A stretch of 35,290 nt of DNA from an uncultured Lachnospiraceae bacterium. Its GTDB lineage: Bacteria; Bacillota; Clostridia; Lachnospirales; Lachnospiraceae. Shown in pieces: positions 1 to 35,290 of the stretch (position 1 is its first letter; each line of letters starts with the position of its first letter). Location: NCBI GenBank assembly GCA_902781215.1, contig CACZIO010000034.1:1-35290 (forward strand), written 5' to 3'. Under the pieces are notes generated by a model that was not told the origin of the DNA, did not search any database, and saw only the letters and a program-made list of their open reading frames with translations. The translations under genes and the position numbers were made by a program.

Positions 1-146
1 TGGACCGGCCTGCTCTGAGCATAAGCAAGCCTTAGTACATCTTGACGACGAACTCCTGAACGAGCAGAGAGGTGCAGCCGCAAGTCCGTCCCTCCTCGAT
101 AAACCCGCAGTTGCGTCCTTCCCTATTCAATGCTATACTTTAGCGA
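1..146. other. Upstream region of typA, no gene supported
   Basis: No coding region is convincing here. On the minus strand a frame of about 33 codons with a possible TTG start (near 130 down to 34) encodes a short Cys-containing peptide, but it has no visible SD and no family I recognise. The only well-supported element is the typA promoter at 111-139. Confidence 0.4.
111..139 (+). promoter_or_regulatory. Promoter of typA (sigma-A type, extended -10)
   Basis: A -35 hexamer TTGCGT (111-116) is followed by a 17-nt spacer and the -10 hexamer TATACT (134-139). TGC directly upstream of the -10 (131-133) makes an extended -10. Transcription would start near 146, giving a leader of about 75 nt before the chosen start codon. 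Confidence 0.75.
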
Positions 147-221
147 TTGATGTTTTTTACATCCTTATTTTATTCAGACATGAAGATGAAAAGCGGCAGA
201 GGCCGCGGCGGAAAGGCAGTT

Positions 222-2057
222 ATGAAGCAGAAGAGAGAAGATGTCAGAAATGTAGCAATTATCGCCCACGTCGACCACGGCAAGACGACCCTGGTCGACG
301 GGCTTTTGAAGCAGAGCGGTGTGTTCCGTGAAAACCAGGCGGTCCAGGAGCGCGTCATGGATTCCAACGATCTGGAGCGCGAGCGCGGGATCACCATCCT
401 GTCCAAAAACACCGCTGTCAATTATAAGGGAATCAAGATCAATATTGTCGATACTCCCGGCCACGCAGATTTCGGCGGCGAGGTGGAGCGCGTCCTCAAG
501 ATGGTCAACGGCGTCATCCTGGTCGTCGATGCCTTTGAGGGTCCCATGCCGCAGACGAGATTTGTTCTGTCCAAGGCCATGGCCCTGGATCTGCCGGTCA
601 TTGTCTGCATCAACAAGATCGACCGTCCCGGCGCGCGTCCTACCCAGGTCATCGACGAAGTGCTGGAGCTGCTGATGGATCTGGGTGCCAGCGATGAGCA
701 GATCGACTGCCCCTTCGTGTTCGCGTCCGCAAAGAGCGGGATCGCGACTCTGGATCTGGGGAGCCCCGGCGTCAGCATGAAGCCCCTCTTCGAGACCATC
801 ATCGACTATATCCCCGCGCCGGAGGGCGACCCCGAGGCGGGAACCCAGATGCTGATCAGCACCATCGATTATAATGAATATATCGGCCGGATCGGCGTTG
901 GCAAGATCGACAACGGAACCCTGCGCGTAAACCAGGAGTGCGTGATCGTCAACCACCACAATCCGGACGTCCACCGCAAGGTCAAGGTCAGCAAACTCTA
1001 TGAGTTTGAGGGCCTGCGCCGGGTCGAAGTCCAGGAGGCCGGGATCGGCGCTATCGTTGCGGTCTCCGGCATTGATGATCTGCACATCGGCGATACCCTC
1101 TGTGCGCCCGATCATCCGGAGGCCATCCCCTTCCAGAAGATCTCTGAGCCCACGATTTCCATGACCTTCAACGTCAACGACTCCCCCCTGGCGGGCAAGG
1201 ACGGTAAATATGTCACCAGCCGCCACATCCGGGACCGCCTCTACCGCGAGCTCAACACGGACGTGTCGCTCCGCGTCGAGGACACGGACACGACTGAGTC
1301 CTTCAAGGTGTCCGGCCGCGGCGAGCTCCATCTGTCGGTCCTGATCGAGACCATGCGCCGCGAGGGCTACGAGTTCTCCGTCAGCAAGGCGGAGGTCATC
1401 TACCACTATGATGAGAAGGGACACAAGCTGGAGCCCATCGAGGAGTGCATCATTGATGTGCCCGAGGAGTTTGCCGGCAACGTCATCCAAAAGCTGGGCG
1501 AGCGCAAGGGCGAGCTGGTCAATATGAACGCCATCCAGGGAAATTATACCAGGCTGACCTTCATGATCCCCTCCCGCGGCCTCATCGGCTACCGGGGTGA
1601 CTTCATGACCGACACCAAGGGCAACGGCATCATGAACACCATCTTTGACAGCTATGCCCCCTACAAGGGTGAGATCAACTACCGCAAGACCGGATCCCTG
1701 ATCGCCTTTGAGGCGGGTACGGCGGTCGCCTACGGACTTTTCGGGGCCCAGGACCGCGGCCAGATGTTCATCGGACCCGGCGAGGAGGTCTACACGGGTA
1801 TGATCGTCGGACAGAGCAGCAAGTCGGTGGACATCGATGTCAATGTCTGCAAGACCAAGCACCTGACCAACACCCGGTCGTCCAGCGCGGACGAGGCGCT
1901 CCGCCTGGTTCCGCCCAAGATCATGAGCCTGGAGCAGGCCATCGAATACATTGACACGGATGAGCTTCTGGAGGTCACGCCCCACCATCTGCGCCTGCGC
2001 AAAAAGATCCTGGATGCGCGCCTTCGCAAACGCGCCTCGCAGAAATCGAATTCCTGA
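222..2057 (+). CDS. typA: Translational GTPase TypA/BipA
   Basis: Ribosome-binding GTPase of the elongation-factor family, needed for ribosome assembly and stress or cold adaptation in species studied; it acts on the 50S/70S ribosome in the cytoplasm. Visible: G1 loop AHVDHGKT near residue 20, G3 [12 protein letters not shown]4 NKID, an EF-G-like domain, and the TypA-specific C-terminal part with [15 protein letters not shown]. Length is 611 residues, normal for the family. I chose ATG 222 (MKQKRED) because GGAAAGG lies just upstream and homologues begin close to the REDxRN segment; the frame is open back to ATG 147, but that would add 25 residues before the conserved start, beginning at the predicted transcription start. 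It has its own promoter and is followed by a separate promoter for pyrH. Confidence 0.96.
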
Positions 2058-2070
2058 AAACAGTAACAGC

Positions 2071-2100
2071 TTGTCAGTGTTCCCGCATCAATGATATACT
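2071..2100 (+). promoter_or_regulatory. Promoter of the pyrH-polC cluster
   Basis: TTGTCA (2071-2076), an 18-nt spacer and TATACT (2095-2100), again with an extended TGA before the -10. It is the only strong promoter seen ahead of pyrH and may serve the whole downstream cluster. The -10 is the same hexamer as in the typA promoter. Confidence 0.65.
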
Positions 2101-2157
2101 GATAAGCGGAGTCAGGAGATTCTTTTAAAACACAACATACGAAAAGAGGACTGATTT

Positions 2158-2886
2158 ATGAGCAGGATCATTCTGAAACTCTCCGGTGAAGCGCTGGCAG
2201 GCGAACTGGACGGCAAGAGCCTTCGCAATGAAAAGGGCGCTGTCAAGCTCTATGACGAGAGCGTGATCGCCGGGATCGCGGCCCAGGTCAGGGAGCTCCG
2301 TGACGCCGGCCACCAGATCGGCGTGGTCACCGGCGGCGGCAATATCTGGCGGGGGCGCACAGGCAATGAGATCGCCCGCGTTAAATCCGACCAGATCGGC
2401 ATGCTGGCCACGGTCATGAACTGCCTGTATGTGTCGGAAATCTTCCGCGGGGCGGGGCTGTCCACACAGATCATGACACCGTTTGTATGCGGATCCTTCA
2501 CAGAACTGTTCTCCGTGGACCGCGCCGTGCAGTACATGGAGGAGGGAACCGTTGTATTCTTTGCCGGCGGTACCGGTCATCCCTATTTTTCAACGGATAC
2601 GGGCATTGTCCTGCGGGCTGTCGAGGTCGGCGCGGACATGATCCTCATGGCCAAGAATGTAGACGGTGTCTACGACAGCGACCCGGCGAAGAATCCGGAC
2701 GCGAAGCGGTTTGACCATCTGACCTACGCGGAGGTCGTCGAGCGGGGGCTCCAGGCAGTCGACATGACATCCTCTGTCCTGGCCGGCGAGAACGGCATGG
2801 AAATGCGGATTTTTGCCCTGCAGGCGGAGCGCAGTATCGTGCGGGCTGCCTCCGGGGATTTTGACGGAACAACGATTACCGCATAA
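2158..2886 (+). CDS. pyrH: UMP kinase PyrH
   Basis: Phosphorylates UMP to UDP with ATP in pyrimidine nucleotide synthesis; cytoplasmic hexamer of the amino-acid kinase fold. Visible: the N-terminal phosphate-binding strand ILKLSGEALAG, the nucleotide loop GVVTGGGNIWRG (about residues 58-69), the DQIGMLATVMN helix, the FFAGGTGHPYFSTDT segment and the KNVDGVYDSDP motif. Length 242 is normal. AGAGGA (2145-2150) precedes ATG 2158. In most bacteria rpsB-tsf lie directly upstream; here the gene follows typA with its own promoter. It heads the cluster ending with polC. Confidence 0.96.
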   Translation: MSRIILKLSGEALAGELDGKSLRNEKGAVKLYDESVIAGIAAQVRELRDAGHQIGVVTGGGNIWRGRTGNEIARVKSDQIGMLATVMNCLYVSEIFRGAGLSTQIMTPFVCGSFTELFSVDRAVQYMEEGTVVFFAGGTGHPYFSTDTGIVLRAVEVGADMILMAKNVDGVYDSDPAKNPDAKRFDHLTYAEVVERGLQAVDMTSSVLAGENGMEMRIFALQAERSIVRAASGDFDGTTITA

Positions 2887-2919
2887 ACGCGGGATCATTG
2901 CTTTAAGAGCTGTAATCAA

Positions 2920-2994
2920 CGGACTGCGGTCCGCCGATGAACATGCGGCGCACAGTCCGGTCATTTCTGAGATCCTGCCCTGTGCAGGGGCGGG
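2920..2994 (+). other. Structured pyrH-frr spacer
   Basis: Between pyrH and frr an inverted repeat CGGACTG (2920-2926) / CAGTCCG (2953-2959) encloses a smaller hairpin around GGAC/GTCC. A second hairpin pairs CCTGCCC (2974-2980) with 2988-2994 with one G-T pair. Neither is followed by a T run, so these are not classical terminators. Their role is unknown; RNA processing or regulated readthrough is possible. Confidence 0.45.
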
Positions 2995-3039
2995 ACCGTG
3001 AACCATTATATGTAAGATGCATCAGAAAGGGGAATCATT

Positions 3040-3597
3040 ATGAGCAGCGAAAGAATCCAGCCGTATGAGCAGAAGATGGAAAAAACCTTGTCACATCTGG
3101 AGAGCGATCTGCAGGCTGTCCGCGCGGGACGCGCCAACCCGCATGTCCTCGACAAGATCCGCGTCGACTACTATGGAACGCCCACACCGATCCAGCAGCT
3201 GGCCAACGTCTCCGTTCCTGAGGCCAGGATCATCCAGATCTCTCCCTGGGAAAAGAAGATGCTCAAGGAGATCAGCCGCGCGATCTCTGCTTCTGATATC
3301 GGCATCAATCCGACCAATGACGGCAGTTCCATCCGCCTCGTTTTCCCTGAGCTGACCGGCGAGCGCCGCAAACAGCTCTCCAAGGATGTCAAGAAGATGG
3401 GCGAGGAGGCCAAGGTCGCTCTCCGCAATATCCGCCGCGACGGCAATGAGACATTTAAGAAGCTCAAAAAGAGTGAGGATGTCTCTGAAGATGTCGTCGC
3501 CGAGCTGCAGGATGACCTGGGCAAGGTGACTGAAAAATATGTCAAGAAGATCGACAAGGCGATCGAGGAGAAGACCAAGGAGATCATGACGGTCTGA
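3040..3597 (+). CDS. frr: Ribosome recycling factor
   Basis: With EF-G, splits post-termination ribosomes into subunits. The 185-residue length is exactly the usual length. Visible: the N-terminal helix with YEQKMEKTLSHLESDL, the RAGRANPHVLDKIRVDYYG segment containing the conserved Arg/Gly residues, the domain II strand SPWEKKMLKEI and the long C-terminal helix. AAGGGG lies 8-10 nt before ATG 3040. It follows pyrH, the standard bacterial arrangement. Confidence 0.97.
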   Translation: MSSERIQPYEQKMEKTLSHLESDLQAVRAGRANPHVLDKIRVDYYGTPTPIQQLANVSVPEARIIQISPWEKKMLKEISRAISASDIGINPTNDGSSIRLVFPELTGERRKQLSKDVKKMGEEAKVALRNIRRDGNETFKKLKKSEDVSEDVVAELQDDLGKVTEKYVKKIDKAIEEKTKEIMTV

Positions 3598-3628
3598 TCC
3601 TTACTGAACAGAATAGCTTTGCAGGGGA

Positions 3629-3683
3629 AACCCGCAGGAGGCTTGCGGCCACGGTAGATGGAGCCGCAGACCTGCTGCGGGTT
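3629..3683 (+). other. Two-stage inverted repeat in the frr-uppS spacer
   Basis: AACCCGCAG (3629-3637) pairs with CTGCGGGTT (3675-3683), and inside it TGCGGC (3644-3649) pairs with GCCGCA (3663-3668). Together they form a long imperfect stem with an internal loop and a 13-nt apical loop. No T tract follows. It could be an RNA-processing site or a cis-regulatory element ahead of uppS, whose own SD is weak. Confidence 0.5.
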
Positions 3684-3722
3684 GTTGCACTATATAAAAA
3701 GACCAGGAATAACGGTATTAAC

Positions 3723-4445
3723 ATGAAAGATAGAAATGCTACGCAGGACAGGAAGATTCCTGTCCATGTTGCCATTATTATGGACGGCAACGGCCGGTGG
3801 GCGAAGCGCCGCGGTATGCCGCGCACATTCGGGCACACGCAGGGGGCGAAGGTGGTCGAACAGATCCTGGAGGATGCCGATGAGATCGGGATCCAGTATC
3901 TGACGGTCTATGCCTTCTCCACCGAGAACTGGTCCCGCCCCGAGACGGAAGTAAAGGCCCTGATGAATCTGCTGCGCAGATATATGAAGTCCAGTCTGGC
4001 CAAGTGCGCGAAGAACAATGTGCGCGTCCGCGTCATCGGGGACAAGTCCGTCCTGGCGGAGGACCTGCAGGAATCCATCGAGGTCCTGGAACGGGAGACC
4101 GCAGCCAATACCGGGATCGGTTTCCAGATCGCCATCAATTACGGCGGCAGAGACGAGATCGTGCGGGCTGTGCGCAGAGCGGCGCAGCAGGGGCTGCTGC
4201 AGGACCCGGACAGGATCGACGACGATGTGATCGGAGGATGCCTGGATACAGCCGGGATCCCGGATCCGGATCTCCTGATTCGCACCTGCGGAGAACAGCG
4301 GATCTCCAATTTCCTGCTCTGGCAGCTCGCCTATTCGGAATTTTATTTCACGGACAAGGCATGGCCCGAATTTGACAGGGAGGAGCTGGAGAGAGCCATT
4401 GACGCATTCAACCACCGCGAACGCAGATACGGAGGTCTGAAATGA
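3723..4445 (+). CDS. uppS: Undecaprenyl diphosphate synthase (cis-prenyltransferase)
   Basis: Adds isopentenyl units to farnesyl diphosphate to make the C55 lipid carrier for peptidoglycan and other wall polymers. Visible: the catalytic segment HVAIIMDGNGRWAKRRG near residue 15 with the Asp of the active site, YAFSTENWSRP, and the C-terminal signature DLLIRTCGEQRISNFLLWQ followed by YSEFYFTDKAWPEF. Length 240 is typical. The start ATG 3723 has only a weak, distant AGGA (3705-3708). The last codons overlap the cdsA start (ATGA), implying translational coupling. Confidence 0.96.
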   Translation: MKDRNATQDRKIPVHVAIIMDGNGRWAKRRGMPRTFGHTQGAKVVEQILEDADEIGIQYLTVYAFSTENWSRPETEVKALMNLLRRYMKSSLAKCAKNNVRVRVIGDKSVLAEDLQESIEVLERETAANTGIGFQIAINYGGRDEIVRAVRRAAQQGLLQDPDRIDDDVIGGCLDTAGIPDPDLLIRTCGEQRISNFLLWQLAYSEFYFTDKAWPEFDREELERAIDAFNHRERRYGGLK

Positions 4446-5362
4446 GAGAGAGGATAATCAGCGGCGTCATTCTGGCCGTCGGCCTGGTCGGACTGGGCTT
4501 TTTCGGCTCTTATCCGCTCACCATGATCCTGATGGCCTGCAGCGTGATCGGTTACCTGGAGCTGACGGCGGTGGTCTGCAGCCGCGGGAAGCAGGCCGGC
4601 ACCGCAAAGACAGGAAAGAACAGGAAGGACAGCCGTCCGGCATCCGGCAGCAGACTCCCCGACCTCATCGCGGTCCCCGGCATGGTCCTGTCCATCGTCT
4701 ATTACGCCGGACAGATGTATATCGAGTGGAGATACGGCCGCATTGACCTGCCCGGCATGACGGCGGCCGCGGATTTCTGGACCCTTCTGGTCCTGGCCCT
4801 GGATGTTCTCCTGACCATGGCCGTCTATGTCTACACATTTCCCCGCAGAAGGTCCCAGCAGGCCACGGGCGCGGTCTTTGCCTTTATTTATGTACCGGTC
4901 CTGATGTCCTATATCTGCCGGACCAGGCTCCTGCCGCACGGCTTTTTCCTGTATCTGATGATCTTCGTCTGCTCATCAGTCAGCGACGTCTGCGCGCTTG
5001 CCGCCGGCATGGCGGTGGGACGCCACAAGCTGGCCCCTGTCCTGAGCCCCAAGAAGACCATCGAGGGCGCCATCGGCGGCGTGATCGGCTCTGCCACTGT
5101 CAGCTGCCTGCTCGCGCTTGTCCTGCGGCGCTTTGACCCGGCCGCGGATGTCATGGTCCTCTTCCTGATCATCGGCATCTTCGGCAGCATCATCAGCCAG
5201 ACGGGTGATCTGGGGGCCTCCGCGATCAAAAGGAACCACGGCATCAAGGATTACGGAAAACTGATCCCCGGACACGGCGGGATCATGGACCGCTTCGACA
5301 GTGTGCTGTTCACAGCGCCTGTGATCTATTATCTGGCCTGTATCCTGCTGAACAGGTTTTAA
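4442..5362 (+). CDS. cdsA: Phosphatidate cytidylyltransferase (CDP-diglyceride synthase)
   Basis: Integral membrane enzyme making CDP-diacylglycerol from CTP and phosphatidic acid, the branch point of phospholipid synthesis. It has several hydrophobic segments, the SPKKTIEGAIGG motif and the family signature with GDLGASAIKRNHGIKDYGK and PGHGGIMDRFDS near the C-terminus. Length is 306. A Lys/Arg/Ser-rich hydrophilic insertion at about residues 44-75, between early membrane segments, looks longer than in many homologues. It starts within the uppS stop codon. In related genomes dxr normally follows; here rseP follows directly after a structured spacer. Confidence 0.94.
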   Translation: MRERIISGVILAVGLVGLGFFGSYPLTMILMACSVIGYLELTAVVCSRGKQAGTAKTGKNRKDSRPASGSRLPDLIAVPGMVLSIVYYAGQMYIEWRYGRIDLPGMTAAADFWTLLVLALDVLLTMAVYVYTFPRRRSQQATGAVFAFIYVPVLMSYICRTRLLPHGFFLYLMIFVCSSVSDVCALAAGMAVGRHKLAPVLSPKKTIEGAIGGVIGSATVSCLLALVLRRFDPAADVMVLFLIIGIFGSIISQTGDLGASAIKRNHGIKDYGKLIPGHGGIMDRFDSVLFTAPVIYYLACILLNRF

Positions 5363-5381
5363 AAAGCTGCAGCAAAACAAT

Positions 5382-5445
5382 CTGTTCATCCTGCATGTCA
5401 GAATCCGGCGTTTCTGACTCGTCGTCAGCCCATGCAGCTGAACAG
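5382..5445 (+). other. Long imperfect hairpin between cdsA and rseP
   Basis: CTGTTCA (5382-5388) pairs with TGAACAG (5439-5445); inside it TGCATG (5392-5397) pairs with CATGCA (5431-5436), and TCAGAA (5398-5403) with TTCTGA (5412-5417). A second copy of TGAACAG lies at 5349-5355 inside the cdsA end, so CTGTTCA could pair with either. This spacer sits where dxr is usually found. Confidence 0.5.
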
Positions 5446-5468
5446 TATTCTGGGAGTGTAACTCTGCT

Positions 5469-6563
5469 ATGATCATCAGCATTTTGATATTTCTGGTCAT
5501 CTTCAGCGTCATCGTGATCTCGCATGAGTTCGGCCATTTTGCCATCGCCCGGAGGAACGGCATCCGGGTCGTTGAATTTGACATCGGCATGGGACCCGTT
5601 CTGTACAGGAAAAAAGGAAAGGAGACGGACCTCTGTATCCGGCTTCTGCCCATCGGCGGTGCCTGCCTGTTTGACGGGATGGACGGACTCGATGAAGAGG
5701 AGGCTGTGGAGACGGAGGCCGGACAGGACGAAAGCCCTGTGCATGCCCTCGACGAGCATTCCTTTCCCAACGCGCCGGTCGGCGCCCGGATCGCGGCGGT
5801 TGTGGCAGGGCCCATGGCCAATTTCCTGCTGGGCCTGCTGTTCTCGATCGTGCTGGTCGCTTTCACGGGCACGGACCTTCCGGTGATCCAGGAGGTGATC
5901 CCGGACTCCGCGGCAGCCGAGGCGGGCCTGGAGGCGGGGGATGTGATCAGGTCGATCAACGGCGAGCGCATCCATATCTATCGGGAGATCACCCTCATCT
6001 CCATCATGAACTACGGCGAGCCCCTGCACATCACTCTTGAGCGGGACGGACAGAAGCAGACCGTCGATCTCGTCCCCAGATTCGACGAGACGGACAACCG
6101 CTACTATATCGGGATCCGCGGGTCGGGGGAGTATCTGAAGTGCAACCCCTTCCAGGTCTTCCGCTACGGCTTCTACGAGACCGGGTACTGGCTCAAGGCC
6201 ACGGTCAAATCGATCGGACTGATCTTCCGGGGGCATTTTTCACCGGATGACGTTTCAGGCCCCGTCGGCGTGGTCAAGGTCGTGGACGACACCTATACCC
6301 AGACGGCGCCATACGGGCCCGCCGCGGTCCTGTTGACCTTCCTGAGCCTCTCGACGCTCCTGACCGTCAATCTGGGCGTGATCAACCTCCTGCCCCTGCC
6401 GGCGCTGGACGGCGGGCGCCTGCTCTTTCTGCTGCTCGAGCTGGTACGGGGAAAGCCGGTCCCGCCGGAGAAGGAGGGCATGGTCCACCTGGCCGGCTTC
6501 GCCTTGCTCATGTTCGTGATGATCATGGTGCTCTTCAATGATATCTCGCGCTTTTTCCGCTGA
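5469..6563 (+). CDS. rseP: Site-2 intramembrane metalloprotease, RseP/RasP family
   Basis: Zinc metalloprotease of family M50 that cleaves transmembrane segments of regulators such as anti-sigma factors, and signal peptide remnants. Visible: first membrane helix with the catalytic HEFGH motif near residue 18, a loop of Asp/Glu-rich sequence, an IAAVVAGPMANFLLG membrane segment, a PDZ domain (about residues 135-215), and the second zinc-ligand motif PLPALDGGRLLFLL before the last membrane helix. Length 364 is usual. ATG 5469 is preceded by GGGAG. The name rasP is used in Bacillus for the same protein. Confidence 0.94.
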   Translation: MIISILIFLVIFSVIVISHEFGHFAIARRNGIRVVEFDIGMGPVLYRKKGKETDLCIRLLPIGGACLFDGMDGLDEEEAVETEAGQDESPVHALDEHSFPNAPVGARIAAVVAGPMANFLLGLLFSIVLVAFTGTDLPVIQEVIPDSAAAEAGLEAGDVIRSINGERIHIYREITLISIMNYGEPLHITLERDGQKQTVDLVPRFDETDNRYYIGIRGSGEYLKCNPFQVFRYGFYETGYWLKATVKSIGLIFRGHFSPDDVSGPVGVVKVVDDTYTQTAPYGPAAVLLTFLSLSTLLTVNLGVINLLPLPALDGGRLLFLLLELVRGKPVPPEKEGMVHLAGFALLMFVMIMVLFNDISRFFR

Positions 6564-6566
6564 CAG

Positions 6567-6607
6567 GCAGGACTCTGAAGGGCACGGGGATCAAGAGGCT
6601 GTCCTGC
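6567..6607 (+). other. Inverted repeat in the rseP-ispG spacer
   Basis: GCAGGAC (6567-6573) and GTCCTGC (6601-6607) form a 7-bp stem around a 27-nt loop directly after the rseP stop. No T tract follows, so termination is not indicated. It is the fourth spacer of this cluster with such a repeat. Confidence 0.4.
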
Positions 6608-6678
6608 TGGTTCTGCAGATGAATTCTGGTTTTTATATATAGTGTTTCTTAAATACAGGAAAGGAGTCAGTGACTTCC

Positions 6679-7734
6679 ATGACATATCGTGACCATACTA
6701 AAACAGTCCGCATCGGCGACCGGGTGATCGGCGGGGGAAATCCCGTCCTGATCCAGTCGATGACCAATACACCCACGGAGGATGTGGAGGCGACCGTCGC
6801 GCAGATCCTGCGTCTGGAGGAAGCGGGGTGCGAGATCATCCGCTGCACCTGCCCGACAGAGGCTGCAGCAGAGGCGATCGGTCAGATCCGCAGGAGAATC
6901 CACATTCCACTGGTGGCGGACATCCATTTTGACTACCGGATGGCAATCCTGGCCATGGAGAACGGGGCTGACAAGATCCGGATCAATCCCGGCAACATCG
7001 GCGGAAGAGAGAAGATCGAAGCGGTCGTGCGATGCGCGAAGGAGCGGCAGATCCCCATCCGGGTCGGCGTCAACAGCGGATCGCTGGAAAGGGACCTGGT
7101 CGCGAAATACGGCGGGGTGACCGCCGAAGGCCTGGTGGAGAGTGCCCTGGACAAAGTGAAGATGGTCGAGGACTGTGACTACGATCAGATCGTCATCAGC
7201 ATCAAGTCCTCGGATGTCCTCATGTGTGCCCGCGCCCATGAGCTGTTGGCGCAGCAGACGTCCTACCCGCTCCATGTCGGCATCACGGAGGCCGGGACCC
7301 TCTACAGCGGCAACATCAAGTCCGCTGTCGGCCTGGGGATCATCCTCTACCAGGGCATAGGCGACACGATCCGCGTGTCCCTGACCGGAGACCCTGTGGA
7401 GGAGATTAAGTCCGCCCGGATGATCCTGCGGACACTGGGCCTGCGCAGGGGCGGCATCGACGTGGTCTCCTGCCCGACCTGCGGCCGGACAAAGATCGAC
7501 CTGGTCGGCCTCGCCAACCAGGTGGAGACCCTGGTCCAGGGCTATGATCTCGATATCAAGGTCGCCGTCATGGGCTGCGCGGTCAACGGACCGGGCGAGG
7601 CCAGGGAGGCAGACCTGGGCATCGCCGGCGGGATCGGCGAGGGACTCCTCATCAAACACGGAGAGATCGTGCGCAAGATGCCGGAGAGTGAGCTTCTGGG
7701 CGCACTGAAAGAAGAACTTGATCACTGGAAATAA
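6679..7734 (+). CDS. ispG: 4-hydroxy-3-methylbut-2-enyl diphosphate synthase IspG
   Basis: Penultimate enzyme of the methylerythritol phosphate (MEP) isoprenoid pathway, a [4Fe-4S] enzyme acting on methylerythritol cyclodiphosphate. Visible: TIM-barrel N-terminal part with [15 protein letters not shown] and the [10 protein letters not shown] motif, and the C-terminal cluster-binding part with [12 protein letters not shown] and the later Cys in [12 protein letters not shown]. Length about 351 residues. I chose ATG 6679 because homologues start close to the YRxxTKxVxIG segment; GTG 6670 is in frame but only 3 nt from GGAG. The downstream polC frame begins within a few bases of its stop. Confidence 0.95.
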
Positions 7735-7746
7735 AGAGTGAACGGT

Positions 7747-10700
7747 ATGTCCAAACCCTTTTTTGATGTTTTTCCAAAATTAAAGGTCCGGAGAGATCTG
7801 CAGGATTATTTTACGGATACACAGGTGGAGCGCCTGGCGGCCAACCGGGAGCGCACGCGGCTCAAGGTCTGCCTGCGTTCCGATCATCTGATCCACAAGA
7901 AGAGGGTCTTCCGCATGCAGCGGGAGATGGAGGAGCAGCTCTTTGAGGGCCGCAGGGTCCAGGTCTATTTTGAGGAGCACTATAACCTGTCCTCGCAGTA
8001 TACGCCCCGAAAGCTGATGGAGGCCTACAGCGATTCGATCTGCTGTGAGATTTCCTCTTATTCGCCTGTCATGGGCGTCTTTTTCCGCGACGCCAGGATC
8101 ACGTACGGGGACGACGGCCGGATCGATATCTGCATGAAGGACAGCTGTATCAGCAGGAGTCTGCAGGCCAGGCTGGAGGAGTCTCTCAACCGGATCTTCC
8201 GCGACAGGTGCGGTGTTCCTGCGACGGTCACAGTGACTCTGGACGCCTCCATGAACGGGGAAGAGGATTCTGCCAAGGGCACAGGTCTTCCCGGAGGCCA
8301 TACGGGCAGCCCCTGGATGTCAGGAGAATCCGTACTGGCGCAGATGCAGAGCGCAGAGAATGTCGAAAAGACCGGTGCGCGGGAATCCTGGCGTGAAAGA
8401 GCCGGGGAAGACCGGGCGGCAGGTCAGGACCTTCCCGGTTACGACAGACCGGCGGCGCAGGGCCGGGGGAAAGCAGCCGGCACCGCGGCGCAGGACAACG
8501 GAGCCTCGGCAGATCCCGGCACCCGCAGCGGCGGAAGTACACGAAAAGGCTTCGGCAGCGGGAATGGGAACAGCGGATACGGAGCAGACCGCAGCCACGG
8601 AAAGCCGGATTTCCAATCCAGGGGAAACCGCGGCAGAAAGGGCGCAGAACGCGGCTATTCGCTTAAGAGGTCCTCGCATCCGGATGTCATCTTCGGCCGC
8701 GAGGTCGCGGCGGACGCGATCCGGATCGCGGATGTCGTGGGCGAGATCGGCGAGGTGGTCGTGCGCGGCAAGATCCTGGCCAATGACCGCCGGGATATCA
8801 GAAATGACAAGACCATCGTCAAGTTTTCACTGACGGATTTCACGGATTCCATCTACTGCAAACTCTTTGTACCGACCGACAAGGCGGATGAGCTCCTGGC
8901 GGACCTGGGCAAGGGCGCCTGGGTCAAGGTTCGCGGCGCGGCCGTCATGGATACCTTCGACAAGGAGGTCATTATCTCCTCCATCCAGGGCATCATGAAG
9001 ATCCCCTCCTTCCAGTCCAAGAGGGTGGATGACGCGCCCGTCAAACGGATCGAGCTCCACTGCCACACAAAGATGAGCGATATGGACGGGGTTTCCGAGT
9101 GCAAAGACCTGGTCAAGCGGGCCTATGAGTGGGGAATGCCCGCCATCGCGATCACGGACCACGGCAATATCCAGGCCTTCCCCGACGCGGGACATGTCCG
9201 CGAGGACCTGCTCAAATCCGCCAACAAAAAGCGCAAGGAAGCCGGTGAGCCCCCCATCGACAGCCAGGACTTTTTCAAGGTGCTCTACGGAGTGGAGTGC
9301 TACCTGGTCGATGACCTGACCCACAGTGTCGTCCCTGTCGAGGGCGAGGACCTGGATTCGGCTGTGTCCGAGCGGCCGGTGGTGGTCTTTGATCTGGAGA
9401 CGACCGGTTTTTCACCGGAAAAGAACAAGATCATCGAATTCGGCGCGGTCAAGATCGTGAACGGCCAGATCCGTGACCGTTTTTCCCAGTTTGTCAATCC
9501 GGAGGAGCCCATTCCCTACCGGATCCAGCAGCTGACCGGGATCAGCGACAGCATGGTCGTGGGCGCCAAGACCATCGACCTGGTCCTGCCCTTTTTCCTG
9601 CGCTTCTGCGAGGGCTGTATCCTGGTGGGCCACAATGTCGGCTTTGACATCGGCTTTGTCCGCGAAAACGCAAAGAGGCTGGGCCTGCCCTGCAGATACA
9701 CGACTCTGGATACACTGGGCATGGCCCGCGCCCTTCTGCCCGGGCATGCCAAATATACCCTGGACGCAGTCGCAAAGCTTCTGAACGTCTCCCTGGACAA
9801 CCACCACAGGGCTGTCGACGACGCGGAGTGCACGGCGGGGATCTTTATGAAGATGCTCCCCCTGCTGGACCAGCAGAATGCCAGGTCCCTGCGTGAGATC
9901 GACGATTTCTGTGCCCCGACGCCGGAGACGATCAAGCGACTGCGGACCCACCACTGCATCCTCCTGGCCAAAAACACGACCGGGCGCACCAATCTGTATA
10001 CCATGGTCAGCGAATCCCACCTGACCTACTTTTTTAAAAAGCCCAGGATTCCCAAAAGCCTGCTCATGAAATACCGGGAGGGCATCCTGGTGGGCAGTGC
10101 CTGTGTCATGGGTGAGCTCATGGAGGCCGTTCTAGAGGAGCGGTCGGATGAGGTCCTGGCGGGCATCGTGGATTTCTATGACTATCTGGAGATCCAGCCA
10201 AGGGACAACAACCGCTTCCTTCTGGAGTCCCCGAAGATGCAGGACAAATACCCCCAGATCCGGACGGAAGAGGATCTGCTGAACCTCAACCGGACCATCG
10301 TCCGCCTGGGCGCGCAGGCCGGCAAGCCGGTCGTAGCCACTGGGGATGTCCACTTCATGGACCCGGAGGACGAGATCTACCGGTCCATCATCCAGGAGGG
10401 GATGGGCATGTCCGACGAAGACCCCGCGCCCCTCTTCCTGCACACCACCAATGAGATGCTGGAGGAGTTTTCCTATCTGGGCGCCCAGAAGGCCAGGGAG
10501 GTCGTCATCGACAATCCCCGTATGATCGCGGACATGATCGACGCCATCTCGCCGGTCCGGCCAGACAAGTGCCCGCCGGTCATTCCGCACAGCGATGAGA
10601 TGCTCAGAAAGATCTGCTACGACAAGGCGCACAGCATGTACGGAGATCCCCTCCCGGAGATCGTCGAGGAACGGCTGGAACGAGAGCTCAAGTCCATCAT

Positions 10701-12468
10701 TTCCAACGGCTACTCGGTCATGTACATCATCGCCCAGAAGCTGGTCTGGAAATCCGTGGAGGACGGCTACCTGGTCGGCTCCAGAGGGTCGGTCGGATCC
10801 TCCTTTGCCGCCACCATGTCGGGGATCACGGAGGTCAATCCCCTCCCCCCGCATTACTACTGCACCAACTGTCACTATACGGATTTTGACTCCGACCTGG
10901 TGAAGTCCTACCAGGGCAAGTGCGGGATCGACATGCCCCGCATGAAGTGCCCGCACTGCGGTCAGGAGCTCAAAAAGGACGGCTTTGACATCCCCTTTGA
11001 GACTTTCCTGGGCTTTAAGGGCGACAAGGAGCCGGATATCGACCTCAATTTCTCCGGCGAGTACCAGTCCAAGGCCCACGCCTACACCAAGGTCATTTTT
11101 GGCCATGAACAGACCTTCAAGGCCGGGACCATCGCGACCGTGGCGGACAAGACCGCCTACGGCTACGTGAAACACTATTTTGAAAATAAGGGGATCGCCA
11201 AGCGCAACTGCGAGATCGAGCGCCTGCTGGCGGGCTGCACCGGGATCCGGCGGAGCACCGGCCAGCACCCGGGCGGTATCGTCGTCCTGCCCATGGGGGA
11301 GAACATCAATACTTTCACCCCTGTCCAGCACCCCGCCAACGATATGACGACCGACATCGTCACGACCCATTTTGACTACCATTCCATCGACCACAACCTG
11401 CTCAAGCTGGATATTCTGGGACACGATGATCCGACCATGATCCGCATGCTGCAGGATCTGACCGGGCTCGACCCGACAGAGATCCCCCTCGATGACCCGG
11501 AGGTCATGAAGCTTTTCTCCAGCACGGAGTCGCTGGGCATCACCACGGAGCAGAACGGCGGCATCGATGTCGGATCCCTGGGAATTCCGGAATTCGGCAC
11601 CAAGTTCGTCATCGGCATGCTGGACGACACCAGGCCGACCACCATGTCGGAGCTGGTCCGCATCTCCGGCCTGTCTCACGGCACCGATGTCTGGCTGGGA
11701 AACGCCCAGACCCTGATCCAGGAGGGCAAGGCGGTCCTGTCAACCGCCATCTGTACCCGCGACGACATCATGTCCTACCTGATCGCCCAGGGTATGGACA
11801 AGTCTCTGTCCTTCAAGACCATGGAGTCCGTCCGCAAGGGCAAGGGCCTGACCCCGGAGATGAAGGATGCCATGCGGGCGGCGCATGTGCCGGAGTGGTA
11901 CATCGACTCCTGCCTCAAGATCAAATACATGTTCCCGCGCGCCCACGCCGCGGCCTATGTCATGATGGCCCTCCGCATTGCCTACTGCAAGGTCCATTAC
12001 CCCCTGGCCTACTATGCCGCCTACTACAGTATCCGCGCGTCGGCCTTCTCCTATGAGATCATGTGCCGGGGCCAGGACCACCTGCTGGCGGTCATGGACG
12101 ACTACCAGCGCAGAAAGGACACCCTGACGCCCAAGGAACAGACCACCCTGGACGACTGCCTCGTGGTCCGCGAGATGTACGCCCGCGGCATCGAGTTCGT
12201 CCCCATTGACATCTATCAGGCCCAGTCGCGCCTGTGCTCCATCGTGGACGGGAAGATCATGCCCAGCCTCAAGAGCATCGACGGCATGGGAGAGAAGGCG
12301 GCGGACGCCGTCGTCGAGGCCAGAAAAGCCGGTCCCTTTATCTCTCGCGATGACTTCTGGAACCGCACCAAGGTTCCAAAAACGGTCATTGAAAAGATGC
12401 ACGAGCTCGGTCTTCTGGGCGACCTGCCGGAGACCAACCAGATCAGTCTGTTCGACGTATTCGAATAA
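7747..12468 (+). CDS. polC: DNA polymerase III alpha subunit, PolC type
   Basis: Replicative leading-strand polymerase of Firmicutes with built-in proofreading. Order: N-terminal domain (about 1-160), a low-complexity Gly/Arg/Ser/Asp-rich stretch (about 165-307), OB fold (about 310-420), PHP domain beginning RIELHCHTKMSDMDG (about 434) and interrupted by the DnaQ-like exonuclease with VVVFDLETTGFSPE (about 543), polymerase core with GSRGSVGSSFAATMSG (about 1010), a four-Cys zinc site (CTNC and CPHC), the catalytic PDIDLNF (about 1095), helix-hairpin-helix region, and a C-terminal clamp motif QISLF. At 1573 residues it exceeds the usual 1430-1450 by roughly the length of the low-complexity stretch. 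ATG 7747 was preferred over in-frame GTG 7738; the SD is weak either way. Confidence 0.96.
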   Translation: MSKPFFDVFPKLKVRRDLQDYFTDTQVERLAANRERTRLKVCLRSDHLIHKKRVFRMQREMEEQLFEGRRVQVYFEEHYNLSSQYTPRKLMEAYSDSICCEISSYSPVMGVFFRDARITYGDDGRIDICMKDSCISRSLQARLEESLNRIFRDRCGVPATVTVTLDASMNGEEDSAKGTGLPGGHTGSPWMSGESVLAQMQSAENVEKTGARESWRERAGEDRAAGQDLPGYDRPAAQGRGKAAGTAAQDNGASADPGTRSGGSTRKGFGSGNGNSGYGADRSHGKPDFQSRGNRGRKGAERGYSLKRSSHPDVIFGREVAADAIRIADVVGEIGEVVVRGKILANDRRDIRNDKTIVKFSLTDFTDSIYCKLFVPTDKADELLADLGKGAWVKVRGAAVMDTFDKEVIISSIQGIMKIPSFQSKRVDDAPVKRIELHCHTKMSDMDGVSECKDLVKRAYEWGMPAIAITDHGNIQAFPDAGHVREDLLKSANKKRKEAGEPPIDSQDFFKVLYGVECYLVDDLTHSVVPVEGEDLDSAVSERPVVVFDLETTGFSPEKNKIIEFGAVKIVNGQIRDRFSQFVNPEEPIPYRIQQLTGISDSMVVGAKTIDLVLPFFLRFCEGCILVGHNVGFDIGFVRENAKRLGLPCRYTTLDTLGMARALLPGHAKYTLDAVAKLLNVSLDNHHRAVDDAECTAGIFMKMLPLLDQQNARSLREIDDFCAPTPETIKRLRTHHCILLAKNTTGRTNLYTMVSESHLTYFFKKPRIPKSLLMKYREGILVGSACVMGELMEAVLEERSDEVLAGIVDFYDYLEIQPRDNNRFLLESPKMQDKYPQIRTEEDLLNLNRTIVRLGAQAGKPVVATGDVHFMDPEDEIYRSIIQEGMGMSDEDPAPLFLHTTNEMLEEFSYLGAQKAREVVIDNPRMIADMIDAISPVRPDKCPPVIPHSDEMLRKICYDKAHSMYGDPLPEIVEERLERELKSIISNGYSVMYIIAQKLVWKSVEDGYLVGSRGSVGSSFAATMSGITEVNPLPPHYYCTNCHYTDFDSDLVKSYQGKCGIDMPRMKCPHCGQELKKDGFDIPFETFLGFKGDKEPDIDLNFSGEYQSKAHAYTKVIFGHEQTFKAGTIATVADKTAYGYVKHYFENKGIAKRNCEIERLLAGCTGIRRSTGQHPGGIVVLPMGENINTFTPVQHPANDMTTDIVTTHFDYHSIDHNLLKLDILGHDDPTMIRMLQDLTGLDPTEIPLDDPEVMKLFSSTESLGITTEQNGGIDVGSLGIPEFGTKFVIGMLDDTRPTTMSELVRISGLSHGTDVWLGNAQTLIQEGKAVLSTAICTRDDIMSYLIAQGMDKSLSFKTMESVRKGKGLTPEMKDAMRAAHVPEWYIDSCLKIKYMFPRAHAAAYVMMALRIAYCKVHYPLAYYAAYYSIRASAFSYEIMCRGQDHLLAVMDDYQRRKDTLTPKEQTTLDDCLVVREMYARGIEFVPIDIYQAQSRLCSIVDGKIMPSLKSIDGMGEKAADAVVEARKAGPFISRDDFWNRTKVPKTVIEKMHELGLLGDLPETNQISLFDVFE

Positions 12469-12537
12469 GCACGAAGCGTTCCGACAAGCTTTAAAAGAAG
12501 CTCCCGCAGTGCGACCGTACAGAGGAAAGGAGTGAAT

Positions 12538-13380
12538 ATGCGCATCCACCACATTTTTCACAGCGGATTCCTTGTGATCACACGGCACAGCGCCCTGCTC
12601 TTTGACTGGTATACCGGGGACCTTCCCCAGATTCCAAGGGACAGACGCCTGTACGTGTTCTGCTCCCATGCGCACGCGGATCATTACAGCCCCCGGATCT
12701 GGGAGCTGCAGATCGACCACCCGGAGGTCATTTATATCCTGGATGAAGGGATCGAAGATGCCAATCATCATCCGGAGGCCAGGATCGTGATCGTTGCCCC
12801 GCAGATGTGCTACGAGATCGACGGCAGGATCATCCGCCACTGCAGCCTGGAGAGATGGAATTACGGCAGCCGGGAGGAGGGAGAGTCTGATCCCGGCAGC
12901 CCGGGGGAGGACGCCGCCATCCGCTTACACACGCTCGAATCGACGGATATGGGCGTGGCCTTCTGCGTTGAGACAGAGGGCAGAAGAATCTACCATGCGG
13001 GAGACCTCAACGTCTGGTACTGGAACGATGAGCCCATGGAGGACAATATCGCCTCGGAGCACAAATGCTGCGAACAGATGCAGATCCTTGCGGATATGTA
13101 CCGGCATGAGCCCGCGCAGATAGGGGAGGGCGCCGGCCTTCACCAGGACCATGGACGGAAGGAGGATCTGATCGACGTCGCCTTTGTTCCGCTGGACCCC
13201 CGTCTGGAGGAGCATGCCCCCAGATGTATCGCCGCCTTTATGGACATTCTCGGCGCGCCGTATGTATTTCCCATGCATTACTGGGAGCGCGAAGAGGAAG
13301 CGCGGGCCTATCTGCGGGATCCCCGCCTGGCAAAATACACAGACAGGATCATATTTGACCGGGATGTCGAGCTGTTCTGA
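12538..13380 (+). CDS. Metallo-beta-lactamase-fold hydrolase
   Basis: Cytoplasmic zinc-dependent hydrolase of the metallo-beta-lactamase superfamily, substrate unknown. The signature HAHADH is at about residues 44-49, a further HAGD motif near residue 155, and a final PMHYW near residue 244 supplies the last metal ligand. There is no signal peptide. Length is 280. Start ATG 12538 sits 7 nt after AAAGGAG; the in-frame GTG 12532 lies right against the SD and is less likely. It follows polC by 69 nt without an obvious terminator, so cotranscription is possible. No functional link to DNA replication can be read from the sequence. Confidence 0.85.
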   Translation: MRIHHIFHSGFLVITRHSALLFDWYTGDLPQIPRDRRLYVFCSHAHADHYSPRIWELQIDHPEVIYILDEGIEDANHHPEARIVIVAPQMCYEIDGRIIRHCSLERWNYGSREEGESDPGSPGEDAAIRLHTLESTDMGVAFCVETEGRRIYHAGDLNVWYWNDEPMEDNIASEHKCCEQMQILADMYRHEPAQIGEGAGLHQDHGRKEDLIDVAFVPLDPRLEEHAPRCIAAFMDILGAPYVFPMHYWEREEEARAYLRDPRLAKYTDRIIFDRDVELF

Positions 13381-13390
13381 CAGCTCCTGC

Positions 13391-13430
13391 GGTAAGGCTT
13401 AGGCGCCCGTCTTACCGGCACCGGTAAGAC
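13391..13430 (+). promoter_or_regulatory. Competing hairpins upstream of the zinc-ribbon membrane protein
   Basis: GTCTTACCGG (13409-13418) pairs with CCGGTAAGAC (13421-13430) in a near-perfect palindrome. An upstream GGTAAG (13391-13396) can pair with the same CTTACC (13411-13416), so two mutually exclusive stems are possible. No T run follows. This could be an RNA switch, or the palindrome could be a protein operator. Confidence 0.4.
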
Positions 13431-13460
13431 AGGAATAAGGGGTGAGAAAGGGAAGAAAAG

Positions 13461-14090
13461 ATGAAGGCAACAACGATTTTCAAGTTTATCGGAATCCTCT
13501 TTGTCGTGATCGGAGCGATCGTCGGGATCGGCGCCCTGGCGGGCGGTTTCGGCGGCGCGGGGGCGCCGGCCTTCTTCATGGGAGTCATGTTCCTGGTCAT
13601 GTTCTGCGGAATCGGCGGCTTTTTTGCAGTGATCGGATTCCGCATGGAAAGTCAGGACAAAAAGGTGATGGAAAAGGGCTCCGCCTATCTGGGCAAGATT
13701 CTGGATCACCGGCCCGACACCCGGGTCACGATCAACGGCGCACCTGCCGTCGCCCTCGTCGTCCGCTATTTCCGTAGGGGTGAGATATGCGAGGCCGTCG
13801 TCAACACGGGGGAAGCGGACCGTGGCAAATATCCCCTGGGCAGCACCGTGACCATCCGCCTCTATGACGGCAAGGCGGCCCTGGAGCCCGGGTCTGTCTC
13901 CGACATGCACATTGAGCGCGAAGAGGATCTGTTGAATCCGGATTTCAATCCCAATGTCAATGTCTCCTCTGTCGGCATCAAGTGCCCCAACTGCGGTGCC
14001 AACATCACGGTCCCCTACGGAATGAGCCGGATCTGCCCCTACTGTGATTCCAAGATCACGGTGGACAGGAATGGCAGACTTGTCGGGTAA
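13461..14090 (+). CDS. Membrane protein with C-terminal zinc ribbon
   Basis: I do not recognise a named family. The N-terminus has two hydrophobic helices (about residues 7-30 and 35-58) rich in Gly, followed by a soluble domain with beta-strand-like sequence. The last 35 residues hold a zinc ribbon of the form CPNC-x(14)-CPYC, similar to short rubredoxin-like knuckles. A likely topology is a membrane anchor with a cytoplasmic ribbon. The purine-rich GGGAAGAAAAG before ATG 13461 serves as SD. It lies between the hydrolase gene and the vWA gene, and may share their transcript. Confidence 0.75.
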   Translation: MKATTIFKFIGILFVVIGAIVGIGALAGGFGGAGAPAFFMGVMFLVMFCGIGGFFAVIGFRMESQDKKVMEKGSAYLGKILDHRPDTRVTINGAPAVALVVRYFRRGEICEAVVNTGEADRGKYPLGSTVTIRLYDGKAALEPGSVSDMHIEREEDLLNPDFNPNVNVSSVGIKCPNCGANITVPYGMSRICPYCDSKITVDRNGRLVG

Positions 14091-14126
14091 ACCCTGAAAA
14101 CCGGTGCGGAACGATGTCCTGTGAAG

Positions 14127-14836
14127 ATGGACGTCGACCTGGACTATTTCTGCTGGGACAACACCATGTCCACCGGCGAGCCAAAGAGGATCAAGATCAC
14201 AGAGGAGGCCTACCGGTCCTTTACAGATGATCGCAATCATCCGCTCAGGATCCTGGCGACCAGGATCGTCGATGCTGTGGAGGACCAGGGAAGGTACTGG
14301 CTCTATATTTCTCAGGTCATACCGGAGGAGCCACTTCCTGACGATGAGACGATCCTTCGCAGGATGGACCGCCTGTTCTGGTACCTGCGCCGCACCGGAG
14401 TCCGTCCCGCGGCCATCGATATCTGCAGGTCCGTCAGGTCCGGGCGACGATCGGAGACCTGCTGAGCCCGGGGTCTGATACGTCCGCGCCCGCAGGCACA
14501 AGCCCCGCTTCCGGGGCTGCTCCATCTGCCGGCTCCGACTCGACAGAACCTGCTGTCGCGGAAATCGATACCTTTGCGGAGAACCCCTGCATCACATGGT
14601 TTGTGCGCGGGATCCCCGGGAAAGTCAAGTCCGCCGAGGTCTATATCGGCGCCGAGCAGGTCGAGGTCGCCGAGGCCGGCCGCCTGATCGACGGCGAGGG
14701 ACTGGCGCCCAAGACCCTGATCCTGGTCGACAACTCACTGTCGATCGGCACAAAAGGCAACCAGGAGAAGATCAAATCCATCCTGACCAGGCTCATCTGG
14801 AACCACCAGTACAACGAGCGGTTTGCCCTCAAGACA
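14127..14836 (+). pseudogene. vWA-domain protein, frameshifted and cut by prophage integration
   Basis: The first frame (14127 to about 14420, in-frame GTG at 14121 possible) encodes a soluble N-terminal part ending near RRTGVRPAAID. The frame then shifts by -1 near 14418-14425, and coding continues without a stop as LQVRQVRATIGDLL, an Ala/Pro/Ser-rich linker and the start of a von Willebrand A domain. Its metal-site motif is seen as LVDNSLSIG (about 14730-14756), a DxSxS variant with Asn. Coding similarity ends near FALKT at 14836, just before DNA encoding the serine integrase end. So the gene is disrupted by prophage insertion and, unless this is a sequencing error, also by a frameshift. 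The family is inferred from the DNSLS motif and surrounding hydrophobic strands. Confidence 0.6.
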
Positions 14837-14885
14837 TGTCCCCTTTACTTCTGCTACATCCCCTTCACTTCGCCCCCTTCACTTA
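14831..14885. other. Candidate left prophage junction (attL) with three direct repeats
   Basis: The vWA reading frame loses sense at about 14836 and the integrase stop lies at 14854, so the crossover should fall in about 14825-14850. Three copies of CCCCTTYACTTM occur at 14840-14851, 14860-14871 and 14874-14885, the last two inside the 3' end of the integrase gene. They may be integrase contact sites or simple repeat expansion. The right junction is outside the window, so the core cannot be defined. Confidence 0.45.
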
Positions 14886-16440
14886 CAGCCGCATACTTAT
14901 GAACAAAAAAACACCGCGTACGAACGTAATGTTCGAACGCGGCGTCTGCGTGGAATAGGCGGGTAGACAGGCGAACACCGTCGTTAAGATCTGACAGGGT
15001 GATTTGCTTCATTTCACCGGTCCCGCCGGGCCGGTAATTGAAAGTCATGGTCATCTTGTCGTCGTAGAGGTAGATGGAGTTGACGAAGGTATCGATGAGG
15101 GCTTTCCGGTCCTCTTCCTTCTCCGGATCCTTCTCGCGGAATTTGAAGAGGAAAAACTCAATGTGGTCTCTGGTGAGCTCCGGGCCTGCCTCCAGCTCGG
15201 CCTGTGCGATCGCCTTCTCAAGTCCCGCCTTCTGGTCCTCCAGGTCCTGAAGCCTCGAGACCAGGGCGTCGGAGATGGCACCGGCCTCCATGGCCTTGAC
15301 CAGATTGGAGATCCCCTTCTCCACATCATGGAGCTCTGAGGCCATGGCATCTATCTCCTCGTTGGCAGCGGCCTCCTCCTGGTAGAAGCTCCAGGCGGCG
15401 TCCACGATTTGCTGGAAGAGATCTTCGTCCTGCAGGAGCTTCATGGTCTCCTCGATCACCAGAGGCTCGATCCAGTCCTGCCGGACGTTCTTCTTTTTGC
15501 AGGAGCCTCCATGCCGCCGGTCAGAACAGACGTAGTATCCATATTTGGTTCCAAGTTTCCCAAATCCGCTCATACCGGCCATCATGGAACCACAGTGGCC
15601 GCAAAAGAGTTTTCCAGTGAGAAGGTATTCCGTATAATCCCATGCATGGGAGGGCATCCGTTTATTCTTCTTCAACATGATCTGAACCTTCTGAAAAGTT
15701 TTCTTGTCGACGATAGCGGGAATGGCGTCCTCATCCCGGATGATGTCTTTGAAGGTGTAGGTGCCGATGTATCTCTCGTCCTTCAACATCCTCGGAAGAG
15801 TCGTCTTTGTGAATTTGGTCCCACGGGCATTCCGGATCCCGGACTCGTCGAGCCATATCAGGAGCTGAGAGACAGTCTCACCTGCAGCGTATTTCGCGAA
15901 GATCTGCCGCGCGATCGGTGCCTGATCAGGATCCAGCTCATAGCTTTTATCCGAGGCCGCCCTGAATCCGTAGGGAAGGAACCCACCGATCACATGATGT
16001 TTCTTTGCGGATTCCAGCTTTCCCCTCGAGACGTTCTGGGAGAGCTGCAGGCTGTAGTACTCCGCGAGGCCCTCCAGGACTGATTCCAGGATGACTCCTT
16101 CAGGGCCGGGCGAGATGTTCTCTGCGACATACTCGACACGGACACCGTACTTCTTCGCCCTGGCTTTGTTCATGGCGATCTCGTAGCGGTTCCGGCCAAA
16201 GCGGTCCACCTTCCAGACGATGATGACAGAGAACTTCCTCTTTGTGCAGTCCGAGAGCATCCGCTGGAATTCGGCCCTGCGGTCGTTCCTGCCGGTCTTC
16301 GCCCGGTCACAGTATTCTGCGATGATGGTATAGCCTTTTCCGTCGGCATACTTTTTGGCAGCGGCCAGCTGTCCTTCGATGGACTGTTCCTGCTGACGCC
16401 TGGAGGAGTAGCGGGCATAGACCACGGCATTTTCTGACAT
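14854..16440 (-). CDS. Large serine recombinase (phage integrase)
   Basis: Catalyses integration of the prophage between attP and attB through a Ser-DNA intermediate. Order: catalytic domain (about 1-150) with YARYSSRRQQEQS containing the nucleophilic Ser near residue 12, and VDRFGRN; recombinase domain (about 165-270) with GGFLPYGFR; zinc ribbon with LFCGHCG and later Cys residues (about 280-325); a coiled-coil (about 350-420); and a C-terminal part. Length 528 is usual. The SD CCGGAGG is close to ATG 16440 but lies in a hairpin (see the leader features). The gene ends at the left prophage boundary, as expected for such integrases. Confidence 0.93.
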   Translation of the reverse strand: MSENAVVYARYSSRRQQEQSIEGQLAAAKKYADGKGYTIIAEYCDRAKTGRNDRRAEFQRMLSDCTKRKFSVIIVWKVDRFGRNRYEIAMNKARAKKYGVRVEYVAENISPGPEGVILESVLEGLAEYYSLQLSQNVSRGKLESAKKHHVIGGFLPYGFRAASDKSYELDPDQAPIARQIFAKYAAGETVSQLLIWLDESGIRNARGTKFTKTTLPRMLKDERYIGTYTFKDIIRDEDAIPAIVDKKTFQKVQIMLKKNKRMPSHAWDYTEYLLTGKLFCGHCGSMMAGMSGFGKLGTKYGYYVCSDRRHGGSCKKKNVRQDWIEPLVIEETMKLLQDEDLFQQIVDAAWSFYQEEAAANEEIDAMASELHDVEKGISNLVKAMEAGAISDALVSRLQDLEDQKAGLEKAIAQAELEAGPELTRDHIEFFLFKFREKDPEKEEDRKALIDTFVNSIYLYDDKMTMTFNYRPGGTGEMKQITLSDLNDGVRLSTRLFHADAAFEHYVRTRCFFVHKYAAVSEGGEVKGM

Positions 16441-16447
16441 AGAAAAA

Positions 16448-16475
16448 CCTCCGGTAGATTTTCAGACACCGGAGG
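16448..16475 (-). promoter_or_regulatory. Hairpin sequestering the integrase SD
   Basis: On the minus strand CCTCCGGT (16475-16468) can pair with the integrase SD ACCGGAGG (16455-16448) around a 12-nt loop. The hairpin starts only two bases after the stop codon of a five-codon leader peptide, so a ribosome finishing the leader would open it. This resembles translational coupling or attenuation of integrase synthesis. Confidence 0.6.
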
Positions 16476-16476
16476 G

Positions 16477-16494
16477 TTATAATAAAGACACCAT
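16477..16494 (-). CDS. Five-residue leader peptide MVSLL upstream of the integrase
   Basis: Minus-strand ATG at 16494 is preceded by GGAGGA (16506-16501) at a 6-nt spacing. The frame reads Met-Val-Ser-Leu-Leu and stops with TAA at 16479-16477. The SD is as good as that of the integrase itself. Because the stop abuts the hairpin that hides the integrase SD, the peptide is more likely a control element than a functional product. Expression is inferred only. Confidence 0.5.
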   Translation of the reverse strand: MVSLL

Positions 16495-16516
16495 ACGAGC
16501 TCCTCCGGGAGATAAG

Positions 16517-16559
16517 TCCCGCCAGGCCTATTCGCAGTAGGCCTGGCGGGATTTTTTTT
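16517..16559 (+). terminator. Strong rho-independent terminator, plus strand
   Basis: TCCCGCCAGGCCTA (16517-16530) pairs perfectly with TAGGCCTGGCGGGA (16538-16551) around a 7-nt loop, followed by eight T. In the plus direction there is no phage gene upstream, only the antisense of the integrase and the host cluster, so it would stop host readthrough. In the minus direction the same stem lies in the integrase leader. Confidence 0.8.
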
Positions 16560-16575
16560 ACTTAGAAATGCACAC

Positions 16576-16614
16576 TTAACGCATAATTAACGCATTTGTG
16601 CGTTAAAAACGCAT
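16576..16614. promoter_or_regulatory. Operator-like cluster of TTAACGCA repeats
   Basis: TTAACGCA occurs at 16576-16583 and 16587-16594 (11 bp apart, one helical turn), inverted as TGCGTTAA at 16599-16606, and partly as AAACGCAT at 16607-16614. Copies two and three form a palindrome with a 4-bp centre. The cluster lies between the minus-strand integrase and a plus-strand promoter, so it could regulate both. Confidence 0.55.
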
Positions 16615-16634
16615 CTTTTGGCAAAACATGCACG

Positions 16635-16663
16635 TTGAAGAAATAGAAACCCTGGGATAAAAT
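16635..16663 (+). promoter_or_regulatory. Promoter of the 64-residue phage gene
   Basis: TTGAAG (16635-16640), 17-nt spacer, TAAAAT (16658-16663), then SD AAGGAGGGG (16671-16679). The operator-like repeats end about 20 bp upstream of the -35. Confidence 0.6.
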
Positions 16664-16684
16664 ATACAAAAAGGAGGGGATGTA

Positions 16685-16879
16685 ATGAGCGACGCACGTT
16701 TCATGAAATTAAGGATAGACGACAACAAACAGCTGTATCTTAACGACGTAAAGATCAGCGGAGTGATTGACGCCGGGATCAAAACAGAAGGATACAAGCA
16801 GCTGACTGACGGCGAAGCTATTTTAAGCCTCCAAATAATTGTAAACGTAGAAGCCATTAAAGGCCAAACTGCGACCTGA
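16685..16879 (+). CDS. Small phage protein of unknown function (64 aa)
   Basis: I do not recognise this protein. It is soluble, with mixed charged and beta-prone sequence, and no Cys pairs, membrane segment or clear helix-turn-helix. It has a strong SD and its own promoter. Its last 23 bases overlap the end of the convergent DUF2513 gene. The next plus-strand terminator is at 17242-17273, so its mRNA would run antisense through the whole DUF2513 gene. A role in lysogeny control is possible from position only. Confidence 0.65.
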   Translation: MSDARFMKLRIDDNKQLYLNDVKISGVIDAGIKTEGYKQLTDGEAILSLQIIVNVEAIKGQTAT

Positions 16880-17222
16880 CGACTTTTTCAGCGAGATCTA
16901 CAAACACTCCGAGCGACGCACTCTTAACGGATCCGAGGACCTTTTTCCAAATAGCGTCGTCCCGTATGTTAGAGAGAAAGTCGTGACCGGCAGGAGTCAG
17001 ATCGGAAACATCGATCCACAGGCCACAATTATATATGGCTACGCCGCAAATCAGGCCAGATTCTTCGCACAGAGAAACATGATATTCGACCTCCTCTTGT
17101 GAGTATTTGGCCAGAGACTGCGGAACACTGTCAGGATGCCGATACATCCATTTAACATTCGGAGTCGTGACTTCTTCAACGCTCAAAAGAATGTCACGGA
17201 CAAGATTCATATTTCGCTTCAC
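16857..17222 (-). CDS. DUF2513 family phage protein
   Basis: Resembles the DUF2513 family, common next to repressors in Firmicutes prophages; function unknown, probably a small winged-helix-like protein. Supporting features are the N-terminal MKRNMNLVRDILLSVEE, the middle EYHVSLCEESGLICGV, and the LTPAGHDFLSNIRDDAIWKK segment typical of the family, followed by a hydrophobic tail. Length is 121. The start is GTG 17222, preceded by GAGGGC on the minus strand; starting there gives the family-like N-terminus. Confidence 0.75.
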   Translation of the reverse strand: MKRNMNLVRDILLSVEEVTTPNVKWMYRHPDSVPQSLAKYSQEEVEYHVSLCEESGLICGVAIYNCGLWIDVSDLTPAGHDFLSNIRDDAIWKKVLGSVKSASLGVFVDLAEKVVRSQFGL

Positions 17223-17241
17223 TTCATGCCCTCAAAACTAT

Positions 17242-17273
17242 GCCAGACCTGTTGCAGCAGGCCTGGCTTTTTT
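17242..17273 (+). terminator. Rho-independent terminator, plus strand
   Basis: GCCAGACCTG (17242-17251) pairs with CAGGCCTGGC (17258-17267) with one mismatch, followed by six T. Both flanking genes are on the minus strand, so it would end the plus-strand transcript of the 64-residue gene. Its arms and loop resemble the terminator at 16517-16559 (both contain GCCAGRCCT, a TT(C)GCAG loop and AGGCCTGGC), suggesting a shared origin. Confidence 0.65.
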
Positions 17274-17297
17274 AAATGTTCCAATATCCCCTATCAA

Positions 17298-17801
17298 TCA
17301 GCCTGCGCTGGAAGCTGAGGATCCTTCCGCCTGATTCTTCTTCTCGCGATACTGCCGGAGAAGTTCCTGTTCATCCGGCGGTAAAGAGTTAAGGTCGTTC
17401 TGTGCCGCTACAGGCTGCGGCTTTTCATTATTCACTTCAATTATCGAATCAACGAATTTTTCCAATGCGGCCCATCCGCTCTCATCCAACGCGGCCAGAG
17501 CGGAGATATACCTCCGTTTAAAGGATTCCGGCTTGTCGAGCATGATCTCGTTGACCATCTTCTCAATCTGCTCGTCTCTGGATACTTCGGCGAACGGTTT
17601 ACCTTCGCCATAGCGGAGCCATTCGCTGCGCACGCCAAATTCACGACAAATGGAAATCCTGTTCTGCTCCGTGAGAGAAACGGCGCCGCTTTCAATCCTT
17701 GAGATAGCGGCCTTTGAAACACCGAGAGCCTCCCCAAATTTTTCCATTGTCATTTTCAATAATTCTTTTCTCAGGATCTTGATTCTTTCGCCTTCGTTCA
17801 T
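17298..17801 (-). CDS. XRE-family phage repressor
   Basis: Probable CI-like lysogeny repressor. Residues 1-65 form a helix-turn-helix domain: GERIKILRKEL, KFGEALGVSKAAISRIESG and ISICREFGVRSEWLRYGEG. The middle holds helical sequence with NEIMLDKPESFKRRYISAL, and the C-terminal 60 residues are polar and low in complexity. There is no visible LexA-type Ala-Gly/Ser/Lys peptidase domain, so induction would have to work otherwise. GGAGG precedes ATG 17801. It is divergent from the early operon with a well-formed promoter pair between them. Confidence 0.88.
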   Translation of the reverse strand: MNEGERIKILRKELLKMTMEKFGEALGVSKAAISRIESGAVSLTEQNRISICREFGVRSEWLRYGEGKPFAEVSRDEQIEKMVNEIMLDKPESFKRRYISALAALDESGWAALEKFVDSIIEVNNEKPQPVAAQNDLNSLPPDEQELLRQYREKKNQAEGSSASSAG

Positions 17802-17823
17802 TTCTCAGACCTCCTATAAGCGC

Positions 17824-17852
17824 ATTATACCAAACAGGCAGACCAATTACAA
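17824..17852 (-). promoter_or_regulatory. Repressor-maintenance promoter
   Basis: On the minus strand TTGTAA (17852-17847), 17-nt spacer and a perfect TATAAT (17829-17824) drive the XRE repressor. It faces away from the early promoter at 17884-17912. Confidence 0.65.
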
Positions 17853-17859
17853 TTACAAT

Positions 17860-17906
17860 GTTGCACCAGTAAACAAAATGATGTTGACAAAGAAAACAGG
17901 TGCAAC
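17860..17906. promoter_or_regulatory. Putative repressor operator half-sites
   Basis: GTTGCACC (17860-17867) and its inverse GGTGCAAC (17899-17906) flank the -35 of the early promoter, the second lying in the spacer directly before the -10. Binding of the XRE repressor to both would block early transcription. This is inferred from position and symmetry. Confidence 0.45.
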
Positions 17907-17912
17907 TATAAT
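17884..17912 (+). promoter_or_regulatory. Early lytic promoter
   Basis: TTGACA (17884-17889), 17-nt spacer, TATAAT (17907-17912): a full consensus sigma-A promoter, upstream of the early phage operon that starts with the gene at 17968. Confidence 0.8.
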
Positions 17913-17967
17913 GTTAACAGACGCAACGAAGAAAACACGAGAGGAAACATAGAGAGGAGGTGATCGG

Positions 17968-18159
17968 ATGAGCGAGAAAGAAAGAGCCGACCTCGAGAGG
18001 ATCACAGAGAAGATCAACAGACTCGGAGAGGGAGTTGCCGGCGCCGCACTGTCTTACGCGCAGGGCCTTGCCGAAGGCAGAGAAATCGGCAGGCGCGAAG
18101 GCTACATCGACGCCATGAAGGAAAGAGCCACAGAGGCAGAGGGCGAGAAAACAGCATGA
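17968..18159 (+). CDS. Small helical phage early protein (63 aa)
   Basis: First gene of the early operon. It has no family I recognise. Almost the whole protein is predicted helical: charged N-terminal helix SEKERADLERITEKINRLGEG, then an Ala/Gly-rich stretch and a second charged helix. The excellent SD GAGAGGAGG precedes ATG 17968 and the stop overlaps the next ATG (ATGA). An anti-repressor or regulatory role is only guessed from position. Confidence 0.75.
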   Translation: MSEKERADLERITEKINRLGEGVAGAALSYAQGLAEGREIGRREGYIDAMKERATEAEGEKTA

Positions 18160-18290
18160 ACGAGGGAAGAAAAGAGATCTGTAAGAACTGCGAATATGCC
18201 AGGCCAACCTACAAGGGAATCGCCTGTGAGTTGAAAAAGAAGAAGGTGAAGATGCAGGGGACCTGCGAAAGGTTTTGGCCGAAGGGGTAA
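18156..18290 (+). CDS. Small four-Cys phage protein (44 aa)
   Basis: A short gene starting in the stop codon of its neighbour (ATGA). The 44-residue product has ICKNCEYA, a later GIACELKKKK and TCERFWPKG, so four Cys residues could bind one zinc ion. Such short CxxC...C...CxxFxP proteins are common in Clostridia prophages and have no known role. Its first codons (MNEGRKEI) resemble those of the next gene (MTEERKEI), with a shared stretch AAGAAAAGAGATCT, which suggests local duplication. Confidence 0.65.
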   Translation: MNEGRKEICKNCEYARPTYKGIACELKKKKVKMQGTCERFWPKG

Positions 18291-18313
18291 GCGCGAAGGG
18301 AAGAGAAGAAAGC

Positions 18314-18619
18314 ATGACAGAGGAAAGAAAAGAGATCTATATCGTCTGGATGTGTGAATGGAGAGCCTACAGAATCTATCTCCCGGAGCACCCTCAGAAA
18401 TCCCTTGGATACTCTGTGGACCTGAGGGTGCTGCAGGAAGAGGCAAAAAAGAGATTTGCGGATAGAGAGATCAGGATATTCAGCGACGACAGCGGCGAAG
18501 AAATAACGCCATATGATCCAGCCTACAAGACGGATACGATCTGGCGATTTGTATGCATCGGCGCTTTTCTGGCCGGCATCGCATTCGCCGCATGGCTGGG
18601 ATGGCTGTCCGCTATTTGA
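18314..18619 (+). CDS. Phage protein with C-terminal membrane helix (101 aa)
   Basis: Unrecognised family. Residues 1-75 are soluble and charged; the last 22 residues (VCIGAFLAGIAFAAWLGWL) form one membrane helix with a short tail, so it is probably a tail-anchored cytoplasmic protein. ATG 18314 follows a purine-rich GGGAAGAGAAGAA; the frame is open further upstream but without a better start. Its end overlaps by 8 bases the end of the convergent gene at 18612-18908. Confidence 0.65.
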   Translation: MTEERKEIYIVWMCEWRAYRIYLPEHPQKSLGYSVDLRVLQEEAKKRFADREIRIFSDDSGEEITPYDPAYKTDTIWRFVCIGAFLAGIAFAAWLGWLSAI

Positions 18620-18908
18620 GAGCGGAGTAAATGGTGGCGACGGAAGCGGCAACAGATACGAGGACGAAAAACGCATGCGCCAGAAGCTTCCAGAGATACC
18701 TGACGCCCTCCGGAGATGTCTGGATGATGGCATCTCCTCCGGATCCGGGATGGTAGATATCGATTCCCAAATTGATGGCATGGATCAGTCCATTGATGGA
18801 AAGCTTGTCGAGCTGTTCCATCTTGAAGCGGGCCCGGAGAAGAGAAGACGGACGGGGTTTCAGGCAGTAAATGAGAATGTGAACATCGTAAAAAATAACG
18901 TCAAACAT
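18612..18908 (-). CDS. Small membrane protein on the opposite strand (98 aa)
   Basis: Unrecognised. It is the only minus-strand gene inside the rightward early operon. AAGGAGG at a good spacing before ATG 18908 and its own -10 support it. The soluble N-terminal part contains YDVHILIYCLKPRP and LSINGLIHAINLGIDIY; the C-terminal 25 residues (LLAHAFFVLVSVAASVATI) form one membrane helix. Being separately transcribed, it could be expressed in the lysogen as a moron, for example in superinfection exclusion; that is inference from position and topology only. Confidence 0.65.
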   Translation of the reverse strand: MFDVIFYDVHILIYCLKPRPSSLLRARFKMEQLDKLSINGLIHAINLGIDIYHPGSGGDAIIQTSPEGVRYLWKLLAHAFFVLVSVAASVATIYSALK

Positions 18909-18928
18909 ACAAGCACCTCCTTAACGGG

Positions 18929-18957
18929 ATTATATCACAGAGAGAAGGCGGCATGAA
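18929..18957 (-). promoter_or_regulatory. Minus-strand promoter of the 98-residue membrane protein
   Basis: On the minus strand TTCATG (18957-18952), 17-nt spacer and TATAAT (18934-18929), with an extended TGA before the -10. It lies just upstream of the SD of the gene at 18612-18908. Confidence 0.6.
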
Positions 18958-19129
18958 CGAGACCATGAACGGCGTGTGGACGAAAGGCCTGATGAGGAAG
19001 ATCGTCCAGCGCACCATAGAATTCTACACGGATCCGGAGAACCGGAAAGAATTCCAGGCATGGCTGGACCAGAAGAGAGCTTCGGCGGCAGAGGAGACCG
19101 ATCATCCGGCTGCCGCCGTGAGCGAGTGA
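18953..19129 (+). CDS. Small phage protein (58 aa)
   Basis: ATG 18953 follows GAGAAGGCGGC. The product is helical and charged, with TIEFYTDPENRKEFQAWLDQ in the middle and an Ala/Glu-rich tail. This layout is common among short early phage proteins of unknown function, and I see no specific domain. It ends 6 bases before the tRNA-like gene. Confidence 0.6.
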   Translation: MNETMNGVWTKGLMRKIVQRTIEFYTDPENRKEFQAWLDQKRASAAEETDHPAAAVSE

Positions 19130-19135
19130 TTATTT

Positions 19136-19212
19136 CGGGCGGTAGCTCAGTTGGCCAGAGAGGCAGGACATCACACCTGCATTTGTCGGAGGTTCGAATC
19201 CTCCCCGCCCGG
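19136..19212 (+). tRNA. tRNA or tRNA-like gene, isotype not assignable
   Basis: A perfect 7-bp acceptor stem CGGGCGG (19136-19142) / CCGCCCG (19205-19211), U8-A9, a D arm with three pairs (a G-A mismatch at the first), a 9-nt D loop containing GG, a 5-bp anticodon stem GCAGG/CCTGC, and a perfect T arm GGAGG-TTCGAAT-CCTCC with the standard loop. The anticodon loop has eight bases (ACATCACA, 19168-19175) instead of seven and no U in the usual place before an anticodon; the variable loop has seven bases. No CCA is encoded. It may be a degenerate tRNA, one with an expanded anticodon, or a tRNA mimic. Confidence 0.65.
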
Positions 19213-19339
19213 CGCCGGGGACCTATGACCCGGGATGTTACAGAGGCTGCGCTTTGTTGCGGATGCTGCGCAGGCTCAAAAAAGACGGTATCAAACAAAT
19301 GATTCGCAACAGCGGGCCCGGCTAAAGGGCAAGGAGCAC
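19213..19339 (+). other. Structured non-coding stretch after the tRNA-like gene
   Basis: No reading frame here looks real. TGTTGCG (19255-19261) can pair with CGCAACA (19305-19311), and GC-rich blocks around 19229-19235 and 19313-19321 are complementary. It joins the tRNA-like gene to a terminator, so a small RNA or an extended tRNA precursor is possible. Confidence 0.35.
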
Positions 19340-19376
19340 GGCTGCCAGTCACGGCCGCGTACTGGCAGCCATTTTT
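19340..19376 (+). terminator. Rho-independent terminator
   Basis: GGCTGCCAGT (19340-19349) pairs perfectly with ACTGGCAGCC (19361-19370) around an 11-nt loop, followed by A and five T. It ends the first early transcript or the tRNA-like RNA before the gene at 19396. Confidence 0.75.
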
Positions 19377-19395
19377 AAAGCGAGAGGAGGGACAC

Positions 19396-19896
19396 ATGAA
19401 GGAACAGACAGAACTCTACGCAGCCCTGGAAGCTGCGGGGAAGATCTTCGACAAGGGGATTGACCTGGACATGACGAACCTGAGCGGAGGCATCATGGTG
19501 ATCAAGGAGACGGCGGCGGAAGCTGTGATGAACGAGGACTTCGCACCGACGGCACTGGCGGTCATCAAGAAATTTGCGCAGATGGCGGACGAGGACGCAG
19601 ACAGCATCGACGCAGCCATCACGGATGTCAGGCACAAGATCGCGGAAGGCCTCCAGGAGCCGGAGGCGGTGAGAGCATCCGATCCATACGAGGAAGAGAA
19701 CAAATTCTACATCTGCAGGCAGCTCTCGAACCTCGTCAGGGAGACCAGGGCCGGGAGCGATGTGCTCGGGATCACCCTGCAGGCCGACCAGAAGACCGCA
19801 GTGATCACCTACCGCACCGGGGCCAGGAAGGAAGTAAACGTCGAATGTGATTCGGGCATCGCCCTGATCATCGACGTCTGCAGAGCACTCATGTAA
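19396..19896 (+). CDS. Phage protein of unknown function (166 aa)
   Basis: I do not recognise the family. The N-terminal 90 residues are helical and acidic (EQTELYAALEAAGKIFDKG, ALAVIKKFAQMADEDADSID); the C-terminal half has a beta-rich segment LGITLQADQKTAVITYRTG ending in a hydrophobic helix-like ALIIDVCRALM. It has no signal peptide, Cys pairs or known motif. SD GAGAGGAGGG precedes ATG 19396. The next gene, for a secreted protein, starts 10 bases after its stop. Confidence 0.7.
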   Translation: MKEQTELYAALEAAGKIFDKGIDLDMTNLSGGIMVIKETAAEAVMNEDFAPTALAVIKKFAQMADEDADSIDAAITDVRHKIAEGLQEPEAVRASDPYEEENKFYICRQLSNLVRETRAGSDVLGITLQADQKTAVITYRTGARKEVNVECDSGIALIIDVCRALM

Positions 19897-19906
19897 GGAG
19901 GGGGCC

Positions 19907-20416
19907 ATGAAGAGATTCACAGCTGCGCTCACGCTGGTACTGATCCTCGCGCTCCTGGCCGTGCCGGCCCAGGCCAAAGCACCCAGGAATGGCAAGTACA
20001 TCGACAAGTACGGAAATATTTTCATCATGAAAGACGGCAAGCCCCGCACCGGCCACTTCCGCTACAAGGGAAAGTGGTACTACGGCCACAAGACCGGCGA
20101 CGGCCCATACTGGAAAGGATCCTGCACAGCCGGCGAGATGCGCGTCGAGCGCGGGAACAAGTGGTACGCCTACGGACTGGACGGAGCCATGATCCGAAAG
20201 GATCAGTACGTCCACAGAGGCCGGAGGAGGATCCTGCAGCTGGATATCCGCAGCCGTAACCACACCGTGCGCTACGTCTACGGCACGGCCAGAGGCTCGA
20301 TCGGCTCCAGGTACTCCACCAGGGAAGGCCGGATGCAGTTCCTCGATGACGACGGCGAGTGGAGGACATACGAGGGGATGCCCTACTATCCTCCGTATGT
20401 CGACGATCAGAGGTGA
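19907..20416 (+). CDS. Secreted protein with wall-binding-like repeats
   Basis: A classical signal peptide (MKRF, hydrophobic core LTLVLILALLAV, cleavage after AQA near residue 24) is followed by a basic, aromatic-rich domain. Repeated units of the kind KDGKPRTGHFRYKGKWYYG and GNKWYAYGLDGAMIRKDQY resemble cell-wall- or choline-binding repeats (GxxxTGxxxxxGxWYYF type), here about two to three degenerate copies. Length is 169. The protein is probably exported and bound to the host surface. A secreted protein inside the early region fits a lysogenic-conversion gene. SD GGAGGGGG precedes ATG 19907. The assignment to a repeat family is by pattern only. Confidence 0.7.
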   Translation: MKRFTAALTLVLILALLAVPAQAKAPRNGKYIDKYGNIFIMKDGKPRTGHFRYKGKWYYGHKTGDGPYWKGSCTAGEMRVERGNKWYAYGLDGAMIRKDQYVHRGRRRILQLDIRSRNHTVRYVYGTARGSIGSRYSTREGRMQFLDDDGEWRTYEGMPYYPPYVDDQR

Positions 20417-20419
20417 CCC

Positions 20420-21172
20420 ATGGACGTAGATTTCGGGATCAGACACTGCCCGCAGTGCGGCGTGGCCTACGGCCCGTACTGGGAGGACGACGAGGGGCTG
20501 TGCCCGGCGTGCGAGCGCCTGGAGCAGCTCCGGGAGGCGGCGAAGATCAAACGGAAGCCTAAAATGAAGCCTCCGACCATCATCGAATGCGCGATCTGTA
20601 AGAAGCAATTCGAGAAGAGAGGCACGACGGACAAATACTGCGACGACTGCAAGCACTCGGCGCTGCGCAAAAAGCAACGCGAGTATGAGAAGCGGAAGCG
20701 AGAGGAAGAGGCGAAGAAGAAAAAGGTCGTCCTTCTGCAGCCGGTCCACCTGGAGGAGGGCTCGGATCCGCGAGATGCCTGGATGCCGGAAAGGCCGGAT
20801 CCTCAGAAAAAAAGGCCGGTCGCAAGATTGAAATGCAGCGTCGGAAGGCTGCCGAAGCCGATGCTCGCGCCGACGAAGGGCGTCCGGATCGGCGAGGTAA
20901 CTCCATACACAGAAGGATTCAAACCATACAAGGAAGAAAATCCGGTGACAGGCGCTTTTTCCAAGGAAGAAGACGAGACCATCATGGAGATGCTCGGCAG
21001 ACGCGAAACCTATTCAGACATCGCAAGGGCGCTCGGAAGGACACCGGGTTCCCTCGCGGCACACGCAAAATATTTAGAACGAGAGGACAAAAATGAACAG
21101 ACGAGAGATCAAGAACGCAATCGAAGATGCGGACAGAGTAAAAAGGTTCCTGGAATACATGCTCCTGTCTGA
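20420..21172 (+). CDS. Zinc-ribbon and helix-turn-helix phage protein
   Basis: The 250-residue protein starts with a zinc knuckle (CPQC...CPAC, residues 9-34), then a second ribbon CAICKKQ...YCDDCK (about residues 56-77), a long Lys/Arg/Glu-rich helix, a Pro-rich linker, and near residues 180-220 a SANT/Myb-like helix-turn-helix: FSKEEDETIMEMLGRRE and YSDIARALGRTPGSLAAHA. It probably binds DNA or RNA. ATG 20420 follows GAGGTGAC. The last 80 bases overlap the next gene in another frame, giving a tail of about 25 residues with no conserved look. No specific function can be assigned. Confidence 0.7.
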   Translation: MDVDFGIRHCPQCGVAYGPYWEDDEGLCPACERLEQLREAAKIKRKPKMKPPTIIECAICKKQFEKRGTTDKYCDDCKHSALRKKQREYEKRKREEEAKKKKVVLLQPVHLEEGSDPRDAWMPERPDPQKKRPVARLKCSVGRLPKPMLAPTKGVRIGEVTPYTEGFKPYKEENPVTGAFSKEEDETIMEMLGRRETYSDIARALGRTPGSLAAHAKYLEREDKNEQTRDQERNRRCGQSKKVPGIHAPV

Positions 21173-22268
21173 GGAGAAGAAACAGAGGGTGGAAGTGCCG
21201 ACATCCACAGATGTATCGAACGCCTACGGGGTGATCTGGCATTACGACGAGAACCGCCTGGAGCGCGTCGGCCTCTGCGGAGGATGGGGAGTGCCGGAAC
21301 CGGCAGAGAAGGAAGACGACGAGGGATACAGCCCCTTCGACGAAGTCCTCCCCTGGAGCGGGATGCGGCACGTGATCTTCATCGACGCGATGAAGGACGA
21401 CGAGGGTGCGGACGTCATTACGCGGGACGAAATGGTGGAGATCCCGGATTTCTGGTACACGGCAATAAAGAACGAGAAAGAGAAGACCTGGCTGTGGGCC
21501 ATCTCGCCGAAAGAACAGGAAGGCTTCTGTCACCATCCGGGATCCGGCAGATACATCGGGCGCTACCACATGTCAGGAGGAGACCGCAAGGCTGCATTCT
21601 CCATGAGCGGACAGATCCCGCTCACCCGAATCACACAGGGCGAGGCAAGAGACGCAGCACACGCGAGGGGCAAATCATGGGGCATCATAGACCTCGCCAC
21701 ATGGTCCGCGATCCAGCTCCTCTATCTGATCGAGTTCGCGGACTTCGACGCCAAGAAGAAGCTGGGGACCGGATACAAAGACATGGAGAACTGGGAGCCG
21801 GGCAAGACAGGCGGAACCGACAATTTCAAATACCACACCGTCAAGAGATCGGGGAAAAGCAACTCTTACAGGTGGATCGAAGATCCCTTCTCCAACGTCT
21901 TCGACTGGATCGACGGCTTCATGGGATGCGAAAAAGGCTGCAGGATATCGGCCATGGACACATACACAGGAGACCGTGACGAGCTGGAGGACACCGGCAT
22001 CGGGCTCGCCGACGACGGATGGATCAGCGGATTCGACTATTCCAAAGACGCGCCCTGGGCCTTTATACCTGACGCGTCGGTCGATGACGACGACAGGGAA
22101 AGACACAGCATCGGCGACTTTGTATGGTCCTTGTCGTCGAGGCTCTACCCGGCCTATGTCGGCGGCGGCTATGGCGACGGCGCGCTCTATGGGTTCTTCT
22201 GCCTGTCTGCGCTCAACTCCGCGTCGTTCACCGACGGCTACCTCGGCTCCCGCCTCCTTAAAACCTAA
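21093..22268 (+). CDS. DGR-type variable protein (C-type-lectin/FGE-like fold)
   Basis: The 391-residue protein has the layout of diversity-generating retroelement (DGR) target proteins. Its middle shows the receptor-binding fold: PFDEVLPWSGMRHV, MVEIPDFWY, WLWAISPKEQEGFCHHP, GRYIGRYHM, SWGIIDLATWSAIQLLYLIE and YRWIEDPFSNVFDWIDGF. The C-terminus YVGGGYGDGALYGFF, then LNSASFTDGYLGSRLL, aligns by eye with the variable region of known targets, where template AAC codons become NNC codons. Here the candidate variable positions are GGC, GAC, CTC, TTC, TAC. It probably displays a changeable ligand-binding surface. No reverse transcriptase or template repeat is in the window. It lies in the early region, not with tail genes. 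ATG 21093 follows GAGAGGAC. Confidence 0.72.
   Translation: MNRREIKNAIEDADRVKRFLEYMLLSEEKKQRVEVPTSTDVSNAYGVIWHYDENRLERVGLCGGWGVPEPAEKEDDEGYSPFDEVLPWSGMRHVIFIDAMKDDEGADVITRDEMVEIPDFWYTAIKNEKEKTWLWAISPKEQEGFCHHPGSGRYIGRYHMSGGDRKAAFSMSGQIPLTRITQGEARDAAHARGKSWGIIDLATWSAIQLLYLIEFADFDAKKKLGTGYKDMENWEPGKTGGTDNFKYHTVKRSGKSNSYRWIEDPFSNVFDWIDGFMGCEKGCRISAMDTYTGDRDELEDTGIGLADDGWISGFDYSKDAPWAFIPDASVDDDDRERHSIGDFVWSLSSRLYPAYVGGGYGDGALYGFFCLSALNSASFTDGYLGSRLLKT
22155..22262 (+). other. Putative DGR variable region (VR)
   Basis: The last 36 codons of the gene from about TAT 22155 to CTT 22262. Codons at positions where known targets diversify end in C (GGC, GAC, CTC, TTC, TAC), as expected from adenine-directed change of AAC, while constant ones spell GGC-GGC, CTC-AAC-TCC-GCG-TCG and CTC-GGC-TCC-CGC. 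The extent is a judgement, as no template repeat is available to compare. Confidence 0.5.
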
Positions 22269-22276
22269 TAGGGGGA

Positions 22277-22296
22277 CCGGGGGAGCCTTCCCCCGG
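22277..22296 (+). other. GC-rich hairpin 8 nt after the variable protein stop
   Basis: CCGGGGGA (22277-22284), loop GCCT, TCCCCCGG (22289-22296): an 8-bp perfect stem with a 4-base loop. There is no T run after it. Hairpins of this size lie just past the initiation-of-mutagenic-homing (IMH) site in the Bordetella phage DGR and stimulate retrohoming. Confidence 0.55.
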
Positions 22297-22330
22297 CTTA
22301 CAGGAGACGACGTGATACCAAGGAGCACAA

Positions 22331-22525
22331 ATGGAAGGCTTAACATGCAGGCACTGCCTCAAAGGCTGCCTGGAGGACTGGAGAGAGACGCCATGCAGGG
22401 ATTTCCGGACAGACTGGCAGAAAGTGATCGCGGATCCTGATCCGAAGATCTCGAAAATGGGAAAGGCAGAATACAGGCGGATCTGCAGAAAAGCCAGGAG
22501 GGAAGCAAGTGGGAAGACAGATTGA
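22331..22525 (+). CDS. Small Cys-rich phage protein (64 aa)
   Basis: Begins MEGLTCRHCLKGCLEDW, followed by TPCRDF, giving a cluster of four Cys that could bind zinc; the C-terminal half is basic and helical. AAGGAG precedes ATG 22331. The family is not recognised. Its end overlaps the start of the next gene. Confidence 0.65.
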   Translation: MEGLTCRHCLKGCLEDWRETPCRDFRTDWQKVIADPDPKISKMGKAEYRRICRKARREASGKTD

Positions 22526-22742
22526 CGCGCAGGTAACGGGCTGGATGAATAGACATCCGGCCCCGTGCAAGCGGTGCAGAGATAAGCGGGTAGGCTGCCA
22601 TACAGAGTGTGGCAGATACAACACCTGGAAAGATTCCAGAGAGAAGGCGAAGGAAGAATTCATGGCCTCGCCCGATGCGGCCATCGCCCGCCGGGACGAG
22701 GACATGATAAGAACCACAAAGGTGAGGCATATAAAGAGATGA
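22509..22742 (+). CDS. Small zinc-binding phage protein (77 aa)
   Basis: Starts with GTG 22509, supported by AGGAGGGA just upstream. The motif CKRCRDKRVGCHTECGRY is a four-Cys site found in many short Firmicutes phage proteins of unknown function; the rest is a charged helix. The stop overlaps the ATG of the following gene (ATGA). Confidence 0.68.
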   Translation: MGRQIDAQVTGWMNRHPAPCKRCRDKRVGCHTECGRYNTWKDSREKAKEEFMASPDAAIARRDEDMIRTTKVRHIKR

Positions 22743-22969
22743 ATATCGTGATCAGCAGCGCGATGCTGGCCGTGGCCATCCTCATGGTCGCGCACAGTAT
22801 ATATGAATTGGGACCGCAGCATATAAACGAGAAGGAAAACCGGAAAAGCCAAAAAAAGCGGGTCAGAAAGGTCCGGGCAAAGGCGCCCACATACTGGGAC
22901 CAGATCATGGAAGAGACGAAGCTGCACAGGCCTCCGGTACAGGTGGATAAGAATGGCAAAAAGAATTGA
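22739..22969 (+). CDS. Single-pass membrane phage protein (76 aa)
   Basis: ATG 22739 lies inside the previous stop (ATGA). An N-terminal hydrophobic helix (IVISSAMLAVAILMVAHSI) is followed by a strongly basic stretch and a soluble tail, typical of a membrane-anchored small protein with a cytoplasmic basic domain. Function is unknown. It overlaps the next gene by 17 bases. Confidence 0.65.
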   Translation: MNIVISSAMLAVAILMVAHSIYELGPQHINEKENRKSQKKRVRKVRAKAPTYWDQIMEETKLHRPPVQVDKNGKKN

Positions 22970-23321
22970 CACCGGGAACCCGATCTTTTACCGGATGCAG
23001 GAAGACTTCTCCGAAGCTATCAACGACACAGTAAAGCGCATGCTCCGGCTGGGCGTGAATGAAGGGAAAGTCACCTGCACCCTCGGGATCACCCTGATCG
23101 AGGAAGAGATCACCGGCTCCCACGGTATCGCCCGGATGGCAAAGACACCAGTATTTGAGCACAAAGTGAAGACTGCAGTCTCCCAGGGCATCCAGGTGAG
23201 TGGAGAAGCGCAGATGCGCGGGACCGAGATCAGGCTCGACCAGGACGGAAACCCCATCTTTTCGAAGTACGGAGGCCAGATGTCGCTGTTCGACGAGGAA
23301 CAAGATGATGACACCGACTGA
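22953..23321 (+). CDS. Phage protein with C-terminal sliding-clamp motif (122 aa)
   Basis: Unrecognised family. The body is an alpha/beta domain with a long beta hairpin (KVTCTLGITLIEEEITG). Near the C-terminus QMSLFDEE matches the beta-clamp-binding consensus QLxLF, followed by an acidic tail. The host PolC in this window ends with the related QISLFD. So this protein may dock on the host clamp to assist or redirect replication. ATG 22953 has AAGAATGG-type weak spacing, with translation probably coupled to the previous gene. Confidence 0.65.
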   Translation: MAKRIDTGNPIFYRMQEDFSEAINDTVKRMLRLGVNEGKVTCTLGITLIEEEITGSHGIARMAKTPVFEHKVKTAVSQGIQVSGEAQMRGTEIRLDQDGNPIFSKYGGQMSLFDEEQDDDTD

Positions 23322-23682
23322 GAGGCTCGCGAACCTATTCGAGAAAAAGGACGAGGCCAGGAAGAAATACAAATGCGGGAAGTGCGCATCATGCTACCAG
23401 CTGGAGGCCTGCCCGGTAGATCACCTGGAAGATCCTTTTTGCCCCGACTATCTGCCGCCGGAGCCGACAAGGCACGAGTGGCCGAGCATATACAGGGAAG
23501 CCTTAATGAAGCTCGAGGAACCGTGCGATGCGCATGCACAGGTCCACAGAATCGGGCGCGTGAACTCGATCCGCGACGCAATGCTGCGGGTCCACGGCTT
23601 CTCACCGGAAGATATCGAGAGGATTGAACATGGAGTGCATCATGCTAAGGCTCCAGGACGGAGCGATGTTCTTCCCGCTTGA
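23305..23682 (+). CDS. Phage protein with Cys cluster (125 aa)
   Basis: Start ATG 23305 (or ATG 23308), overlapping the previous gene by 17 bases, with GAGGAAC as SD. Residues 18-40 hold CGKCASCYQLEACPVD, which with a later Cys could bind zinc. The rest is helical, with SPEDIERIEHG near the end. The last 50 bases overlap the next gene. Function is unknown. Confidence 0.6.
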   Translation: MMTPTERLANLFEKKDEARKKYKCGKCASCYQLEACPVDHLEDPFCPDYLPPEPTRHEWPSIYREALMKLEEPCDAHAQVHRIGRVNSIRDAMLRVHGFSPEDIERIEHGVHHAKAPGRSDVLPA

Positions 23683-24370
23683 CGAGATCCGGAGTGCCAA
23701 GGGCACGACCAGCGCAGGTCTGCCGGCCATCGCCTTCACCGGGAGGAACACCGGCGGCCTGCAGTTTATAAAGTTATACCGCGAGAGGGAAGAACGAGAC
23801 CGAATCCTGCAGGCCATCGCCGAGCAGACAGACAGAACCGACCAGAGAGAAGCTGCCGAAAGACTCCTGGCCGACCGCCTCAGGGAGACGGAAGAAGAGC
23901 TCGAGAGGATGCGGGACCAGTTAAGCAAAGAAAAAGCAAAGAAGAAACCAAAACCAAAATCTAAGAAACCACAAAAAGCTAAACCAAAACCAAAGAAGGA
24001 CTTTGTTATTCCAGAAACCAGCGAAATCGTGGACTACATCAAAGAAAAAGGGATAGACGAGAAGCTGAAGATCCCGGCGGAAGTCATCGCCGAATCCTTC
24101 CGCAGCGTCTACGAGAAAGAAGAAGATACAGGAAAAAAGGACGAGACCGGCACTCCGATCATCCACACCGTCTGGCGGAAGGCCAACGGGAGCCTGGTGG
24201 AGAACTGGAAGTCCTGCCTCCAGACCTTCAAGGCCAGACAGCTCGTCTGGGACGCAAAGCAGGGCGAGAAGCCCGCAAAGAAGCTATTCAACAACCAGTT
24301 CAATCAATTCGAACAGAACGAATACACAGACGAGGAACTGGACGAAATCATAAACAGCTCGGTCTCATGA
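23630..24370 (+). CDS. Probable phage replication-associated protein (246 aa)
   Basis: The N-terminal 45 residues are a beta-rich domain; residues about 48-105 form a coiled coil (REREERDRILQAIAEQ...); then a Lys/Pro repeat linker (PKPKSKKPQKAKPKPKK), a helical domain with WRKANGSLVENWKSCLQTF, and the acidic C-terminal NQFNQFEQNEYTDEELDEI. That last motif and the NWKSxLQTFxAR segment recall replication initiators and DnaD-like replisome organizers of Firmicutes phages. I infer a role in loading the replication machinery. ATG 23630 is chosen over TTG 23624 because GAGAGG is properly spaced to it. The Lys/Pro linker is A-rich, unlike its surroundings. Confidence 0.6.
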   Translation: MECIMLRLQDGAMFFPLDEIRSAKGTTSAGLPAIAFTGRNTGGLQFIKLYREREERDRILQAIAEQTDRTDQREAAERLLADRLRETEEELERMRDQLSKEKAKKKPKPKSKKPQKAKPKPKKDFVIPETSEIVDYIKEKGIDEKLKIPAEVIAESFRSVYEKEEDTGKKDETGTPIIHTVWRKANGSLVENWKSCLQTFKARQLVWDAKQGEKPAKKLFNNQFNQFEQNEYTDEELDEIINSSVS

Positions 24371-24453
24371 AGCTATACCCATTCTTCTGCCGACCGAAAA
24401 GATACAGGCTGCGGTGGAGCTGTTCCGTAGCCAACGGTGCCAGAAACCAATAA
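24367..24453 (+). CDS. Very small basic phage protein (28 aa)
   Basis: ATG 24367 overlaps the stop of the preceding gene (ATGA), the spacing seen throughout this operon. The 28-residue product is basic and aromatic (MKLYPFFCRPKRYRLRW start). It could be real or chance; the coupled start is the main support. Confidence 0.35.
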   Translation: MKLYPFFCRPKRYRLRWSCSVANGARNQ

Positions 24454-24615
24454 CAAAGCAAAAATAAGAAAGGAGAAACCCCTCTCTATTCTTGATCCGG
24501 CGATGCCGGCTATATATTGTGCCATAACCAAAAAGAGCGTGTAAATGATCAGGCAACAAGCACAGAGGGCGGTGCGGCGCCGGCCGCCCGGAAAGGAGAC
24601 GGGGCCCCGAAAGAA
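24454..24615 (+). other. Spacer before the MazG-like gene
   Basis: An AAAGGAG at about 24470-24476 is not followed by a convincing start. CCGGC (24497-24501) and GCCGG (24505-24509) form a short hairpin. The MazG frame is open back to a TTG at 24517, so an N-terminal extension is possible, but it looks low in complexity (Gly/Ala-rich). Confidence 0.35.
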
Positions 24616-24948
24616 ATGACTGGAAATGAATATCAGTTTTTAGCTGCGAGAACCATTAACTACGAACTGACCGACAAAGGAAAAGAGATGCATGCGCTGC
24701 ATGGAATGGTCTCAGAGATCGGAGAGCTGCATGGCCTTTACCAGAAACAGTACCAAGGGCACGAGATGGATCCCCGGCACGCACAGAAAGAGCTCGGGGA
24801 TTTGCTGTGGTTTATTGCGGAATGGTGCACATCATATGGTTTATCACTGGAAGACATCATGCAGCTGAACATCGACAAGCTCCGCGTCAGGTATCCGGAA
24901 GGCTTCGACGCGGAGCACAGCCTGCACAGGAGAGAAGGGGATATCTGA
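24616..24948 (+). CDS. MazG-like nucleotide pyrophosphohydrolase
   Basis: Hydrolyses nucleoside triphosphates to monophosphates and pyrophosphate; phages use such enzymes to adjust nucleotide or alarmone pools. Visible: helix with HALHGMVSEIGELHGLY carrying the ExxE metal motif (SEIGEL), and KELGDLLWFIAEWCTSYG carrying ExxxD (ELGDLLW), the two halves of the MazG metal site, then NIDKLRVRYPEGFD, typical of this family. Length is 110 from ATG 24616. Its SD is poor (GAAAG close by, AAGGAG 17 nt away), and the frame is open to TTG 24517, so the start is uncertain. Confidence 0.85.
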   Translation: MTGNEYQFLAARTINYELTDKGKEMHALHGMVSEIGELHGLYQKQYQGHEMDPRHAQKELGDLLWFIAEWCTSYGLSLEDIMQLNIDKLRVRYPEGFDAEHSLHRREGDI

Positions 24949-25187
24949 TGGCGGTAAAAATTGGCAAAGACTGCGTAACAATCACGCCGGAATGCTCGTT
25001 GACAAAGGACGAGGCCTACGCCGTCGCAGAATTCATCGACGGAAATCTATACAACTACATCCGGAGCGACGAGGAAATAGACTCCATGCAGTGGCTGAGG
25101 AGCGTCCTGCACGCCTATGAAAAGATGTGCGCCGCCGGCGGGTACGTCGGGACCACAGAAAGCGAGGACAGTTATGGTCACGATTGA
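24948..25187 (+). CDS. Phage protein of unknown function (79 aa)
   Basis: ATG 24948 overlaps the MazG stop (TGATG). The product begins with a beta-like MAVKIGKDCVTITPECSL followed by a helix TKDEAYAVAEFIDGN and another helix MQWLRSVLHAYEKM. No family is recognised. It ends within the start of the next gene. Confidence 0.65.
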   Translation: MAVKIGKDCVTITPECSLTKDEAYAVAEFIDGNLYNYIRSDEEIDSMQWLRSVLHAYEKMCAAGGYVGTTESEDSYGHD

Positions 25188-25347
25188 GGATATGGAAATG
25201 CCAAAATCCTGCAAAGAATGCAAATTGAAAGACGACGCATCATATTGCAGCGTAATCGGGGAATACTGCAGCTGGCTCGCGGCATGGGCGGCACAGTGCA
25301 GGCCGCTGCAGTGTCCGCTGATCGACCTGACGGATGATGGAAAATGA
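25174..25347 (+). CDS. Small Cys-rich phage protein (57 aa)
   Basis: ATG 25174 after GAGGA. It has seven Cys, including MPKSCKECKL and YCSVIGEYC, and ends PLQCPLIDL. Such zinc-knuckle proteins are frequent in Clostridia phages, function unknown. The stop overlaps the next ATG. Confidence 0.7.
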   Translation: MVTIEDMEMPKSCKECKLKDDASYCSVIGEYCSWLAAWAAQCRPLQCPLIDLTDDGK

Positions 25348-25532
25348 TTATCTGGATGGAAGTCACGAAGGACGAATACGAGCTGCCGATCGCGGTGGCC
25401 GATTCAGCTGGAGAGCTTGCAAATTTATGCGGGACAACAAAAAACGCCGTAATGTCAAGCGCCTATAGAAAAGGCAGAAAAGGACGTTTTAGACGAGTAG
25501 ATATTCAGGAGAATGACGATGTGGATACTTAG
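25344..25532 (+). CDS. Conserved small phage protein (62 aa)
   Basis: Starts MIIWMEVTKDEYELPIAVA followed by ELANLCGTTKNAVMSSAYR and a basic tail. This layout, a short strand followed by a helix-turn-helix-like ELAxxxGTTxNxV segment, is common in Firmicutes prophages; it may be a small DNA-binding protein. ATG 25344 is coupled to the previous gene (ATGA). Confidence 0.7.
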   Translation: MIIWMEVTKDEYELPIAVADSAGELANLCGTTKNAVMSSAYRKGRKGRFRRVDIQENDDVDT

Positions 25533-25833
25533 TAAAGCCGGAGAGGCTCTGTACAACATGGACAAGGTAGTTAATTTCTATGTGGTGGAAGGCGGAATAG
25601 ACTCGGCTGTAAGGGCGCGATTTTCTGATGGGCAGAAAGACTTAACGATCGGGAATTATAACACACGTACGGAGGCTGAAACAGCTATCAGGTATGTGTA
25701 TGACTGCATCCGCCAGAATTATCCGGCGATACAGCTTCCGCCGGAGGAAAAAATAGAGATGTTAAGACGTCCGTTGGAGATGAAGGACCGGAGCGCGACA
25801 GGAAAAAAGACTGTGCGCAGAGGAGGCAGCTGA
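25519..25833 (+). CDS. Phage protein of unknown function (104 aa)
   Basis: ATG 25519 has AGGAG at a 9-nt spacing; the in-frame ATG 25513 is only 3 nt from it. The product begins MWILSKAGEALYNMDKVVNFYVV, a form common in small Clostridia phage proteins with a beta-sandwich-like start, then EAETAIRYVYDCI and a basic tail. It overlaps the previous gene by 14 bases. Confidence 0.68.
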   Translation: MWILSKAGEALYNMDKVVNFYVVEGGIDSAVRARFSDGQKDLTIGNYNTRTEAETAIRYVYDCIRQNYPAIQLPPEEKIEMLRRPLEMKDRSATGKKTVRRGGS

Positions 25834-26511
25834 GTGGACGGAAAAAAAGAAATCGTAAAAATCCTGAACAGCATGTCGGGCCGATACTCCGGATACGAGA
25901 TCTTTTCCGACTGGATCCGATGCCTTGCCCTATCGATCGAGCAAAGCACGCACATGATCCGCAACAAAGACTGGCAGGACCGTGAGCAGGCATATCTGGA
26001 CACGATCAAGAGATACACGCCGGAAGAGCAGACACAGTTTGCCGTGATGACCGCCCGCCTGATCGAGACTCTGGAAGACGGCCCCGCTGATGTTCTCGGG
26101 GAGATCTACATGGAGGCCGGGCTCGGCTCCAAGATTGCAGGGCAATTTTTCACACCTTTTCACCTGTCGGAGCTGACGGCAAAAGCAGGACTTGGCGACA
26201 AAATCGAAAAACTGAAAAGCGGGGAGCTCAGGAGGCTTACAGTCCTCGAGCCCTCCTGCGGGGGCGGGGCGATGGTAATTGCAGCCGCAAAGATCCTACA
26301 GGAAGAAGGCGTCAACTACCAGAAGGTAATGGATGTGGTTGCGCAAGACCTCGACTGGAAAGGTGTGTACATGTGCTATGTGCAGTTATCGCTACTCGGG
26401 ATCAGCGCGATCTGTGTCCAGGGGAACACACTAACGGAGCCGTATGACCCGCACCGGACGCCGCGTTCTCACATCCTGACTACTCCCAGAAAGGCGGGGA
26501 TGCTGATATGA
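25834..26511 (+). CDS. Adenine-N6 DNA methylase-like protein lacking motif IV
   Basis: Resembles the N6-adenine methylases of phages related to type I HsdM. It begins with GTG 25834 after AGAGGAGG. Visible: helical N-terminal part, GSKIAGQFFTPFHLSELTA (the QxFTP motif before the SAM site), motif I VLEPSCGGGAMVIAA (about residues 137-151), and VAQDLDWKGVYMCYVQLSLLG. The catalytic (N/D)PP(Y/F) motif IV is not seen: after the GNTL segment the protein ends within 25 residues. At 225 residues it may be a truncated form or act without methyl transfer. No partner restriction gene is nearby. Confidence 0.75.
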   Translation: MDGKKEIVKILNSMSGRYSGYEIFSDWIRCLALSIEQSTHMIRNKDWQDREQAYLDTIKRYTPEEQTQFAVMTARLIETLEDGPADVLGEIYMEAGLGSKIAGQFFTPFHLSELTAKAGLGDKIEKLKSGELRRLTVLEPSCGGGAMVIAAAKILQEEGVNYQKVMDVVAQDLDWKGVYMCYVQLSLLGISAICVQGNTLTEPYDPHRTPRSHILTTPRKAGMLI

Positions 26512-27578
26512 GCAAAGCAAAAGACGCCCTGCGGGACGAACTTATCACGCTGATGCGCGGATACGTTCCGCCGCAGAGCCTGGAAGACTGCAAATTCCGG
26601 ATCACTATGGCGCTCAATTCGTACACCGTGGAAAAGGAAGAGACGGCCCTGACGATCTACGAGGGAGACGTAAACGAAAAGATCCTGATGCGCTTCCTCA
26701 TGGCGAAGACGGCAAGAGGGCTTTCCAAGCGAACACTCGCATACTACAAGGACACGATCTCGAGAACACTGGAGGCGATCGGCAAGCCATACACACAGGT
26801 GACGGCTGATGATATCCGCTACTATCTCGCGGTGAGAGTGGCCAGGGACGGAGTAACAAAGGCCACGGCAAACAACGAAAGGAGGAATCTCTCGTCGTTC
26901 TTTGGCTGGCTCCAGAAGGAGGAAATCCTGCTCAAAAATCCAATGAACAGGATAGAAGCAATCAAAGAAACAAAGAAAAAGAAAAAGGCTTTTGAGCAAA
27001 TTGAAATTGAAAAAATGCGCTTTGCCTGCGAAACAGCATTGGAAACGGCACTGCTCGAAGTCTTGATTTCTACGTGGGCCAGAGTAACGGAAGTTACGCT
27101 GATGCGCATTGATGAGATCAAAGGGAATAAGATAGTTGTCCATGGAAAGGGAGACAAGGAAAGAGAAGTTTTCCTGAACGCAAAAGCACAAGTGGCAATC
27201 AGCGCATATCTGGCGGAAAGGGAGGACGATAGTCCTTTACTTTTCCCCAAAGGACGGCCTTCGCAGACATACATCAAAACTGGCACAAGGCCCAAAGAAC
27301 TGAAGTACTGGTATCGCAACAAAGAAAATATTGCAGGCGGACCAAGAGATCCGAGCGGAATTGAGAGCACTGTAAGAAAAATCGCACGTAGAGCAGGCGT
27401 GCAAAATGCTCACCCTCACCGCTTCCGGCGGACGGGCGCGACGATGGCTCTCAGGGCCGGAATGCCGATCACGCTGGTCTCGAAGCTGCTCGGACATGAA
27501 AGCATCGCGACTACACAGATTTACCTGGACATCTCCGATAAGGAACTTGAGCAGATGCATGAGAAGTACGTCGTGTAG
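26508..27578 (+). CDS. Tyrosine recombinase (XerC/D-like)
   Basis: Site-specific recombinase of the phage integrase/Xer family, 356 residues. The N-terminal SAM-like domain (about 65-165) has SKRTLAYYKDTISRTL and the NNERRNLSSFFGWLQ helix. The catalytic domain shows ARVTEVTLM (first Arg), VVHGKGDKEREV (Lys), HPHRFRRTGAT (His-xx-Arg), LLGHESIATTQIYLDI (His, then the nucleophile Tyr). All are present, so it should be active. It is coupled to the methylase gene (ATGA). Because a serine integrase already serves integration, this enzyme may resolve multimers or invert a local segment. An A/T-rich spacer follows. Confidence 0.9.
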   Translation: MSKAKDALRDELITLMRGYVPPQSLEDCKFRITMALNSYTVEKEETALTIYEGDVNEKILMRFLMAKTARGLSKRTLAYYKDTISRTLEAIGKPYTQVTADDIRYYLAVRVARDGVTKATANNERRNLSSFFGWLQKEEILLKNPMNRIEAIKETKKKKKAFEQIEIEKMRFACETALETALLEVLISTWARVTEVTLMRIDEIKGNKIVVHGKGDKEREVFLNAKAQVAISAYLAEREDDSPLLFPKGRPSQTYIKTGTRPKELKYWYRNKENIAGGPRDPSGIESTVRKIARRAGVQNAHPHRFRRTGATMALRAGMPITLVSKLLGHESIATTQIYLDISDKELEQMHEKYVV

Positions 27579-27631
27579 CCAAATAGTAGAAAATGATGAA
27601 ACAACTGGTTTAGAGGGTTAGACAAACATTT

Positions 27632-27655
27632 TTTGCGGAATATCTGCAAATTTGC
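27632..27655. other. Inverted repeats downstream of the tyrosine recombinase
   Basis: TTTGC (27632-27636) and GCAAA (27646-27650) flank a 9-bp centre, and GCAAATTTGC (27646-27655) is a perfect palindrome. Arms separated by a short core are the layout of tyrosine recombinase crossover sites, but the arms are short, so this is weak. No strong promoter is seen in 27579-27688. Confidence 0.3.
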
Positions 27656-27688
27656 AATGTAAAACATAAATAACGGGAGGAAAGACAA

Positions 27689-27886
27689 ATGACAATTGAC
27701 ACATCTCGCATAGATGCCAACGCAGTGGCACTCATCAGTGACGCGGTGGACGATCCGTATAGAGAGACAGATCCAAATCCCCACGCCGAAGCAATGAGGA
27801 ACACCACTCTTGGATATATCAGAGGAGTATTGGATATGGCTGCCGTTTTGAAAGAGGATCTACAGGTGGTGGAGGGGACGGAATAA
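27689..27886 (+). CDS. Small acidic phage protein (65 aa)
   Basis: GGGAGGAAAG precedes ATG 27689. The product is acidic, with an N-terminal helix IDANAVALISDAVDD and a helix NTTLGYIRGVLDMAAVLKED. No domain is recognised. Its stop overlaps the start of the next gene (TAATG). Confidence 0.65.
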   Translation: MTIDTSRIDANAVALISDAVDDPYRETDPNPHAEAMRNTTLGYIRGVLDMAAVLKEDLQVVEGTE

Positions 27887-28098
27887 TGAAAGGAAATCTT
27901 ATGATCGCGCTGGCCGCGATCTATATGCTTGTCATCGAGTTGCTGGTCACAACTGCAGCGTTTTACATGATCTCGATATGGACGCAGCTCCCAGTGGACA
28001 ACAACTCCCTGTGGATCGGGCTCTGTATCCTGAGCGCAGCAACATCTTCCGCGATGATAGCGGGCGCGACGATCAGTATCACGAGCATTCAAAAGTGA
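27886..28098 (+). CDS. Small two-helix membrane protein (70 aa)
   Basis: Two hydrophobic helices (LMIALAAIYMLVIELLVTTA and a second of LWIGLCILSAATSSAMIAG) are separated by a short polar turn; the C-terminus is short and basic. It is holin-like in size and topology, but it lies far from any lysin gene and before the replication initiator, so another membrane role is equally likely. GGAGGGG precedes ATG 27886. Confidence 0.65.
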   Translation: MKGNLMIALAAIYMLVIELLVTTAAFYMISIWTQLPVDNNSLWIGLCILSAATSSAMIAGATISITSIQK

Positions 28099-28117
28099 AT
28101 ATCGGAACATTTTCAAA

Positions 28118-28175
28118 CCGGGCACGGAAGTGTCCGGATATTTTATAGGAAGAAAGAGCGCACTGAAATGTGCGC
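28118..28175 (+). other. Two hairpins upstream of the Rep gene (terminator or origin)
   Basis: CCGGGCAC (28118-28125), loop GGAA, GTGTCCGG (28130-28137) followed by ATATTTTAT could be a weak terminator. GCGCAC (28158-28163) and GTGCGC (28170-28175) form a second hairpin. Rolling-circle origins are often hairpins near the rep gene, so this spacer is also the natural place for a nick site. Confidence 0.4.
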
Positions 28176-28226
28176 GTTCGTAGTTCATAAATTTATTAAA
28201 TCTATAACCATCCTGAGGAAAGAGCC

Positions 28227-29036
28227 ATGCATTTACGCAGAAAATACAGAATGCCAAACAGCATAGAGGTGGTGGAATTCAACTCTGCGAAATGCCCTGG
28301 CAAGTGCAGACCTCGCAGACCTAAGACCGCACCGACCTGTGAGGCACAGGCCAGGAACAACCAGAGGCGAAAGCAGAGGGCCTGCTCAAGGATGATCGAG
28401 AAGTACTTCAACGAGGACGACTGCGTTTTCACGCTGACCTACGCGAAAAATCTTCGGCCTGCAGAAATGAAAGCCTGCCTGAAAGACTTTTCGAGGTTCG
28501 CCAGGTACCTGAAACGGGTATATGCCAAGAAGGGATACGAACTCTTCTGGATCCGGAACGCGGAGGTCGGTGAGAGGAACGCCTGGCATATCCATCTCGT
28601 CGTCAACCGAATCGAAGGGACGGAGTACCTCGTGGAAAGCTGGTGGAGAGCGAGATTCGGGGCCGTCTATTCGCAGCATCTCAAGAGCATGCAGGACAAA
28701 GGTTGCGATCTGGGCGAGTACATCTCCAAGACAGCTGTCTCTCACAAGAAGATCGTGCAGTCTTCGTGGGGACACTCGAGGAACATCAAAAAAGTGGAAC
28801 CGGAGGAGACGAGGATCACCAGGCAGAAGATGACAGACAGGCCTCGCGTGCCGAAGGGATGGTATCTCGACGAGAATACCATGTACGCGGGCGAGAACAT
28901 TGACGGATATCCATTCCGCACCTACATCATCCGGCGGATCGTGCGGAAACGGATCGACCACAGGATGAGCCCGGCGCGGATCCGGGCGATGGAGAGGAAG
29001 AAATGTTCAAGAAGAAAAGCCAAGTCGAAAAGATGA
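28227..29036 (+). CDS. Rolling-circle replication initiator (HUH-type Rep)
   Basis: The three motifs of rolling-circle Rep proteins appear in order: motif 1 FTLTYA (about residue 68), motif 2 HIHLVV (about residue 121, the His-x-His metal site), and motif 3 EYISK (about residue 169, Tyr-xx-Lys, the nicking Tyr). Length is 269, with a basic N-terminus and C-terminus. It should nick one strand at an origin and start strand-displacement synthesis. GAGGAA precedes ATG 28227. Such Reps are usual in small plasmids, filamentous phages and mobile elements and are unexpected beside tailed-phage packaging genes, though seen in some prophages. No helicase of its own is visible. Confidence 0.78.
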   Translation: MHLRRKYRMPNSIEVVEFNSAKCPGKCRPRRPKTAPTCEAQARNNQRRKQRACSRMIEKYFNEDDCVFTLTYAKNLRPAEMKACLKDFSRFARYLKRVYAKKGYELFWIRNAEVGERNAWHIHLVVNRIEGTEYLVESWWRARFGAVYSQHLKSMQDKGCDLGEYISKTAVSHKKIVQSSWGHSRNIKKVEPEETRITRQKMTDRPRVPKGWYLDENTMYAGENIDGYPFRTYIIRRIVRKRIDHRMSPARIRAMERKKCSRRKAKSKR

Positions 29037-29329
29037 TAAGTGAATCTGTGGAGATGGCGGAAGCTTTGGGACCGGATGCGCAGCTCTGTGTGATCGAGAA
29101 GAAGACCTCAGACGAATACGGAATCTTTGAGACACAGACGTTTGAATTCGGCGCCAGGAGGCCATACTACAAAAAGTGGTTCATGGGGAAACATGCTCTT
29201 TCCATCATCCTGTCGTGGTGGAACCAGGAGGAGCTGGATAAGGTCCACAACGAGCTCCTGGCACATGGCTTCGAATTCGTCCCTCGCGGAGCTGAAGATC
29301 CGGACGGCCTGATCGGAGTCTGGCTTTGA
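29003..29329 (+). CDS. Phage protein of unknown function (108 aa)
   Basis: Starts inside the end of the Rep gene with GGAGAGGAAG as SD before ATG 29003. A basic N-terminal helix is followed by a compact alpha/beta domain containing KWFMGKHALSIILSWW and a C-terminal GHGFEF-like turn (HGFEFVPRG). Not recognised; likely a small cytoplasmic protein of the replication region. Confidence 0.65.
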   Translation: MFKKKSQVEKMISESVEMAEALGPDAQLCVIEKKTSDEYGIFETQTFEFGARRPYYKKWFMGKHALSIILSWWNQEELDKVHNELLAHGFEFVPRGAEDPDGLIGVWL

Positions 29330-29337
29330 CCGGCCTC

Positions 29338-29688
29338 ATGTATCCAAAAAGCCCGTCGAAGAAAAAGAAAAGGCAGCACAGAGAAAGCATCCTCCAGAAA
29401 AAAGACGGAAGGTGCTGGCTCTGCATGCGACTGCATGGAGACTACAGCCAGAAGGCCGGAATCCACAAGCACCATGTCTTTTTCGGCTCCGGCCAGAGGG
29501 AGATCAGCGAAGCAAACGGGTTCACCGTCTATTTGTGCTGGAATCATCACATACATGACGGCGGGCCCGAAGCGGTACACAGAAACCATGACACCTGTCT
29601 CCTGATCCAGCAGGAGACACAGCGCAAATACGAACAGACACATACCAGAGAGGATTTTATCCGGCTGATCGGCAGATCATACCTGTGA
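29338..29688 (+). CDS. Phage HNH-like / zinc-binding protein (116 aa)
   Basis: The layout QKKDGRCWLCMRLHGDY, then IHKHHVFFGSG, NGFTVYLCWNHH and AVHRN is that of a common Firmicutes phage family with Cys and His metal ligands, often regarded as an HNH-related nuclease acting in recombination or Holliday-junction processing. I cannot prove activity. The C-terminus ends DFIRLIGRSYL, typical of the family. ATG 29338 has no good SD; an in-frame TTG at 29326 overlaps the previous stop. It precedes the late regulator. Confidence 0.7.
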   Translation: MYPKSPSKKKKRQHRESILQKKDGRCWLCMRLHGDYSQKAGIHKHHVFFGSGQREISEANGFTVYLCWNHHIHDGGPEAVHRNHDTCLLIQQETQRKYEQTHTREDFIRLIGRSYL

Positions 29689-29696
29689 GGTGGTAA

Positions 29697-30119
29697 ATGA
29701 CAGCAAAAGAGTTCTTGAAAGCGTATCAGGCAGAAAAGATCGAGGCGAGCGTCTACGAGGAAAGAATTGCAGAGCTGAAGAGCCTGAAAGGGAGTATCCG
29801 GGCAAACAGGACAGACGGAGCACCGAAAGCCAGAAGAAAGAAGGACCTGCTGGATCCTCTTCTGACAATCGATGAACTCACAGAGAGGTACGAGGCGAAG
29901 ATCTCTGCATATATCGGCAAAGAGGCATATATCCTCAACAAGCTCGACGAGATGAACGATGCGCAGGAAAGAACAGTCCTGACACTCAGGTACATCGAGA
30001 ACAAGAACCGGTCAGGAGAACCTCTCACATGGTGGGACATCGCGGAGAGGATGGACTGCGGGAAACGCAAGGCACAGTACATCCACGGCAGAGCGCTGCA
30101 GCATTTTCCAATGGAATAA
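29697..30119 (+). CDS. ArpU/DUF1492-type late transcription regulator
   Basis: Family of sigma-70 region-4-like proteins that switch on late (packaging and structural) genes in Firmicutes phages. The 140-residue protein has a coiled-coil N-terminus (EFLKAYQAEKIEASVYEER), the LDEMNDAQERTVLTLRYIE helix and a C-terminal helix-turn-helix LTWWDIAERMDCGKRKAQYIHGRAL. GAGGTGG precedes ATG 29697. It sits right before the late module, with a promoter-like spacer after it, as usual. Confidence 0.82.
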   Translation: MTAKEFLKAYQAEKIEASVYEERIAELKSLKGSIRANRTDGAPKARRKKDLLDPLLTIDELTERYEAKISAYIGKEAYILNKLDEMNDAQERTVLTLRYIENKNRSGEPLTWWDIAERMDCGKRKAQYIHGRALQHFPME

Positions 30120-30128
30120 TTTTCGCGC

Positions 30129-30166
30129 TTTGCACACATGTGCACGCATGTTCTTGATAGTATGAT
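30129..30166 (+). promoter_or_regulatory. Probable activator-dependent late promoter
   Basis: A TATGAT -10 (30161-30166) has no good -35 at normal spacing, but GCAC/GTGC-containing repeats (TTTGCACACATGTGCACGC, 30129-30147) lie upstream. This location, right after the ArpU-type gene, is where such regulators act. A GAGATC/GATCTC hairpin (30180-30194) follows. Confidence 0.45.
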
Positions 30167-30225
30167 ATCGGGCGCAGCTGAGATCAAAGATCTCACAGTT
30201 GTTAAACACCTCTCGTTTTATGCGG

Positions 30226-30254
30226 AAAGGCGGTCACATACGTGGCCGCCTTTT
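30226..30254 (+). terminator. Rho-independent terminator or attenuator before HNH
   Basis: AAAGGCGGTCAC (30226-30237) pairs with GTGGCCGCCTTT (30242-30253) around ATAC, with one G-T pair and a short T run. It lies between the late promoter and the HNH gene, so partial termination or readthrough control is likely. Confidence 0.55.
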
Positions 30255-30262
30255 GTAGTGCC

Positions 30263-30598
30263 ATGAGATACACAGAGGACCAGAAGCAGACAGCAGACCT
30301 GATCCACAGGATCACAGAGACATCACCATACGGAATCAAGGGGTTCTACCGGACGTATGCCTGGAAGAAGAAGCGCATGCAGATACTCGCACGAGACAGG
30401 CATGCATGCCAGGAATGCAGGAAACATGGCCGATACACAGAGGCCGTGCTCGTCCATCACATAAAGCACCTGCAGGACGAACCTGCTCTCGCGCTGACGG
30501 ATGACAATCTCGAATCGGTCTGCAAGGAATGTCACGAGAAGCTGCACCCTGAACGAAACCGACATAAACAGAACTTCGTGAATGAGGAACGCTGGTGA
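30263..30598 (+). CDS. HNH endonuclease (packaging-associated)
   Basis: Works with the terminase to cut cos DNA in many cos-type phages. Visible: FYRTYAWKKKRMQILARD, first zinc CQECRKHG, the HNH core with AVLVHHIKHLQDE, DDNLESVCKECHEKLHPE (second zinc pair and HNH Asn/His). Length is 111 from ATG 30263; GTG 30242 is an in-frame alternative start with AAAGG upstream, but it lies in the terminator stem. It ends NEERW, and the last codons are part of an 11-bp direct repeat that recurs at the end of the next gene. Confidence 0.88.
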   Translation: MRYTEDQKQTADLIHRITETSPYGIKGFYRTYAWKKKRMQILARDRHACQECRKHGRYTEAVLVHHIKHLQDEPALALTDDNLESVCKECHEKLHPERNRHKQNFVNEERW

Positions 30599-31000
30599 GG
30601 ATCACATTCATCACAGGATATCCGGGAGCCGGGAAGACAACATACGCAGAGAGCACAGGCCGTGTGACATACGACATGGACCTATTGGCGGATGCTCTTG
30701 ATTACGGGCGCAAGACGCGAAAGGCAAGAGAAGTTGCAGGCAAACTACTGATCGGTTTTATTTCGGCCGCAGAAGCGGCTGGAGCACATCACATAAATGT
30801 CATTAAAACAACACCAACACCAGTGGAGGTGTTGCAAAGACATGAGATGGAGTTTGTAGAGATACAAAGACCGATCGAGGAGTGCAAGGCGTGCAGGCCC
30901 ATGATCACACCTGAATCATGGAACAGGATAATTCTGATCCATGAAAACTGGTTGAAAAACAATAGGCACAAAACGATATCAATTCCGGCGGAACGCTGGT
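30586..31000. repeat. 11-bp direct repeat bracketing the kinase gene
   Basis: GGAACGCTGGT occurs at 30586-30596 and 30990-31000. The first copy is the end of the HNH gene (GAA CGC TGG then TGA), the second the end of the kinase gene (GAA CGC TGG then TAA). The kinase frame starts at 30595 inside the first copy. Confidence 0.7.
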
Positions 31001-31002
31001 AA
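30595..31002 (+). CDS. P-loop kinase/ATPase, probable inserted moron
   Basis: Small 135-residue P-loop protein: Walker A GYPGAGKTTYA (residues 8-18), a possible DMD metal motif near residue 28, and TTPTPVEVLQRHEME later. It resembles nucleotide- or polynucleotide-kinase-like AAA proteins of phages; the substrate is unknown. The start is GTG 30595, overlapping the HNH stop. The HNH gene normally lies next to the small terminase, so this gene separates two usual neighbours, and both its ends lie in an 11-bp direct repeat. A/T content in its middle is higher than in the flanking genes, consistent with a later insertion. Confidence 0.72.
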   Translation: MRITFITGYPGAGKTTYAESTGRVTYDMDLLADALDYGRKTRKAREVAGKLLIGFISAAEAAGAHHINVIKTTPTPVEVLQRHEMEFVEIQRPIEECKACRPMITPESWNRIILIHENWLKNNRHKTISIPAERW

Positions 31003-31145
31003 CGCGCAAATCCCCCCGGGTCAAAAATTTGAAAAATTTTCGCCTATATATCGACCGGCGGCCACACTTTCCTGGCGAGTTTTTGAATTTTCACGGAGGC
31101 GCACGCGTACATGCGCGCGCGGATAAGAAGAGAGGCAAACGACTG
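31003..31145. other. Probable cos region upstream of the terminase genes
   Basis: Non-coding stretch with CCCCCCGGG (31012-31020), A/T-rich AAAAATTT blocks (31023-31040) and GC-rich GACCGGCGGCCAC around 31053-31065. In cos-type phages with an HNH gene, the cleavage site lies just before the small terminase, and this spacer has the usual mixed layout. The exact cut site cannot be read. Confidence 0.5.
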
Positions 31146-31448
31146 ATGGCGACCAAGAGCAGGAAGACAGTCCGGAAAGAGGTCCGAAAGAGCCTGATCG
31201 AGCAGCTCAAAAACAAAGGGGCGGACATCGCCCTCTTCACTGACCAGGTCGAGGACTATATGCAGCTCTGGGACCTGAAGGAACTCCTGATCAGCGACAT
31301 CAGGGAGACCGGGCTCCGGACTTCGGACGGCAAAGACAACGCCTCACCGAAGCAGCTCCCGATCGTCAATCGGCAGATGCTCGCCCTGCTCAAGACGCTG
31401 GGCGTGACGACTGACGGGATCATTGGTGAAGAGGATGACGACCTATGA
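31146..31448 (+). CDS. Terminase small subunit (P27-like)
   Basis: DNA-recognition subunit of the packaging motor. The 100-residue protein starts with a basic N-terminal helix (KTVRKEVRKSLIEQL), then QVEDYMQLWDLKELLISDI and the LPIVNRQMLALLKTLGVTTD segment typical of P27-like small terminases; the C-terminus is acidic. ATG 31146 is chosen as the family-like start; the frame is open upstream to 31029. It overlaps the large subunit. Confidence 0.85.
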   Translation: MATKSRKTVRKEVRKSLIEQLKNKGADIALFTDQVEDYMQLWDLKELLISDIRETGLRTSDGKDNASPKQLPIVNRQMLALLKTLGVTTDGIIGEEDDDL

Positions 31449-33123
31449 GAAGAACATCGACGAGTGGATCTACCTGATCCGCGGGAACCATATCGAGCAC
31501 TGCAGGGAGCAGGAGCTGTCGATCGAGAACAACATCATCCCGGTCCTGGAACGCCCGGACGTCTACGTGGACGAGGAGCGGATCCGGAAGGGCCTGAGCC
31601 TGCAGAAATACTTTGAGTTCAACCTCCTTCCGTGGGAGCGGTATCAATTCGCGATCATGTTCGGGGTCTTTCTCCGGGTGCCGGGCGCTCCATACGACGA
31701 TATATACTTCCACGTCACCAGAGACATCATGGGCAGAGGGAGCGGAAAGAATGGCTTTATCGATTTTTGCGCTCTCTACATGATCTCGCCGCTCCACGGT
31801 GTGAAAAATTACAACGTGGACCTGATCGCCAACGGCGAAGACCAGGCGGGAACGTCCATCAAGGACGTCTCGAACCTCGTGAACGAGCCGACGAAGGCGG
31901 CATACGCCAAGGTTCTGAAGGCCAACTTCAAGGGCATGGCCGAGATGGTACTCGGCAAGAAGATGAACGCCGAGTTCCGACTCAACACCACGTCCACGAA
32001 GAACAAGGACTCCAAGCGGACCGGCTGCGTAATCTACGACGAGAAGCACCAGTACGTCGACACCAGGAACATGAACACCCTGAAATCTGGCACGGGCAAG
32101 ATGAAGTGGTGGAGAGAGATCACCATCACCACCGACGGACATGTCAGAGGCGGCGTCCTGGACGACGAGAAGGCCCAGAACGAGATCATCCTCCGGGAAT
32201 ATGATCCGGCGAACAGGACCTTCGTGAACTGGTTCAGGATCGAGGAGGAAGACGAGTGGAAGGACATCAACAAGATCGTGAAAGCGAATCCTTCCATCGC
32301 AGATCCGTCCTTTTACAGCCTCCGGTCGACGATCGAGCAGGAGATCAAGCTCATGCCTTCGACGCCGGACTACTATCCGGAGTTTCTGGCAAAGAGATGC
32401 AACTTCCCGATCTCGGATCCACAGAGCGCGGCGGCCGAATGGAAGGACATCGAGGCATGCCTGCGGCAGAGGGACTTCGAGCCGCAACAGGGCATGGCCT
32501 GCGTGGCCGGAATCGACTACACGAAGACGAATGACTTCTGCGGATGCTATGTACTCTTCCGCAAGGGAAAGATGATCACCGGCTTCCACCACACCTTTAT
32601 CTGCAAACAGTCCAGAGATCTTCCGAACATCCACGCGCCGATCGACAAGTGGGAGAAGGAAGGCATCTGCACCATCATCAACGACGTGGAGATCCCGCCG
32701 GAGCTGCCGGCCTCGTGGATCGCGGAATTCGCGAAGAAGTACAGGATCCTCATGATCGGCATCGACTCATTCAGGTACACCTGGCTCAACAAGGCTCTGA
32801 AGCATTATGGCTTCGATGCCTTCGACAAAGAGAACAAACGCGTCTATCTGGTGCGGCCTTCCGACATCGCGAAGACAAGCAGCCTGATCAACAGCGCGTT
32901 CCTGAACCACCAGATCAGCGGCTGGGACCGGATGATGGCCTGGTACACCAACAACACCAAGAGGATCCTCGACAGCAAGGGGAACACATCCTACGGGAAG
33001 ATCGAGCAGAAGCTCAGGAAGACAGATGGCTTCATGGGATTCGTGGACGCCATGTGCTGCCTGGACTATCTGCCGGATATGAACGACATGCCGGACGTCG
33101 ACATGTCGGTAGTGACATTCTAA
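31435..33123 (+). CDS. Terminase large subunit
   Basis: ATP-driven DNA packaging motor and headful/cos nuclease, 562 residues. The ATPase domain shows Walker A IMGRGSGKNGFI (about residue 98) and Walker B GCVIYDEKHQ (about residue 200). The nuclease domain shows GIDYTKTNDFCG (about residue 360), IGIDSFRY (about 440) and FVDAMCCLDYL (near 545), each with the acidic residues of an RNase H-like site. Family resemblance is to phage terminase of the Terminase_1 type. Start ATG 31435 is used (GTG 31423 in frame). It is followed by portal. Confidence 0.95.
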   Translation: MTTYEKNIDEWIYLIRGNHIEHCREQELSIENNIIPVLERPDVYVDEERIRKGLSLQKYFEFNLLPWERYQFAIMFGVFLRVPGAPYDDIYFHVTRDIMGRGSGKNGFIDFCALYMISPLHGVKNYNVDLIANGEDQAGTSIKDVSNLVNEPTKAAYAKVLKANFKGMAEMVLGKKMNAEFRLNTTSTKNKDSKRTGCVIYDEKHQYVDTRNMNTLKSGTGKMKWWREITITTDGHVRGGVLDDEKAQNEIILREYDPANRTFVNWFRIEEEDEWKDINKIVKANPSIADPSFYSLRSTIEQEIKLMPSTPDYYPEFLAKRCNFPISDPQSAAAEWKDIEACLRQRDFEPQQGMACVAGIDYTKTNDFCGCYVLFRKGKMITGFHHTFICKQSRDLPNIHAPIDKWEKEGICTIINDVEIPPELPASWIAEFAKKYRILMIGIDSFRYTWLNKALKHYGFDAFDKENKRVYLVRPSDIAKTSSLINSAFLNHQISGWDRMMAWYTNNTKRILDSKGNTSYGKIEQKLRKTDGFMGFVDAMCCLDYLPDMNDMPDVDMSVVTF

Positions 33124-33135
33124 GGAGCTACGCCG

Positions 33136-34491
33136 ATGGCGGTATTCAAGAATTTCTGGAATTTCATACAGGACAAGATGCTCGGCACCGGCGAGGCGAT
33201 CATCAGATCTGAGGACCTGCCGGAGCTGGTGGACCGCGAGAAGCTGACGGAGCTGATGACCTACGAGTTTGCGCTCTGTACCGGCATCAACATCATCGCC
33301 AATGCCCTGAGCGCCTGCGAGATCAGGACATTTGTCAGAAACAAGGAAGTCCACGGCGACGAATACTATCTCTGGAATTACTCGCCGCACTACAACTACA
33401 ACGCGAACGAATTCCTGCAGAAGATCGTCTGGAACCTGATATACAGGAACGAGTGCCTGGTCATCGAGACCAGGGGCGGCCTCGTGGTGGCGGATTCATA
33501 CGAGCACGAAGTGTACGCACTGTACCAGGACGTCTTCAGGAACGTCGTCGTTAACTCAGACTCCCAGAGCGGCGTCGTGCATCCGTATACCTTCCCACAG
33601 TCCTTCAAGATGGACCAGGTGCTTTTCTACCGGCTCAACAGCCGGAACGTCAAATCCATCATGGACTATCTCATGGAGGGATACAGGGAGCTCCTGGACA
33701 CTGCGGTGGACAAATTCCAGAAGAGCGCCGGCGAGCGCGGCGTCCTGACCATCGACGGCAACGCGGCAGCGGTCCAGAACTACGGCCAGAAGAGCGACGG
33801 GACACCAAGGACATTCAACGACGTGTTCACCGAGATGATGAACGACCGCTTCAAGTCCTACTTCAACGCCAAGAACGCGGTCATGCCGATGTGGAAGGGC
33901 TTCGACTACCAGGTCAAGACATCCGAAGCGTCCAAGAGGACGACGTCAGAGGTCAAGGACATCACAGATATGACCACAGAGATCACCACGAAGGTGGCCA
34001 ACGCGCTGCAGATCCCGCCTCAGCTCATGCTGGGCACTGCGGCAGAGGTCAAACAGCTGACCAGGAACCTAATCACCTTCGGGATCCGGCCGATCGCGGA
34101 TGTGATCGAGACGGAAAACAACCGGAAGAGGAACGGTAAGGAAGTCCTGAAGGGCACCTACCAGATGATCGACCTCACCGGCATCGAATACACCGACATC
34201 TTCGAGGCCGCACAGGGCGCCTACAACCTGCTCGGCAGCGGGGCGTCCATAGACGAGATCAGGATCCTGACTGGAAGGCCGGAGATTGGCAGTGAATGGT
34301 CAAGGAAACACCTGATCAGCAAGAACTTCTCCGACCTCGAGTCGATGGAGGACAGTAACAAGATAGGGAACGGGGGCACCGATCCGCCCGCAACACAGGC
34401 ACCTGTGCCGGGCGGCGATGCCCCACACAGTGATAATTCGGAACCGGAGGAAAAAGGGGGAAAGGAGGAAGAAAATGCCGAAGAGAACTGA
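33136..34491 (+). CDS. Phage portal protein
   Basis: Forms the dodecameric ring at one vertex of the capsid through which DNA enters. The 451-residue protein fits the HK97-type portal family: NIIANALSACEIRTF near residue 55, YNYNANEFLQKIVWNLI, the long wing/stem region, QIPPQLMLGTAAEVKQLTRNL (about residues 295-315) and EIRILTGRPEIGSEW near the end, with an acidic, Pro-rich tail. AAGGAG precedes ATG 33136. It is immediately followed by the interrupted protease gene. Confidence 0.94.
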   Translation: MAVFKNFWNFIQDKMLGTGEAIIRSEDLPELVDREKLTELMTYEFALCTGINIIANALSACEIRTFVRNKEVHGDEYYLWNYSPHYNYNANEFLQKIVWNLIYRNECLVIETRGGLVVADSYEHEVYALYQDVFRNVVVNSDSQSGVVHPYTFPQSFKMDQVLFYRLNSRNVKSIMDYLMEGYRELLDTAVDKFQKSAGERGVLTIDGNAAAVQNYGQKSDGTPRTFNDVFTEMMNDRFKSYFNAKNAVMPMWKGFDYQVKTSEASKRTTSEVKDITDMTTEITTKVANALQIPPQLMLGTAAEVKQLTRNLITFGIRPIADVIETENNRKRNGKEVLKGTYQMIDLTGIEYTDIFEAAQGAYNLLGSGASIDEIRILTGRPEIGSEWSRKHLISKNFSDLESMEDSNKIGNGGTDPPATQAPVPGGDAPHSDNSEPEEKGGKEEENAEEN

Positions 34492-34590
34492 TTTCAAATT
34501 CTGCTTTAAGCAGGAGGCGACGGCAGCGGGCGGCACAAAGCACCTGCTCTACATCTACGACAGCGTCCGCAAGAGGGGCGACTTTAATGA
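34475..34590 (+). pseudogene. Head maturation protease gene, cut by the IS element
   Basis: ATG 34475 follows AAAGGAGG and overlaps the end of portal. The first about 38 residues (MPKRTDFKFCFKQEATA..., then HLLYIYDSVRKRGDFN) look like the beginning of a ClpP-like prohead protease, which normally follows portal. After GDFN at about 34588 the sequence turns into IS left-end DNA and the frame ends without the catalytic domain. Protease identity rests on order and the N-terminal pattern. Confidence 0.65.
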
Positions 34591-34604
34591 AACAGATATA
34601 AATC

Positions 34605-34621
34605 CCCCAGCAGAGCTGGGG
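34605..34621. repeat. IS200 left-end hairpin
   Basis: CCCCAGC (34605-34611), loop AGA, GCTGGGG (34615-34621). Such subterminal imperfect hairpins are the transposase recognition sites in this family. It resembles the right-end hairpin at 35262-35282. Confidence 0.7.
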
Positions 34622-34663
34622 AGACTACCAGAGCGTGGTGCGATAAACGGAGTATAAGAAAAA

Positions 34664-34727
34664 ACCTCCGTTGTATAATCAGTATAATCAATGTGGGTCT
34701 AGCAAACCACAAGGATACAACGGAGGT
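34664..34727 (+). promoter_or_regulatory. RBS-sequestering inverted repeat of tnpA
   Basis: ACCTCCGTTGTAT (34664-34676) pairs perfectly with ATACAACGGAGGT (34715-34727), which contains the tnpA SD GGAGGT. This mirrors the known IS200 arrangement in which an mRNA stem limits transposase translation. Two TATAAT-like hexamers lie in the loop side (34674-34679 and 34683-34688). Confidence 0.75.
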
Positions 34728-34732
34728 GTCCA

Positions 34733-35155
34733 ATGGACAATCAAAGTTTAGCACACAGCAAATATGATTGCACGTACCACATTGTGTTTATTCCGAAGTA
34801 TCGTCGCAAGGTAATGTTTGGTAACCTTCGGCGGGAAGTTGGAGAGACAATTAGCAAGGTGTGCAAGATGGAAGGTGTGACAATAATAAAAGCCGCAACC
34901 CTGCCTGATCACGTGCACATGTATGTCTCTATACCGCCGAAACTGAGTGTTGCAAAGGCTGTCGGTAGAATCAAAGGGAAAAGTGCCTTGATGCTTTTCG
35001 ACAGGCACCCGGAATATAGGGTGAAATATGATCGCCATTTTTGGGCGAGGGGATATTACTGTGAAACGGTAGGTAATGTAAATGAAACAACAATAATCAA
35101 GTATATAGCAGAGCAGTATGAAAGGGATCGACTGGAAGGAGATCCCAAAAAGTAA
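34733..35155 (+). CDS. tnpA: IS200/IS605-family Y1 transposase
   Basis: Single-strand transposase with one catalytic Tyr, cutting at hairpin ends. The 140-residue length is standard. Visible: N-terminal YDCTYHIVFIPKYRRKV, the HUH motif DHVHMYVSI (about residue 60), VGRIKGKSALMLF, HFWARGYYCETVG, and the C-terminal helix IIKYIAEQY with the nucleophile Tyr. The SD GGAGGT lies 5-6 nt upstream of ATG 34733 but is in a stem. Codon use is more A/T-rich than in the phage genes. Confidence 0.95.
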   Translation: MDNQSLAHSKYDCTYHIVFIPKYRRKVMFGNLRREVGETISKVCKMEGVTIIKAATLPDHVHMYVSIPPKLSVAKAVGRIKGKSALMLFDRHPEYRVKYDRHFWARGYYCETVGNVNETTIIKYIAEQYERDRLEGDPKK

Positions 35156-35164
35156 CTTTCGGAA

Positions 35165-35282
35165 GCCGCTTTTAAGCGGCCACCAGTAACAGACAGAACA
35201 AGTTTGCTGGACCACCGCCTTTAGGCGGAATCACAACAACGCCCCGGAGGGGCTAACACAAACCACCAGCGGAGCTGGTGGT
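35165..35282. repeat. IS right-end hairpin series
   Basis: Four hairpins follow tnpA: GCCGCTT/AAGCGGC (35165-35180), CCGCC-TTTA-GGCGG (35215-35228), GCCCC-GGA-GGGGC (35241-35253) and ACCACCAGC-GGA-GCTGGTGGT (35262-35282). The last matches the left-end hairpin in loop and flank and should be the cleavage signal. Confidence 0.65.
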
Positions 35283-35290
35283 CCTGACTT

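What the first reader, a model, noticed from the sequence alone, without database searches (positions are those of the whole stretch)
21093..22268. Orphan DGR-type variable protein in the early region of a prophage
The sequence shows a C-terminal FGE/C-lectin-like fold and a last block (GGGYGDGALYGFF, LNSASFTDGYLGSRLL) shaped like DGR variable regions, with candidate variable codons nearly all of NNC type as expected from AAC template codons. Known DGR targets usually sit next to a reverse transcriptase and a template repeat, often with tail genes. Here neither is visible, and neighbours are a secreted wall-binding-like protein and a zinc/HTH protein. It may be diversified in trans by a DGR elsewhere in the genome, or be a frozen former target.
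Basis: partly seen in the sequence, partly recalled or inferred. Interest (0 to 1): 0.85.

Follow-up and report, generated by a model that had tools for sequence, protein, structure and literature searches.

The report
Remote second target of phage retroelement
A small gene in the early part of a bacterial prophage carries the marks of repeated rewriting by a mutation-making retroelement elsewhere in the same phage, so the phage seems to diversify not only its tail tip but also a second, free-standing binding protein of unknown partner.

Summary
The window lies in a 3.33-Mb draft genome whose contig C27 carries a diversity-generating retroelement (DGR): tail fibre with VR1, 118-bp template repeat (TR), reverse transcriptase. 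The window gene's 3' end (VR2, 22142-22253) differs from that TR at 20 of 112 positions, 17 of them template adenines (0 of 100,000 random placements as extreme). An 8-bp-stem/4-nt-loop hairpin follows it. It is not an orphan: on three IMG/VR contigs the gene and the DGR share a contig, 13-14 kb apart, and contig G146 joins the two host contigs with one base between, so C34 and C27 are one prophage split by assembly. Across four strains 26 of 27 template-A columns vary, against 14 of 85 other VR columns and 132 of 1046 body columns. Three more phage lineages have short stand-alone second targets whose VR fits their own TR. The nearest solved fold is a DGR variable protein, TaqVP. Remote second VRs are already in print (PMC12629997). 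What the early protein binds is unknown.

The parts
21093..22268 (+). stand-alone DGR variable protein gene (second target), 391 aa; short N-terminal helix (residues 3-28, low confidence) plus DGR/FGE-like domain; no strongly hydrophobic run in the first 60 residues
   Evidence: (phrog_5302 tail protein, 1.2e-36, profile positions 143-541 of 548)
22142..22253 (+). VR2, variable repeat matching the TR at G000:C27:17705-17816; 17/27 template A's changed, 3/85 others
22242..22259 (+). IMH-like 3' end of VR2; VRs read CT at 22254-22255 where the TRs listed read AA, AC or AT
   Evidence: the term IMH from PMC3240598
22277..22296 (+). GC-rich hairpin, 8-bp stem and 4-nt loop, after the stop codon; also after VR1 of C27 and VR2 of G146, G158, G159; not after the one TR folded
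   Evidence: compare PMC3240598 passages
20420..21172 (+). upstream gene overlapping the target's start (zinc-ribbon/HTH-like, weak matches), probable same operon
19907..20416 (+). 169-aa protein with hydrophobic N-terminus; homologues directly upstream of the second target in phage G159 (46%) and about 4 kb beyond it in G158 (37%)
17298..17801 (-). CI-like repressor, marks the immunity region upstream of the early genes
14854..16440 (-). large serine integrase at the left end of the prophage
14952..14963 (.). attL core; near-identical 12 bases at C27:24129-24140 (3' end of host tmRNA) and in the junction of phage contig G147
25834..26511 (+). N6-methyltransferase-like gene in the same early region (possible counter-defence neighbour)
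34588..35290 (.). contig end with a transposase (phrog_2577; IS200/IS605 type by recall); the phage continues at C27:99, on the contig with tail genes and DGR

Best explanation
The gene is the second, remote target of the prophage's own DGR. The DGR in the late region makes RNA from the TR; its reverse transcriptase copies it with errors at adenines; the cDNA replaces not only VR1 at the end of the adjacent tail-fibre gene but also VR2 at the end of this stand-alone early gene, guided by the shared IMH end and the hairpin after the stop codon. Shown here by sequence: TR, RT, both VRs, A-specific differences, hairpin, one phage genome, recurrence. Inferred: the biochemical steps, that they occur in this host, and the time of expression. 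The confidence below is for this target claim. For function I commit, at about 45%, to an early-made protein that stays in the infected or lysogenic cell and uses a diversified surface to bind something variable there (host defence or a competing phage), rather than a virion part.
For: VR2 against own TR in 7 phages: 98 of 196 A's changed, 18 of 608 other positions; VR1 in 10: 137 of 284 and 1 of 854. In G146 both VRs fit the phage's own TR with 0 non-A mismatches yet differ from each other. In G158, G159 and 3300031760_000283 VR2 fits the own TR with 1, 0 and 1 non-A mismatches although the proteins are only 43-54% identical to the window's. Hairpin after 5 of 5 VRs folded, not after 1 of 1 TR. 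Collinearity C34|C27 in G146 and left-right join in G147. RT matches phrog_1423 Reverse transcriptase at 1.4e-93 and is the only RVT_1 match listed for the genome. Gene body dN/dS 0.13-0.20 in six pairs. For an in-cell role: place 1.3-5.2 kb past a repressor, near the integrase, in four lineages; no strongly hydrophobic N-terminus in 4 of 4 by hydropathy alone; methyltransferase-like and MazG-like neighbours.
Against: The window's VR2 has 3 non-A mismatches to the resident TR and 1 to a TR from another contig (3300021426_001953); G148's has 10 against 1: the last writing of these two copies seems to have used another TR. Hairpin strength is not far beyond shuffles for the window copy (14 of 200 fold as well; 2-5 of 200 for the other four). 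RVT_1 score of the RT is below Pfam's cut-off (24.8 against 29.6 bits). No Avd-like protein was found, but the bAvd search rang in no control genome either. PHROGs calls the domain a tail protein and the nearest predicted viral structures are mostly tail fibres, which speaks for a virion role. A class genome (G690) has a 386-aa target right beside its RT, so short targets are not always remote or early. No expression or read data.
Confidence: 0.9

Rival explanations
1. Second virion adhesin: the stand-alone domain is added to the tail or capsid as another receptor- or mucus-binding head, made early only by genome position.
For: Same domain as the tail-fibre tip (50% identity); phrog_5302 tail protein; tail-fibre structural neighbours; two-target phage DGRs with large and small targets are reported in Faecalibacterium phages (PMC11792537).
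Against: N-terminus ahead of the domain is only a short helix and the first 142 positions of phrog_5302 are not matched; sits near repressor and integrase in 4 of 4 lineages, away from the tail fibre.
Confidence: 0.3
2. Cross-phage writing: VR2 of the window and of G148 was last written by the DGR of another, co-resident phage carrying a different TR allele, so related phages diversify each other's second target.
For: Window VR2: 1 non-A mismatch to the 3300021426_001953 TR against 3 to its own; G148: 1 against 10. VR2 lies 12 to 18.5 kb from the TR on the other contigs (coordinates), so distance is no bar.
Against: Replacement of the TR by recombination after the last homing explains the same data; only one RVT_1 match in this genome, which is about 95% complete.
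Confidence: 0.12
3. Frozen former target: the gene was once diversified and is now an ordinary early gene.
For: Better fit to a foreign TR allele in two of four close strains.
Against: Adenine columns vary at 26 of 27 among four strains while the body is constrained; own-TR fit with at most one non-A mismatch in G146, G158, G159 and 3300031760_000283.
Confidence: 0.06
4. Donor cassette: the gene is mainly a spare VR that recombines with the tail fibre.
For: VR2 and VR1 share long identical stretches.
Against: Body is a full, selected ORF (dN/dS 0.13-0.20) with its own N-terminus and, for 6 of 7 stand-alone rows, its own well-supported branch.
Confidence: 0.07

Closest known systems
Remote second VRs in human-gut prophage DGRs (PMC12629997; passages read)
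   Different: The architecture of its second targets I could not see (figure not held). Here it is a stand-alone relative of the tail-tip domain, in phages of a probably Lachnospiraceae host, with own-TR evidence across four lineages.
Two-target DGRs of Faecalibacterium phages Lelie, CP11, Lagaffe (PMC11792537; sections 30-31 read)
   Same: Two variable regions per DGR; for Lelie and CP11 one large and one small target; variation at both VRs across genomes for Lagaffe_CP and CP11.
   Different: Lelie and CP11 targets carry DUF6273 and Lagaffe's are Mtd-like; the window protein hits no Pfam family. Positions of their VRs are in a figure I could not see.
Bordetella phage BPP-1 Mtd DGR (PMC3240598, passages)
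   Same: A-specific copying, IMH, 8-bp GC stem with 4-nt loop after VR.
   Different: One target beside the RT (recalled); loop consensus GRNA there, GCCT here; Avd there, none found here (inconclusive).
TaqVP, Thermus aquaticus DGR variable protein (5vf4)
   Same: Best fold match, E 3e-10, about 400 alignment columns.
   Different: 15-16% identity and TM-scores of 0.44-0.47; its genomic setting was not looked at.

Membership tests
DGR target gene | VR near-identical to a TR with differences at template adenines | tested here: met
   17/27 A against 3/85 other positions
DGR target gene | cognate RT and TR in the same genome | tested here: met
   C27 TR 17705-17822 and RT 17943-19073
DGR target gene | IMH end and hairpin downstream of VR, absent after TR | tested here: met
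   window copy only moderately beyond shuffles (14 of 200 as good)
DGR target gene | C-lectin/FGE-like variable-protein fold | tested here: met
   TaqVP best match, E 3e-10, TM 0.44-0.47
DGR target gene | variation between strains concentrated at template A's | tested here: met
   26/27, 14/85, 132/1046 variable columns, four strains
DGR target gene | active homing in the cell | not testable with these tools
   needs reads or culture
DGR cassette | accessory protein (Avd) | tested here: inconclusive
   bAvd profile silent in the genome and in all 14 controls; the 387 bp between target stop and RT start hold the TR
Tail fibre / receptor-binding protein | place among tail genes | tested here: not met
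   early region, near repressor and integrase
Tail fibre / receptor-binding protein | tail-attachment region | tested here: inconclusive
   none recognised by Pfam or PHROGs, but a short helix could serve
Orphan (RT-less) DGR target | no TR/RT in the same element | tested here: not met

The most novel reading that the evidence does not exclude
A phage 'antibody': a dedicated family of free-standing, early-expressed variable proteins, older than the phages that carry it, which each phage keeps randomising with the same template as its tail tip, to bind changing targets inside the host cell (defence proteins or rival phages) or, with the secreted-like neighbour, at its wall.
Probability: 0.3. 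Interest if true: 0.88.

Novelty: new member of a known kind. Interest (0 to 1): 0.58.

Why it matters
Phage DGRs are mostly read as host-range devices for tails. Here a second target with the tail-tip domain, but no tail part that I could recognise, is kept in the early region of four phage lineages, largely forms its own branch (6 of 7 stand-alone rows together at 99/99, all 7 at 63/88), and in most of them fits the phage's own template. If it works in the cell, phages would carry a targeted-hypermutation device for use after entry. Fragmented assemblies hide such targets, as the authors of a large DGR survey say of their own method (PMC8144416, passages): here the assembly break made a two-target phage look like an orphan.

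Tried and rejected
Tried and of little use: Pfam and NCBIfam gave no family for the 391-aa protein; PADLOC nothing for it. First AlphaFold2 job (15 sequences) was poor (pLDDT 49) and was not searched. PDB sequence search gave one weak hit, 5vf4 (E 0.0029), later borne out by fold. Hydrophobic share at variable AAN codons does not differ between VR1 and VR2 (9 of 92 against 13 of 72, p 0.17); the A-to-G/T/C spectrum does (87/35/4 in 9 distinct VR1s against 48/40/10 in 7 VR2s, p 0.004), but the sequences are related, so I make no claim. Other genomes: profile A1 hit 6 of 397 family genomes and 17 of 391 class genomes, the window's own included in both; in the rows listed no other genome showed the remote two-target arrangement. 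The relatives search hit 3 of 146 genomes, own included. Six of the loci were looked at within the fetched flanks: two (G690's L136 with a 386-aa ORF, and L145) have repeat copies and an RT beside the target, one (L139, partly masked) an RT only, and three (L128, L135, L137) neither; these three could be remote or former targets and were not followed.

Rejected: chance resemblance; group II intron or retron as the meaning of the RT (TR/VR present; maturase score 80.6 against a cut-off of 300); recent copy of the phage's own tail fibre (tree). Left out before the counts: two VR1s without a TR on their contig (3300021399_000566, 3300031867_000673), one 49-bp VR fragment, the truncated VR1s of G158 and G148, positions 113-118 (for 3300031760_000283 and G158 cut at the same motif), and the VRs of the other loci, which were not compared with a TR. 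Two of the ten VR1s are identical. In one search the cross-table for G158 is out of register and was ignored. The tree program warns of long branches and of odd letter make-up in the window row.

Full report
What was checked. The ORF at 21093-22268 encodes 391 aa. It has no Pfam or NCBIfam match and a PHROG match to a tail protein (phrog_5302, 1.2e-36, profile positions 143-541 of 548). Searching the window's own genome (G000, 3,333,509 bases, 132 contigs, 94.67% complete) with the protein gave itself, a 50% match inside a long ORF on contig C27, and a separate copy of residues 348-389 just downstream of it. That pattern is VR1 plus TR. The next gene on C27 is a 376-aa reverse transcriptase, the only RVT_1 match listed for the genome; RVT_1 is below its cut-off but PHROGs gives Reverse transcriptase at 1.4e-93.

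Template against target. Over 118 bp the window's end differs from the TR at 22 positions, 19 of them template A's. The codon before the final CTT reads CTC in the VRs listed and AAC, ACC or ATC in the TRs, so it is taken as the IMH difference and not as diversification; leaving positions 113-118 out gives 17 of 27 A's and 3 of 85 other positions, with 0 of 100,000 random placements as extreme. After the stop codon of the window's VR2, of VR1 on C27, and of VR2 in G146, G158 and G159 there is an 8-bp stem with a 4-nt loop; after the one TR folded there is not. Against 200 shuffles the window copy is moderate (14 fold as well), the other four stronger (2-5). This is the kind of element that BPP-1 needs for efficient homing (PMC3240598, passages read); the loop here (GCCT) is not that paper's GRNA consensus.

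One prophage, not an orphan. Three IMG/VR contigs hold the full-length protein (88-89%), the RT (98%) and the TR (94%) on one contig. In the 44-kb contig G146 the homologue of C34:34587 and that of C27:99 lie one base apart, and in G147 the homologue of C27:24140 runs into that of C34:14951, with a shared 12-base att core (one mismatch between the two host contigs); the right end lies at the 3' end of the host tmRNA. The window contig ends beside a transposase. TR and VR2 are 12.9-14.3 kb apart on the three contigs and about 13.5 kb by the same path in the window's phage, or about 30 kb through the integrated prophage (sums). That C34 and C27 are physically joined in this very genome is inferred; no read spans them.

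Strains. Among the window gene and its three close relatives, 26 of 27 template-A columns vary, 14 of 85 other VR columns, and 132 of 1046 body columns; mean pairwise difference 0.67, 0.10 and 0.07. Body dN/dS is 0.13-0.20 in six pairs.

Own template, and an exception. In G146 both VRs match their own TR at every non-A position, each with 16 of 28 A's changed. Over seven phages VR2 has 98 of 196 A's and 18 of 608 other positions changed; 13 of those 18 are in two copies, the window (3) and G148 (10). Both copies fit the TR of contig 3300021426_001953 better (one non-A mismatch each): there the template codon is ATG, and A-to-C gives the CTG seen in VR2. So these two were probably last written from another TR allele. 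Either the TR was exchanged since, or another phage's DGR wrote them. G147's non-A mismatches within positions 1-112 (3 of 83) are all in the first 14 bases, as partial copying would leave.

Other lineages. Scans with alignment A2 gave 9 loci from genome contigs and 26 from viral contigs; ORFs were measured in 32 of these 35, the three of the window's own group left out. Three hold a short closed ORF of 359, 442 and 429 aa (from the first possible start): G158 (3300021400_000638), G159 (3300031998_000137) and 3300031760_000283, each on a contig with a long tail gene as well, a TR and an RT (RT 76%, 74% and 58% identical). The next shortest closed ORF is 513 aa (L100); several others run off a contig end. 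Their VR2s fit their own TRs: 13/28 A and 1/86 other, 12/27 and 0/85, 17/29 and 1/101. A fifth contig of the window's group, G154, has the gene's start at its edge. The second target lies past a CI-like repressor and the integrase, both on the opposite strand, in the window, G158 and 3300031760_000283, and in G159 past the integrase and a repressor homologue; distance from repressor to target 1.3-5.2 kb. The integrases differ: serine type in the window, tyrosine-type phrog_1 in the other three (the type of phrog_1 is recalled). In a tree without the VR the stand-alone rows of the window group, G158 and G159 form one clade (99/99); adding 3300031760_000283 is weak (63/88). So the gene is not a fresh copy of each phage's tail fibre, at least in those three lineages.

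Fold. With 33 sequences AlphaFold2 gives pLDDT 86.1. Foldseek finds TaqVP, a solved DGR variable protein (E 3e-10, TM 0.44-0.47), then Mtd variants (E 1.3e-3 and weaker), and mostly tail-fibre models among viral proteins (best TM 0.76). The N-terminal helix is low-confidence and its sequence differs between lineages.

Function. Nothing here proves one. For a role in the cell: early place in four lineages, no strongly hydrophobic N-terminus in any of the four by simple hydropathy (no signal-peptide predictor was run), methyltransferase-like and MazG-like neighbours. For a virion role: the domain is a tail-tip domain. A secreted-like neighbour (19907-20416) has homologues near the second target in G158 and G159, none found in the stretches of 3300031760_000283 searched; it might be a partner.

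Known or new. [quoted passage not shown] two-VR DGRs with large and small targets for Faecalibacterium phages (PMC11792537, two sections); two different targets for nd4- and nd12-type phages (PMC10743442, passages); multiple VRs in 271 of 948 DGRs (PMC6642488, passages); remote targets are named as missed by a large survey (PMC8144416, passages). The listings of five paper searches showed me no paper on this phage group or on a stand-alone early-region target family; most listed papers were not opened and the library lacks most subscription journals. I therefore file it as a new member of a known kind, with the conserved stand-alone early family and the TR-allele mismatch as the parts I have not seen described. 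The host is probably a ruminant Lachnospiraceae: the same-genus genome G058 has a hit contig of 36,862 bases, the length of one titled Lachnospiraceae bacterium, roe deer abomasum; this is inference.

Noticed in passing
window 19907-20416; G159 (L092:9348-9812); G158 (L091): 169-aa protein with a hydrophobic N-terminus (KD15 2.77) whose homologues lie near the second DGR target in two other phage lineages.
   Followed up: partly
L004:16129-16473 (C27), window 14952-14963: The prophage's right end lies at the 3' end of the host tmRNA gene although its left-end integrase is a large serine recombinase; a tyrosine recombinase also lies inside at 26508-27578.
   Followed up: partly
window 34733-35155: Transposase (phrog_2577) at the contig end, probable cause of the assembly break inside the prophage.
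   Followed up: partly
window 19136-19213: ARAGORN reports a tRNA-like element with an odd four-base anticodon in the prophage early region.
   Followed up: no
L004:6077-9556 (C27): The DGR tail fibre carries a CotH-kinase-like domain (PF08757, E 2.1e-5) far from its variable tip.
   Followed up: no
G148 (L014, L032) and window VR2: VR2 carries a template haplotype that is not that of the resident TR, pointing to TR exchange or writing by another phage.
   Followed up: partly
L128, L135, L137: Three distant relatives of the domain in class or family genomes have neither repeat copy nor RT within the fetched flanks; possible remote or former targets.
   Followed up: no
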